Source of the DNA: Gemmatimonadaceae bacterium
Lineage (GTDB): Bacteria; Gemmatimonadota; Gemmatimonadetes; Gemmatimonadales; Gemmatimonadaceae
Reading direction: 5' to 3'
Length of the DNA stretch: 54,137 nt
NCBI GenBank assembly: GCA_014379355.1
Contig: JACMLX010000025.1
Span: 1 to 54,137 of the forward strand
Positions 1 to 54,137 of the stretch are shown here, one piece after another. Position 1 is the stretch's first letter. Each line of letters opens with the position of its first letter. Under the pieces are notes generated by a model, which searched no databases, was not told the origin of the DNA, and saw only the letters and a list, made by a program, of their open reading frames with translations. The translations under genes and the position numbers were made by a program.

Positions 1-813
1 GCCTTGCGCGATTCCGATGTGAATGCGCTGCTGGTGGTGGACATCAGCGATGTGAAGCGACTGGGCAACCTGGCCGACGTCGTGCGCGAGATGACGGTGC
101 CGCGCTTCTGCATCGATCATCACATGCCCAGCGACGAGCCACCGGCGCCGGTGATCGTGGCCGACACGCGCGCCTCGGCGACGGGTGAGCTGGTGTTCGA
201 TCTCGCGCAGGTGCTCGGTCTGCCGATCGACATGGAAACGGCGACGGCATTGTACATCGCGATCCTCACCGACACCGGTGGTTTCCGGTTCAGCAACACG
301 ACGCCACGCGTACACGCCATCGCGGCGCAGCTGCTGGCACACGGTGTGGATCCGGAACTGATGTACCGGCGCGTCTATGCATCGCAGAGCCCCGGACGTG
401 TGCGCCTGCTGGCCGAGGCGCTGCAGTCGCTGGGCGTCGAGGAGTCGATCGGCCTGAGCTGGCTCTCGCTCACCGCCGGTGCGAAGGAACGCTACAGCGT
501 CACGAGTGAGGAGATGGACGGCATCGTCGAACATCCGCGCTCGATCGCCGGCACGCGACTGGCCGTCTTCTTCCGGGATCTCGGACACAACCGCGTGAAG
601 ATCAGCTTCCGCAGCTCGGGCAACGTGGATGTGAACGCCCTCGCGCGACAATTCGATGGTGGTGGTCATGCGAAGGCCAGTGGGGCACTGGTGCAGGGCA
701 CGTTGAAGGACGTCGAGACGCGTGTACTCGCCGCATCGCGCGCGGCGCTGGCGGCGACGCCGATCGATCATGTGCCGATGTCGCCGCATGCGACTGGCGC
801 CGTGAACGAGTGA
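1..813 (+). CDS. DHH/DHHA1 phosphoesterase, NrnA-like (5' truncated)
   Basis: The frame is open at base 1, so the N-terminus lies left of the window and about 270 C-terminal residues are visible. A VVDIS stretch followed by CIDHH matches the DHH catalytic motifs that bind the two metal ions. The C-terminal GGGHAKASGA motif is the DHHA1 substrate-binding signature. Family members such as NrnA degrade nano-RNA dinucleotides and dephosphorylate pAp; some hydrolyse c-di-AMP. The cytosolic assignment is inferred from the absence of membrane segments. It ends 13 bases before the sensor kinase gene. Which substrate it uses cannot be told from this fragment. Confidence 0.88.
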   Translation, partial: ALRDSDVNALLVVDISDVKRLGNLADVVREMTVPRFCIDHHMPSDEPPAPVIVADTRASATGELVFDLAQVLGLPIDMETATALYIAILTDTGGFRFSNTTPRVHAIAAQLLAHGVDPELMYRRVYASQSPGRVRLLAEALQSLGVEESIGLSWLSLTAGAKERYSVTSEEMDGIVEHPRSIAGTRLAVFFRDLGHNRVKISFRSSGNVDVNALARQFDGGGHAKASGALVQGTLKDVETRVLAASRAALAATPIDHVPMSPHATGAVNE

Positions 814-826
814 GGCTGCCACTGCC

Positions 827-2560
827 ATGACGGAGTTCGCCGCCGCACTGTTGCTGGCGCTGATCGCGCTCGGCGGTGCGGGGTACTGTGCCTGGCTGTA
901 CTCGCGATTCCGCAAGCCGTATTACGCGTGGTGGTCCGCCAGCTGGCTGCTGTATGCCGTGCGCGTCGGTGTCATCATCGGCTTCATTCGCACGCAACAG
1001 AGCGGCTGGTTGTTCTGGCACCAGGTGCTCACCGGCTGGACCGCACTGGGATTTCTCGCGGCCGGATTGAGCTTCGCACGAGGCCTCGAATGGACACCGA
1101 AGCTCGCGCTGATCGCGCTGTTCCCGGTGGTGTGGAGCTACATCGCGATCTTCACACTCGAGAACTTCCTGCTCGCCGTGGTGCCGGCGATCACATTTCT
1201 CAGTGCGGCCACGCTCATCACCGGCATCAGCTTCGGGCGACATGCGCAGCGCACCGGATCGCCGGGTGCGTGGACACTCGCCGGGGCATTCACGCTGTGG
1301 GCGGTGCATCATCTGGACTATCCGCTGCTGCGTGCGCGCGGCGCGTGGGTGCCGTGGGGCTACTACCTCGACATCCTGTTCATTCTCGCGGTGGTGGCCG
1401 GGATCGGGCTGCTGGTGATCGACGATCTGCTGCGCGGTCTCGAGGCACTGGCGCGCCTCTCGGCGGATGTGCAGGCGAGCGGTCGCGGTGATGCGGTGGT
1501 CACGGCGTTGCTCGAGCGCCCGTTGCGACTGCGCGGTGTGAGCGGCACGGCGCTCTATCTCGTGCAGGACGCGTCGGTGATCGATGGCGCGGGCAAGGCG
1601 CAGTCGTGGCGTGGCGCAGCGTTGCCGACAGCGGTGGCGGAAGTCGTCTCACGCGCCGTGCGTGACGGCCGCAGTGCCAGCGCCGCCTTGCCACCGCGCA
1701 AAGGCGGTGAACGATTCGTTGCCGCGTTGCCGATCTATCGCGAGACGACGGTGACGCACGTGCTCGTACTGATGGGCGATGTACGCGATCCGTTCAGTGC
1801 ACTCGACGAGGAATTCCTGCGCGCATTGGGCCGACAGGTAGGCTCGGCGTTGCAGCAGGCGGAACTCACGTCACAACTCGAGGAACGCACGGAGGAACTC
1901 GCGCGCTTGTCGTCGCGACTGGTCGAGCAGCATGAGGACGAACGCAAACGCCTCGCGCGTGAGCTGCACGACGAGACCGGACAGTTGTTCAGTGCGATGC
2001 GGATGGAAGTCGGGGCATTGGAGCAGGTGCGTGGCGCCGGCGACGTGGCGGCGCGCATGGATGCACTCGTCACGGCTGGCCTCACCAGCCTGCGGCGAGT
2101 CACGGCGGCGCTGCGTCCATCGCTGCTCGATGATCTCGGGTTGCTGAGTGCCGTGCGATCATTGGTCGCGCAGGTGTCGAACGAAGGGCAGGTGCGCGCC
2201 GAACTGATGGCACCGCCATCGATGGCCGCGTTGACGCGTGAGCGTGAACTGGCGCTGTTCCGCGCCGCGCAGGAAGGCATCACGAATGTGCTGCGCCACG
2301 CGCGGGCCACGCGACTCGTGATTACGATCGACGTCAGCGGCAGTGAGGCCCGGCTGATGGTGGACGACGATGGCATCGGGCCGCCGACGCGCGCCTTACT
2401 CGCGGAACAGGAACGTGGAGGGCATGTGGGACTGGTTGGCATGCGCGAACGATTGGTGGCCCTTGGCGGCCGGATGGCCATCGAGGCGTCTCCCTTGGGC
2501 GGCACGCGATTGAGCGTCTTCGTGAGCACGGTGATCCCGATTCCGGTGGTAGCGTCGTGA
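827..2560 (+). CDS. Membrane sensor histidine kinase, NarL/DegS type (HisKA_3)
   Basis: 577 residues. The N-terminal 200 residues contain about six or seven hydrophobic helices, so the sensor part is membrane-embedded. Residues about 210-345 look like a GAF-type domain, followed by a short coiled coil (QLEERTEELARLSSRL). The HisKA_3 dimerisation helix carries ARELHDETGQ with the phospho-accepting His at about residue 381. The HATPase_c domain shows an N-box (EGITNVLRHARA), VDDDGIG and GLVGMRER. The response regulator gene starts inside its last codons (4-base overlap), which makes the two a translationally coupled pair. The stimulus is unknown. Kinase class is secure; the GAF call is moderate. 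Confidence 0.93.
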   Translation: MTEFAAALLLALIALGGAGYCAWLYSRFRKPYYAWWSASWLLYAVRVGVIIGFIRTQQSGWLFWHQVLTGWTALGFLAAGLSFARGLEWTPKLALIALFPVVWSYIAIFTLENFLLAVVPAITFLSAATLITGISFGRHAQRTGSPGAWTLAGAFTLWAVHHLDYPLLRARGAWVPWGYYLDILFILAVVAGIGLLVIDDLLRGLEALARLSADVQASGRGDAVVTALLERPLRLRGVSGTALYLVQDASVIDGAGKAQSWRGAALPTAVAEVVSRAVRDGRSASAALPPRKGGERFVAALPIYRETTVTHVLVLMGDVRDPFSALDEEFLRALGRQVGSALQQAELTSQLEERTEELARLSSRLVEQHEDERKRLARELHDETGQLFSAMRMEVGALEQVRGAGDVAARMDALVTAGLTSLRRVTAALRPSLLDDLGLLSAVRSLVAQVSNEGQVRAELMAPPSMAALTRERELALFRAAQEGITNVLRHARATRLVITIDVSGSEARLMVDDDGIGPPTRALLAEQERGGHVGLVGMRERLVALGGRMAIEASPLGGTRLSVFVSTVIPIPVVAS

Positions 2561-3198
2561 GCACGCTGGCAGCGCTGCGCGTGCTGGTCGTGGACGATCA
2601 CCCGATCGTGCGCGAAGGCGTGCGACGCATTCTCGAAGCGGCGCCGGACATGCAGGTGGTGGGTGAGGCGAACGATGGAGCGAGTGCGCTGGCGCTGGCC
2701 GCGCGCCTGCTGCCGGATGCGGCGGTCGTCGATGTCGGCCTGCCGGACATGTCAGGACTCGAACTGGTCCGCCTGCTGAAAGCGCAGCGCGCCGCGCTGA
2801 CGGTCGTGATGCTGAGCATGTACGACGACGCCGAGTATGCGCGCGAGAGTCGTGTAGCCGGCGCGAGTGCGTACGTGGTGAAGGACAGCGCGGCGACGAT
2901 GCTCGCAACGCAACTGCGACTGGCGGTCGGGCCGCGCATCGGTGACACGCGCACCGACACACCCGCAGGTCCCACTCCGTGGGAGCGCATCGCGCAACTG
3001 ACGCCGCGCGAATGCGACGTGCTGCGCGGGATCGCGTCAGGTCAGACGAACAAGGCCATCGCCGGCGCGTACGGCATCAGTCCACGCACGGTCGAAACGC
3101 ATCGCGAACGATTGATGCGCAAGCTGGGTGTCAGCACGGTGGCCGGACTGACGGCGCTCGCACTCGAGACCGGAATGCTGACGGCGCCAGACCGGTAG
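2557..3198 (+). CDS. NarL/FixJ-family response regulator
   Basis: 213 residues with a receiver domain (VVDDHPIVREG at the N-terminus, phospho-acceptor Asp at about residue 59 in VVDVGLPDMSG, conserved Lys in VVKDSA). A C-terminal LuxR-type helix-turn-helix follows (LTPRECDVLRGIASG, then NKAIA and SPRTVETHRERLMRKL). It starts with GTG overlapping the kinase stop codon, so it is almost certainly the cognate partner of that kinase and a DNA-binding transcription factor. Target genes cannot be inferred from the sequence. A perfect 10-bp inverted repeat overlaps its stop codon. Confidence 0.95.
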   Translation: MSTLAALRVLVVDDHPIVREGVRRILEAAPDMQVVGEANDGASALALAARLLPDAAVVDVGLPDMSGLELVRLLKAQRAALTVVMLSMYDDAEYARESRVAGASAYVVKDSAATMLATQLRLAVGPRIGDTRTDTPAGPTPWERIAQLTPRECDVLRGIASGQTNKAIAGAYGISPRTVETHRERLMRKLGVSTVAGLTALALETGMLTAPDR

Positions 3199-3213
3199 TA
3201 CCAGTCTGGCGCC
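3183..3213. terminator. Hairpin between convergent genes
   Basis: GGCGCCAGAC at 3183-3192 is exactly complementary to GTCTGGCGCC at 3204-3213, with an 11-base loop that contains the TAG stop of the response regulator. It sits between two convergent genes, so it could end transcription in both directions. There is no T-tract on either side, so classical intrinsic termination is uncertain. Confidence 0.5.
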
Positions 3214-3239
3214 GCAACGCTCACATGCCCTGCAGGAAA

Positions 3240-3851
3240 TCAGACGTCGACGGACAGTCCGCCGGTGCCTTCCTTCTTGCCGGCCGTCTTGCTGTCGTTC
3301 GTGTCGATCGAGCGCAGTGTCGGACGCGACGGCTCACGTGTGCCGACCATCAGCATGTCGTTCGCCGGGTCCTTCGCACCTGGCGTACGCACGGTGCCCT
3401 GACTCTTGAGCACCTTGCCCATCGAGAGGCCGAACCAGATGAACAGCGTCGACAGCAGGATGCCGACGAGGCCCGCGCGGAGCGCGACCTTCATGAAATT
3501 GCCCTTGACGTTCTGCGGCAGCTGCGCGCGGATCTGCACGGAGTCGAGCAGGAAGCCGAGCAACAGGCCGATGGTCAGCACACCCGCGATGAGCGTCACC
3601 CAGCGCAACGCCTGCAGCGTCTTGCGATCGTTGTTCATCACTGCTGCGAAGTACAGGATCGCCTGCGGTACCACGGTGGACATGAGGGCGTCCATGAAGA
3701 GCCCGGCAGCACCGACACGCCAGTTGAGCTCCGTGAGCTTGAACGGCCAGACCTGGATCGTGAACTGGGCGAAATAATTCAGAATCAGCGCCGCTGCAGC
3801 GAAGTACATCACGCTGCCGAGCAGGCGGAGCTGAGTTGTCGAAAGGTTCAT
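3240..3851 (-). CDS. Hypothetical four-helix membrane protein
   Basis: 203 residues from the ATG at 3851, which has a GAGG-like ribosome site about 8 bases upstream. The frame stays open for another 50 codons to 4001, but that part is arginine-rich and unlike a real N-terminus. Four hydrophobic segments are visible (near MNLSTTQLRLLGSVMYFAA, AAGLFMDALMSTVVPQAI, WVTLIAGVLTIGLLLGFLL and AGLVGILLSTLFIWFGLSM). They are followed by a polar C-terminal tail of about 50 residues. I do not recognise the family. It is convergent with the response regulator and divergent from mrp; no function is proposed. Confidence 0.75.
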   Translation of the reverse strand: MNLSTTQLRLLGSVMYFAAAALILNYFAQFTIQVWPFKLTELNWRVGAAGLFMDALMSTVVPQAILYFAAVMNNDRKTLQALRWVTLIAGVLTIGLLLGFLLDSVQIRAQLPQNVKGNFMKVALRAGLVGILLSTLFIWFGLSMGKVLKSQGTVRTPGAKDPANDMLMVGTREPSRPTLRSIDTNDSKTAGKKEGTGGLSVDV

Positions 3852-3895
3852 GCAAGCCTCGAGAAGTTGCCGGTCGTCCAGCTCCGGCGGCGGAG

Positions 3896-3938
3896 CAGTC
3901 CGGGGTTCGGCGAGCAGTAGTCTCGCCCGCGCGGACTG
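3896..3938. other. Two-step inverted repeat upstream of the membrane protein gene
   Basis: CAGTCCG (3896-3902) pairs with CGGACTG (3932-3938), and inside it GGCGAG (3909-3914) pairs with CTCGCC (3922-3927), leaving a short loop. It lies in the roughly 340-base gene-free stretch 3852-4193, about 45 bases before the start of the minus-strand membrane protein. It would therefore fall in that gene's leader if transcription begins upstream. Nothing else definite is seen in this stretch: a TTGCCA/TATGCT pair before mrp has the wrong spacing for a promoter. Confidence 0.3.
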
Positions 3939-4193
3939 GAGGCGCAAGCGAGTTGAGAATTCCTGATATCCGTGCTGCCGAGATGCGTACCCGTCCGACA
4001 TCCGGTTGTCCCTCGATCAGCATGTCGACATCCGCTGTCAGGACGATGCTGTCGCGATCCTGCAACAGCAATGGACGAGGCCACTGGCTCTCGCGACTAA
4101 GTTCACCTACGTCCCATCGGCGCTGAACGGATTGCCACCAGATGCAACCTTTATGCTGCCCGCTCGCAGGTCCGTCTTTTCGCGCCCGCCCCC

Positions 4194-5306
4194 GTGTCGT
4201 TGACGCAGCAGATCACTACCGCACTCAGCCGCGTGACGAACGCGCGTCTCGCAACCGATGTGATGACGGCCGAGATGGTGCAGGACATCGCCACGACGGT
4301 GGATGGCAAGGTGCAATTCACGTTGCTGCTCGACAGCCGCGACGATGCTGCTCTCGTGCGCGACGTCCGGCAGGCCGTCGTGGACGTGTCCGGTGTCACG
4401 GACGTCAAGGTCAACGTGCGCGACCCCCGCCAGCAGGCACCGACGCCGGCACGACAGGGTCGTGCATTGCCGATGGCACCCGAGGCTGCACCGGCGCCGG
4501 CGCCGCGTGTCGCCGCACCCACACCGGTCGCGCTCCCGAATCTCGGGCGCATTCTGGCCGTGAGCTCGGGCAAGGGCGGCGTTGGCAAGAGCACGGTCAG
4601 CGTGAACCTGGCCATCGCACTCGCGCAGCTCGGGTATCGCGTCGGCCTGATGGACGCCGACATCTACGGGCCGAACATCCCGCTCATGATGGGCCTCGAT
4701 CAACAGCCCGAGGTGAACAAGCGGGCGAAGATCATTCCGCTCGAAGCCTATGGGGTGAAGCTGATCTCGCTCGGTTTCCTGATCGAGAAGGACCAGCCGG
4801 CGATCTGGCGTGGCCCGATCGTGATGAAGCTGATCGGACAGTTCCTCAAGGATGTCGATTGGGGACAGCTCGATTATTTCGTCGTCGACATGCCGCCGGG
4901 CACTGGTGACGCGCAGCTGTCGCTCGTGCAGACCACGCTCGTCAATGCGGCGCTGATCGTCACCACGCCGCAGCAGGTCTCCACCGGTGATGCATTGCGC
5001 GGCGTGAAGATGTTCGAGCGTGTCGCGGTACCGGTGCTCGGCATCGTCGAGAACATGAGCTGGTTCGAGAATCCGGAGACCGGCACTCCGATCGCGATGT
5101 TCGGCAGCGGCGGTGGCCAGCAGCTGGCGACGCAGGTCGGTCTCGATCTGCTGGCGCAGATCCCGATGGACCCGCGCATCTCCGAGGGGGGCGACACCGG
5201 CCGTCCCCTGGTGGCGGTGGAACCGACGGCGCCGGCGTCGAAGGTCTTCACCGCACTGGCAGCGCGCGTCGTCGATGGCATGAACGCGATCGCTGCACGC
5301 GGGTGA
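4194..5306 (+). CDS. apbC: Mrp/NBP35-family ATPase (iron-sulfur carrier), MIP18-like N-domain
   Basis: 370 residues. The first 85 or so resemble the MIP18/DUF59 domain common at the N-terminus of bacterial Mrp proteins. An Ala/Pro-rich linker follows, then a deviant Walker A loop (SSGKGGVGKSTVS, about residues 123-135), MDADIYGPNIP and DMPPGTGD. The family binds and transfers 4Fe-4S clusters to apoproteins in the cytosol. The usual CPxCG pair after the ENMS motif is replaced here by ENMSWFENPETG, so the standard bridging cluster ligands are missing. The start is GTG without a clear ribosome site. The MATE gene overlaps its stop by 4 bases. Confidence 0.92.
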   Translation: MSLTQQITTALSRVTNARLATDVMTAEMVQDIATTVDGKVQFTLLLDSRDDAALVRDVRQAVVDVSGVTDVKVNVRDPRQQAPTPARQGRALPMAPEAAPAPAPRVAAPTPVALPNLGRILAVSSGKGGVGKSTVSVNLAIALAQLGYRVGLMDADIYGPNIPLMMGLDQQPEVNKRAKIIPLEAYGVKLISLGFLIEKDQPAIWRGPIVMKLIGQFLKDVDWGQLDYFVVDMPPGTGDAQLSLVQTTLVNAALIVTTPQQVSTGDALRGVKMFERVAVPVLGIVENMSWFENPETGTPIAMFGSGGGQQLATQVGLDLLAQIPMDPRISEGGDTGRPLVAVEPTAPASKVFTALAARVVDGMNAIAARG

Positions 5307-6655
5307 CGATCGCGGCGCCGCGCGCTGGTAGCGCGGATGTGAACCTTTCCGAGGATGCGCTGTTGCGCGTCGTGGTGCGCATCGGCGTGCCGGCGGTCGC
5401 GAGTGCGCTGCTGCTGACGGCATTCGTGTCGCTCGACTCGGCCTGGGTGGGCCACTTCGTCGGTGCGGCCGGACTGGCCGCCGTCAGCACCTCCATCTTC
5501 TACATCTGGATCATCGTCTCGATCGCCGAGATGGTGAGTGTGGGCCTGACGGCGGTGGCGGCGCGACGCCACGGCGAACGCCGTGACGAGGAAGCGGCGC
5601 GTGCAGTCGGAGACGCACTGGTGTTCGCACTGGCGCTGGGTGTGGTCACGGCACTCATCGGACTGCTCGCGCTGCCGCATCTCTTCGCACTGATGGAAAC
5701 GCCGGCCGACGTGACGGCACTCGGCATGCGGTATCTCGGCACGTACCTGGCGGGGTCGCCGCTGATCTTCGGGTACTTCGTGGTCGACGCGGCATTCCGT
5801 GCGGCAGGCAACACGAGATTGCCATTCATCATGCTGCTGTGCGCGACGCTGATCGCCGCCACGCTCGATCCGATCCTGATCACGGGGTGGGGACCGTTTC
5901 CGGAGCTCGGCATTCGCGGTGCCGCGGTCGCGACGTTGTGCGTGCGCGGCTCGTTGTGTGTGGTCGGCACGCTGATGCTTCGCAGACGCCGGTTGGTATC
6001 GTTCGGCGCGATTGATTGGTCGCGTATTGGAACTATTGTACGCGTCGGCCTGCCGACGGCGTTGACGGGTGTGATCTTCTCGATGATCTACGTCGTGATG
6101 ACGCGCACGACGCAGCAGTTCGGAACCCCGGCACTGGCTGCGCTCGGACTCGGCCATCGCATCGAGAGCTGGATGTACATGGTGGGCGTCGGTTTCGGTG
6201 CCGCTGCCGCAGCGATCGTCGGCCAGAACCTCGGCGCCGGCAAGCCGGACCGCGCGACACGCGCCGGATGGCTCACGCTCGCGATGACGGGCGTGCCCGG
6301 CGTGATTGCATGCGTGGCGCTGTTCACCTTTCCGGCACACCTGGCCGGGCTGTTCTCGACCGATGCTGCGGTGATCGAGGAAGCGACACGATACCTGCGC
6401 ACTGCTGCGCTCGCACAATTGGTGGTGAGCGGCGAGACGGTGCTCGAAGGTGCACTCGGTGGCGCCGGATGGACGCTGCCGCCGATGATCACCTCCACCG
6501 CGATCACACTCGCGCGCGTCCCGCTCGCCGCGTGGGCCGCCATGCACTGGGGTACCACCGGCATCTGGTGGGTGATCTCGCTCACGGCGATCGCGCGTGC
6601 ACTCGCGATGATGGCGCTCTGGGCGTCCGGGCGCTGGCGGCGCGCGGTCGTTTGA
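5303..6655 (+). CDS. MATE-family multidrug/cation exporter
   Basis: 450 residues, the usual length of MATE transporters, with about twelve hydrophobic helices throughout and the internal two-half symmetry seen in repeated G-x-P-A and R-x-x-GN-x-x blocks (IGVPAVASALLL, AAFRAAGNTRLPF, VGLPTALTG, GQNLGAGKPDRA). MATE proteins export cationic drugs or metabolites in exchange for H+ or Na+ at the inner membrane. The GTG start overlaps the end of the Mrp gene, so the two are co-translated, though no functional link is obvious. Substrate is unknown. A palindromic repeat begins about 20 bases after the stop. Confidence 0.93.
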   Translation: MTIAAPRAGSADVNLSEDALLRVVVRIGVPAVASALLLTAFVSLDSAWVGHFVGAAGLAAVSTSIFYIWIIVSIAEMVSVGLTAVAARRHGERRDEEAARAVGDALVFALALGVVTALIGLLALPHLFALMETPADVTALGMRYLGTYLAGSPLIFGYFVVDAAFRAAGNTRLPFIMLLCATLIAATLDPILITGWGPFPELGIRGAAVATLCVRGSLCVVGTLMLRRRRLVSFGAIDWSRIGTIVRVGLPTALTGVIFSMIYVVMTRTTQQFGTPALAALGLGHRIESWMYMVGVGFGAAAAAIVGQNLGAGKPDRATRAGWLTLAMTGVPGVIACVALFTFPAHLAGLFSTDAAVIEEATRYLRTAALAQLVVSGETVLEGALGGAGWTLPPMITSTAITLARVPLAAWAAMHWGTTGIWWVISLTAIARALAMMALWASGRWRRAVV

Positions 6656-6675
6656 GATAGTCAACTGCGTTGCGT

Positions 6676-7060
6676 GAATAGGGCGGGGAGGTCGGAGAGT
6701 GCGCATCTTGCAACGGTCGTCTTTCGCGTACCATCTCCGACTTTTTTGGGTGGGGAGCACACGGAGCTCACAGAGTGCTCCAATTGCAACGCTGCGTGCA
6801 GTGCGAGGCGTCCGAATTATTTCTTGGGGAACTACACTTCCAACAAAAGTCAGCGATGTCTCGCGCTACGCCAAAGGTTGCAAGCGACGCGCTCAGTGCG
6901 CTCCGTGCGCTCTTCCCCCAAAAAGTCAGCGATTGTACGCGCTGCGCGGACGGCGGCAAGCAACGCACTCTCCGGGCTCTCCGGCCTATCGTCCAAAGGC
7001 TCTTGACGAGACTTCGCGATACGCCGATGGGTCGCGTGTGACGCCGCCAGCCTATCGTCC
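6676..7060. repeat. Large imperfect palindromic repeat, copy A
   Basis: Non-coding DNA filling the space between two convergent genes. The left end (GGGAGGTCGGAGAGTGCG-like, about 6680-6703) is inverted at the right (CGCACTCTCCGG..CCTATCGTC, about 6965-6992), and a second CCTATCGTCC occurs at about 7051. A nested inner pair links ACTTTTTTGGGTGGGGAG with CACGGAGCTCACAGAG (about 6739-6776) to CGCTCAGTGCGCTCCG..CCCCCAAAAAGTCAGCG (about 6890-6932). Two further copies lie at 42209 and 48602. It contains no transposase and no plausible gene. It could be a non-autonomous hairpin element, a terminator or an RNA. Confidence 0.75.
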
Positions 7061-7070
7061 CCACAGCAGT

Positions 7071-7922
7071 TCAGCGCTGAACCAGCTCGATCTTTCCGAT
7101 CATGCTCTTGACGACGATGCGGACCTTGACGGCGGCGGTGCTGAAGTTGGCGCTGCGCCAGACGCCGTTGGATTTGGCGAAGGGTCCGTCGAACGACTCG
7201 CGCGCGAGCAGGCCGGTGGACTGGAGTTCGATACCGATGCTCGGTGGCGCCGTGATGCGCACGTCGCCGATTGCGGTTGAGACCAGGATCTGCATGTCGC
7301 GCAGCCAGCGACCGCCGAGATCGAGCGAGAGATCACCGATGTCACCCTGAATGCGCGCTTCGCTGGCACCGGCGTTGCCAAGCCCGATCAGCTTCAGCCC
7401 ACCCGCGCCGACGTTCGCATCGAACACGGACATCGATTCCGGGTTCGGTGCATCGAAGCGCACGGTCGCGGCGGCGGCGCCCGTGTTGAGCGCGAAGCGA
7501 CGGAGCGGCAGGCCGGTCAGGTCGAGCGTGGCGTCGGCGGCGGTCGCATCGATCGTCAGTTCGAGGGGCGCGCGGCGGGTCAGCTGCACGCGCCAGTCCT
7601 GCACGCCGTCATCATCCGGCGTGTCGTCGGTCCGCTGATCGGGGCCGCCGCGCTTCTGGCCAGCGGCCAGCGTGAGCGTGTGCTGCGCCGCGTTCCAGGT
7701 CGATGTCGGCGACGTGAACGAATCGCCGAAACGTGTGATGCTGCGATAGAGATACGGCGCATCGGACGCGCCGACGCTGAGCGTGCCTGTGCCGAGCATC
7801 AGTCGCACGCTGACCGGCGTTAAGTCACGCAGCAGCCGCGCGGATTCGAGCGTGCGCACGTGCTGCGCACCGAGTGCCGCTGTGAACATCAGTGCGGCGA
7901 CGGCAGCAACGATCGCCTTCAT
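7071..7922 (-). CDS. Secreted toast-rack/DUF4097-like protein
   Basis: 283 residues from the ATG at 7922, which overlaps the stop of the upstream gene by 4 bases. A cleavable signal peptide is clear (MKAIVAAVAALMFTAALGAQ). The mature part is rich in short beta-strand repeats of the type seen in LiaF/toast-rack and DUF4097 proteins, for example LDLTGLPLRRFALNTGAA, FDANVGAGGLKLIGLGNAG and GDLSLDLGGRW. Such proteins form extracytoplasmic beta-helical racks; some act in envelope-stress sensing. It is the last gene of the sigma/anti-sigma operon, suggesting an envelope role. The family match is by pattern only. Confidence 0.7.
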   Translation of the reverse strand: MKAIVAAVAALMFTAALGAQHVRTLESARLLRDLTPVSVRLMLGTGTLSVGASDAPYLYRSITRFGDSFTSPTSTWNAAQHTLTLAAGQKRGGPDQRTDDTPDDDGVQDWRVQLTRRAPLELTIDATAADATLDLTGLPLRRFALNTGAAAATVRFDAPNPESMSVFDANVGAGGLKLIGLGNAGASEARIQGDIGDLSLDLGGRWLRDMQILVSTAIGDVRITAPPSIGIELQSTGLLARESFDGPFAKSNGVWRSANFSTAAVKVRIVVKSMIGKIELVQR

Positions 7923-9067
7923 CGCGCACCGCCGGTGGTGGTCGTCGGACGCTTGACGGCAACCACGCCGGTGATCGGTGTCGGTGTGAGCCAGTCGGCC
8001 GTCGGCGGTGTCACGGGCCGCGGCGTGCCGCTGGGCGCCGGACGACGAAGCCCCCACGGCTCTTCGTGCGAGCGTGTGCCACCGCGCGTGCGGAGCGCAG
8101 CACCCAGTCCCGCCGTGATCGCAACCCAGGTGATGCCGAGTGCAATCGTGCGAATCGCGGCCGACGCGACAGGCCATGACGTGAGTGACGCGGCGAGGAG
8201 CCACGGCACCGACAGCATCAGCATCCCGCTCACCAGCGCCTGAAGCCGTGCACCGCGCTCCGTCTGTCCCGGTCGGCGCGCGGCGATACCCTTGCCCACC
8301 ATCTGCACCGCACCCAGTCCACCGAGCACCACGAGACCGAGTACGGCGACGACGTATGCGACGATCGCGAACGGCACCAGCAGGATGCCGATCAGCGTAA
8401 GACACAACAACAGGCAGATGGTGACCAGCACCGGAAGCAATGCGAGTTGCGCCATGACGCCGACGGTGACGTTGCGCCCGAATCCGGCATTGAGTGTGCT
8501 TGTCACGCGCTGCATCGCATCACCGGCGTTCGTCAGCACACCGATCGCGAGGATGATCAGGATGCCGAACCACGCGGCGGTGTGTTTGAGGCTGGTGAAC
8601 GTATCGATGTTCGCTGTCGCGATTTCGCCCGTTGGCATCGGCGCCAGTGCGTCGAGCGTGCGCAGCTCGCCATCGATGCGGCCACTCGGCGCGATGGCCG
8701 CGCCGTGCTCGGCCGACACGACGTCACCGAGGACATGGCCGCTCGAGTCGATGATCACGGCGCCGTTGATGGCGATGGCCGAGCCGGTGACGACACCGGC
8801 GATGTGCAGACTGCCGTCGAGCGCCACGAGATTGCCCTTCACCGTGTCGCGAGGCCCGATCAACACATCGCCGACACGGTGCGCCGCGTCGAGCGCAGGG
8901 CAGCCGACGATCGGATCGAGACTGGCACGCTTGAGCAGCGCGACCTGAGCGCTGGACAGGCTGGCGATGTCGCGAGGGAAACAGGCCGGGGCGGCCTGCG
9001 CGGACACGTCGCTCGCTGCGACGATCAGCGACGCGGCCAGGATGAGCCGGACAATCGGAGACGGCAT
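7919..9067 (-). CDS. Exported bactofilin-like repeat domain fused to membrane helices
   Basis: 382 residues from the ATG at 9067, 2 bases after the anti-sigma gene. It has a signal peptide (LILAASLIVAASDVSAQA), then a stretch of about 80 residues of right-handed beta-helix-like repeats (KGNLVALDGSLHIAGVVTG, INGAVIIDSSGHVLGDVV, GRIDGELRTL) resembling polymer-forming bactofilin domains. Four or five hydrophobic helices follow, then a proline/threonine-rich tail. A beta-helix outside and a membrane anchor would suit an envelope scaffold or the sensory/effector part of the stress operon. I know of no characterised homologue; the role is inferred from context. Confidence 0.7.
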   Translation of the reverse strand: MPSPIVRLILAASLIVAASDVSAQAAPACFPRDIASLSSAQVALLKRASLDPIVGCPALDAAHRVGDVLIGPRDTVKGNLVALDGSLHIAGVVTGSAIAINGAVIIDSSGHVLGDVVSAEHGAAIAPSGRIDGELRTLDALAPMPTGEIATANIDTFTSLKHTAAWFGILIILAIGVLTNAGDAMQRVTSTLNAGFGRNVTVGVMAQLALLPVLVTICLLLCLTLIGILLVPFAIVAYVVAVLGLVVLGGLGAVQMVGKGIAARRPGQTERGARLQALVSGMLMLSVPWLLAASLTSWPVASAAIRTIALGITWVAITAGLGAALRTRGGTRSHEEPWGLRRPAPSGTPRPVTPPTADWLTPTPITGVVAVKRPTTTTGGAR

Positions 9068-9069
9068 GA

Positions 9070-9657
9070 CTACGCCTCCAGACGGCGGGCCCGCGCAGCT
9101 ACGGCGCGAAGCCCGAGGAATCCGACACCGGCGCCGGTCAGCAGCGTCGCTCCGGCGAGCCCGAGCAGCGGAAGTCCGCTCCCGAACGTCGCGCCGAGCG
9201 GGCCGACCAGTGCCTGGGCCGTCGCGGTCAGCGACGCAAACAGGCCCTCGCGGGCCCGTTCGGTGACCAGTCCGCCCACGAAAACCGTGGCGTCCCGGTG
9301 TGCCCAGCCCCACGCCGCCGCTCCCGTCACCAGCGACGCAGCGCCGGTGAGGGCCGTCCCGCCGGCGATTCGCATCACCGGAGAGGCGGGCATCCAGCCA
9401 GCGAGGCTGGTCCGGATGGCCACATGCCAGGGCTCGAAGACGTGTACCTCGTACATGACCCGATCGGCGAAGCCGAACTGCGGGGCCATCTCGGGGAGCG
9501 TCTCGATGTCCAGTACGAACGCGCGAAGGGCAGCAAGCTCGTCGCGGCACTGCGCACAATCGCGCAGATGGCCGGTGAGCTGCTGCACCCCGAATCCCGT
9601 CTCCCCGTCGAGGAGCAGGTCGAGTTCGTCAGGCAGGAGGTGGCGAGTGAGTGTCAT
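9070..9657 (-). CDS. Anti-sigma factor with zinc-type N-domain
   Basis: 195 residues. The N-terminal 70 residues carry the HxxxCxxC pattern of the zinc anti-sigma (ZAS) fold in HLRDCAQCRDEL. One or two central glycine-rich hydrophobic segments follow (about residues 95-125 and 145-185) that could span the inner membrane. ZAS proteins hold their cognate ECF sigma factor inactive until a signal releases it. The gene lies 97 bases downstream of the ECF sigma gene on the same strand, the classic pairing, with a CAGGGAA ribosome site before its ATG. Confidence 0.85.
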   Translation of the reverse strand: MTLTRHLLPDELDLLLDGETGFGVQQLTGHLRDCAQCRDELAALRAFVLDIETLPEMAPQFGFADRVMYEVHVFEPWHVAIRTSLAGWMPASPVMRIAGGTALTGAASLVTGAAAWGWAHRDATVFVGGLVTERAREGLFASLTATAQALVGPLGATFGSGLPLLGLAGATLLTGAGVGFLGLRAVAARARRLEA

Positions 9658-9754
9658 TGGATTCCCTGCAGCGCATACGGTGGGGGTCCGAAATCGGTTT
9701 CAGCGGCGGTGCCAACGTGTCCGGTGCGTGCCGACGCGGGTCTCGAGCGACAGG

Positions 9755-10354
9755 TCATCGGGTGTCCTCGAGAGCCTCGCGCAGCTCGTGCCGGGCGCGA
9801 TGGATGTAGGTCTTCACGGTGCCGAGCGGGAGGTCGAGCAGCTGCGCGATCTCCTCGTAGGATCGACCGTCGACGTGGCGCAGCAGGATGCAACTGCGAT
9901 ACAACGGGCGGAGTTTCGCGATGGCGACTTCGATGGCCGCGCCGAGTTCCTTGTTGGCCATTTCATCGAGCGCATTTTCACTGCGATCGCCGATCTCGAA
10001 GCTGGTGGCCTCGATCTCCGCCTGTGTGGCGGCACCGGACGCCCCATCGATGCTGACCGTATCGAGACGTCGTCGTCGCAACGAGTCGATGGCGAGGTTG
10101 TTCGCGATCTTGAACAGCCAACTCGAGAACTTGAACTCGGGTGAGTACTTCTCGATGTTGTTGAGGACCTTGATGAAGGTCTCCTGCGCGAGGTCTTCGG
10201 CGGCCTCGCGATCCCGGACCATGCGGTAGACCAGCGAGAACACCGGGCGCTCGTAGCGACGGATCAGTTCCCGATATGCCTCGTCGCGGCCCTCCTGGGC
10301 CAAGGCGACCAGATCAGCATCAGGAAGGTTGGTCGCGTCGAGAAGCCGGGGCAT
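9755..10354 (-). CDS. RNA polymerase ECF sigma factor (RpoE family)
   Basis: 199 residues from ATG at 10354; a GTG 15 bases further upstream (10369) is also possible. Region 2 is recognisable (YRELIRRYERPVFSLVYRMV, DREAAEDLAQETFIKVLNN, FSSWLFKIANNLAIDSLRR), as is region 4 (LRPLYRSCILLRHVDGRSYEEIAQ then LPLGTVKTYIHRARHEL). ECF factors direct RNA polymerase to stress promoters and are usually autoregulated. The downstream anti-sigma factor and two exported envelope proteins suggest an envelope-stress regulon. It is divergent from menG, with about 150 bases between the starts. No ECF-type promoter was identified with confidence. Confidence 0.93.
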   Translation of the reverse strand: MPRLLDATNLPDADLVALAQEGRDEAYRELIRRYERPVFSLVYRMVRDREAAEDLAQETFIKVLNNIEKYSPEFKFSSWLFKIANNLAIDSLRRRRLDTVSIDGASGAATQAEIEATSFEIGDRSENALDEMANKELGAAIEVAIAKLRPLYRSCILLRHVDGRSYEEIAQLLDLPLGTVKTYIHRARHELREALEDTR

Positions 10355-10502
10355 GCGTCGGGGAGACACCCTCGGACGGCAGCCGATGTGCGGCGCCCGC
10401 GGTGCGATGGGCGAAGTTAGCGCCGTGTGCCGGAAGTTCGCATACCATTCCGCGCCTGCTGCCTTGTGGCACCGGCCGGTGGCCCGCGAGCTTTGTCGTC
10501 TG

Positions 10503-11252
10503 ATGCCCAGTACACTCGATGCCGATCTCCGACGCGCCGATGCGGCCGCCGCCGGGAGCGCAGAGAAACGCGCGTATGTCCAGCAGATCTTTTCCGAGAT
10601 CGCCCCGCGCTACGACCTGCTCAACCATGTGCTGTCGCTGAACATCGACAAGGCATGGCGGCGGCGTGCACTGGAGGCGCTGGCATGGACCACGTCGCCA
10701 TCGGGGACATATCTCGATCTCTGCGCCGGTACACTCGATGTCGGTGCGCAACTGGTGCGGCAATCGGGATTCGCGGGTTTCGTGATGGGCGCCGACTTCG
10801 CCGAACCGATGCTGCGCATGGGAGACGGCAAGGCGCCGCGCACGATACTCGGTCCGGTGGCTGCCGATGCGTTGCAACTGCCGGTGGGCGATGCAGTGTT
10901 CGATGGTGCGATCGTTGCATTCGGCATTCGCAATGTTGCGTCACTGGATGCCGGCCTGCGCGAGGTGCGGCGCACGCTGCGGCCCGGCGCGCGGTTCGTG
11001 ATCCTCGAATTCTCCACGCCGCGCAACACCCTCGTGCGCGCCGGCTACCAGTTCTACTTCCATTCCGTGCTGCCGACGATCGGGCGGCTGGTGAGCGGGC
11101 ACAAGACGGCCTACACCTACCTGCCGAAAAGCGTCGCACATTTCCCGGTGGAGGAGGACCTCGCGTCGCGCATGACGGCGGCGGGATTCCGTGACGTCAC
11201 ATGGACACCACTCTCCTTCGGCATCGCCGCGCTCCACGTCGGCACCGCGTGA
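10503..11252 (+). CDS. menG: Demethylmenaquinone methyltransferase (UbiE/MenG family)
   Basis: 249 residues from ATG at 10503; the frame is open upstream but lacks family features. UbiE/MenG signatures are clear: IAPRYDLLNHVLSLNID at the N-terminus, LDLCAGTLDV as the SAM-binding loop (motif I), VAFGIRNV, and FVILEFSTP. The enzyme performs the last C-methylation of the quinone ring at the membrane. It precedes UbiD/UbiA/UbiX-like genes on the same strand, so it probably completes menaquinone here. A 265-base palindrome separates it from the ubiD-like gene. A C-terminal GFRDVTWTPLSFGIAALHVG is typical of the family. Confidence 0.93.
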   Translation: MPSTLDADLRRADAAAAGSAEKRAYVQQIFSEIAPRYDLLNHVLSLNIDKAWRRRALEALAWTTSPSGTYLDLCAGTLDVGAQLVRQSGFAGFVMGADFAEPMLRMGDGKAPRTILGPVAADALQLPVGDAVFDGAIVAFGIRNVASLDAGLREVRRTLRPGARFVILEFSTPRNTLVRAGYQFYFHSVLPTIGRLVSGHKTAYTYLPKSVAHFPVEEDLASRMTAAGFRDVTWTPLSFGIAALHVGTA

Positions 11253-11260
11253 CTCCACGG

Positions 11261-11525
11261 CAACCGCAACTGCGTGTCTCGCACAGAGACACGGAGTCAC
11301 AGAGAGATCTACAGCGCACGTGGCTTCAACACTTTTCACGCGGGGCTCGCGGGGGAAAGGAAAATGCTTATGAAACTGGCTCCCGCGAGCGCAGTTCCAA
11401 GAGCCTTTTGCAGTTGTCCTTCCCCGCGTTCCCCCGCGAGCCCCGCGTGAAAGGTTGTGCACTTTCGCGCGGGTAGATCTCTCTGCGGCTCCGTGGCTCC
11501 GTGCGAGTCATGCAGTTGCAGTTTC
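11261..11525. repeat. Large imperfect palindrome (copy D) in the quinone cluster
   Basis: Two arms of about 100 bases flank a centre at about 11364-11419. The inner arms share TTTCACGCGGGGCTCGCGGG at 11333-11352 and its complement at about 11433-11453. The outer arms pair AACTGCGTGTCTCGCACAGA-type sequence (from 11269) with its complement ending at about 11520, including a CACGGAGTCACAGAGAGATC / GATCTCTCTGCGGCTCCGTG match. It lies between menG and the ubiD-like gene, contains no coding signal, and would fold into a long hairpin if transcribed. It differs from copies A-C but shares the CACGGAG..CACAGAG core. Confidence 0.8.
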
Positions 11526-11556
11526 CATGCGAACTGAAATCTCTTCCTGATCTGAC

Positions 11557-13047
11557 GTGTCACTGGATTCATTGCAGGACTTCATTGCGGCGATCGAAGG
11601 CATCGGGGAACTGGTGCGCGTGGCGCATCCGGTACGGGCGCGGCTGGAGTTGTGCGAGATCACCGATCGCGCCAGCAAGCTGCCCGGCGGTGGACCGGCG
11701 CTGCTGTTCGAGCATGTGATCCTCGACAACGGCGAGCGATCCGCGTATCCCGTCGCCATCAACCTGTTCGGCTCGATGAAGCGCATGGCGCTGGCGCTTG
11801 GCGTGTCCACGCTCGACGACCATGGCGCACGCATCACCGAGTTGCTGAACCTGAAGGTGCCGGACGGGTTCATCGCGAAACTCGGCCTGTTGCCACGGTT
11901 GCTCGAAGTCTCGAAGTTCCCGCCGCGCGTGAAAGGCGGCGCGCCGACGTGCCAGGACATCGTGTGGCGTGGCGACGAGATCGATCTCGACAGGATTCCG
12001 ATCATCACCTGCTGGCCCGAGGACGGCGGTCCGTACATCACACTCACCGCCGTAATCAGCAAGGATCCCGCGCGCGGCATCCGCAACGTGGGAATGTATC
12101 GCGTGCAGAAGCTCGACAAGCGCACCGTGGCCATGCACTGGCAACGGCACAAGACGGGCGCCGAGCATTTTCGTGCCATGGCGGAACGCGGCGAGACGAT
12201 GCCGGTGTGCATCGTGATCGGCGCCGATCCGGCCAGTGTGTACAGCGCCAGTGCGCCGCTGCCGCCCGCGGTCGATGAATTCATCTTTGCGGGCTTCCTG
12301 CGCCGAGATCCGGTGCACCTCACGAAAGCCGTGACGTGTGACCTCGAAGTCCCCGCTGCCGCTGAACTCGTGATCGAAGGCTACATCGATCCGCGCGAGG
12401 AGATGGTGGTGGAAGGGCCGTTCGGTGATCACACCGGCTTCTACTCCGAGGCCGATCTGTATCCGAAGGTGCACGTCACCGCCGTCACGATGCGGAAGAA
12501 CATGGTGTACGCGACGACGATCGTGGGACGACCGCCGATGGAGGATTTCTACCTCGGTCACGCCACGGAGCGCATCTTCCTGCCACTGCTCAAGCTCACG
12601 ACGCCCGAGATCGTCGACTACCACATGCCGGCCGAGGGCGGATTTCACAACCTCGTGTTCGTGAGCATCGACAAGAAGTATCCGGGACATGCGTACAAGG
12701 TGATGAACGCGCTGTGGGGCGCCGGGTTGATGTCGCTGGCGAAGGTGCTGGTGGTGGTGGACAAGGAGATCGATGTCCGCAACGTGTCGGAGACGTGGTG
12801 GGCGGTGCTCAACAACATCGACCCCGAGCGCGATGTACGTTTCACGATGGGTCCCGTGGACGTGCTGGATCACTCGAGTCGCGCCTTCAGCTACGGCAGC
12901 AAGATGGGCATCGATGCCACGCGCAAGCTTCCCGAGGAAGGCTTCACACGTCCCTGGCCGCGTGTGATCGCCATGGATGCCGACACGCGCACACGAGTCG
13001 ACGGATTCTTCACATCGCTCGGCATCGAGCAGGCGTGGCGGCGATGA
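11557..13047 (+). CDS. UbiD-family prenyl-FMN decarboxylase (MqnL/UbiD-like)
   Basis: 496 residues, the normal UbiD length. Conserved blocks include the prenyl-FMN/Mn-binding RNVGMYRVQ (about residues 176-184), AEHFRAMAERGE, EFIFAGFLRR, and VVEGPFGDHTGFYS (about 284-297), which supplies the catalytic Glu. UbiD enzymes remove the ring carboxylate from an aromatic acid using the cofactor made by UbiX. With UbiA- and UbiX-like partners and menG next door, the likely substrate is a prenylated 6-naphthoate of the futalosine menaquinone route. The sequence alone does not exclude 4-hydroxybenzoate-type substrates. The start is GTG; the UbiA gene overlaps its end by 4 bases. Confidence 0.92.
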   Translation: MSLDSLQDFIAAIEGIGELVRVAHPVRARLELCEITDRASKLPGGGPALLFEHVILDNGERSAYPVAINLFGSMKRMALALGVSTLDDHGARITELLNLKVPDGFIAKLGLLPRLLEVSKFPPRVKGGAPTCQDIVWRGDEIDLDRIPIITCWPEDGGPYITLTAVISKDPARGIRNVGMYRVQKLDKRTVAMHWQRHKTGAEHFRAMAERGETMPVCIVIGADPASVYSASAPLPPAVDEFIFAGFLRRDPVHLTKAVTCDLEVPAAAELVIEGYIDPREEMVVEGPFGDHTGFYSEADLYPKVHVTAVTMRKNMVYATTIVGRPPMEDFYLGHATERIFLPLLKLTTPEIVDYHMPAEGGFHNLVFVSIDKKYPGHAYKVMNALWGAGLMSLAKVLVVVDKEIDVRNVSETWWAVLNNIDPERDVRFTMGPVDVLDHSSRAFSYGSKMGIDATRKLPEEGFTRPWPRVIAMDADTRTRVDGFFTSLGIEQAWRR

Positions 13048-13982
13048 CGACACCGGGACGCGAAGGACAGACGTTCGCCGGACCGTCGGCGTGGGCGCGC
13101 TGGGCCAGCTTCGTGAAACTGCCGCACACCGTGTTCGCGCTGCCCTTCGCGCTCACGGGCGTCGTGCTGGCGAGTCGCGAGATGCTTCCCACCATCGGGC
13201 AGGTCGGCTGGGTCGTGCTGGCCTTCACGGCCGCGCGTTTCGCTGCGATGGCATTCAACCGCATCGTCGATCGTGACGTGGATGCGAAGAATCCGCGCAC
13301 GAAGATGCGCGAGATCCCGAGCGGCGCCCTGCTGCTGGGTCAGGCGAAGGCGAGTGTGGTGCTGGCCGGCATCACCTTCATGTTCGCGAGCTGGATGCTC
13401 AATCCGCTGTGCGGCATGTTGTCACCGGTCGCGCTGGCGTGGGTGCTATTCTACAGCTACTGCAAGCGGTTCACGCGCTGGAGCCATCTCGTGCTCGGAC
13501 TGGGGCTCGGCATCGCGCCAGTCGGTGGCTATCTGGCCGTGACGGGTGCATGGAGCTCACCGGTGTGGATGCTCCCCGTGCTTGCGATGGCCGTCATGAC
13601 GTGGTCCGGCGGCTTCGACATCCTCTACGCGTTGCAGGACGTCGCCTTCGACCGGGCGAACGGATTGTTCTCGCTGCCGGCCGCGCTTGGCGCGCCGCGC
13701 GCGCTGAACGTCGCGAGGGTGCTGCATGTGGGCACCGTGCTGCTGCTCGCGCTGGTCGGTTGGGCCACCGGAGGCGGTGTACTGTACGCTGTCGGGGTAG
13801 CGGCCGTGGCCGTGCTGCTGCTGTATGAACACTCGCTCGTGAAGCCGGACGATCTCTCCAAACTCGATGCGGCGTTCTTCACGATGAACGGTGTGATCAG
13901 CATCACGTTCTTCACGTTCGTGCTGCTCGAACGACTGCTGCACCTGCCGTCGATCGCCGACTTGCTGACACGCGCCGCATGA
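13044..13982 (+). CDS. UbiA-family prenyltransferase (MqnP/UbiA-like)
   Basis: 312 residues from the ATG that overlaps the UbiD stop; the frame continues upstream but only as a shadow of ubiD. It is an integral membrane protein of about eight or nine helices. The first Asp-rich motif is NRIVDRDVDAKNPRT (about residue 72) and the second is YALQDVAFDR (about residue 195); these bind Mg-prenyl diphosphate. The family attaches a polyprenyl tail to an aromatic acid. The SFVKLPHTVFALPFALTG start is typical of the subgroup linked to menaquinone clusters. The prenyl acceptor is inferred from context. Confidence 0.93.
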   Translation: MTTPGREGQTFAGPSAWARWASFVKLPHTVFALPFALTGVVLASREMLPTIGQVGWVVLAFTAARFAAMAFNRIVDRDVDAKNPRTKMREIPSGALLLGQAKASVVLAGITFMFASWMLNPLCGMLSPVALAWVLFYSYCKRFTRWSHLVLGLGLGIAPVGGYLAVTGAWSSPVWMLPVLAMAVMTWSGGFDILYALQDVAFDRANGLFSLPAALGAPRALNVARVLHVGTVLLLALVGWATGGGVLYAVGVAAVAVLLLYEHSLVKPDDLSKLDAAFFTMNGVISITFFTFVLLERLLHLPSIADLLTRAA

Positions 13983-14581
13983 GCGCGCCGCTGCCGATCG
14001 TGATGGCGATCACCGGCGCATCGGGGGCGCCGTACGCGGTGCGCCTCCTCAACGCGCTGGCGTCCGCCCGGCAGCCGGTGTGGTTGATCGTGAGCGCGCA
14101 CGGATGGCGATTGCTGCAGACGGAATCGGGCATCCACGACCTGCATGGCTTTCGCGATCACGTCGGTGAGGATGCGTGGGACGCGAACGTCACCGTGTTC
14201 GACGACAACGATCGTGGTGCCACGCCGGCCAGTGGCTCGGCGAAGGTGCGGGGCATGGTGATCGTGCCGTGCAGCATGGGCACCATCGCGTCGATTGCAG
14301 CGGGTACGAGTCGATCGCTGGTGGAACGCGCGGCGGATGTGTCGCTCAAGGAACGTCGTCCGCTGATCGTGGTGCCTCGCGAAACGCCCTTCTCGCGCAT
14401 ACACCTCGAGAACATGTTGCGCCTGACCGACGCGGGTGCGGTGGTGCTGCCGGCGGCGCCAGGCTTCTATCACCAGCCGGAACGCATCGATCAGCTGGTG
14501 GATTTCGTCGTGCAGCGCATTGTCGATCAGCTGCACGTGGAGATCGACATCGCGCCGCGCTGGGGCGACGTCAGCGAGTGA
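13979..14581 (+). CDS. ubiX: UbiX-type flavin prenyltransferase
   Basis: 200 residues, starting in the 4-base overlap with the UbiA gene. AITGASGAPYAVRLL at the N-terminus binds FMN. CSMGTIASIAAGTS and ERRPLIVVPRETPFSRIH are hallmark blocks, and a Tyr in PGFYHQPERI completes the dimethylallyl-phosphate site. UbiX prenylates FMN to give the cofactor used by UbiD, whose homologue is two genes upstream, so the pair is functionally matched. A diverged, frame-broken copy of part of this gene lies at about 17416-17540. Confidence 0.95.
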   Translation: MSAPLPIVMAITGASGAPYAVRLLNALASARQPVWLIVSAHGWRLLQTESGIHDLHGFRDHVGEDAWDANVTVFDDNDRGATPASGSAKVRGMVIVPCSMGTIASIAAGTSRSLVERAADVSLKERRPLIVVPRETPFSRIHLENMLRLTDAGAVVLPAAPGFYHQPERIDQLVDFVVQRIVDQLHVEIDIAPRWGDVSE

Positions 14582-14583
14582 GT

Positions 14584-15054
14584 GTGCGATACGTGATCGG
14601 GTTGGTGTCCGACACACACGGCATGGTGCGCGCAAGCCTGTTCGATGCACTGGCGGGCGTGGATCGGATCCTGCACGCGGGTGATGTCGGCCCTGACGAT
14701 GTGCTGGACGAACTCGGCGCGATCGCACCGGTGAGCGCCGTCTGCGGCAACACCGACGTGCCGGGTAATCCGCGATTGGCGAAGGACCTCGTGCTCGACA
14801 TCGGCGGTGTCAGCATACACGTGAGTCACGGCCACGAACTCGGGAGCCCGACGCCCGCGAAACTGCTCGCGACCTATCCGCAGCGCGTGCTTGTCTATGG
14901 ACACACCCACCGGCAGCGGATCGACGAGGTCGAAGGGCGACTGGTGATCAATCCCGGTGCCGCCGGTGCACGTCGGTTCGATCTCGTGCCGAGTGTCGCG
15001 CGGCTGACGATCGAGAACGGTGTGCCGTCGGGGCAGCTGATCCCCCTGCACTAA
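14584..15054 (+). CDS. YfcE/MJ0936-type metallophosphodiesterase
   Basis: 156 residues from the GTG at 14584, directly after the ubiX stop. Calcineurin-like metal motifs are complete and in order: SDTHG, HAGDVG, CGNTD, SHGHE and YGHTHRQR, with the family's C-terminal INPGAAGARR. These small cytosolic enzymes hydrolyse phosphodiesters in vitro; natural substrates are poorly known. It may simply ride on the quinone operon. Its 3' part reappears in degenerate form at about 17541-17625. No terminator is obvious after the stop. Confidence 0.92.
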   Translation: MRYVIGLVSDTHGMVRASLFDALAGVDRILHAGDVGPDDVLDELGAIAPVSAVCGNTDVPGNPRLAKDLVLDIGGVSIHVSHGHELGSPTPAKLLATYPQRVLVYGHTHRQRIDEVEGRLVINPGAAGARRFDLVPSVARLTIENGVPSGQLIPLH

Positions 15055-15195
15055 GCCCGCCGCGCGCATCAGACGCGTCGAGGTGCGGGCTCCAGCAATG
15101 ACTGTGCGCGGTTGCGCGCGTGTTATCGCGCCACCAGCCCGGCCACGCTGCGGAAGAACTGCGGAAAGGGATACGCAGCGATCTTCGTGAGCGTG

Positions 15196-15315
15196 TTATT
15201 GGCCGCCGGTGGCGAATGTGCTCGGCGCCGCGAGCGCACCATTCGACGCGCGCGGAAAAGCCACAATCTCGTTCCCCTCTGTCGCGTTCGTCATCACATA
15301 TACCTTACCGGCCAT
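15196..15315 (-). pseudogene. Truncated lactonase-family beta-propeller stub
   Basis: A 39-codon minus-strand frame begins with ATG at 15315 and reads GKVYVMTNATEGNEIVAFPR, then ASNGAL and STFATGGQ before a TAA. This is the pattern of the first propeller blade of 6-phosphogluconolactonase-like (lactonase) proteins, which normally run to about 350 residues. The rest of the gene is absent, so it is a remnant. The surrounding gene-free stretch 15055-15449 contains nothing else I can identify. A second minus-strand frame at 15123-15200 ending FPQFFRSVAGLVAR may be another gene end but was not recognised. Confidence 0.6.
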
Positions 15316-15449
15316 GCGAAATGGGTGGCGCGCGCGAACGCGGCAAGCACGCGAACCGCGTATCGGGTGGTTATGGTATGTTGCTGCTCATATGAGGCAA
15401 GCAGTGTCGGTGGCGATCGGGGTGGTGTGACTGGGTCTCATCCGGTGTG

Positions 15450-17102
15450 TCAGCGCCGGCCGGAGTCGTTCGACGTGTCGAGGCTCTTCAGAAACTCGAC
15501 CACGTCTGACCGACGCGTCGCATCAGTGAGATAGAACGGATGCGGCGCGTTCGCGCCGCGCTTTGGGTCGAGCAGATCGGCCAGGCTGGCCACTGAATTG
15601 TCGTGCAGAAACACCGGCTTTCTCGCTAGATCCAGCAGCAGGGGCATTGTGGTGCCCCGAATCTCTCCTCGACCGCTCGCATTCACGACCGCCATCTTGT
15701 CGTCGAAAATTGATTCGGCGGTATTGAGCACGTCATTGAGCGGCGGCATGCGCTGTGCAAGCACGACCGGGTTGTCACCGGGGAAAATGCGTTTCATCGC
15801 CACGATGAACGTCGGGACCGGCTTGCCTTGATCGACGTTGTGGCAGTCAGTGCATCCTGCCGTGCGGAAAATCTGCCTGCCGCGTGCGTACACTTGCGCG
15901 TCGGCCGGCGCTCCAACCGGAGCGATGAGATGCGCCAGATACGCATTCAGCGCCAGCAACGTGGCTTCGTCGACGCGTAGACCAATTGGCGCGTCCTCGC
16001 TTCCGGGCTTCGCATGCGGTGCGGCCTTCACGAAGGGGTAGCCGGTGACACCAGTGGCGGCCAGCACCTTCACGTAGTCATCTGCGATTTCGTCGCCCGC
16101 AGCGCCGCCGAGCGTATGAAGAAACGCGCGACCACCTGGAGTGGTGAGTGCGGTCTGATCGAAGAGTGTCGTATAGACGAGATTGCTGAAATTGTCGAGC
16201 CGCGCGATCAGGCCTTCGCTGCCATATGGCGCTGCCAGATCCTGACGGAACAGCGGCGTGTTGTGCATCGGGTTGCCGTTGCCGTCGAACGTGTCGTCGA
16301 ACATGCCCTTCGGATAAAACGCCGGATTCGACAGATACGCGTCCACTTCAGCTTCGGTGGACGTTTCGGTGAGCCCCGTAGGCGCGCGGCCGAGCGTGTT
16401 TCCCTTGTTGGCGTTGAGCGAGAGCTGGAGCGTCGGATACAAGGCCCGCGAGTTTGCGGCCGTCGCGAAGATTCGACCGACGTCGAGGTTGTGTGACGCG
16501 AGGCCATCGAGTCGTGTGCCGATGCTGCCTCCGCCAGCGACGCGGAAGGCAGAGCCGTCCGTGGCGGTATGACAGAACGCGCAACTGGCGCCCACCTTGT
16601 CGCCCTTCATAACATCCATGACTCCGTCGCCGCTCGCATCCTTGACGGGCATTCCGATCACGGCGTTGGCGTTGATGAGCATGGCAAGCATCGCCGGGTC
16701 GTTCAGCATGGCCGATGTGCGGCCCGTCGGATCAATACGAAGCTCGGCAGTGAGTGCGCGTCGTGTGTCCGCGCTGAGCGCGTCCACGTCGATGCTGATG
16801 CCCAGCTCCAGCGCCTGCATCGGCGTGACGCGTTGTGCCATCATGCCTGCGGGCAGTCGCACCGCATCGGTCCAGAATCTTTCGTTGCCGAATGTTTCGA
16901 AGCGAAACGCCTGCTTGCCGGCCTCGGCGTCACCGTCACGCCGCGGCGTGACAACGCCCTGATTCGGCGGCCCTTCGGCGCCTGATGCAGTGCTGCCGGG
17001 AGGTACCGCCGCATTCCCTCCAGCACAGCCTGCAATGGACGACAACAGAAGCAACGCCACTGGTAAGTGGCGTTGCACAATTGAGTGACGAATTTCTTGC
17101 AT
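15450..17102 (-). CDS. Dihaem c-type cytochrome lipoprotein
   Basis: 550 residues. The N-terminus is a lipoprotein signal (LLLLSSIAGC, lipobox Cys at about residue 26) followed by a Pro/Gly/Ala-rich linker. Two haem-c sites are present: CAFCH at about residue 172 and CTDCH at about residue 417. The spacing and the overall shape resemble dihaem cytochromes of the peroxidase/MauG-related group or DUF-type oxidoreductases, but I cannot place it exactly. It should be exported and membrane-anchored, acting in periplasmic electron transfer. It stands alone on the minus strand between two patches of gene debris, which suggests acquisition or local rearrangement. Confidence 0.8.
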   Translation of the reverse strand: MQEIRHSIVQRHLPVALLLLSSIAGCAGGNAAVPPGSTASGAEGPPNQGVVTPRRDGDAEAGKQAFRFETFGNERFWTDAVRLPAGMMAQRVTPMQALELGISIDVDALSADTRRALTAELRIDPTGRTSAMLNDPAMLAMLINANAVIGMPVKDASGDGVMDVMKGDKVGASCAFCHTATDGSAFRVAGGGSIGTRLDGLASHNLDVGRIFATAANSRALYPTLQLSLNANKGNTLGRAPTGLTETSTEAEVDAYLSNPAFYPKGMFDDTFDGNGNPMHNTPLFRQDLAAPYGSEGLIARLDNFSNLVYTTLFDQTALTTPGGRAFLHTLGGAAGDEIADDYVKVLAATGVTGYPFVKAAPHAKPGSEDAPIGLRVDEATLLALNAYLAHLIAPVGAPADAQVYARGRQIFRTAGCTDCHNVDQGKPVPTFIVAMKRIFPGDNPVVLAQRMPPLNDVLNTAESIFDDKMAVVNASGRGEIRGTTMPLLLDLARKPVFLHDNSVASLADLLDPKRGANAPHPFYLTDATRRSDVVEFLKSLDTSNDSGRR

Positions 17103-17324
17103 GAGTGTTGCCTGTCGAGAATTTATGACGCACGCCTGGGGCAGCTTGCTTCGCGGTCGGCCCTGGCCCCAGCTGATGCATTGGCGATGTTCGTTGAACA
17201 GCGAATCCAGTCCGCATTTGTCATACCGGTCTGCGGAGCTCAGCAGTCATTAAGGGCGCAGATGCACCATTCCACCGCAACGGTGTCGTTCGCGCAACGC
17301 GTCGAGTTTGCTGGTGCTGTGCTG

Positions 17325-17412
17325 CGCCTCCCTTGAACAACCGCGCACGTCGGGACCGATTTGCCAGCGCCTCGTCCGTGATCGACGTCGACTTCGTCAG
17401 GTCCTGTTCGAC
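17325..17412 (-). pseudogene. Fragment of a cardiolipin synthase 3' end
   Basis: Read on the minus strand this gives VEQDLTKSTSITDEALANRS then RRARLFKGGA. The C-terminus of the intact cardiolipin synthase (18589-18705) reads FEQDLTKSRAITAETIAHRS then IGARLFEGGA. DNA identity is obvious but imperfect. Only the last 30 or so codons are present. It abuts a ubiX fragment on the opposite strand. Confidence 0.65.
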
Positions 17413-17415
17413 GCC

Positions 17416-17540
17416 GATGTGTCGCTCGAGAAGGGCCGTCCGGTGATCGTGGTGCCGCGCGAAACACCGCTCTCGCGCATCCATTCGAAATCGTGCTGCG
17501 CCTGGCCGTCGCGGGTGCGATGGTGCTGCCGGCCAATCCC
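17416..17540 (+). pseudogene. Frame-broken fragment of ubiX
   Basis: Translates as DVSLEKGRPVIVVPRETPLS then RIH; after a one-base deletion the frame continues as LRLAVAGAMVLPA. The intact UbiX at 14334-14460 has DVSLKERRPLIVVPRETPFS then RIH and LRLTDAGAVVLPA. Nothing before or after this segment of ubiX is present. It runs directly into a piece of the yfcE-like gene at a shared Ala-x-Pro-Gly coding spot, skipping the ubiX end and most of yfcE. Confidence 0.7.
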
Positions 17541-17625
17541 GGTGCCGCCGGTGCGCGACGCTTTGACCTTGTACCAAGTGTCGCGCGGCTGACGATCGAG
17601 ACCGGTGTGCCGTGTGGAGCCGATC
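17541..17625 (+). pseudogene. Fragment of the YfcE-like gene 3' end
   Basis: Encodes NPGAAGARRFDLVPSVARLT then IETGVPCG, nearly identical to the C-terminus of the intact phosphodiesterase (14947-15035: NPGAAGARRFDLVPSVARLT then IENGVPSG). The original stop codon region is not conserved. The roughly 220 bases of 17103-17324 upstream of these fragments hold no recognisable gene; they include the leader of the cytochrome gene on the minus strand. Confidence 0.7.
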
Positions 17626-17655
17626 ACGTTGCAGTGAACCGTCGTGATGGGGCGC

Positions 17656-18477
17656 TCACCTGCGTGCCACGATCGCCTGCGGTCGGAACGTGCCGCCGCT
17701 GAGCGCGCCCATCACCCGTGACTCGAAGCCTCCCGAGATGAAACGAAGCTGACGAAATCCGCGGGAATGGAGGAACGCCTCGTAGGCACCGACTTGAGCA
17801 ATGTCGGCGAGGACCAGCACGCCGTCGGGACGCAGCACGCGAACCATCTCCTCGAGCGCCTTTGTTCGATCAGCCTCGAGCTCGATGTTGTGTATCACCC
17901 AATGCGACGTCACGACATCCATGCACGCGTCTCCAAACTTCAGCGCGCGTGCATCGCCGTGTTCGATGGTGACGCGATCGTCCACACCTTCGATCTGCGC
18001 GTTCCTTTTCGTCGCGATGGGTGTGTTTCCCGACTGGTCCGTCTCGCGCCAGAGGTCGATCCCGACAGCGGTACCCGTCGTCAATCGCTGCGCCGCACCG
18101 ATGAGCATCAGGCCGCGACCGCACCCCACATCGAGTACGGTTTCGTCGCCCCGCCATGGACGCATCTGCGCCGCCAGATCAAGCAATCGGTCGCGCGTGC
18201 GACGCTTGCCGACCTTGCTGGACCACGTCATGTAGCAGGACATGCCGAGACCGTACAGCGCGCCCACGGCGCCGACCGCGGCGACACCGCGCGCAATGGA
18301 GCTCCAAGGCGATCGAGTCGCGCCTTCCAGAATCATTGCGGCGAAGGCAACGGTTGCCGAAACCCCCGCCAGGAAAAGCATTCCCTTTCGCACGCCCGGG
18401 GCGTCGATCCCGTAGTCGGGATTCCCGCGTCCGAATGCTGCGTTTTCTCGCGGCGCTCTGTCTCCGACGTGTGGCAT
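17656..18477 (-). CDS. Membrane-anchored class I SAM-dependent methyltransferase
   Basis: 273 residues from ATG at 18477; an ATG at 18558 would add 27 residues. The N-terminus has NPDYGIDAPGVRK and two hydrophobic segments (about residues 32-53 and 62-83), as in a common family of methyltransferases tethered to the inner membrane. The Rossmann SAM loop is VLDVGCGRGLML, followed by GIDLW, HGDARALKFGD, VTSHWVIHNI and LRPDGVLVLADI. Substrate unknown. It lies 111 bases after the start-to-stop end of cls on the same strand and might be co-transcribed with it. Confidence 0.85.
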   Translation of the reverse strand: MPHVGDRAPRENAAFGRGNPDYGIDAPGVRKGMLFLAGVSATVAFAAMILEGATRSPWSSIARGVAAVGAVGALYGLGMSCYMTWSSKVGKRRTRDRLLDLAAQMRPWRGDETVLDVGCGRGLMLIGAAQRLTTGTAVGIDLWRETDQSGNTPIATKRNAQIEGVDDRVTIEHGDARALKFGDACMDVVTSHWVIHNIELEADRTKALEEMVRVLRPDGVLVLADIAQVGAYEAFLHSRGFRQLRFISGGFESRVMGALSGGTFRPQAIVARR

Positions 18478-18588
18478 GCTTTGCTCAGGTGTGCCGAACC
18501 AGTGTCCGCGTCGTTCGCGGCGACTCGCGGAATCGACGCTCGCGACGGATATCATCACAGCTGCAACGGACGGAAAGGCGATGTCCCC

Positions 18589-20013
18589 TCAGAGCATCGG
18601 CGAAAACAATCGCGCCCCACCTTCGAACAGCCGCGCACCGATAGAGCGATGCGCGATCGTCTCCGCCGTGATGGCCCTGGACTTCGTCAGATCCTGCTCG
18701 AACATTCTCGCCAGTTCATCGGCGAACCCGCTGCCGTAGCAGATCGCCAGCACCTCGAAATTCAGACGCAGGCTGCGGTTGTCCACGTTCGCCGTGCCGA
18801 CGATCGCCGCATCACGATCCACCACCATCGTCTTGGAGTGCAGCGCTGGCGGGCCGTAGGCATGAATCAGGACGCCAGCGGACAGGAATTCCGGGAAGTA
18901 ACTGCGTGAGGCCGCATCCACGAACGGCTGATCACTCGTTCCGGGCACCAGCACACGCACATCCACGCCGCGCAACGCGGCCGCGATCAAGGCTTCCTGC
19001 AGCGAGTCATCGGGGACGAAGTATGGCGTCGAGATCCAGACGCGCTCGCGCGCCGTGGCGATGGCAGTGAAGAACACCGCATGGATCGACTGTGGGTGTG
19101 CGTCGGGACCCGATGCGCACACCTGCACCAGCTTGTCGCCCGTGCCCGTCAGCGGTGGCAGGAACTCGATGCCATCGAGCACGGTCCCGGTGGCGTATTG
19201 CCAGTCCTCGAGAAACGCGAGTGCGAGGGGCGCCACCGCATCACCGACCAGCTTCACCTGCGTGTCACGCCAGCCCTGCGCCACACCGACCACCGACTCG
19301 TCGTGACAATCGTCGATGTTCATGCCACCGGTGAAGCCGGTCGTGCCATCGCAGATCACCATCTTGCGATGGGTGCGGAAATTGACGAACCCGGGCCGCA
19401 TGCGCGGGCCGAAGCGCGCGATCTCGACGCCCGCATCGCGCAGCGGTTGCAGATACGCGCCCAGTCGAGAGGTTCCGAGACCATCGAGCAGCAGCCGTAC
19501 CTGCACTCCGGCCTTCGCGCGCTCGATGAGTGCTGCACGAATGCGTTTCGCGACGACGCCGTCATTCAGGATGTAGTACTCGAGATGGACGTGATGCGTC
19601 GCCGTCCCGATCGACTCGATGATGGCGTTGTAGGCGTGGCTGCCGAGATCGTAGAGTTGCACCTCAGTGGCGGGCAGCGGTGGCGCCTGCTCCGTGCCAG
19701 CGGCCACGGCGGCGAGTCGGGCACCGGAATTGCCGAGTTCCTGCCCGGTGGAATTTCGATTCGGCGCCGCTCCACCGGCCCTGGCGCGCTTCGCCGTGCG
19801 CGCCATCACACGACGGCGACGCTTGCGACTCAATCGCCGCGGGCCGAGAAAGTAGTAGACCACGAAACCGAGCACCGGCAGATAGGCGAGGCCGATGATC
19901 CACGCCAGCGTCGCCAGCGGCGGCCGGCGCTCGAGCAGGATGTACCCCGACATCGCGACCACCCACACCACTTCGACCGCGATCAGCCACCCCGGCAGAG
20001 CGCGAAAAATCAT
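18589..20013 (-). CDS. cls: Cardiolipin synthase (phospholipase D family)
   Basis: 474 residues. Two N-terminal membrane helices are followed by two phospholipase D domains, each with an HxKxxxxD motif: HRKMVICDGTTGFTG (about residue 212) and HSKTMVVDRDAAIVG (about residue 390). GGMNIDD and NVDNRSLRLNFE are typical of bacterial ClsA. The enzyme condenses two phosphatidylglycerols into cardiolipin and glycerol at the inner membrane. Its ATG overlaps the stop of the UvrC-like gene, so it is the last coupled gene of a purD-mutM-uvrC-like-cls run. A diverged copy of its 3' end occurs at 17325-17412. Confidence 0.94.
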   Translation of the reverse strand: MIFRALPGWLIAVEVVWVVAMSGYILLERRPPLATLAWIIGLAYLPVLGFVVYYFLGPRRLSRKRRRRVMARTAKRARAGGAAPNRNSTGQELGNSGARLAAVAAGTEQAPPLPATEVQLYDLGSHAYNAIIESIGTATHHVHLEYYILNDGVVAKRIRAALIERAKAGVQVRLLLDGLGTSRLGAYLQPLRDAGVEIARFGPRMRPGFVNFRTHRKMVICDGTTGFTGGMNIDDCHDESVVGVAQGWRDTQVKLVGDAVAPLALAFLEDWQYATGTVLDGIEFLPPLTGTGDKLVQVCASGPDAHPQSIHAVFFTAIATARERVWISTPYFVPDDSLQEALIAAALRGVDVRVLVPGTSDQPFVDAASRSYFPEFLSAGVLIHAYGPPALHSKTMVVDRDAAIVGTANVDNRSLRLNFEVLAICYGSGFADELARMFEQDLTKSRAITAETIAHRSIGARLFEGGARLFSPML

Positions 20014-21344
20014 GCGCCGAACTCGCGCACGGCCTGCTCGGGAGCGAGGGTGCGAGAGAACTCACCGGGATTCCGCTGGAACCAGCTCGAAAGCAGCAGC
20101 AATTCGTCGATCTCGTGTGTCGGAACCTGGCGTGTCGGTCGTTCGGGCGCGTGGAAGATACGTCGGCTCCACTCCGCAAACTCGAGTTGCTCCCGCCGCG
20201 AGACCGGCAGCTTCAGGTCGGCGCGCACCGTGCCGCGCTTGACGAGATAGACGCGCGTCTCGTTGCCATGCCCTGTCACCGGATATGCGAACGTCAGCGT
20301 TTCGACCGCGAAGCGCAGCTTCTCGAGCTGGAGACGCAACAGTTCGAGACGTTGCAGCTTGTCACGCGACTGCGCTGCGCGCTCGAATTCGAGCGCGTCG
20401 CTGTGCGCCTGCATGCGCGCGGTCAGCGCTTCGAGCGGTCCGTCACTCGTGCCGTCGAGGAAGGCTCGCGCGAGTGCCAGCTGCGCGGTGTACACGCGCT
20501 CCGTGACGGCCGCGACACACGGGCCGAGGCACTTGCCGATTTCGTGGCGGATGCAGCCGGGAGTGCGCGGCATGGCCAGCACCGGCAGTTCCTCCTGATC
20601 GCGAAAGTGCATCCGCACATCGTTCGCGCAATCGCGCAGCCCCAGCACATCACTCAGCTCACGCAATGCCTCACCGACACGCCCGGCGCTCAGGTACGGT
20701 CCGAAGTACACGCCGCGTTCATCGCCGGAGGCATCACGTGTGACAGTCAGCTTGGGCGCCACGCCGGGCGTCAGTTTCACGAAACAGTAGTGCCGCGCGT
20801 CGCGCTTCATCATCCAGTTGTAACGCGGCCGCAGCTGCTTGATCAGTCGCAGTTCGCGGAGCAGTGCCGCGAATTCACTCGGCTGGTATTCCCACTCGAT
20901 CCGTGCCGCGCGCCAGAGGATGCGCGCGCCCTTGTCGTGCGGCCACTCGGCGCGGAAATAGCTCAGCAGCCGCGTGCGCAACTGCTTCGACTTGCCGACG
21001 TACAGCACTTCGCCTTCGCTGCCAAGAAAGCGATATGTGCCCGGCCGGTCCTGCGTGCCGACCTTCACCAGTTCGCGCAGCGCCTCGAGATCGGTGACCG
21101 GTTTGCGCTTGCCCTTTCGCTTGCGCGTGGCCGCGGCCCCGTCAGTCGTATCGTCGAGCAGCACATCGACGCAGAGGCTCATCTCCGCTGTCGGCAACAC
21201 CGAACCCGCTGCCGCTTTCGCCGCTTCCAGTTCCGCGAGCGTGACGGCGCGCTCCACGCTCAGGCGCTCATCGCTGCGCCCACGCAATGGCGCCACGCCG
21301 AAGAGGGCGAACAGGTCGCGCTGCTCGGCGATCTGCGGCGTCAT
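20010..21344 (-). CDS. UvrC-like GIY-YIG nuclease lacking the RNase H endonuclease half
   Basis: 444 residues from the ATG that overlaps the mutM stop; E. coli UvrC is about 610. After an unusual N-terminal part of about 95 residues comes the GIY-YIG domain (GTYRFLG..LYVGKSKQLRTRL, about 96-125), which makes the 3' incision in nucleotide excision repair. The cysteines of the UvrC iron-sulfur site are present (DCANDV and CIRHEIGKCLGPC, about 264-276), and a UVR-like helix follows (LEFERAAQSRDKLQRLE). No C-terminal RNase H-like endonuclease or helix-hairpin-helix region is present, so it resembles Cho-type proteins more than full UvrC. Confidence 0.85.
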   Translation of the reverse strand: MTPQIAEQRDLFALFGVAPLRGRSDERLSVERAVTLAELEAAKAAAGSVLPTAEMSLCVDVLLDDTTDGAAATRKRKGKRKPVTDLEALRELVKVGTQDRPGTYRFLGSEGEVLYVGKSKQLRTRLLSYFRAEWPHDKGARILWRAARIEWEYQPSEFAALLRELRLIKQLRPRYNWMMKRDARHYCFVKLTPGVAPKLTVTRDASGDERGVYFGPYLSAGRVGEALRELSDVLGLRDCANDVRMHFRDQEELPVLAMPRTPGCIRHEIGKCLGPCVAAVTERVYTAQLALARAFLDGTSDGPLEALTARMQAHSDALEFERAAQSRDKLQRLELLRLQLEKLRFAVETLTFAYPVTGHGNETRVYLVKRGTVRADLKLPVSRREQLEFAEWSRRIFHAPERPTRQVPTHEIDELLLLSSWFQRNPGEFSRTLAPEQAVREFGA

Positions 21345-22174
21345 GCCTGGCATCTCCAGCAGAACACGGTCGTGCGACCATCGATGGCACTGGTGTCCAC
21401 CAGCGGCGTGGCGCAGCGCGCACATGGCAGACCACCGCGTCCATACACCTGCAGAAACGGCACGAACCCCCCGCGGCCGCCACTCGCATCCACATAGTCG
21501 CGGAAACTGGTGCCGCGCACCGCGATCGACGCGCTGAGTACGTCGCGCATCGCGATCAGCAGCGCGCCGGCCTCCGAGTCGCTCAGCGATCCTGCGGCGC
21601 GAGACGGATCGATCCGTGCCATCCACAGCGATTCGTTCGCGTAGATGTTGCCGACGCCAGCCAGCACCTGCTGATCCATGAGCACCTTCTTGATGGCCTG
21701 CCGCGAGTTCCGAAGAGAAACCGAAAATCGCTCGGCGGTGAGGGCTGGGTCAAGCGGCTCGGGACCGAGGGGTGCCAACACAGCTGACAGCTGGTCCCTG
21801 TCGAGGAGCGCGACGGTGCCGAGTCGCCGGATGTCGCGATAGTGCACCAACCGACCGTCGTCGAGCGTGACGGTAAGAGTGATGTAGAGGCGATCGCGGT
21901 CGGAAATGTCCTCGGGTGTGACTTCGACCAGCATCGCGCCCGTGAACCGCGGCTGCACGACGATCGCATCGCCCGAGTCGAGATCGAGGATGACGAGTTT
22001 GGCGCGACGCCATGCGCGCGTGATGGTGACGCTGCGCAATCGGTGCTCGAATTCCGCTGCAGTGACGGTCCGAAGCACGTCGGCGCGCAACACGGTGGCG
22101 TTCCTGATGCGCGCACCGGCGAGCATCTGGTGCAGGTCGCGCGCGATGGTCTCGGTTTCGGGGAGTTCAGGCAC
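21341..22174 (-). CDS. mutM: Formamidopyrimidine-DNA glycosylase
   Basis: 277 residues starting at GTG (22174). The mature N-terminus PELPETETIARDL provides the catalytic Pro and Glu. GVGNIYANESLW is the helix-two-turn-helix region, and a C-terminal zinc finger closes the protein (CARCATPL...FCWRCQ). The enzyme removes oxidised purines such as 8-oxoguanine and nicks the site. It overlaps purD by 8 bases upstream and the UvrC-like gene by 4 bases downstream, putting two repair genes in one unit. Confidence 0.95.
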   Translation of the reverse strand: MPELPETETIARDLHQMLAGARIRNATVLRADVLRTVTAAEFEHRLRSVTITRAWRRAKLVILDLDSGDAIVVQPRFTGAMLVEVTPEDISDRDRLYITLTVTLDDGRLVHYRDIRRLGTVALLDRDQLSAVLAPLGPEPLDPALTAERFSVSLRNSRQAIKKVLMDQQVLAGVGNIYANESLWMARIDPSRAAGSLSDSEAGALLIAMRDVLSASIAVRGTSFRDYVDASGGRGGFVPFLQVYGRGGLPCARCATPLVDTSAIDGRTTVFCWRCQA

Positions 22175-23480
22175 CGCGGGCGAGTGCGCGCCAGGCGATA
22201 TCGCGACGGAAGAACGCGCCCGTGAATTTTACCTCGGACGCCAGGTGACGCGACCACTGCTGTGCGACTGCGAGCGTCGCGCCGATTGCGGTGGCCGTGA
22301 AGACGCGACCACCGCTCGTCACGAGGGCGCCATCACGCGGGGTCGTGCCCGCGTGGAAGAGGAACTCGTCGTTGCTGTCGAAGGTGGGCAGCGTGATCAC
22401 GTCGCCCGTGCGTGGCGCGAGTGGATAACCCGCCGCCGCGACGACGGTGGCGACTGCGAAAATGTCACCCGGATCGAAGACCTGCACGGGGTCGATCCGC
22501 TCTCCACGCGCGATCTGCAGCATGACGCGTGTGAGTTGACCATCGGCCGTGATCACCGGCAGCACCGCTTGTGTTTCCGGATCGCCGAAACGGCAATTGA
22601 ACTCCACCACGCGCGGACCGGTCGGCGTGAGCATGACCCCGCAGTACAGCAAACCCTTGAAGGGCACGCCACGCTCGCGCATTGCCCGCAGCGTCGGCTC
22701 GACGATGATGTCGAGCACGTGTTGCACGCCGGCAGGCAGCGTTCGATCCCGCCAGGTGAACGATGGATCACCCGCATCCGCCGGGCAGTACGCGCCCATG
22801 CCGCCGGTGTTCGGTCCCGAGTCACCTTCACCGACGCGCTTGTGATCCTGTGCGGCTGGCAACGGCACCGCGGTCTCGCCATCGGTCAGCACGAACAGCG
22901 ACAGTTCTTCGCCGGTCATGAATTCCTCGACCAGCACTTCCGCACCGGCGTCGCCGAAAATGTTGTCGTCGAGCATCGACATGATGGCGGCATCCGCCTC
23001 GTTCATCGTCATCGCGACGACGACACCCTTGCCGGCCGCCAGTCCGGATGCCTTGATGACGACCGGTGCGCCGAAGTCGCGCGCTGCCGCTTTCGCGGAC
23101 GCAACCGTGGTGTGCAGCGACGCGCGGCCGGTCGGGACACCGGCGTCGGTCATCAGCGCCTTGGCGAACGCCTTCGACGTTTCGAGTTGTGCGGCGGCTG
23201 TCGTCGGGCCGAACACCGGAATTCCACGCGCGATGCACTGATCGGCGAGTCCCGCAGCCAGTGGCGCTTCCGGGCCGACGATCACGGCATCCACGGCTTC
23301 ACTCTGCGCGAGCGAAAGCAACCCCGGGATGTCGGCGGCACCGACGGGGACACACGTGGCAATCGTCGCCATACCCGGGTTGCCCGGTGCCGCGATCAAC
23401 GTCACGTCAGGATGTTCAAGTCGGAAGCGCCACGCCAGCGCATGTTCGCGGCCACCGCCGCCGACGATCAGAAGCTTCAT
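22167..23480 (-). CDS. purD: Phosphoribosylamine-glycine ligase
   Basis: 437 residues from ATG at 23480 (a GTG-type extension of 3 codons exists). The start KLLIVGGGGREHALAW, PEAPLAAGLADQC, the ATP-grasp core (VVIKASGLAAGKGVVVA) and the signature RFGDPETQAVLP are diagnostic. PurD makes glycinamide ribonucleotide, step two of de novo purine synthesis. It lies 47 bases downstream of the M48 protease gene and overlaps mutM. Other purine genes are not in the window. Confidence 0.96.
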   Translation of the reverse strand: MKLLIVGGGGREHALAWRFRLEHPDVTLIAAPGNPGMATIATCVPVGAADIPGLLSLAQSEAVDAVIVGPEAPLAAGLADQCIARGIPVFGPTTAAAQLETSKAFAKALMTDAGVPTGRASLHTTVASAKAAARDFGAPVVIKASGLAAGKGVVVAMTMNEADAAIMSMLDDNIFGDAGAEVLVEEFMTGEELSLFVLTDGETAVPLPAAQDHKRVGEGDSGPNTGGMGAYCPADAGDPSFTWRDRTLPAGVQHVLDIIVEPTLRAMRERGVPFKGLLYCGVMLTPTGPRVVEFNCRFGDPETQAVLPVITADGQLTRVMLQIARGERIDPVQVFDPGDIFAVATVVAAAGYPLAPRTGDVITLPTFDSNDEFLFHAGTTPRDGALVTSGGRVFTATAIGATLAVAQQWSRHLASEVKFTGAFFRRDIAWRALARGA

Positions 23481-23527
23481 GGCGCACAATGTAGACGCGC
23501 CATGCAGCCACCGGTGCTACGCTGCGA

Positions 23528-24496
23528 TCAGCCGCCCGACTTGCGACGGAACGCGTCGGCCGCGCGGGAGAACGAGTCGCCCACCTTCTCGAACGCCTCG
23601 CGCGCCTGCTGCCCGTAATAATCCGCCGCGCCCCGCACATCGTCGGTGTACGTCGTCTGCGGACCGGTGCCATCGCGACGCGGATACTCGCCGGAGAGAA
23701 TGCGCGCATACGCCCCGGAGGCAATCCAGCGCTGCAGCTCGGCTGCCCGCACCGTATTGAACGGATGCTCGCGCAACGCCGTGTTGATCGCCTTCAGCAG
23801 CGAGTCCCACGCGCTGCCCTCGCTTTCATACTCGGCGGCCTGCTTGAGGAACGCATCGAGATCACCTTCGCCCGGCTGCGTCGAACCGCCGGCAAGGATG
23901 AAGAAGCTCCGCATGGCCAGCGTCGGATCCTGCACCGCCAGCAACGCGGCACGGTCGCAGCTCAGCTCCGCCTTGCGGCTCCATTCCAGCAGCGCGAGCT
24001 GAAACGGCATCAGCGCCAGCCCGGCCAGGAACGGCAAGGCGCTGAAGCCGATGTTGCTCACGATCACGGCGATCGTGCGGTACGTCATGTGGCCGCTGGC
24101 GATGTGACCGACTTCATGTGCCAGAACGAACCGCTGCTCGTCCTCGGAGAGGGCGGCCAGCGAGCCCGTGTTGATCACGATGAACGGCCGATCGAAGCCG
24201 ATCGCGCCGGCATTCACGAACGGGGTCAGCGTGACGTACAGATCGGGCACTTCGCGCACATCGAGCGTCTCACAGACTTCGCGCACCATCGCGTGCAGTC
24301 GCGGATGCTGCGTCGGGCCGGTGCGCACCGCGTTCGCGAGGAACAGGTGCCGGAGCCCGCGCTCCCCGAAGAAGCCGGCAATCTTGCGGATGATTTCGTC
24401 GAAGCCGGGCAGCGAGCGCAGTGTGTTCAGCGCGGCACGATCGGCGGGATGCTCCCAGGCCGTGGAGGCGATCTGGGGCAGTGGACTCACAGTCAT
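23528..24496 (-). CDS. M48-family zinc metalloprotease
   Basis: 322 residues from ATG at 24496. The zinc motif is LAHEVGHIASGHMT with a downstream Glu in SRKAELSCDRAALLA, typical of M48/HtpX-like peptidases. Two hydrophobic segments follow the zinc site (IAVIVSNIGFSALPFLAGLA and on), suggesting membrane association; no signal peptide is seen. The polar C-terminal tail (about residues 265-322) is rich in Ala, Arg, Asp and Gly. Family members handle protein quality control at membranes; the substrate is unknown. It heads the run leading to purD. Confidence 0.88.
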   Translation of the reverse strand: MTVSPLPQIASTAWEHPADRAALNTLRSLPGFDEIIRKIAGFFGERGLRHLFLANAVRTGPTQHPRLHAMVREVCETLDVREVPDLYVTLTPFVNAGAIGFDRPFIVINTGSLAALSEDEQRFVLAHEVGHIASGHMTYRTIAVIVSNIGFSALPFLAGLALMPFQLALLEWSRKAELSCDRAALLAVQDPTLAMRSFFILAGGSTQPGEGDLDAFLKQAAEYESEGSAWDSLLKAINTALREHPFNTVRAAELQRWIASGAYARILSGEYPRRDGTGPQTTYTDDVRGAADYYGQQAREAFEKVGDSFSRAADAFRRKSGG

Positions 24497-24682
24497 GGCG
24501 ATCCTCGTCGCTCGGGATGTCGAACTATTGGCAGCAAATAACCTGACTGCCACTGAAGCCTGGCCGCCTTCGCTCCGACACTCCGGGGAGCACGGAACAC
24601 CACGATGCGGGCGTCAGCCACTCGGCGGGTCATCGACCCTACGGGCCGGGGCCCCGTCGAGTGTCAGTCGCGGCGCCGCGGG

Positions 24683-25852
24683 CTACAACCCGTGGAGCGC
24701 CTGCTCCAGGTCACCCAGCAGGTCGTCCGCGTCCTCGACGCCGACGGACAACCGGACCAGTCCTTCCGTGATGCCCAACGTTGCCCGCCGATCCACCTCG
24801 ACCGACGCATGCGTCATGCTGGCCGGATGACTGATCAGACTTTCGACCCCTCCGAGGGACTCGGCGAGGCTGAACAGGCGCACTCGGTCGAGCATCGTCT
24901 TGACCCGCTCCCGGGTGCCGAGCTCGATGGAAATCATGCCGCCGAATCCCGACATCTGGCGCGCCGCGAGCGCGTGTTGCGGGTGCGACTCGAGGCCCAC
25001 GTAGAGCACCCGCTCGTGATCCAGCCTGCCGGCAAGCCAGTGTCCGATGCGGCGCCCGTTGGCATCGTGCGCCTTCATGCGGATGGCGAGCGTCTTGGTG
25101 CCGCGCAGGCAGAGCCAGGCGTCGAACGGTCCCGGTACGGCGCCGGCCGCATTCAGGATGAACTGCAGGCGCGTCGCGATGTCCTCGTCCGAGGTGACCG
25201 CGATGCCGCCGATCATGTCGCTATGTCCGTTGAGGTACTTCGTGCTGGAATGCCAGACGATGTCGGCGCCAAGTTCCAGCGGACGCTGGAAGATCGGCGT
25301 GGCGAAGGTGTTGTCGACGATGGTCAGCGCACCGGCGCGCTTCGCGATCTCGACGGCCGCCGCGAGATCGGTGAGCCGCATGAGCGGGTTCGTCGGCGTT
25401 TCCAGCATCACCGCGCGGGTGGTCGGCGTCAGCGCGTCGGCGATGCGCTGCGGATCGCGGGTGTCGACGTACGTGAAGGTGAGGCCGAACTGGCGCAGCA
25501 GCTTGTCGAACAGTCGATACGTGCCGCCGTACACATTCTCGCCGACGATGATGTGGTCGCCGGCCTTGAACAGCATCATGATGCTGGTGAGGCACCCCAT
25601 GCCACTCCCGAACGCGAAGCCGTGCGTCGCGCCTTCAAGCGCGGCGACGTTCCGTTCGAGCGCTTCGCGGGTCGGATTCTTTCCCCGAGCGTACTCGTAG
25701 CCGCGATGCACGCCAAACTCTTCATGGACGTACGTGCTCGTGAGATACAGGGGCGTCATGATCGCGCCGCTGACCGCGTCCGGACGCTGTCCGGCATGAA
25801 TCGCGCGCGTGGACGGACCGTCGCGCAGGTCGGTTTCGAAGATGCGAGTCAT
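24683..25852 (-). CDS. Cys/Met metabolism PLP enzyme (cystathionine gamma-synthase/lyase type)
   Basis: 389 residues from ATG at 25852. The family blocks are all present: TRAIHAGQRPD, PLYLTSTYV, YARGKNPTREALE, FGSGMG, the VDNTFATPIFQRPLELGAD stretch, and the PLP-binding Lys in SSTKYLNGHSD. ESLGGVESLISHPASMTH is typical of the C-terminus. These enzymes interconvert cysteine and homocysteine via cystathionine, either by synthesis (MetB) or cleavage (MetC/CTH). The exact activity cannot be fixed from motifs. It is divergent from the HD-GYP gene with only 74 bases between starts. Confidence 0.9.
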   Translation of the reverse strand: MTRIFETDLRDGPSTRAIHAGQRPDAVSGAIMTPLYLTSTYVHEEFGVHRGYEYARGKNPTREALERNVAALEGATHGFAFGSGMGCLTSIMMLFKAGDHIIVGENVYGGTYRLFDKLLRQFGLTFTYVDTRDPQRIADALTPTTRAVMLETPTNPLMRLTDLAAAVEIAKRAGALTIVDNTFATPIFQRPLELGADIVWHSSTKYLNGHSDMIGGIAVTSDEDIATRLQFILNAAGAVPGPFDAWLCLRGTKTLAIRMKAHDANGRRIGHWLAGRLDHERVLYVGLESHPQHALAARQMSGFGGMISIELGTRERVKTMLDRVRLFSLAESLGGVESLISHPASMTHASVEVDRRATLGITEGLVRLSVGVEDADDLLGDLEQALHGL

Positions 25853-25926
25853 CAGGGTCGGGAAAGTGGTGACCGGAATCGTAATGGTGGCGCAGGCGCG
25901 TCGCACGACGGTCCGTGGGACGCCGC

Positions 25927-27030
25927 ATGAGCGCCACGATGGCGCAGCAGTTGTCGGTCACCGCCGGACTCGATCCCTTCGCCACCACTGCCGTTCCGCG
26001 GTGCCTCGTCGTGGACGACGAACCGCGCCTCCGGCAGATCCTGGTACGCGTGATGCGCGCCGATGGCTTCATCGTGGACGAGGCCAGCAATGGCTTCGAG
26101 GCGATCGCCCGGATGGAAGCCCAACCATCGACGCTGATCCTCACCGACATCGAGATGCCGAAGATGGATGGCTTCTCGCTGCTGCGTGAGCTGCGTTCGC
26201 GATGGCCGGATGCGGCCGTCATGATGATCAGCGGCAATGGTGACGTGCAGACCGCGGTCAGTTGCCTGTCGGTCGGCGCACTCGACTATCTCACCAAGCC
26301 GTTCCATCTCGAGGAAGTCCGTGCCCGCATCACCTCGGTGCTCGAGCGGCGCCGTCTCGTGCTCGAGAACCGCGAATACCAGACCCGGCTCGAGCAGAAG
26401 GTGCAGGCGCAGGCGCGTCGCATCGAACAGCAGTTCCTCGGTGGCGTGCAGGCGCTGGCCGAGGCACTCGAAGCGAAGGATCCCTACACGCATGGTCACA
26501 GCGTCCGGGTGAGTCAATACGCCACCGCAATCGCCAAACGGCTCGACCTGCCTGCCAACGTCGTTCGCGCCGTCACGCTCGGCGGGCGCCTGCACGACAT
26601 CGGCAAGATCGGGGTGCGCGAGGAGATCCTCACCAAGCCGGCGCGCCTGACTCCCGAGGAGTACGCGCACGTCATGACGCACATGACCGTCGGGTGGCGC
26701 ATCCTGTCCGCAATGGTGATCGATCAGCCCGAATTGCTCAACATCGTGCGCTCGCATCATGAGCGCATGGATGGGGCCGGGCTGCCCGATGGCCTGATGG
26801 GCGAGGACATTCCGCTCGAGGCACGTATCGTCTCGGTGGCGGACAGCTTCGATGCGATGACGAGCGGACGGCGCTATCGCGATGACGGCGGGAAGATGCT
26901 GCCGGAGGCGCTCAAGGAATTGAAGCGCTGCGCGGGGACGCAGTTCGATGCGGACTGTGTGACCGCCTTTCTCTCCGCGATCGAGAGCGGTGAGGTGACG
27001 ATCCTGCCACGGACCGACGGGCCGGGTTGA
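25927..27030 (+). CDS. Response regulator with HD-GYP domain (c-di-GMP phosphodiesterase type)
   Basis: 367 residues from ATG at 25927. Residues about 28-145 form a CheY-like receiver (VVDDEPRLRQIL, acceptor Asp at about residue 74 in LTDIEMPKMDG, KPF near 125). A coiled-coil linker leads to an HD-GYP domain: HGHSVRVSQYA, GGRLHDIGKIGV, then HHERMDGAGLP and VADSFDAMTSGRRYR. HD-GYP proteins hydrolyse c-di-GMP under receiver control. The eponymous GYP triplet reads GLP, a variant also known in active and inactive members, so activity is probable but unproven. No partner kinase is adjacent. Confidence 0.92.
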   Translation: MSATMAQQLSVTAGLDPFATTAVPRCLVVDDEPRLRQILVRVMRADGFIVDEASNGFEAIARMEAQPSTLILTDIEMPKMDGFSLLRELRSRWPDAAVMMISGNGDVQTAVSCLSVGALDYLTKPFHLEEVRARITSVLERRRLVLENREYQTRLEQKVQAQARRIEQQFLGGVQALAEALEAKDPYTHGHSVRVSQYATAIAKRLDLPANVVRAVTLGGRLHDIGKIGVREEILTKPARLTPEEYAHVMTHMTVGWRILSAMVIDQPELLNIVRSHHERMDGAGLPDGLMGEDIPLEARIVSVADSFDAMTSGRRYRDDGGKMLPEALKELKRCAGTQFDADCVTAFLSAIESGEVTILPRTDGPG

Positions 27031-27036
27031 GCGCGG

Positions 27037-28467
27037 TCACGCCACGATCGTGATGCGATTCGGTTGCTTGTACGACGACAATCGCGCTTCACACCAGGCC
27101 TTCACGGCGGCTTCGTCCACCGCGCCGTGCACCGTGACGTCGATCTCGTGTTCCTTCGTCGGTTCCGGCACGCCCGTGACTTCGACGCGTGAGACCCCCG
27201 GCATCGCCCCGATCACCCGAATCAGTTCCGCGGGATAGATGTTGAAACCGTTGCGCGTGAACATCGACTTGATCAGGCCCTCGAACGTGACGTAGCCATC
27301 GGCGTCGATGTTGCCGCGGTCACCCGTGTGCAGCCAGCCGTCCATCCGCGGCAGGCCGCGCTCATTTCCCGACACGTAGCCGGGCCCGACGAACGGCCCG
27401 CGCACGCAGATCTCCCCGCTTGCACCGACCGGCAGCTCGGCGTTGGTCACGTTGTCGCGAATCGTCACCTCGGCGCCCGGATACGCAACGCCGAGTGTGC
27501 CGTGCCGGTTGGGCAGGTCGACTCGATTGAACAGTGCGACGGGCCCGGCTTCGGTGAGCCCGTACCCCTGCCGCAGCGCGCAACCGGTCGCCGTTTCCCA
27601 TTTCCGCTGCACCCACACCGGCAGTGCCGCACCACCACAGATGCACACGCGCAGCGCCGGCACGTCGATCGTGCCCCCGCGTCGCTCGATCGCCGTCAGC
27701 ATGCCGATGAATACCGCCGGCACACCGACGAACATCGTCACACCACCCTCCACCAGCGCATCCACGGCCTTCATCGGATTGAAACGCGCCATCGTCGTCA
27801 CGCGAGCGCCTGCGAGCATCGGCGCGGTCAGCGTCACGGTCATGCCGAACAGATGACTGTACGGGAGCACCGCCAGGACGTGGTCGTTCGCCGTGATACC
27901 CGCCGCCTCGATCGTGGCGCGTGCATTGGCAAGCAGGTTGTGGTGCGTGAGCAGTGCGCCGAGCGCGCTGCCTTCCATCGCCGATGTATAGACGACGGCC
28001 GCTTCGTCGTCGCTGCCGTCGTCGTCCACCTCGCCTGCCAGGTCGAGGCCGAAGTGTGAGCCGGTGTCGATCGTGCTCACGGCACCGTCGACGAGGACCG
28101 CCGCGTGCTGCGGTGCGTCGTCGAGCAACACCTTCGGTACCGCGGACGGCAGATGATCAGCGAGTGCCGCCAGCGTGAACACCGCCCCGACATTCGCATC
28201 GTTCAGCTGGTACGCGAGTTCATCCGCCGAGGCGAGTGGATTGAGCAGCACGGCACCGCGTCCGTCACTGGCTGCGAGCGCGACCAGGAACGCGGGACTC
28301 GTCGGAAGCAGGAGTGCTGCCCGCCTGCCGTACAGCGCGCGCGCGAGCGGTGCCGAGCGCTGGAGCAATGTGAGTCCAGCTGACACTAATTGTGTCGCTG
28401 CTGTGTCGTCGAGTGACCCACCGTGCGCAGCCATGGCAAGCGGAAGCACGTTCAGTGGATTGCTCAT
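27037..28467 (-). CDS. Acyl-CoA synthetase-like AMP-binding protein, probably defective
   Basis: 476 residues, short for the family (500-560). Adenylate-former features remain: PYSHLFGMTVTL, YGLTEAGPVALFN, GEICVRGPFVGPGY, WLHTGDRGNIDADGYV and NGFNIYPAELI. The phosphate-binding loop, normally TSGTTGxPKG, reads YTSAMEGSALGALLTH, losing its Thr/Gly/Lys pattern. The protein also ends at YKQPNRITIVA, before the GK motif that carries the C-terminal catalytic lysine. The gene is otherwise intact and ends 6 bases from the convergent HD-GYP stop. Whether it binds ATP or acyl groups is unknown. Confidence 0.85.
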   Translation of the reverse strand: MSNPLNVLPLAMAAHGGSLDDTAATQLVSAGLTLLQRSAPLARALYGRRAALLLPTSPAFLVALAASDGRGAVLLNPLASADELAYQLNDANVGAVFTLAALADHLPSAVPKVLLDDAPQHAAVLVDGAVSTIDTGSHFGLDLAGEVDDDGSDDEAAVVYTSAMEGSALGALLTHHNLLANARATIEAAGITANDHVLAVLPYSHLFGMTVTLTAPMLAGARVTTMARFNPMKAVDALVEGGVTMFVGVPAVFIGMLTAIERRGGTIDVPALRVCICGGAALPVWVQRKWETATGCALRQGYGLTEAGPVALFNRVDLPNRHGTLGVAYPGAEVTIRDNVTNAELPVGASGEICVRGPFVGPGYVSGNERGLPRMDGWLHTGDRGNIDADGYVTFEGLIKSMFTRNGFNIYPAELIRVIGAMPGVSRVEVTGVPEPTKEHEIDVTVHGAVDEAAVKAWCEARLSSYKQPNRITIVA

Positions 28468-28521
28468 GCGTCGGTTCTCTGCGAAGTTTCAGCGGCAATA
28501 TCCGGATACCGGCGCGGAACC

Positions 28522-28687
28522 TAAGTGTAGTGTCGCCGAAGTCTCTTGGCAGTCGAGCGTGTCTTTCGCCCCCAGCCCGCGTTGCAACTCCTCGCGATAC
28601 CGCTGGTATCGCTGCGGGTTGCGCCTTGGCTGGGGCCGAAATCCATCGCTCGCCTGTGGCCAAGGAACTTCGGCGACACTACACTAG
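28522..28687. repeat. Palindromic element upstream of glmM (copy E)
   Basis: Imperfect palindrome of about 166 bases with arms of about 80. Outer ends GTGTAGTGTCGCCGAAGT (28525-28542) and ACTTCGGCGACACTACAC (28667-28684) are exact complements; TCTTGGC/GCCAAGG and CCCCAGCC/GGCTGGGG pairs follow inward, and the centre is CGATACC-GCT-GGTATCG (28595-28611). It lies between the divergent acyl-CoA synthetase-like gene and glmM, is non-coding, and resembles a hairpin-forming non-autonomous element. It is unrelated in sequence to copies A-D as far as I can see. Confidence 0.8.
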
Positions 28688-28695
28688 CGTACCGT

Positions 28696-28731
28696 GACGC
28701 GTCACAGGACACGGGCGTCCTGAGACGCGTC
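28696..28731. other. Short stem-loop in the glmM upstream region
   Basis: GACGCGTC-A-CAGGAC, a six-base loop, then GTCCTG-A-GACGCGTC forms a 15-position stem with one A/A mismatch. Each GACGCGTC is itself a palindrome, so the site could equally be a pair of protein-binding sites. It is about 115 bases before the proposed glmM start and directly follows the copy E palindrome. The rest of 28732-28845 shows nothing definite. Confidence 0.4.
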
Positions 28732-28845
28732 GAGCGTGCAGAAACGGATGTTCGTCGCGGGCTGGTGCTGATCGATGTCGTCCATCGGTATCGGTTGCAG
28801 CGGGAGATCGTCGCGGGAGTCAGGATTCACCCACCTGTGAGCTCA

Positions 28846-30231
28846 ATGTCGTCCTTTGAAGGTTTGATGGTGTCCGTCTCCGGTGTCCGTGGCCGGGTCG
28901 GTGCAGGACTGACCCCGGAAGTGGTCGCCACCTATGCCGCCGGGTTCGGCGCATGGGCCAGCGGCCGAACGCCCGGACGCCCGATCGTCGTCGGCCGCGA
29001 CAGCCGGGTGTCAGGGCCACTCTTCCATCGCGTGGTGCTGTCGGCGCTCGAGTCGGTGGGCTGCGAGGTGATCGATATCGGGGTGGTGCCGACGCCCAGC
29101 GTCCAGCTGGCGGTGGAGTACCATCACGCGGCTGGCGGGCTTGCGATCACGGCCAGCCACAACCCCGTGGAGTGGAACGCCCTCAAGTTCATCGGGTCAT
29201 CGGGCCTCTTTCTCGACCAGGCCGACAGCCTCGAGTTCCGCGCCGCGACGGATGCGGGTTTCGCGCGCGCGAAGTGGGACGCGCTCGGTTCGACGACGTA
29301 TGATCCCGACGCGATCGCTCGACACCTGGAGCTCATCCTCGCGCTCAGGTACGTGGATGTCTCGGCGCTCCGTGCCCGCAAGCTGAAGGTGGCGCTGGAT
29401 TGCGTGCGCGGCGCCGGCTGGCCGATCATGCGTCAGCTGCTCGAGGCGTTGGGCTGCGAGGTGAGCGCGATTCACACCGAGAGCGATGGCCGATTCCCGC
29501 ACGCGCCGGAGCCGATTCCCGAAAATCTTGGCGACCTCAGCACGCTGGTCCGGAACACGGGTGCGGACATCGGCCTTGCCGTGGACCCCGATGTGGACCG
29601 GCTTGCGATCGTGGACGAGCTCGGCAACGCGATCGGCGAAGATTATACGCTCGCCTTCGCCGCAGCCCTCGTTTTGCGAAAGGCGCCGGGTGTCGTGGTC
29701 ACGAATCTGTCGACCAGTCGCGTGGTCGAGGACGCTGCGATCGCAGCCGGTCAGCGGTGTGTGCGAGCGCCGGTCGGCGAGGCCAACGTCGTGTCCGCTA
29801 TGGAGGCCGAACACGCGGTCATCGGTGGCGAAGGCAACGGTGGTGTGATCCTGCCGGACCTCCATCTCGGGCGCGACGCACCCGCGGGCGCCGCGCTGGT
29901 GCTGCAATTGCTATGTGAGACGGGCATGACGCCGTCGCAGCTCAAGGCGGCGGCACCGCAGTACGAGATTGTGAAGGACAAGCTGGATCGCCCGGACGCG
30001 CCCCTCGGGGAGGTGTACGCGGCGCTCCGCTCCGCCTTTCCTGATGCCGTCGTCGACATGCAGGACGGTTTGCGGCTGTCGTGGCCTGATCGCTGGGTGC
30101 ACGTCCGGCCCTCGGGTACGGAGCCGATCGTGCGGGTGATCGCTGAAGCGCCGACACTCGCCGGGGCGGAAGCCCTGGTGGCGCAGTCGCGCGAACCGCT
30201 GGACGAGCTCGTGCGCGCCTCTGCGCGCTGA
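28846..30231 (+). CDS. glmM: Phosphoglucosamine mutase-type phosphohexomutase
   Basis: 461 residues from ATG at 28846; an ATG at 28867 (MVSVSGVRGRVG) preceded by GAAGG is an equal alternative. The frame is open upstream but runs through the palindrome. Key sites: VSGVRGRVG, the phospho-serine loop TASHNPVEWN (Ser about residue 104), metal-binding DPDVDR (about 247), sugar-binding GGEGNGG and phosphate-binding RPSGTEP. The family converts glucosamine-6-phosphate to glucosamine-1-phosphate (GlmM) or acts on glucose/mannose phosphates. The glmS gene 37 bases downstream favours GlmM, feeding UDP-GlcNAc for peptidoglycan and LPS. Confidence 0.85.
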   Translation: MSSFEGLMVSVSGVRGRVGAGLTPEVVATYAAGFGAWASGRTPGRPIVVGRDSRVSGPLFHRVVLSALESVGCEVIDIGVVPTPSVQLAVEYHHAAGGLAITASHNPVEWNALKFIGSSGLFLDQADSLEFRAATDAGFARAKWDALGSTTYDPDAIARHLELILALRYVDVSALRARKLKVALDCVRGAGWPIMRQLLEALGCEVSAIHTESDGRFPHAPEPIPENLGDLSTLVRNTGADIGLAVDPDVDRLAIVDELGNAIGEDYTLAFAAALVLRKAPGVVVTNLSTSRVVEDAAIAAGQRCVRAPVGEANVVSAMEAEHAVIGGEGNGGVILPDLHLGRDAPAGAALVLQLLCETGMTPSQLKAAAPQYEIVKDKLDRPDAPLGEVYAALRSAFPDAVVDMQDGLRLSWPDRWVHVRPSGTEPIVRVIAEAPTLAGAEALVAQSREPLDELVRASAR

Positions 30232-30268
30232 GCGCTGGACTTAAAGTTTTTCGGGAAGGATTGAACTC

Positions 30269-32095
30269 ATGTGCGGAATCGTCGGGTACGTCGGAAACAG
30301 GGAATCGACCCCGTTGTTGCTCGAAGGGCTGCGTCGCCTCGAATACCGAGGCTACGACTCCGCGGGGGTCGCGACGATGAACGGCAATGGTGTCGAGATG
30401 CGTCGCGCGGCCGGCAAGATCGCGAAGCTGGAGCAGGCGATCGCCGACCGTCCCACGCACGGGTCCGTCGGTATCGCACACACCCGCTGGGCGACCCACG
30501 GGCCGCCGACCGAGAAGAATGCGCATCCGCACATGGATGAAGCGAAGACGATCGCGGTCGTGCACAACGGCATCATCGAGAATTCGTCATCGCTCAAGAA
30601 GTCGCTCGAGGCGCGCGGACATGTGTTCGCGTCCGATACGGACACCGAAGTGCTCTCGCACCTGATCGAGGAACTGTTCCACGGCAGCCTCGAGGACGCC
30701 GTGGTGCAGGCACTCAAGCGTGTCGAGGGCACCTATGGCATCGCCGTCATCTCGAGTCGCGACAAGGACAAGATCGTGGCGGCGCGCAAGGGCAGCCCAC
30801 TGCTGATCGGTGTCGGCAAGGACGAGTGGTTCGTGGCCAGCGACGTGTCGGCGATCCTCGCGCACACGCGTGACGTCGTCTACCTGGAAGACGGCGACGT
30901 GGCCGTGCTCACGCGCTCAGGTTTCCGTGTGATCGACCATTCGCAGAGCACCGTGACCAAGGTCATCACGCAGATCGACTGGGATCTCGACCAGATCGAA
31001 CGCGGTGGGTACGCGCACTTCATGCTCAAGGAGATCTTCGAGCAGCCGGTGACGGTCGAGAACACGATGCGTGGCCGCATGCTGCAGGAAGAAGGCACCG
31101 CGAAGCTCGGCGGCTTGAACCTGACGGACGAGCAGCTGCTCAGGATCGACAACATCATCATCACCGCCTGTGGCACATCCTGGCACTCGGCGCTGATCGG
31201 CGAACAGCTGCTGGAGGAATTCGCACGGATTCCAGTGGAAGTCGAATACGCGTCCGAGTTCCGCTACAAGAATCCGATCGTCTCGGATCGCACGTTGTGC
31301 ATCGTGATCTCGCAGTCGGGCGAGACGGCCGATACGCTCGCCGCCCTGCGCGAAGCGAAGTCGCGCGGTGCCAAGACCCTCGGCCTCGTGAACGTCGTCG
31401 GTTCGACGATCGCCCGCGAAGCCGATGGCGGTATCTATCTGCACGCCGGCCCTGAAATCGGCGTCGCGAGCACGAAGGCCTTCACCAGCCAGGTGACGGC
31501 GCTGACGCTGCTGGCGCTCAAGCTCGGTCGCCTGCGCACCATGAGCATCCTGCAGGGTCGCCAGGTCATCGCCGCATTGTCGGCACTGCCGAAGCAGATC
31601 GAGCAGATCCTGGAGCGGGCGGCGGATGTCGAAGCGGTCGCCGAGGAATTCAAGCGCGCGCAGAATTTTCTGTACCTGGGTCGCGGCTACAACTTCCCGA
31701 GTGCCCTCGAGGGCGCACTGAAGCTCAAGGAAATCAGTTACATCCACGCCGAGGGGTATCCGGCGGCGGAAATGAAGCACGGGCCGATCGCGCTGATCGA
31801 TGAGATGATGCCGGTGGTGTTCATCGCGCCGCACGACGCCGTGTTCGACAAGGTCGTGAGCAACGTGCAGGAAGTGAAGGCGCGAAAGGGCACGGTGGTG
31901 GCCATCACGACGCGCGACGAAGAGTCGCTCGAGGGCCTGCTCGACTACGAGTTCCGGATCCCCGAGACGATGGACATGCTGACACCGATCCTCGCCAGCG
32001 TACCGCTGCAGCTGCTGGCGTACTACATCGCGGTCAAGCGCGGCTGCAATGTGGATCAGCCGCGGAACCTCGCGAAGAGTGTGACGGTCGAGTGA
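30269..32095 (+). CDS. glmS: Glucosamine-fructose-6-phosphate aminotransferase (isomerising)
   Basis: 608 residues, standard GlmS length. After Met comes the N-terminal nucleophile Cys (CGIVGYVGN) of the glutamine amidotransferase domain, with HTRWATHG and HNGIIEN. Two SIS sugar-isomerase domains follow (ITACGTSWHSALIG, SQSGETADTLAALREAK, and LGRGYNFPSALEGALKLKE). The C-terminal LAKSVTVE is typical. It makes glucosamine-6-phosphate, the substrate of the upstream GlmM. AAGGA sits 8 bases before the ATG. A strong hairpin follows the stop. No glmS ribozyme was seen. Confidence 0.97.
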   Translation: MCGIVGYVGNRESTPLLLEGLRRLEYRGYDSAGVATMNGNGVEMRRAAGKIAKLEQAIADRPTHGSVGIAHTRWATHGPPTEKNAHPHMDEAKTIAVVHNGIIENSSSLKKSLEARGHVFASDTDTEVLSHLIEELFHGSLEDAVVQALKRVEGTYGIAVISSRDKDKIVAARKGSPLLIGVGKDEWFVASDVSAILAHTRDVVYLEDGDVAVLTRSGFRVIDHSQSTVTKVITQIDWDLDQIERGGYAHFMLKEIFEQPVTVENTMRGRMLQEEGTAKLGGLNLTDEQLLRIDNIIITACGTSWHSALIGEQLLEEFARIPVEVEYASEFRYKNPIVSDRTLCIVISQSGETADTLAALREAKSRGAKTLGLVNVVGSTIAREADGGIYLHAGPEIGVASTKAFTSQVTALTLLALKLGRLRTMSILQGRQVIAALSALPKQIEQILERAADVEAVAEEFKRAQNFLYLGRGYNFPSALEGALKLKEISYIHAEGYPAAEMKHGPIALIDEMMPVVFIAPHDAVFDKVVSNVQEVKARKGTVVAITTRDEESLEGLLDYEFRIPETMDMLTPILASVPLQLLAYYIAVKRGCNVDQPRNLAKSVTVE

Positions 32096-32113
32096 TTGAA
32101 GTGTGAAAGGCCT

Positions 32114-32160
32114 AAGCAAGACAGGGATGCCGGCCTCGCGCCGGCATCCCTGTCTTGCTT
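32114..32160 (+). terminator. Hairpin terminator after glmS
   Basis: A perfect 21-bp inverted repeat: 32114-32134 (starts AAGCAAGACAGGG) pairs with 32140-32160 (ends CCCTGTCTTGCTT), loop CTCGC. It begins 18 bases after the glmS stop. A short TT follows rather than a full T-tract, but the A-rich/T-rich outer ends fit a bidirectional intrinsic terminator. Confidence 0.8.
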
Positions 32161-32231
32161 CCGGGCATTGGAACCGCTCGGTGCTCGGCCCGCCCACAAG
32201 ATCCGGCGTTCCGCATCCGACACTCAATCGG

Positions 32232-35200
32232 ATGCTGCGACCGTTGCCCGCCCGAACGACCTGTTGGCCGTCGTGCACGTCGATCGGCGCCGTCGTTCGC
32301 ACGCTCGTGCCCGCGAGTTTGTGCGCGCTGGCGGCGCTGCTGATGGCGACGTCGGTGATCGCGCAGCGCATACAATTCCGTCACCTCAGCATCGATGATG
32401 GACTGCCGAGTTCCCTCGTCAGCGACCTGCTGCAGGATCGACGTGGCTTCATGTGGGTGGGCACGTCGCGAGGTGTGAGTCGCTACGACGGCCATCACTT
32501 CCGCAACTACGCGACTGGCCGCGCTCCTCATGCGCTGCCGATGGGCATGGTGGACCGATTGTACGAGGACAAGGGCGGCACCTTGTGGGTGGTGACGGCT
32601 GCCGGCCTGAGTCGCTACGATCCGAATGTCGATGGTTTCGTCACGCACTCGGCACGAGTCATCACGCGCAGTGCCGCGCGGCCCGCGTCGCACGTTGGCG
32701 ATGTCGCATCACAAGTCTCGGCTCCCCCCGTCGTCACGAGCGTGCTCGAAGATCACTTCGGGCGGCTGCTCGTCGGCACCAGCGTCGGACTGTTTGCGAT
32801 CGATCGCCAGACTGGCGCCGGGCGTGCGGTGCCGGTGACGTCCGGAACGACGGCGCCCGAACGTCCGCATGTGACGGCGCTGTTCGAGGATCACGAGCAG
32901 CAGCTGTGGGTCGGCACACGCACCGGACTGATCGCGGTGGGCAGCGCCGTGAAGGGCATGCCGACACAGTACATCCGTGACATCGTCGAAGATGTCCGCG
33001 GACGCTTGTGGGTGGCGACGATGGATGATGGCGTCGTACGCATCGATGCGCGCACGGGCAGGCAAGCACGCTTTCGACAACAGCGTACCGTGCGCGGGTC
33101 GCTCGCCGGCAATCGCATCACACGACTGCTCGTGGATCGCTCAGCGCGTGGGATGTGGATTGGTGTGGAGAATGCCGGCGTCGATTTTCTCGATTTCGCG
33201 ACCGACTCCATCACGCATCACCGCTTCGATGAAAACGACCCGCTGAGCATCCGCTCCAACTCCATCTGGTCGCTGGCGCAGGACGCGAGCGGGCTGCTCT
33301 GGGTCGGCACATTCTCCGGTGGCATCGACATCGCGATGCGCAACAGCGAGGCGATTCAGCTGTTCCAGCCCGTGAACGGCAATCCGGCGACGTTGAGCTA
33401 TGGTGCGGTACCCGGTTTCGCCGAAGACGACGCCGGTCAGGTCTGGATTGCGACGGACGGTGGCGGGGTCAATCGCTTCGATCCGCGGACGGCGCGCTTC
33501 GATCGCATGACCACGCGCAATTCGGCGCTTCCGGTCGATGCGGTGCTGGCCGTGACTCCCGATCCTGACGGGACACTCTGGTTTGCCACGTGGGGCGGAG
33601 GACTGGCGCATTTCGACCCGCGCACCAGACGCGTCACCACACAGACGCGAGCGAACAGCGACATCCCCGATGATCACCTGTACGAGGTCCTGCTGACGCG
33701 CCACGGTGAGCTCTGGATCGGCACCGATGACGGCACGATTGCGCGTCGCGATCCGCGCACGGGCCGCTTCTCGATGCGCATCCGCGTCGCACCCGCCGGT
33801 TTCGACGCTTCGTCCGTTCTGCAGCTGCGCGAGCTGTCCAACGGCAAGTTCGCCATCGCGCTGCGCAGCGGCGGTCTGGTATTGGTGGACCCGACGACGG
33901 GTGGGATGACCCACGTGCTGCAGGGTGCGACACCGACCATCGGCATCGCCAGCAATCAGGTGCGCGCGCTGTGTGAATCGGAGCCCGGCATATTGTGGGT
34001 CGGCGGCGAGGAGGGGCTCGATCGGCTCGACGTCGCGACTGGAACGCGCACCCATTTCGGTGTCGCCGAGGGACTTGCCAGCGCAAACGTCGAAGGCATC
34101 ACGACCGATGCCCATGGCGCGCTGTGGATCAGCACCGGTCGCGGTATCACGCGACTCGATCCCGTCACGCGCGCGACGCGCACACTCAGTCGGCTGGATG
34201 GTCTGCAGGGCAATGAATTCCTGATGCGCTCCGCGTTTCGCGCGCGCGATGGCACACTCTACTTCGGTGGCAATCAGGGCTTCAACATCATCCGGCCGGA
34301 GCTGCTCCGTGATGATCCGCCGCTGCCGACGGTGACGCTCACCGATCTGCTGCTCTTCAATCGCTCCGTCACACCAGGCACACCGTCCTCGTCGCTGCGG
34401 CAGGTCTTGTGGCGCACGACCGAGCTGCGCCTGTCGCACGCTCAGGAAGTCATCGGGTTCGAATTCGCGGCGCTCGATTTCAGCGCCCCGGAACGCACGC
34501 AGTACGCCTACCGTCTCGACGGCTTCGATACGGACTGGCAGTTCGTCGGCGAGCAGCATATCGCGTCGTACACGAACCTGGCGCCGGGCGAGTATGTCTT
34601 CCGCGTGCGCGCCAGCGCCGGTGGCGGAGTGTGGACGACGCGGGATGCGACGCTGGTGCTGACGATCACACCACCGTTCTGGGCCACCTGGTGGTTTCGC
34701 CTGCTGGCCACGATCATCGCTCTGGCGACGCTGCATTGGTTGTGGCGCTTCCAGCAGCGGCGCCGGCTCGAGGTGGAGCTGAGCAAGAAGGCCCTGCACG
34801 ACTCGCTCACCGGCCTTGGCAATCGCATGCTGTTCGAGAATCGTGCGCACGGCGCGCTGCTGCGCCTGTCGCGCATGCAGGACGTCCTGACGACAGGGCC
34901 CGACAATGCGATCGACAATCCGCGCGTCGCGGTCCTCTTTCTCGACCTGGACAACTTCAAGCTGGTCAACGATTCGTTCGGGCATCATACCGGCGATCAG
35001 CTGCTCAGGGTGGTGGCGGGCCGGTTGCTGAATGCGACGCGCGGCTCGGATACGGTGGCCCGGTTCGGTGGCGATGAATTCGCCGTGCTGCTCGAGAACA
35101 TGGTGTCGTCAGCCGATGCGTACGTGGTGGCCGAGCGCATCACGGCTGCGCTCCGCGCGCCGATTCAGGTGGGCGATACGCTCCACCCACGCGAGGCGCG

Positions 35201-36197
35201 CGTGGGTGTCAGCGTCGGGATCGCGTTCGCGGAGCCGACGTCGTCGGCCTCGGATCTGATTCGCAACGCCGACGCCGCGATGTACCGTGCCAAGCACGAA
35301 GGCAAGGGCCGGCACGCCGTCTTCGATCCGGCGAGTGCTGCCGAGGCGGAGGAGCGACTGGAGCTCGAACGCGGCATCGGCTTCGCACTCGAACGTGGTG
35401 AGCTGACGCTCGCGTATCAGCCGATCGTGGAGCTCTCGAATGGCCGGATCGTCGGCGCCGAAGCGCTGCTCCGCTGGACACATCCTGAACGCGGTCCGAT
35501 CAGTCCGGCGCGATTCATTCCACTGGCCGAAGCCAGCGGCACGATCCTCGAACTCGGACAGTGGGCGCTCGACGTCGCATGTCACACCGCGGTTCGCTGG
35601 CCACTCGGCGCTGACGGGCGTCCGCTTGGCATCAGTGTCAACGTGTCGTGGCGCCAGCTCCTGCACCCAGCACTGCTGACGCAGGTGCGCGAGGTGCTGG
35701 CGCTCTCCGGACTGGCGGCGGATCGCCTGACACTCGAAATCACCGAGAGTGTGCTGATGCGCGACACGCGTGCGGCACTCAGCGTGCTGCATGCACTGAA
35801 GGCGCTGGGCGTGCGGCTCGCGGTCGACGACTTCGGCACCGAATATTCGTCGTTGCGGTATCTGCAGCAGTTCCCGATCGACATCCTCAAGATCGACAAG
35901 AGTTTCGTCGATCATGTGGCGGGCGGTGCGCAGGGTGCGGCCGTCGCGCGCATGATCGTGGCGCTTGGCCAGACGCTTGGCATGCGCATGGTGGCGGAAG
36001 GTGTCGAGCATGTGGAGCAGAGCGAGCGGCTGCTGGGCATGGGCTGCGAATACGCGCAGGGATATCTGTTCGCGCACCCGCTGAGCAGTGGCGAATTGCA
36101 CGCGCGACTGGCGTCAGGGCCGGCGGAAACGGGTGCGGGCAGCACGACGCGGCCACCGCGTCGGAGTGGCAGCAACGTTGCCGTTGGCGCCGGGTAG
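32232..36197 (+). CDS. Two-component-style propeller sensor with GGDEF and EAL domains
   Basis: 1321 residues from ATG at 32232; an upstream extension would run through the glmS terminator. A signal/anchor helix ends near VIAQ (about residue 45). Periplasmic Reg_prop beta-propeller repeats (WVGTSRGVSRYDG, LWVGTRTGL, MWIGVENAG and more) fill about 50-690, followed by a Y_Y_Y domain (YAYRLDGFDTDW) and a membrane helix at about 813-838. The cytosolic GGDEF domain has an intact FGGDEF (about 946) with an inhibitory-site RGSD five residues before it. The EAL domain has EALLRW (about 1077) and DDFGTEYSSL. It may make and degrade c-di-GMP in response to an external ligand. Confidence 0.92.
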   Translation: MLRPLPARTTCWPSCTSIGAVVRTLVPASLCALAALLMATSVIAQRIQFRHLSIDDGLPSSLVSDLLQDRRGFMWVGTSRGVSRYDGHHFRNYATGRAPHALPMGMVDRLYEDKGGTLWVVTAAGLSRYDPNVDGFVTHSARVITRSAARPASHVGDVASQVSAPPVVTSVLEDHFGRLLVGTSVGLFAIDRQTGAGRAVPVTSGTTAPERPHVTALFEDHEQQLWVGTRTGLIAVGSAVKGMPTQYIRDIVEDVRGRLWVATMDDGVVRIDARTGRQARFRQQRTVRGSLAGNRITRLLVDRSARGMWIGVENAGVDFLDFATDSITHHRFDENDPLSIRSNSIWSLAQDASGLLWVGTFSGGIDIAMRNSEAIQLFQPVNGNPATLSYGAVPGFAEDDAGQVWIATDGGGVNRFDPRTARFDRMTTRNSALPVDAVLAVTPDPDGTLWFATWGGGLAHFDPRTRRVTTQTRANSDIPDDHLYEVLLTRHGELWIGTDDGTIARRDPRTGRFSMRIRVAPAGFDASSVLQLRELSNGKFAIALRSGGLVLVDPTTGGMTHVLQGATPTIGIASNQVRALCESEPGILWVGGEEGLDRLDVATGTRTHFGVAEGLASANVEGITTDAHGALWISTGRGITRLDPVTRATRTLSRLDGLQGNEFLMRSAFRARDGTLYFGGNQGFNIIRPELLRDDPPLPTVTLTDLLLFNRSVTPGTPSSSLRQVLWRTTELRLSHAQEVIGFEFAALDFSAPERTQYAYRLDGFDTDWQFVGEQHIASYTNLAPGEYVFRVRASAGGGVWTTRDATLVLTITPPFWATWWFRLLATIIALATLHWLWRFQQRRRLEVELSKKALHDSLTGLGNRMLFENRAHGALLRLSRMQDVLTTGPDNAIDNPRVAVLFLDLDNFKLVNDSFGHHTGDQLLRVVAGRLLNATRGSDTVARFGGDEFAVLLENMVSSADAYVVAERITAALRAPIQVGDTLHPREARVGVSVGIAFAEPTSSASDLIRNADAAMYRAKHEGKGRHAVFDPASAAEAEERLELERGIGFALERGELTLAYQPIVELSNGRIVGAEALLRWTHPERGPISPARFIPLAEASGTILELGQWALDVACHTAVRWPLGADGRPLGISVNVSWRQLLHPALLTQVREVLALSGLAADRLTLEITESVLMRDTRAALSVLHALKALGVRLAVDDFGTEYSSLRYLQQFPIDILKIDKSFVDHVAGGAQGAAVARMIVALGQTLGMRMVAEGVEHVEQSERLLGMGCEYAQGYLFAHPLSSGELHARLASGPAETGAGSTTRPPRRSGSNVAVGAG

Positions 36198-36223
36198 CGC
36201 TCGATCCCGGTCTCTCGCCACAC

Positions 36224-36793
36224 TCACTGTTCCGGCGCAAACAACGGCAGCATGTCGAGACCGTTGCCTTCGAGCGTCAGCAACATCTGCTTCGTCATGG
36301 TGCCGCCGTACGCCGAGAATCCGCCCATCGCACCGTGTGCAGCCAGCACGCGATGGCACGGGACGATGATCGGCCACGCGTTGCGTGACATCGCCACACC
36401 GACCGCGCGCGCCGCGTCCGGTGCGCCGACGGACGCCGCCAGCGCGCCGTAGCTGGTGGTGCGGCCCCAGCCGATGCCACGCAGTGCACGGTAGATATCG
36501 GCGTCGAACGTGCCCAGCGCGGACGCGTCGATCGGTACATCGATGAAGTCCACGCGCTGGCCGTCGAAGTACGCGATCAGTCGATCGATGCAGGCGGCGA
36601 TGTCGTCGCGCGGTGCAGCCGGCGATGGCAAGGCGCCGCGTCGTCGGAGGCGTACCTCCGTATCGGCTGCACGGGCTTCGGGCAGCTGAAGCCGCGTGAG
36701 GCCGATGTCGTTCCACGCCAGGCCGCATGTGCCGATGGCGGTGGGAACGAGCGTGTAGGACTCAGCGGCTTTTTCGGATCTGTAATCGCGCAT
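36224..36793 (-). CDS. ogt: O6-methylguanine-DNA methyltransferase
   Basis: 189 residues from ATG at 36793 (a TTG two codons upstream is open). The C-terminal domain has the helix RALRGIGWGRTTSYGALA, then RAVGVAMSRNAWPIIVPCHRVL with the acceptor Cys in PCHR, and GGFSAYGG. The protein transfers O6-alkyl groups from guanine to itself in a suicide reaction. It lies 51 bases downstream of an AlkZ-like glycosylase gene, forming a likely alkylation-repair pair. It is convergent with the propeller-GGDEF-EAL gene, 26 bases apart. Confidence 0.93.
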   Translation of the reverse strand: MRDYRSEKAAESYTLVPTAIGTCGLAWNDIGLTRLQLPEARAADTEVRLRRRGALPSPAAPRDDIAACIDRLIAYFDGQRVDFIDVPIDASALGTFDADIYRALRGIGWGRTTSYGALAASVGAPDAARAVGVAMSRNAWPIIVPCHRVLAAHGAMGGFSAYGGTMTKQMLLTLEGNGLDMLPLFAPEQ

Positions 36794-36844
36794 GGGCAAA
36801 CGATACGGGTTCGAGTTGCGTGACCAGAAGTCGTCGGCACGAGC

Positions 36845-37936
36845 TTACGCGCACGTGAGTTTCAGCAGTGGTTGGCCCGCAAAGGCCAGATATTTCGCGC
36901 ATGCGGCCGCGATGTCGCGCTTTGCCCGCCGCCTGCGGGTGAAGAATGTCAACGTCAGTTCGATCCCGCGCGCCTTGGTCGTACGCGACCACGTGCCGGT
37001 GATCTGCCCAGATTCGACGATCATCGGTTTGAAGACACCATTCGCGCCAGGCACGATGCGCGCCGCATTCGCGACCGAGATCACCGCGCTGCGGTCCTTG
37101 TAGCCCAGCAGGTATTCATCGAAGCCCGGCAGGAGTTGCACCGCGACCGAGTGTGATGCCTCGACATCCGAGTGCGACGGATCCATCCAGTAGCGAACGC
37201 CATCGCGCACCTCGAGCGCCAGCGATCCGCCTGCGGCCTCCAGCCCGGCCCGTGCGTCGGCCATCGCCAGATTGCTCCAGTTCGCGAAATCGTGCACGGT
37301 CGCTGGACCATGGCTGCGGAAGTAGCGCAGTGCGAGCTCCTGGAGCGCATCGCTGCGCGACAACTGTACGGGATCCGTGATCCACTCATCGAGCAACACA
37401 TAGCTCTGCTGCTTGTCGATCATCGGCCCGAGCACGACCAATCCGCGCTGCGCGTGATGCACGAGGATGTGATAGCCGCGCTGTGCGCCGACAGGAACGC
37501 CGTGTGCCTCGATGCGACGGAGAAGCTCGGGACGTGACATCGGTCCCGCGCCAGCGAGTTCCCGCCGCAGTATCTCGCCGCAGCGGCCGAGAATCCGGTC
37601 GTCGAGCTCCAGTTGTTCCTGACGTAATGCGGCGGCGGCGATGCTGCGTGGCGTACACAGCGCCCCCATCCACGCGGCGTCCCGCGCCGGCACGAAATGA
37701 ATCGTGCCGCGCATCGGCCACGTGCGCACGATCTGTCGTGCGCTGATCGCCTGCTCGACACATGCGAGGGTGGCCGATGCCGTCCGCGCGCCGATCGCCC
37801 ACAGCGCCTGCGCGTAATCCTGCGCCTGCAACGCCCCCATCCATCGCACTGTCTCTGCAGGCGAGTCGTGCGCAGCGCCGATCAGGTGCTGTGCACGGAG
37901 GCGCCGATATGCGAGTGCGCCGTCGAGGCTCGTCAC
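36845..37936 (-). CDS. AlkZ-like winged-helix DNA glycosylase family protein
   Basis: 363 residues from a GTG at 37936 with GGAG about 7 bases upstream. The N-terminal GALQAQDYAQALWAIGAR contains the QxQ-type motif of the AlkZ/YcaQ winged-helix family (HTH_42), followed by RTWPMRGTIHFV, ELLRRIEAHG, YFRSHGPATVHDFANWSNL, and LLPGFDEYLLGYKDR near the C-terminus. Characterised members excise alkylated or crosslinked bases; many are unstudied. Location next to ogt supports a DNA alkylation-repair role, although the catalytic residues for this subgroup are not certain. Confidence 0.8.
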   Translation of the reverse strand: MTSLDGALAYRRLRAQHLIGAAHDSPAETVRWMGALQAQDYAQALWAIGARTASATLACVEQAISARQIVRTWPMRGTIHFVPARDAAWMGALCTPRSIAAAALRQEQLELDDRILGRCGEILRRELAGAGPMSRPELLRRIEAHGVPVGAQRGYHILVHHAQRGLVVLGPMIDKQQSYVLLDEWITDPVQLSRSDALQELALRYFRSHGPATVHDFANWSNLAMADARAGLEAAGGSLALEVRDGVRYWMDPSHSDVEASHSVAVQLLPGFDEYLLGYKDRSAVISVANAARIVPGANGVFKPMIVESGQITGTWSRTTKARGIELTLTFFTRRRRAKRDIAAACAKYLAFAGQPLLKLTCA

Positions 37937-37975
37937 CGCATCACTCCTCGGCGGGTGCGGCGCGCAGCGATGTGC

Positions 37976-39385
37976 TCAGGGCACCAGACTTGCCGGACCC
38001 GCAAGCTTCTGCACCAGCTGTTCCCACGCCGCCACCGATGCGTGAAAACTCTTGACACCGATGCGCTCGTCACGACCGTGTGCACGCGACGGCTCATTCT
38101 GGTCGAACGCGAGGCCGCTGACACCGTAGGTCGGAATTCCGGCGTTGCGCGTGAACAAGCCGTCGGTGGCGCCGGTCGACATTTCGGGCACGACCGGCGC
38201 ACCATCGAACAACGACTTCGAGATGCCGGTCATCGCCGCGACGACATCGGCCCGCAGCGGCGACGGTGGGCTGGGTACGACCTCGCGTGTGCGACTGACC
38301 TTGACCTTCGCGCCCACGACACGCTGCAGCACGGCCATCACCGAGTCGACGGGATCATCGGGCAGCATGCGGCAGTTCACGAGCGCCGTCGCGCGCTGTG
38401 GAAGCGCGTTGTCGGCGTGGCCGCCCGCGAGGCGGGTCGCGACGCACGTCGTCCGCAGCACGGAATTGAAGTACGCGTTCACCGCACCGAGCTTCGCGAC
38501 GGTGGCCGAGTCGGTCTGTCCGCCCGCGACGGTGCGCATCAGCGCGCCAAGCTCCGATGTCTGCGATGCGGCGCCTTCACGGAAGAAGGCCGTCGACACT
38601 TCGTTGAGTCGCACGGGAAACTGGAACCCCCCGAGCTTCGACAAACCGGCGGCGAGCTCGTAGATCGCATTGTCGGCGCGCGGCACTGAACTGTGCCCAC
38701 CAGGATTCAGCGACTCGAGCGTGAAGTCGGCATACACCTTTTCGCTGGCCTGCAGCGAGACGCCGACCGCCTTGCCACCCTCCATCGACACGCCGCCGGC
38801 GTCGGTGTTCAGCGCATACTCAACATCGAACAGGGCGCGATGATTCTTCAGCAGCCAGCGAATGGAATTGCCATCCGTCTCTTCATCCGCAGTCAGCACG
38901 GCGATGAGATCACGGTCCGGTATCCAGCCCGCCCGCTTCCAGCGCACGAATGTCGAGACGATCGCCGCCAGGCCCGCCTTGTTGTCTTCCACGCCTCGGC
39001 CGTAGTACCAGCCATCGCTCTCGCCGAAGGTGAACGGCGGTCGTGTCCAGTCACTCGGCAGCGCCGTCACGACGTCCATGTGCGCCATGAGCAGCACTGG
39101 CTTCCTACCCGTGGACTTGCCGCGATACCGAGCGACGACGGCGGTGAGTGTTGGCGAGGGTCCGAGCAGCTGCACGTCGGCGGCCGAAAAACCCGCGGTG
39201 CGCAACCGCGCCGCAACCGCACGCCCGATGCGTTGAACACCGAGTGTGCCACTCGACGAATTGATGTTCACCAACTCCGCCAGCACGGCCCGCTCTTCCG
39301 CACGATGGGCAGGTGACTGCGCCCCGAGTGTCGTCACGACGCACGAGACGACGAGCAGTGTGCGCCGCACGATCGTGTGTGTCAT
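37976..39385 (-). CDS. Exported M20-family metallopeptidase
   Basis: 469 residues from ATG at 39385, overlapping the stop of the ROK kinase gene by 4 bases. A signal peptide (RRTLLVVSCVVTTLGAQ) precedes the catalytic domain. Zinc-site motifs are LLMAHMDVV, YYGRGVEDNKAG and LTADEETDG, with a later HSSVPRADN dimerisation domain and a C-terminal His in RAHGRDERI. Family members cleave peptides or acyl-amino acids. It likely acts in the periplasm on nutrient peptides. Co-transcription with a glucokinase-like gene is probably incidental. Confidence 0.88.
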   Translation of the reverse strand: MTHTIVRRTLLVVSCVVTTLGAQSPAHRAEERAVLAELVNINSSSGTLGVQRIGRAVAARLRTAGFSAADVQLLGPSPTLTAVVARYRGKSTGRKPVLLMAHMDVVTALPSDWTRPPFTFGESDGWYYGRGVEDNKAGLAAIVSTFVRWKRAGWIPDRDLIAVLTADEETDGNSIRWLLKNHRALFDVEYALNTDAGGVSMEGGKAVGVSLQASEKVYADFTLESLNPGGHSSVPRADNAIYELAAGLSKLGGFQFPVRLNEVSTAFFREGAASQTSELGALMRTVAGGQTDSATVAKLGAVNAYFNSVLRTTCVATRLAGGHADNALPQRATALVNCRMLPDDPVDSVMAVLQRVVGAKVKVSRTREVVPSPPSPLRADVVAAMTGISKSLFDGAPVVPEMSTGATDGLFTRNAGIPTYGVSGLAFDQNEPSRAHGRDERIGVKSFHASVAAWEQLVQKLAGPASLVP

Positions 39386-40233
39386 GTGGTGCGTCTGGTG
39401 GTGGCGCGCTTCTTGACCACGGCTGTCCTGGCGGGCGTGACGGGAATCGGTGTTTCCAGCGTTTCGAGCAAGGCGGCGGCGCGATCCACGGCGCGGCGCT
39501 GGCCGATGCGGCGTTCCCCTTCGAGCACGATCGTCTCGGATGCGGTCTTCGAATCGACGAACTCCGGTGGCGTCGACTCGGCGACACGCTCCCACAGTCG
39601 CACGCCGCCCTGGATCGCATTTTCGTTCGATCCACGCGTTGCGGCGTCCGGCAGGTTGACGAGCTTGCGGGCGTTGCCGCCACCAAGCACGATGCCATCG
39701 CAGAGCAGCGCCGCGCGCAGCAGGTCGCAGATCTTGTGCACGTGCTTTTCCCAGCGCTCGTCACCGAGCTTCGCGAGTCCGGCATCGCCGATGTAGTCCT
39801 CGTAGCTCTTGCCCTTGCGATACGGCAGATGCGCGACCTCGAGCGGTTCCACGCGCCAGTGATCGACGATCGATGTGCCGAGGCCGGTGCCAAGCCCGAG
39901 AAAAAGCATGCGGCCGCCCGCGTAGCTGCCGAGGGCCTGCATGGCGGCGTCGTTGATGACTTTCACCGGCTTGCCGAACGCCTTCTGGAAATCGAAGGTC
40001 GTCCACCCTCCGGCGATGTTGATCGGCTCGCGGAACGGACGATTGTCCTTCACTGGTCCCGGGTACCCGAGCGAGATCGCCTCGAAATCCCACCCTTTCG
40101 TCAGCTCGAGCACGGCCCGCACCATGTCGGCGGCGGTCATCGTAGGTCCGGAGGGGATCCGATGTGTGATCCGATCCCACGAACCGGCCACCTTGATATG
40201 GGTCCCGCCGACATCGATGACCAGAACTCTCAC
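39382..40233 (-). CDS. Polyphosphate glucokinase-like ROK-family sugar kinase
   Basis: 283 residues. The phosphate-1 loop is VLVIDVGGTHIKVAG; GYPGPV, NIAGGW, KVINDAAMQALG and LFLGLGTGLGTS follow. EVAHLPYRKGKSYEDYIGD and WEKHVHKI resemble the bacterial polyphosphate-glucose phosphotransferase group of the ROK family. Such enzymes phosphorylate glucose with polyphosphate and often ATP. The Lys/Arg-rich tail (VVKKRATTRRTT) is unusual and could bind polyphosphate. A PPK2 gene lies about 1.1 kb away on the other strand, which supports a polyphosphate connection. Specificity needs biochemical proof. Confidence 0.75.
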   Translation of the reverse strand: MRVLVIDVGGTHIKVAGSWDRITHRIPSGPTMTAADMVRAVLELTKGWDFEAISLGYPGPVKDNRPFREPINIAGGWTTFDFQKAFGKPVKVINDAAMQALGSYAGGRMLFLGLGTGLGTSIVDHWRVEPLEVAHLPYRKGKSYEDYIGDAGLAKLGDERWEKHVHKICDLLRAALLCDGIVLGGGNARKLVNLPDAATRGSNENAIQGGVRLWERVAESTPPEFVDSKTASETIVLEGERRIGQRRAVDRAAALLETLETPIPVTPARTAVVKKRATTRRTT

Positions 40234-40361
40234 GACGGTGCTCTCCGCGCGTCTACTGCGACGTCGCCAGCTGGCAGGCAGACCTCACCTCGCGCGGCGA
40301 CTGGGGATGTGGGTCTCGGGAGTCTGGTCTGTGGAGCGCGGCCAGTCAACATTGATCCACC

Positions 40362-40799
40362 ATGAGAGTGATTCTGCAGCGGGTGATGCGTGCCGAGGTC
40401 CGCGTCGGTGACCGGATCACCGGCCGCATCGAACGTGGCTTTCTGCTGCTGGTCGGCCTGACACACGGCGACGATGATGCGCAACTGGTCTGGATGGCCG
40501 ACAAGGTGGCCGGACTGCGCCTGTTTGCCGACGCCGATGACAAGATGAACCTGGCCCTCGCCGATGTCGGCGGTGACGTGCTGGTCGTGAGCCAGTTCAC
40601 GCTGTACGGTGACGCCACGAAGGGGCGTCGGCCGAGTTTCATCGATGCAGCGCGGCCGGAGATTGCGATTCCGCTCTACGAACGTTTCATCACGCTGCTG
40701 CGCGAACGCCAGCTCCACGTCGAAACCGGTGAGTTCGGCGCCATGATGCAGGTGGAGCTGATCAACGACGGACCCGTCACACTCCAACTCGAATGCTGA
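40362..40799 (+). CDS. dtd: D-aminoacyl-tRNA deacylase
   Basis: 145 residues, full length. VILQRVMRAEVRVGDR at the start, the active-site SQFTLYGDATKGRRPSF and the C-terminal GPVT gate (NDGPVTLQLE) define DTD. The enzyme hydrolyses D-amino acids from mischarged tRNAs by homodimeric cross-subunit action. It is 4 bases upstream of maf in a three-gene unit ending in ppk2, and divergent from the ROK kinase gene across about 130 bases in which I see no clear promoter. Confidence 0.95.
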   Translation: MRVILQRVMRAEVRVGDRITGRIERGFLLLVGLTHGDDDAQLVWMADKVAGLRLFADADDKMNLALADVGGDVLVVSQFTLYGDATKGRRPSFIDAARPEIAIPLYERFITLLRERQLHVETGEFGAMMQVELINDGPVTLQLEC

Positions 40800-40803
40800 C
40801 CTG

Positions 40804-41391
40804 ATGCGCGTGATACTCGCTTCGCAATCGCCACGCCGGCGTGAACTGCTGACGCTCGTCGGCATCGTGCACGAGGTGCACCCCGCCGACATCGACGAGA
40901 CGCCGTGGCCGGATGAGGCGCCGATTCCGCATACCGAGCGACTCGCATCGGCGAAGGCGCAGGTCATCGCGACGCGCAATCCGGACGCACTCGTCATTGC
41001 GGCCGATACGATCGTGGTCATCGACGGTGCCATACTCGGCAAGCCGACCGACGCGGGCGATGCACGCGCGATGCTCGGCCGCCTCAGTGGTCGCACGCAT
41101 GAGGTGTGCACGGCGATGGCGGTCGCGATCGGCGACCGGGTGCACGCCGAAGTGGTGCGTGTCCAGGTACGATTCCGGACGCTCGACGACGATACGATCG
41201 CGCGCTACGTGCAGACCGGAGAACCGATGGACAAGGCGGGTGCGTACGGCATTCAGGGATACGGCGCGACGATCGTCGAACACATCGAGGGCGACTATTT
41301 CGCGGTCATGGGCCTGTCCCTCGTGACCGTGGTGCGGCTCGCCGCACGGCTGGGTGTCTCATACCAGTTCGGACCGCTCGCGTATGCATGA
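40804..41391 (+). CDS. maf: Maf-family nucleoside triphosphate pyrophosphatase
   Basis: 195 residues. ILASQSPRRRELL at the N-terminus, ERLASAKAQ, VIAADTIVVIDG, GRLSGRTHEVCTA and DKAGAYGIQGYGA are the Maf signatures. Maf proteins hydrolyse modified or canonical NTPs to the monophosphate, mostly dTTP/UTP in this subgroup, and some restrain cell division. It follows dtd by 4 bases and overlaps ppk2 by 8 bases. Confidence 0.95.
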   Translation: MRVILASQSPRRRELLTLVGIVHEVHPADIDETPWPDEAPIPHTERLASAKAQVIATRNPDALVIAADTIVVIDGAILGKPTDAGDARAMLGRLSGRTHEVCTAMAVAIGDRVHAEVVRVQVRFRTLDDDTIARYVQTGEPMDKAGAYGIQGYGATIVEHIEGDYFAVMGLSLVTVVRLAARLGVSYQFGPLAYA

Positions 41392-42196
41392 CCCGCTGAA
41401 GCCGCTGCGCGCAGGCGTCGCGACAGCGCTGCAGGATCGCGACGCGGCCCCACCGCGCTGGGTGCCTGGTGCCGACGAGTTGCCCGATGCGACCCGGGCA
41501 CTGCTCGCGAGAGCGTCATCGCTCCAAGGCATGCTCTACGCGGAGCACAAACACGCGCTGCTGCTCGTGCTGCAGGGGCGCGACGCTTCCGGCAAGGACG
41601 GCCTGATTCGCAAGGTGTTCAGCGCGCTGCACCCGCAGGGACTGCACGCCGCCAGCTTCGGCGTGCCGACACCCGAGGACGCAGCGCATGATTTCCTCTG
41701 GCGTCATCATCGGGAGTTGCCGGCGTTCGGACAGGTCGCGGTGTGGAATCGCTCGCACTACGAGGACATCCTGATTCCACGCGTGCATCGCACGCTACCG
41801 CCGACGGTGTGGAAGACGCGGTACGATCGCATCAACGAGTTCGAGGCGGACGCCGCGGCATCGGGTGTACATGTCGTGAAACTGTTCATTCACATCAGCA
41901 AGGACGAACAGCTCGAACGTTTCCGCGACCGTGCGTCGGATCGCAGCCGGCAGTGGAAGGTGCAGGCCAGTGACCTGCGGGACCGTGCCGTCTGGTCACG
42001 ATTCACGAAGGCCTATCACGACATCATGCGCCGCTGCAACACCCTGGCGGCACCGTGGTACGTGATCCCCTCCGATCGCAAACCCGTGCGCGATTATCTC
42101 GTGGCCCAGCTGCTCGTCAAGCACCTCGAGGCGTTGCATCCGGAACCCCCTGCGGCAGAGCCGGCGCTGCTCAAGGCGGTCGCGTCGCTGTCGTGA
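41384..42196 (+). CDS. PPK2-family polyphosphate kinase
   Basis: 270 residues from ATG at 41384 inside the maf end; an in-frame ATG 30 bases earlier is less likely. Walker A is LQGRDASGKDGLIRK, then GLHAASFGVPTPEDAAHDFLW in the typical order, AVWNRSHYEDIL, and FIHISKDEQLERFRDR plus WKVQASDLRDR. PPK2 enzymes transfer phosphate between polyphosphate and nucleoside mono- or diphosphates. The class (I, II or III) is not decided here. It belongs with the polyphosphate glucokinase-like gene nearby. The palindromic repeat copy B starts 12 bases after its stop. Confidence 0.92.
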   Translation: MHDPLKPLRAGVATALQDRDAAPPRWVPGADELPDATRALLARASSLQGMLYAEHKHALLLVLQGRDASGKDGLIRKVFSALHPQGLHAASFGVPTPEDAAHDFLWRHHRELPAFGQVAVWNRSHYEDILIPRVHRTLPPTVWKTRYDRINEFEADAAASGVHVVKLFIHISKDEQLERFRDRASDRSRQWKVQASDLRDRAVWSRFTKAYHDIMRRCNTLAAPWYVIPSDRKPVRDYLVAQLLVKHLEALHPEPPAAEPALLKAVASLS

Positions 42197-42208
42197 ACGA
42201 CGCTGGAG

Positions 42209-42510
42209 GATAGGTGGGAGGTCGGAGAGTGCGTCGCGTTCGTGATTTCTTTCGTCGCGGACCGTCGCTACCGCATTGGGTGAGGAGCGCGCGGAGTTCA
42301 CGGAGTGTGCGCGTCGCGACGGTCTGCCCATCGCGCGCCAATGTTCCTTTGGGAACCGCAGTCCCACCAAAAAGTCTGCGATCTCGCGCACGACGAGGAT
42401 CGTTGCAACCGACGCACTCCGCGCCCTCCGTGCGCTCCACTCCCAAAGCCGTTCACGATGCCGCGCGATGAGAGTAGCCGTGAGTGCGTTGCACTCTCCG
42501 GCCTATCGTC
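42209..42510. repeat. Large imperfect palindromic repeat, copy B
   Basis: Same layout as copy A. It opens GATAGGTGGGAGGTCGGAGA then GTGCG at 42209 and closes with the inverted GTTGCACTCTCCGGCCTATC then GTC ending at 42510. The inner arms are TTGGGTGAGGAGCGCGCGGA with GTTCACGGAGTG (about 42277-42308) and CGACGCACTCCGCGCCCTCC then GTGCGCTCCACTCCCAA (about 42411-42447). It occupies almost the whole gap between the convergent ppk2 and GT9 genes. No coding or tRNA signal was found. Confidence 0.78.
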
Positions 42511-42530
42511 AGAAAGCAGTCAAAGAGATG

Positions 42531-43640
42531 TCACCCGCTGAGCGCCGCTGCCGCGCCCGGGCTGCGCTCGCCATAGCGCGATGCGTAGGATGACTTCCAG
42601 AGCTGCACACGGCCCAGCACGTCGTCGACCGTGATGCGCGGCAGGCGGTTCAGCCGGTTGTCCATGCTGATCGGATAGTCCTCGCCGGGCTCTCCATAGG
42701 CATCGATCATCAGGTCGTGGAACCTGGCGTATGGCCCGACGCGCTTCGGATTGGAGTAGCCGATCAGGCTCACCACCGGACGATCGAGGGCCACGGTGAT
42801 GTGCAATGGTCCGGTGTCGGGACTGAGCACGACGGCCGCACCGTCGAGCAGCTGCACGAGACCGCGCAACCCGCTGCCCAGTGCACTCACGACCGGCACT
42901 TTCGCCTGCTGCATGATGATGCGTTCGGCGGCGAGCTCTCGAATCGAACGACCGCCGACGAGCACCGGTTGCAAGCCGAAGTCACCATAGAGCGCGTCGC
43001 ACACCGCGGCCCACCGTTCAGGGAGCCAGTCCTTCTGCGCCTTGCTGGTGGCCACGACGATCGGTGCGATCGGGCGTTCGAAGACGCGCAGCCGTTCACG
43101 CTGCTGGCCGAGTTCGTGCGGCCACGGGCCCAGATTCCACACCGGCGCCCCGTGCGGCACGCCAAGGGCGTCGAGGAACTCGAAATACTGGTCCTGCACA
43201 TGCTGCATCGGGTGCGCGGGCACCTGGGCATTCGTGAACACCCAGTTCAGGTCACGTGCGCGCGCCATGTCGAAGCCGAGCTTGACCGGCGACCGCACCA
43301 TGCGTGTGATCATGCCGGCCTTCAGGTACACCTGCAGCGCGAGCACGACATCGAACTTCCGCGGCGCCAGCTGACGACGCAGATCGTTGTACGCTCTCCA
43401 CCCGTTGCCCCGCTCGAACAGCAGGATCTCGCTGATGTCGGGGTGCCCGCGCACGAGTGTCGCCGGTCCTGGTTGCAGGATCCATGTGACGTTGGCTGAC
43501 GGGCGATGTCGCTTGAGCGCGGTCAGCACCGGCAGCACATGCACCGCGTCGCCCACCGCACTCATCATCACGATGCACACCCGATCGAGCGAAGCGCGCA
43601 CCGTCGCGCTCGACTGTGACACGCTTGCGGTCACCGTCAC
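42531..43640 (-). CDS. GT9-family heptosyltransferase-like glycosyltransferase
   Basis: 369 residues from GTG at 43640, which overlaps the stop of the kinase gene upstream by 4 bases; longer starts exist but lie inside that gene. CIVMMSAVGDAVHVLPVLTALK and the distal ATSKAQKDWLPERW, LSPDTGPLHITVALDRPVVS and LIGYSNPKRVGPY are classical GT9 blocks. GT9 enzymes add heptose or similar sugars to the LPS inner core from ADP-heptose at the cytosolic face. Sugar and acceptor are not determined. The neighbouring KdkA-like kinase supports LPS core work. Confidence 0.88.
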   Translation of the reverse strand: MTVTASVSQSSATVRASLDRVCIVMMSAVGDAVHVLPVLTALKRHRPSANVTWILQPGPATLVRGHPDISEILLFERGNGWRAYNDLRRQLAPRKFDVVLALQVYLKAGMITRMVRSPVKLGFDMARARDLNWVFTNAQVPAHPMQHVQDQYFEFLDALGVPHGAPVWNLGPWPHELGQQRERLRVFERPIAPIVVATSKAQKDWLPERWAAVCDALYGDFGLQPVLVGGRSIRELAAERIIMQQAKVPVVSALGSGLRGLVQLLDGAAVVLSPDTGPLHITVALDRPVVSLIGYSNPKRVGPYARFHDLMIDAYGEPGEDYPISMDNRLNRLPRITVDDVLGRVQLWKSSYASRYGERSPGAAAALSG

Positions 43641-44443
43641 CCTCCGAGTCGCTCGATGAGTGCGGCGAAACCGGGATTGCCGTCGGCGTTCAGCCACTTG
43701 CGCGCCGAGCGCAGCAATCTCGCGACATTCATCCACTCGGCGTTCTTCTCGGCGAAGCGCAGCGTGTCGACATCGAGCACGTATGCCATCGGTTCACCGA
43801 GATCGTTCGGCGCGATGAGCACGTTCTTCACGTTCAGGTCGGGATGAAACGCCCACGTGCGCGCGAGCTGGCGCAGCAGCGTGATCACGGCCTCGATGCT
43901 CTTGCGATGGTCGTACAGGTCGCCGTCGCTGCTGAGCACCCTGGCGAGGTCCACACCGTCGGTGATTTCTCGTGTCACGACGTCGGCGCGCCAGAGCTTG
44001 CCGTGCAGCGTGGGATAGAGCGCAAAGCCGAGCACACGCGGCGTCGGGATGCCGACATGTCGCAGCGTCCATGCAACACGCAATTCGTGTGGCGCACGCG
44101 GCTCGCGAAACACATCACGCGTCAGCCGCGACAGCATGCCGCCGTGATGGCTGTGTCGCACCACGACCGTGGCATCCACGCCAGGCAGCGGCGCTGCGTA
44201 CGCCACATGGCGTCCCTGCATCGTGCGTGACTCGGGATGCGCCGCCGCCCACTGATAAATCGTGCGATGCTCCATCAGCATCTCGTCGAAGTACCGCATC
44301 GTGCTGCCGTGTGAGACGACGATGCCGTCACGGATCATCTTCTCGGTGTAACCCGAGGGGTACATGCCATCGGGAATCAGGCCGCCGGGCGTTGCGATCG
44401 GTGAGCCGGCGAACGGCGACACGGCATCATTCAAGTTGATCAT
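43637..44443 (-). CDS. KdkA/WaaP-like lipopolysaccharide kinase family protein
   Basis: 268 residues from ATG at 44443 in a 4-base overlap with the trpE stop. The kinase-like core has the catalytic loop TWAFHPDLNVKNVLIA and metal-binding AYVLDVDTLRFAE, matching the 3-deoxy-manno-octulosonic acid kinase / WaaP family. SRLTRDVFREPRAPHELRVAW is in the usual N-lobe place. These kinases phosphorylate sugars of the LPS inner core in the cytosol. Together with the following GT9 gene it probably decorates the LPS core; the acceptor is unknown. Confidence 0.82.
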   Translation of the reverse strand: MINLNDAVSPFAGSPIATPGGLIPDGMYPSGYTEKMIRDGIVVSHGSTMRYFDEMLMEHRTIYQWAAAHPESRTMQGRHVAYAAPLPGVDATVVVRHSHHGGMLSRLTRDVFREPRAPHELRVAWTLRHVGIPTPRVLGFALYPTLHGKLWRADVVTREITDGVDLARVLSSDGDLYDHRKSIEAVITLLRQLARTWAFHPDLNVKNVLIAPNDLGEPMAYVLDVDTLRFAEKNAEWMNVARLLRSARKWLNADGNPGFAALIERLGG

Positions 44444-45936
44444 CCCTGACGCACCCGCCCGATCGCGGTGAGCATGGCACGTGCCTTGTTCTCCGTCTCG
44501 AGCCATTCGTGCGCCGGGATCGAATCGTGCACGATGCCGGCGCCCACCTGCACACTCGCCTCGCCGCCAGCGATGATGCAGGTGCGGATGGTGATCGCGA
44601 GATCCATGCGACGATCCCCGGCGGCGAGATAGCCGACCGCACCGGCGTACGGCCCGCGCCGATCCGGCTCCAGTTCGTCGATGATCTGCATCGCGCGCAC
44701 CTTCGGCGCACCGGTCATCGTACCCGCCGGAAACGTGGCGCGCACGACATCGAGCGCCGAGGTGTCGGTGCCGACATCGCCGATCACTTCGCTCACCAGG
44801 TGCAGCACGTGCGAGTACCGCTCGACGATCATGAACTCCGTCACTTTCACGGAACCGAAGGCCGCCAGCCGGCCGACGTCGTTGCGTCCGAGGTCCACCA
44901 GCATCACATGTTCGGCGCGCTCCTTCTCGTCGTTCTGCAGCTCCTCGGTCAACCGCGCATCATCGGCTGGCGTGGCGCCACGTCGCCTCGTGCCGGCAAT
45001 CGGGCGCACGGTCACGGTGCCGCCGGCAAGTCGCACCAGCACCTCGGGCGAACTGCCCACCAGTTCCATGCCATCGAGCACCAGATGGTACATGTATGGT
45101 GAGGGATTGAGCGCTCGCAGTGCACGATAGAGGGTCAGGCCATCGAAGTCGTGCGGCACCGTGATGCGTCGCGCGATGAGGCACTGGAAACAATCACCGG
45201 CGACGATGTACTCCTTGATGCGCGCCACCGCCGCATTGAATGCGTCACGCGTGAAGTTCGAGCGTCCTTCCGCGATCGGCGCCGCATCATCGAGTGACAG
45301 GGACGGGAGGGTCGTCGGCGCCTGCAGACGCGCGATCGTATCGCGGACCTCGGCGACGGCCGCATCGTACTGCGCACGCAGCGTCGTTTCGTCATCGCGG
45401 TCGATCGGCACCGCCGTCACCACGCGCGCCTGTGACTTGAGATTGTCCATCACCACCAACGTGCGCGTCGACACGAAGAGGGCATCCGGTGTCGCCGTGC
45501 CGCGCGGAGTGTGGATCGGCAAGTGCTCGATATGGCGCACCACGTCGTAACTGAAGAAGCCGACGGCACCCGCCCAGAAGTCGCCCAGCTCGGGTACCAC
45601 CACCGGCTCGTATTGCGACACTTCGGCGCGCAATGAGTCGAACGGATCCGCCACCGGATGGGCGCCGTGCCAGCCTGCATCCGGCGTCCAGCGATCCACG
45701 GTGCCATCGCGGAGGCGCCACGCGGCGCGCGGTTCCGTGCCGAGGAAGGTGTAGCGCGCCCAGGTCTCGCTGCCGGCGGGCGCCGACTCGAGCAGAAACG
45801 CAAACGGCCCGCGACGCAGTTTCGCGAAGGCGGACACCGGTGTATCCACGTCCAGCAGGCAGTCATGCCAGACCGGCACCAGACGTCCGGGGGCGGCCAT
45901 GGCGCGAAACGCGGTGTACGACGTGACCAGTGACAC
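44440..45936 (-). CDS. trpE: Anthranilate synthase component I (chorismate-binding)
   Basis: 498 residues if the GTG at 45936 is used; no clear ribosome site, and other starts nearby are possible. FAFLLESAPAGSETWARYTF holds the LLES tryptophan-feedback motif of TrpE rather than PabB. Chorismate-binding signatures include IAGTRRRGATPADDARLTEE, HVMLVDLGRNDVGRL, AGTMTGAPKVRAMQ and GAGIVHDSIPAHEW. It converts chorismate and ammonia (from TrpG) to anthranilate. No trpG follows; instead two LPS-type genes are coupled downstream. PabB remains a less likely alternative. Confidence 0.88.
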   Translation of the reverse strand: MSLVTSYTAFRAMAAPGRLVPVWHDCLLDVDTPVSAFAKLRRGPFAFLLESAPAGSETWARYTFLGTEPRAAWRLRDGTVDRWTPDAGWHGAHPVADPFDSLRAEVSQYEPVVVPELGDFWAGAVGFFSYDVVRHIEHLPIHTPRGTATPDALFVSTRTLVVMDNLKSQARVVTAVPIDRDDETTLRAQYDAAVAEVRDTIARLQAPTTLPSLSLDDAAPIAEGRSNFTRDAFNAAVARIKEYIVAGDCFQCLIARRITVPHDFDGLTLYRALRALNPSPYMYHLVLDGMELVGSSPEVLVRLAGGTVTVRPIAGTRRRGATPADDARLTEELQNDEKERAEHVMLVDLGRNDVGRLAAFGSVKVTEFMIVERYSHVLHLVSEVIGDVGTDTSALDVVRATFPAGTMTGAPKVRAMQIIDELEPDRRGPYAGAVGYLAAGDRRMDLAITIRTCIIAGGEASVQVGAGIVHDSIPAHEWLETENKARAMLTAIGRVRQG

Positions 45937-46001
45937 GCGGGAAGGGCAGGGGCAGAGAAACGTGGGTGCCGGAGACCGGTGGCACGGGAGAGATTGCAAA
46001 A

Positions 46002-48098
46002 ATGCGACGAGTCATGAATTGCGTCAGCATCGTGCCGCTGACGGCACTGCTGCTACTCATCACGCTCCACCCCACCACCGTACTCGGCCAGACCGCAGAA
46101 TGGAATGATGCACGTGCGCTCGATCTGGCGCAGCGGGCCACCGCCAGGCGGTCGGCGCAGCTCGCGGATACGACCCTCAAGGACTACAGCGCGCGTGCGC
46201 GCGGCTTCGTGACATTCCTCGCGCAGTCCGGTGAGGGCCTGACCGAACCGCCCAAGGTGGTCAAGGCCGATGAACTCGGGCTCGAGATCTTCTGGCGCGC
46301 GCCCGATCAGAGCAAGCAGCGCATCCTCGGTCGGCGCGACACACTCCTGCTGCCGACGGACATCAGCTATCACCGCGACCATCTGGGCATCATCCAGAAC
46401 AACTTCCCCGACATCATCCGCCTCGGTGACGGCGACGAAGTGATGGACGTGCCACACCCACTCTCACCGAGCGGGATGCAGCAGTACGACTTCCGCGTCG
46501 GTGACTCGCTCACGATCAAGCTCGCCGATCGCACGATCTCCGTGTTCCAGCTGAGTATCCGGCCGAAGGACGCTCGGCAGCCGCGCGCAGTCGGCGCGGT
46601 CTTCGTCGAACGCTCCACGGCGCAGGTGGTGCGCATGGCGTTCTCGTTCACGCGGGTCGCGCTCAAGGACAAGTCGCTCGAGGATGTGTCGGTGATTCTC
46701 GAGAATGGCCTGATCGAGGATCGATACTGGCTGCCACGCCGGCAGCAGATCGAGATTCAGCGCAGCGGCACGTGGCTCGAGTTCCCGTTCCGCGGCATCA
46801 TCCGCGGACGGTGGGAGATTCGCAACTACGATGTGAATACCGGACTGCCGGAAAGCCTGTTCGCCGGCCCTGAGATCGTGGAGGCGCCGGCGGACAGGAA
46901 GGCGGAGTTCACGTTCGAAGGCGCGCTCCTGGATGGCCTGCCGCCTGATGTGCGCACGGTCACGGACAACGACGTGCGCGCGGTGCAGGAACAGGCGCGT
47001 GAACTGGTGCGCGCGCAGGCGTTGCGGCGGGTGCGTGGCACGGCGTTGCAGGCACGTGGGATGTCGGACTTCATGCGCGTCAACCGCGTCGAAGGCCTGG
47101 CACTCGGCGCCGGCCTGACGCAGCGTATCGGCGGCGGTGTGCGCATCGGTGCGACGGCGCGGTATGCGCTGGCCGATGAACGGGTGCGCGGTACCGCGGT
47201 CCTTGCGTGGGAATCGGCATCGGGGGCCGGCCTGTCCGTGCGTGCGGAACGGCAGCTCGGTGAGATCGGCACTGTGCCGGAGGTGTCGCTGGCACGCAAT
47301 TCGATCGCGTCACAGGAGTTCGGCTCCGACTGGACGAGCCCATTCCAGCGCCGTCAGGTGGTACTGCGTGCCGATTTCGCTCCCGTGTTCGAACGACGCT
47401 GGCGTTTCGCCATCGAAGGTGCGATCGAGCGGCATTCGTCTGCACCGGTCAACGCGACGCCGGCCAGCGGTGAGTACGAACCGACGCCGTTCGTGCTCGC
47501 TGATCGTCAGAACCGCGTGACCGTCCTGGCGCGGCGTGCGACCGCGCTGAGTGTCTTCGGCACGGAAGTGAGCGTCACCAGTGCGCTCGACATCGTGCAC
47601 TCCGCGGCGACGGCGGCGACATTCGGTCATGTGGCGCTCGATGTCGATGTGCAGCGGCCGATCGGGCGCGATCGACTGGTGCTGCGCACGATCGCCGGCG
47701 GCACGTCGGCCGTGACCGGCAAGCGCGTGCCGGTGCAGTACGAAACGTGGTTCGGCGGCCCGGTGACGCTGCCGGGCGTCGGCTACGCGTCGATCCGTGG
47801 TCGCGCGGGCGTCTCGCAGCGTGTTGAGTGGCAGCATCCGGTACCGGGACCGTCGATCCCGCTTGGTCGCTACGGTCGTGTGCCCGGCAGCATCACGCTG
47901 GCGCCGTATGCGGTCGTCGCATGGACCGACGCGCGCACGGTGTCGACGCGCGTCGCGAAGCGCGGCTTCCATCCCGCCGTGGGAATGGCCGGCATCGGAT
48001 TGTTCGATCTGCTGCGCCTCGACGTCGCCCGCGGCCTGCGCGATGGGCGCTGGATGTTCTCGGTCGATGTCACGCGTGACTTCTGGCGGGTGTTGTGA
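46002..48098 (+). CDS. Outer-membrane beta-barrel protein, DUF5686/Omp85-like
   Basis: 698 residues from ATG at 46002, with GGGAGAG about 11 bases upstream. A signal peptide is present (IVPLTALLLLITLHPTTVLG then QT). The N-terminal 330 residues are a mixed domain with IEDRYWLPRRQQIEI and FRGIIRGRWEIRNYDVN. The C-terminal half has alternating amphipathic strands and ends GLFDLLRLDVARGLRDGRWM and DVTRDFWRVL, a pattern of Omp85-like barrels. Its role is not known; assembly, transport or adhesion are possible. It is divergent from trpE and coupled to the NUDIX gene by a 4-base overlap. Confidence 0.75.
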   Translation: MRRVMNCVSIVPLTALLLLITLHPTTVLGQTAEWNDARALDLAQRATARRSAQLADTTLKDYSARARGFVTFLAQSGEGLTEPPKVVKADELGLEIFWRAPDQSKQRILGRRDTLLLPTDISYHRDHLGIIQNNFPDIIRLGDGDEVMDVPHPLSPSGMQQYDFRVGDSLTIKLADRTISVFQLSIRPKDARQPRAVGAVFVERSTAQVVRMAFSFTRVALKDKSLEDVSVILENGLIEDRYWLPRRQQIEIQRSGTWLEFPFRGIIRGRWEIRNYDVNTGLPESLFAGPEIVEAPADRKAEFTFEGALLDGLPPDVRTVTDNDVRAVQEQARELVRAQALRRVRGTALQARGMSDFMRVNRVEGLALGAGLTQRIGGGVRIGATARYALADERVRGTAVLAWESASGAGLSVRAERQLGEIGTVPEVSLARNSIASQEFGSDWTSPFQRRQVVLRADFAPVFERRWRFAIEGAIERHSSAPVNATPASGEYEPTPFVLADRQNRVTVLARRATALSVFGTEVSVTSALDIVHSAATAATFGHVALDVDVQRPIGRDRLVLRTIAGGTSAVTGKRVPVQYETWFGGPVTLPGVGYASIRGRAGVSQRVEWQHPVPGPSIPLGRYGRVPGSITLAPYAVVAWTDARTVSTRVAKRGFHPAVGMAGIGLFDLLRLDVARGLRDGRWMFSVDVTRDFWRVL

Positions 48099-48592
48099 CG
48101 GACCTGGTGAGCGGCGACGCATCGATCGCGCTGCGCGTCAGCATCATCGATCTCGTCGTCGCACGTTTCGGAGACGACGGACTCGAGATTCTGCTGCTGC
48201 GTCGCGCCGCCGGGATGCGCTGTACCGGCGCGTGGGAGATCGTGCATGGCAAGATCGAGACAGGCGAGCGTCCGGAGGTCTCTGCGCTGCGCGAGCTTCG
48301 CGAGGAAACCGGGTTCACAGCCGAGCGACTCTACAACATCACACTCGGCGGCTTCTACCTGCATCATCAGGGCGTGCTGAGCCTGACGGTCGTCTTCTGT
48401 GCCATGGTGCCACCCGGCATCGACCCGATCCTCGCCGAAGAACACGACGCCTTCGAGTGGCTTCCCATCACCAGCGCAATGGATCGCTGCGCCTGGCCGC
48501 GCGAGCGCGAAGCCATGTCACACATCCAGCATCTCCTGCGCAACGGTTCTGATGCGGGCGCAGTCGAAGACGTTTTGCGCGTTTCGATTTAA
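48095..48592 (+). CDS. NUDIX hydrolase
   Basis: 165 residues starting at GTG in the overlap with the upstream gene. The Nudix box fits GX5EX7REUXEEXGU: GKIETGERPEVSALRELREE followed by TGF, with W-E-I-V-H-G before it. Nudix enzymes hydrolyse nucleoside diphosphates linked to another group; the substrate here cannot be named. The partner barrel protein suggests no particular function. Copy C of the palindromic repeat begins about 10 bases after its stop. Confidence 0.92.
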   Translation: MTDLVSGDASIALRVSIIDLVVARFGDDGLEILLLRRAAGMRCTGAWEIVHGKIETGERPEVSALRELREETGFTAERLYNITLGGFYLHHQGVLSLTVVFCAMVPPGIDPILAEEHDAFEWLPITSAMDRCAWPREREAMSHIQHLLRNGSDAGAVEDVLRVSI

Positions 48593-48601
48593 CCGAGTTG
48601 G

Positions 48602-48992
48602 GTGGATAGAGCTGGGAGGCCAGGGAGTGCGTGTCTTGCGAGCCTCCGTTTCATGCGTATCACCGCGGACTTCTTGTGGTGTGGAGCGCACGGAGCTCAC
48701 TGAGTGCTCCGGTTGCAACGTTCCTCGCCGTGCGAATGAGCGCTGACATTTTTGTGTGGGAGCGCACGGAGCTCACTGAGTGCTCCGGTCGCAACGTTCC
48801 TCGCAGCGCGCAGCGTCGCTGACTGCATGGTGGAACTGCTGTTCCCAAAAATTCATCGGCGCGCGATGGGCAGAGCGTGGCGACGCGAGCACTCCGTGAG
48901 CTCGGTGCGCTCCTCACCCAAAAAGTCAGCGATCGTCAGGAAAGCACGGCGCGTTGCAAGCGACGCACTCCCCGGCCTCTGGACCTATCCTC
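48602..48992. repeat. Large imperfect palindromic repeat, copy C, with a tandem duplication
   Basis: Ends are inverted: GTGGATAGAGCTGGGAGGCC then AGGGAGTGCG at 48602 against CGCACTCCCCGGCCTCTGGA then CCTATCC ending near 48990. The core AGCGCACGGAGCTCACTGAG then TGCTCCGG occurs twice in tandem, at 48685 and 48761, a 76-base offset; the right arm holds its inverse (about 48877-48933, including CCCAAAAAGTCAGCGATCG). It fills the gap between the convergent NUDIX and engB genes. No gene is visible in it. Confidence 0.78.
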
Positions 48993-49029
48993 TCAAACGC
49001 AGTTCAAGATCTCTCGCGCGTCGAAGAGC

Positions 49030-49770
49030 TCAGTCTTCGTTTTCCTCGAGCTCGGCCTCGATTGCAATGGCTCGCGGCGCGAGCTCGCCGTCGGCACGCG
49101 GCACGTACTCCGGCTCCTCCCGCCACGGGCCGGCATTCAACAACTGCGTCAGTGCCTCCGCGAGTTCGTCGCGGCCGATGTTCTCGTGTGCGCTGAACGG
49201 GATCACCTGGTCTTCGTCCACGCCGTACGCGGCGCAGAGGTCGGTGATGCGCACGGCGCGCGCGACGCGACCGAGTTTGTCGACTTTCGTCAGCGCGAGC
49301 AGCGTCGGCACGCCGAGTTCGGCGAGGAAGTCGAGCATGACGCGATCGTCTTCCGTCGGATCATGCCGCACGTCCAGCAGTTGCACCACACCGCGCAGGT
49401 ACGGGCTGTTGCGCATGTAGCTCGCGATCAGCGGACGCCACGCCAGCTTCCGCTCCTTGCTGATCTTCGCGTACCCGTAGCCAGGCAGGTCGACCAGCAT
49501 GAACTGCTCGTTGACGCGGAAGAAATTGATCTCGCGTGTGCGCCCGGGTGTGCGGCTCACGCGCGCGAACGCCTTGCGACGCACGAGCGCGTTGAGCAGC
49601 GAACTCTTGCCCACGTTCGAACGGCCGGCGAATGCGATCTCGGGGAGGCGCGGCTCCGGGCGCCACCCGTCCACCGTCGCCATCGGTCCGTCGAACTCGA
49701 GCGAACGGATCACCAGCGGGTCGGGCGTCGTGGCAGCAGGCGGCGACTTCGGTACTTCAGCGTCGGTCAC
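49030..49770 (-). CDS. engB: Ribosome biogenesis GTPase YsxC/EngB
   Basis: 246 residues starting at GTG, 6 bases after lon. GTPase motifs in order are G1 GRSNVGKSSLLNAL, G2 region TPGRTREINFF, G3 LVDLPGYGYAKIS and G4 LTKVDKL, with FSAHE as G5. EngB binds GTP and helps assemble the large ribosomal subunit. The N-terminal 30 residues and the acidic C-terminus (IAIEAELEENED) go beyond the usual core of about 200 residues. It ends next to palindrome copy C. Confidence 0.95.
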   Translation of the reverse strand: MTDAEVPKSPPAATTPDPLVIRSLEFDGPMATVDGWRPEPRLPEIAFAGRSNVGKSSLLNALVRRKAFARVSRTPGRTREINFFRVNEQFMLVDLPGYGYAKISKERKLAWRPLIASYMRNSPYLRGVVQLLDVRHDPTEDDRVMLDFLAELGVPTLLALTKVDKLGRVARAVRITDLCAAYGVDEDQVIPFSAHENIGRDELAEALTQLLNAGPWREEPEYVPRADGELAPRAIAIEAELEENED

Positions 49771-49776
49771 ACGATC

Positions 49777-52215
49777 TCAGTGGGGATGAACCGGTGCGCG
49801 GCGAGTGCCACGCTCACGACGCGCGGGCACCGCAGTGGTCGGCACGGAAAGCGGGCCTCCGGAGGTCGACGTCACGACCGCATGCGGGATACTCGGCGTC
49901 CGAAGCCCGAGCGCCAGCACTTCGTCCATGCTGCCCACGCTGTGGAAGGTGATCGCATCGCGCACTTCCTGCGGCACGTCGTCGAGATCACGCACATTGC
50001 CCTTGGGCAGCAGCACGTGGCTGATGCCGGCGCGATGTGCACCGACTGCCTTTTCCTTCACACCGCCGATCGGCAGCACGCGACCGCGCAGCGTGATCTC
50101 GCCCGTCATCGCCACGTCACCGCGCACGGGCGTGCCGGTCAGCGCACTCACGACGGCGGTCGCGATCGCGATACCGGCGCTCGGACCGTCCTTCGGTGTC
50201 GCACCGGCGGGAATGTGGATGTGAATGTCCTTCGTCTTGTAGAAATCGGGCGCGATGCCCAGATGTATGGCGCGCTGCCGCGCATAACTGAGCGCCGCCG
50301 ACGCCGACTCCTTCATCACATCGCCGAGTGTGCCGGTGAGCTGCAACCGGCCGCGTCCGTCCACCACGCTGACTTCGATCTCGAGCGTCTCGCCACCCAC
50401 GGTGGTGTACGCCAGACCGGTGGCCACGCCGACCTTGTCGTCGAGCGACGTATCATCGGGATCGAACTGCATCGCGCCGAGCAATGCCGTCAGCTCGGCG
50501 GTACGCACGACCAGCGGCGCCGGCCCTTTCTTCGATGGCGCGGCCTCGGCACGCTGGCGCGCCAGCTTGCGTGCGACACGCGACAGGCGCCGCTCGAAGT
50601 CGCGCACACCCGCTTCACGCGTCCATCCGCGACAGATCGTGCGCAACGCGTCGGCTTCCCACTTCACGTCCTTCGCATCGATCCCGACGGCTTTGAGCGT
50701 ACGCGGCACGAGGTACTGCCTGGCGATCGCGAGCTTCTCCTGATCGAGATATCCCGTCAGCCGGATGATCTCCATGCGATCACGCAGGGGCTCGGGAATT
50801 CCACTCAGGGAATTCGCCGTCGTGATGAAGAGCACCTGGCTGAGATCGTAGTCGATCTCGAGGTAGTGATCGTTGAACGCCGTATTCTGTTCCGGATCGA
50901 GCACTTCCAGCAGTGCAGCGGACGGGTCACCACGCCAGTCTGCGCCGAGCTTGTCGACTTCATCCAGCAGGATCACCGGATTCACCGATTCCGCGCGCCG
51001 CATCGCTTGAATGATCCGTCCCGGCATCGCGCCGATGTACGTGCGACGATGTCCGCGAATCTCCGCTTCATCACGCACGCCGCCAAGCGACATGCGCACG
51101 AACTTGCGACCGAGCGCACCCGCGATCGAGCGCGCCAGCGACGTCTTGCCGACACCCGGCGGGCCGACCAGGCAGAGAATCGGGCCGTCCATCTTCCCGA
51201 CCTGCTTCAGCACGGCGATGTAGTCGAGAATGCGGTCCTTCACATCCTCGAGCCCGTAGTGATCCTCGTCCAGGACTTCCTTCGCGCGTTTGACGTCGAG
51301 CGAGTCCTCGGTACGCTTGTGCCACGGCAGCGTGAGTACCCAGTCGAGGAACGTCCGGCTGACCGTCGCCTCGGGACTGAGCGGCGCCATGCGGCGCAGC
51401 TTGCGGATTTCGCGACGTGCGCGCGTGAGGACCGGGTCCGGCAACTTGGCGGCGATCAGCTGCACTTCGAGCTCCGCCACGTCATCGCCATCCTCGTTGC
51501 CCAGCTCGCGATGAATCGCGCGCAGCTGCTCCTGCAGGTAGAACTCGCGCTGATTCTGGAACAGCGCGCCCCGCACGTCATCCTCGATCTTGCGCTCGAG
51601 GCGCAGCAATTCCACTTCGCCGGCGAGCGTCATGCTGAGCTGGTCGAACAACACGCCAAGCGTCTGTGACTCGAGCAGGCGCTGGCGGACCTCGAGTTTC
51701 ACGCTCAGGTGTGCGGCCATCAGGCACGCCTGCTGCTCCGGCGTTTCCGCGGCGCCGATCAGGCGCACCACTTCGTCGGGCAACCGTCGATGCAATGCGA
51801 CGTATTCCTCGAACGTGGACACGGCGCGCCGCGTCTGCCGCTCCTCGTCCTCGCTGAGCGGCGTGGCGTCGAGCGGAAACGGCTGCACGTTCGCCTTCAG
51901 GTGCGACCCCGCGATCGCGTAGCGTGTGACTTTCGCACGCGCGAGTGATTCCACCAGCACACGCGTCGTCCCGTTCTGCAGCCGCGAGATCTGCAGGATG
52001 CGCGCGAGCACACCGACGCGATACAGATCGGTGCTGCCCGGTTCTTCGGTGTCTGCGCGCTTCTGCGCGACGAGCAGGACGAGTGAGTCGTCCGCTGCCG
52101 CGGTATCGAGGGCAGCGAGGCTGGCGGCGCGGCCGACCAGCAGGGGCATGACGACGTGAGGAAAGATCACCACGTCACGCAGCGGTACTACAGGTAACCG
52201 CTCCGCCGTTTCGAT
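49777..52215 (-). CDS. lon: ATP-dependent protease Lon
   Basis: About 812 residues. The conserved N-terminus [20 protein letters not shown] begins upstream of the first standard start (GTG at 52173). In frame, an ATC at 52215 preceded by GGGGA five bases away gives [10 protein letters not shown] and is the best start; a CTG at 52248 is another. Walker A is [14 protein letters not shown] (about residue 350). The peptidase dyad is Ser in KDGPSAGIA (about 679) and Lys in GGVKEKAVG (about 722). Lon degrades damaged and regulatory proteins. It sits between clpX and engB on the minus strand. Confidence 0.93.
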
Positions 52216-52250
52216 CTTGTCCCCATCGCGCCGGAAGACCGGACTCAGGG

Positions 52251-53495
<1,245 letters not shown>

Positions 53496-53608
53496 TCGAG
53501 GCCCGGCAGAAAACACAGCGCACCCCCCGCGTGGGAGTGCGTCCACCCTTCGAAGCTACAAGCCGGGCAGGGGATCGCAATGCAGGATCCGATGCACCGG
53601 AGTTGGCA

Positions 53609-53638
53609 CGGGGCCGCAGCTCGCAAGCCGCAGCCCCG
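53609..53638 (-). terminator. GC-rich hairpin between clpP and clpX
   Basis: CGGGGCCGCAGCT, then CGCAA, then GCCGCAGCCCCG: outer CGGGGC pairs with GCCCCG, and the interior is close to palindromic. It lies in the 197-base gap after clpP on the minus strand. No T-tract follows, so it may attenuate rather than end transcription. The remaining gap bases show no other signal I would call. Confidence 0.35.
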
Positions 53639-53692
53639 CCCAAGTATCGGCGCCACAACCGTTTACACGCGTCGTGACGCTCAGAACTGCAA

Positions 53693-54137
53693 TCAGCCGG
53701 CGGTGATCACGGCTGGCTTCGTGTCCACCGGCAGCTCGGCTCGGCTCGTCACGATGTTGTCGATGATGCCGTAGTCCAGCGCTTCCTGCGCACTCATGAA
53801 ACGATCGCGGTCCGTATCGCGCTCGATGACTTCGACCGGCTTGCCGGTGTGTTTCGCCATCAGCTCGTTCATCTTGCCCTTCAGATACAGAATTTCGCGA
53901 GCCTGGATCTCGATGTCCGACGCCGTGCCGCCACCGCCATTCTGGCTCGGCTGGTGGATCATGATGCGGCTGTGGGGCAGGGCCGAGCGCTTGCCCTTGC
54001 GACCGGCGCTGAGCATGAACGCGCCCATGCTGGCAGCCATGCCCATGCAGATGGTGTTCACCGGTGCCGACATGAAGTTCATCGTGTCGTAGATCGCCAG
54101 ACCAGCCGAGATGCTGCCACCCGGCGAGTTGATGTAC
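53693..54137 (-). CDS. clpP: ATP-dependent Clp protease proteolytic subunit (5' truncated)
   Basis: The frame is open to the right window edge, so the N-terminus is missing; about 147 residues are visible, beginning [19 protein letters not shown]. The catalytic triad is present: Ser in GMAASMGAF, His in IMIHQPSQ and Asp in ERDTDRDRF. ClpP forms the barrel-shaped serine protease that works with ClpX. The C-terminus ([20 protein letters not shown]) is normal in length. Confidence 0.96.

Follow-up and report, generated by a model that had tools for sequence, protein, structure and literature searches.

An old patch of ubiX-yfcE-cls debris in a Gemmatimonadaceae genome as the likely remnant of a small tandem duplication

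Natural duplications in bacteria are reported to arise, in many cases, without the mediation of sequence identity (PMC11111574), and tandem duplications can be stimulated by transformation (PMC3784515). For mitochondrial genomes, duplication followed by loss is a standard model (PMC5122201). Here we describe a patch of gene debris in a window of 54,137 nucleotides (the whole stretch of DNA that was analysed) from a Gemmatimonadaceae bacterium. The patch resembles bacterial tandem duplication by illegitimate (homology-poor) recombination in its apparent head-to-tail arrangement, in its single new join and in the lack of long homology there. Unlike the reported bacterial cases, which are typically recent or under selection, it is old (about 17% diverged), and its unit, which we infer to have been shorter than 1 kb, has been almost wholly deleted. 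It also resembles the tandem duplication-random loss of animal mitochondrial genomes (PMC5122201; PMC3283314) in that redundant copies were lost and remnants lie in predictable places; unlike that system, the working genes here keep their ancestral order. A limited search found no literature on this locus.

The patch (17325-17637) joins a cls-tail, a ubiX-middle and a yfcE-end piece in that order on the plus strand, and each of the three lies on the same strand as its intact parent gene (Table 1), the parents standing in the order ubiX, yfcE and then cls in the opposite sense. When the genome was searched with its own positions 17325-17640, three matches were returned, all on the plus strand: ubiX at 14333-14454 (83%, E 1.4e-28), yfcE at 14949-15050 (83%, E 3.8e-23) and cls at 18620-18701 (74%, E 7e-7), with no further match in this genome beyond these parents. 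A repeat finder returned the identical three pairs as direct repeats on the same strand, and protein-level matches agreed for ubiX (E 8e-11) and yfcE (E 4e-15). The cls piece, which is the weakest, corresponds to about 29 codons close to the end of the cardiolipin synthase (69% protein identity, no frameshift, E 8e-9); the final ~8 codons of cls have no recognisable counterpart in the patch. Even for this piece the identity to its parent is above chance, the alignment scoring 59, whereas none of 1000 dinucleotide shuffles scored above 34. The ubiX piece has lost one base near 17484, which shifts its frame, and the yfcE piece has lost two bases near 17614 and keeps the end of the gene with its stop codon (17635-17637). 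A sequence-only reading of this DNA had described a mosaic of broken cls, ubiX and yfcE pieces beside their intact copies; the mosaic is real, and the intact genes lie where that reading placed them, with yfcE starting at 14578.

Table 1. Intact genes, remnants, joins and candidate frames at the ubiX-yfcE-cls locus (window coordinates)
Feature	Position	Strand	Evidence or remark
ubiX, intact parent	13979..14581	+	ORF list; Pfam Flavoprotein E 3e-40
yfcE-like phosphoesterase, intact parent	14578..15054	+	Pfam Metallophos_2 E 6e-31
di-heme cytochrome c-type gene	15450..17102	-	would lie in copy 1 gap; both congeners lack it; patchy in family
chimeric frame candidate	17221-17577	-	118 aa
chimeric frame candidate	17308-17592	+	94 aa
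cls tail remnant	17325..17411	-	73-74% DNA identity to 18612-18701; putative right end of duplicate copy 1
join cls-tail/ubiX-middle	17411..17413	.	both parents aligned at join
ubiX middle remnant	17413..17533	+	83% DNA identity to 14333-14454; putative left end of duplicate copy 2
internal deletion point	17533..17534	.	ubiX and yfcE matches adjacent; equivalent of 14455-14948 (about 494 bp) gone
yfcE end remnant	17534..17637	+	83% DNA identity to 14949-15050; end of gene matched to 14949-15054
class I methyltransferase gene	17656..18558	-	would lie in copy 2 gap; both congeners lack it; patchy in family
cls, cardiolipin synthase, intact parent	18589..20013	-	TIGR04265 376 bits, cut-off 290; synteny

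We compared the locus with two congeners (G001 and G002) and with a wider family sample of 179 genomes. In G001, ubiE-ubiD-ubiA-ubiX-yfcE faces cls-uvrC-mutM-purD, the yfcE and cls stop codons have 45 bases between them, and the debris is absent. The sequence-only reading had raised the question of a relative in which cls directly follows yfcE, and G001 is such a relative; we presume its layout to be the starting arrangement before the duplication. Wherever the junction could be seen in the rest of the family, yfcE and uvrC face each other and cls is missing between them. Within the sample cls thus adjoins yfcE in this genus only, and the debris must therefore stem from a genome with that layout. 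No other copy of the mosaic was found in this genome, in the genus or in the 179 family genomes, and a full second yfcE is present in neither of the two congeners compared. The yfcE-cls gap of G002 is occupied by a transporter gene that we call MATE-type on the basis of its sequence rather than of a family search; the gene lies between short 'gcaaaggcgcaaagg'-like repeats (L010:7556-9516) and is an independent insertion, so that insertions have entered this convergent gap on more than one occasion. A search of named genomes for cls returned distant relatives only, mostly Pseudomonadota and Myxococcota, and no congener; the best named matches outside the family sample, in Myxococcota and Pseudomonadota, are about 50% identical. 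Because cls stands beside yfcE only in this genus and outside matches reach only about that level, the gene was probably acquired by this genus. In a genome of another genus (G046, L211:9595-11621), an intact cls (69%) comes directly after the C-terminal part of a uvrC-like gene (78% identical to that of the window), and ubiX and yfcE are absent from the site; this has the look of a transferred segment of uvrC and cls, truncated on the 5' side of uvrC. No UbiX was found in viral contigs.

We consider it very likely that this lineage once underwent a small tandem duplication, now old and decayed, of which the patch is what remains. After the split from the two sampled congeners, a unit would have been duplicated head-to-tail through a join without long homology. 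It would have run from the middle of ubiX, across yfcE and a short gap, to take in the terminal ~113 bases of cls, and with a gap no longer than that of G001 its length would come to about 0.9 kb. A head-to-tail copy of such a unit must read, across its new join, cls tail, ubiX middle, yfcE and then intact cls; the observed order is the predicted one minus the equivalent of 14455-14948, so that one duplication and one deletion explain the patch. The two ends of the unit, right then left, meet at a single novel join, and alignment of both parents there revealed no long homology between them; short matches would be hidden by decay. As the copies differ by 17%, the join is not expected to be an artefact of assembly. 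Copy 1 would have held the whole of ubiX and yfcE and ended in a cls stub, and copy 2 would have held a beheaded ubiX and a complete second yfcE, with the intact cls after it. Decay of the cls stub and of the beheaded ubiX would have begun at the outset; the second yfcE was probably functional for a while, up to the point where a loss of about 494 bp would have brought the yfcE end up against what remained of ubiX. Apart from this, the cytochrome gene would have entered the gap of copy 1 and the methyltransferase gene that of copy 2, and the need for two later insertions, one per gap copy, is a point against the model. None of the genomes compared shows an intermediate stage, which is a further point against it. 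The suggestion that the patch is old debris of a duplication thus stands, in the more specific form of one tandem duplication and one internal deletion; recombination with a related genome, which had been offered beside it, is not needed.

The position of the debris in a tree and the type of change that it has accumulated bear on this reading. In trees built from the ubiX and yfcE columns, with full-length intact rows and on the 225 shared columns alone, the debris and this genome's own copy are sisters (96/90 for the full alignment; the shared columns give 82/77), and the two together fall inside the genus (100/100 and 99/97, respectively), which places the fragments in this lineage. The debris branch (0.13-0.15) is about twofold longer than that of the intact own copy (0.07-0.08). 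The cls piece, which has no tree of its own, is nearest to this genome's gene by identity only (64% vs 53% and 45%). We polarised substitutions by diverged outgroups, and the counts are small, the pieces amounting to about 310 bp in all: the own branch carries 11 synonymous and 3 nonsynonymous changes (3/14, P 0.0003), and on the debris branch 9/11 changes are nonsynonymous in the ubiX piece (neutral expectation 71%, P 0.88) vs 3/10 in the yfcE piece, which is below neutral (P 0.012; Fisher P 0.03 for the two pieces). Coding constraint has been lost in the debris, as seen in the nonsynonymous share of the ubiX piece, its frameshift and the long branch. The neutral-looking changes in ubiX are as expected of a copy truncated at birth, and the constrained-looking changes in yfcE are as if the second copy had worked until its deletion; because the counts are small, we take this contrast as supporting rather than decisive.

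The same data can be read, with a low probability, as an import from an unsampled close sister, in which ubiX-yfcE-cls DNA was taken up, integrated beside the resident copy and then decayed. The identity of 83% to the own copy is only moderate, the differences in the yfcE piece are mostly synonymous, as between two functional orthologues, and in another bacterium tandem duplications can result from transformation (PMC3784515). However, the mostly nonsynonymous changes on the ubiX-piece branch place most of the divergence after the loss of function, homologous import normally replaces rather than adds, and the order of cls before ubiX would require a tandem join anyway.

The genes that flank the debris raise the question of whether it arrived with them. 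Relatives of the cytochrome gene (63-75% identity) occur in a few other genera, and those of the methyltransferase reach about 50% identity at best; linkage of the two was not found elsewhere, the eight loci checked carrying one or the other and never both. We searched for remnants of either gene as a sign that it was older than the duplication, and found none above noise, either of the methyltransferase in gap 1 or of the cytochrome near the debris. The repeat finder detected no repeat pair bounding 15055-18588, and the site shows none of the marks of a mobile element (transposase, integrase, terminal repeats or tRNA target): the two genes in the gaps are the cytochrome and the methyltransferase, and the window holds no tRNA. 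Under the duplication model the two genes lie in different gap copies, and two acquisitions are therefore likely. A single import of the whole block 15055-18588 would account for the contiguity of cytochrome gene, debris and methyltransferase gene and for the absence of all three from G001 and G002, but we regard it as improbable: the debris belongs to the genus, as sister to the own genes, the homologues of the cytochrome and the best one of the methyltransferase are unlinked in the other family genomes that carry them, and the model assigns the two genes to separate gaps. The earlier proposal that the event behind the patch possibly brought in both genes is not supported, on these last two points. 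A second piece of debris in the yfcE-cls gap (15202-15315, minus strand) consists of about 38 codons like the start of a longer protein; it is 53% identical to part of a 391-aa frame in the genome G091 and reads like a beta-propeller lactonase-type protein, but has no Pfam or NCBIfam match.

Three independent short insertions, for example by fragment capture during break repair, are slightly less probable still: the pieces are all short and insertions are tolerated where gene ends converge, as the transporter gene in G002 illustrates, but none of the three is inverted relative to its parent, the ubiX and yfcE pieces stand in their original order, and the patch lies exactly where a tandem copy is expected, so that one event explains it. 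That one of the small open frames across the patch (Table 1) is a young chimeric gene born of the duplication join is hardly credible. The patch shows no sign of a new function.

In bacteria, deletion usually erases the traces of such duplications. The process proposed here is ordinary, and the interest of the locus is the legibility of a reconstructable event. The cytochrome and methyltransferase genes at this site should not be taken for one acquired block. The two halves of one duplicate apparently met different fates, ubiX being dead at birth and yfcE working until it was deleted. The patch would record, on a small scale and with a known place in the tree, how a duplication decayed in a bacterial lineage.
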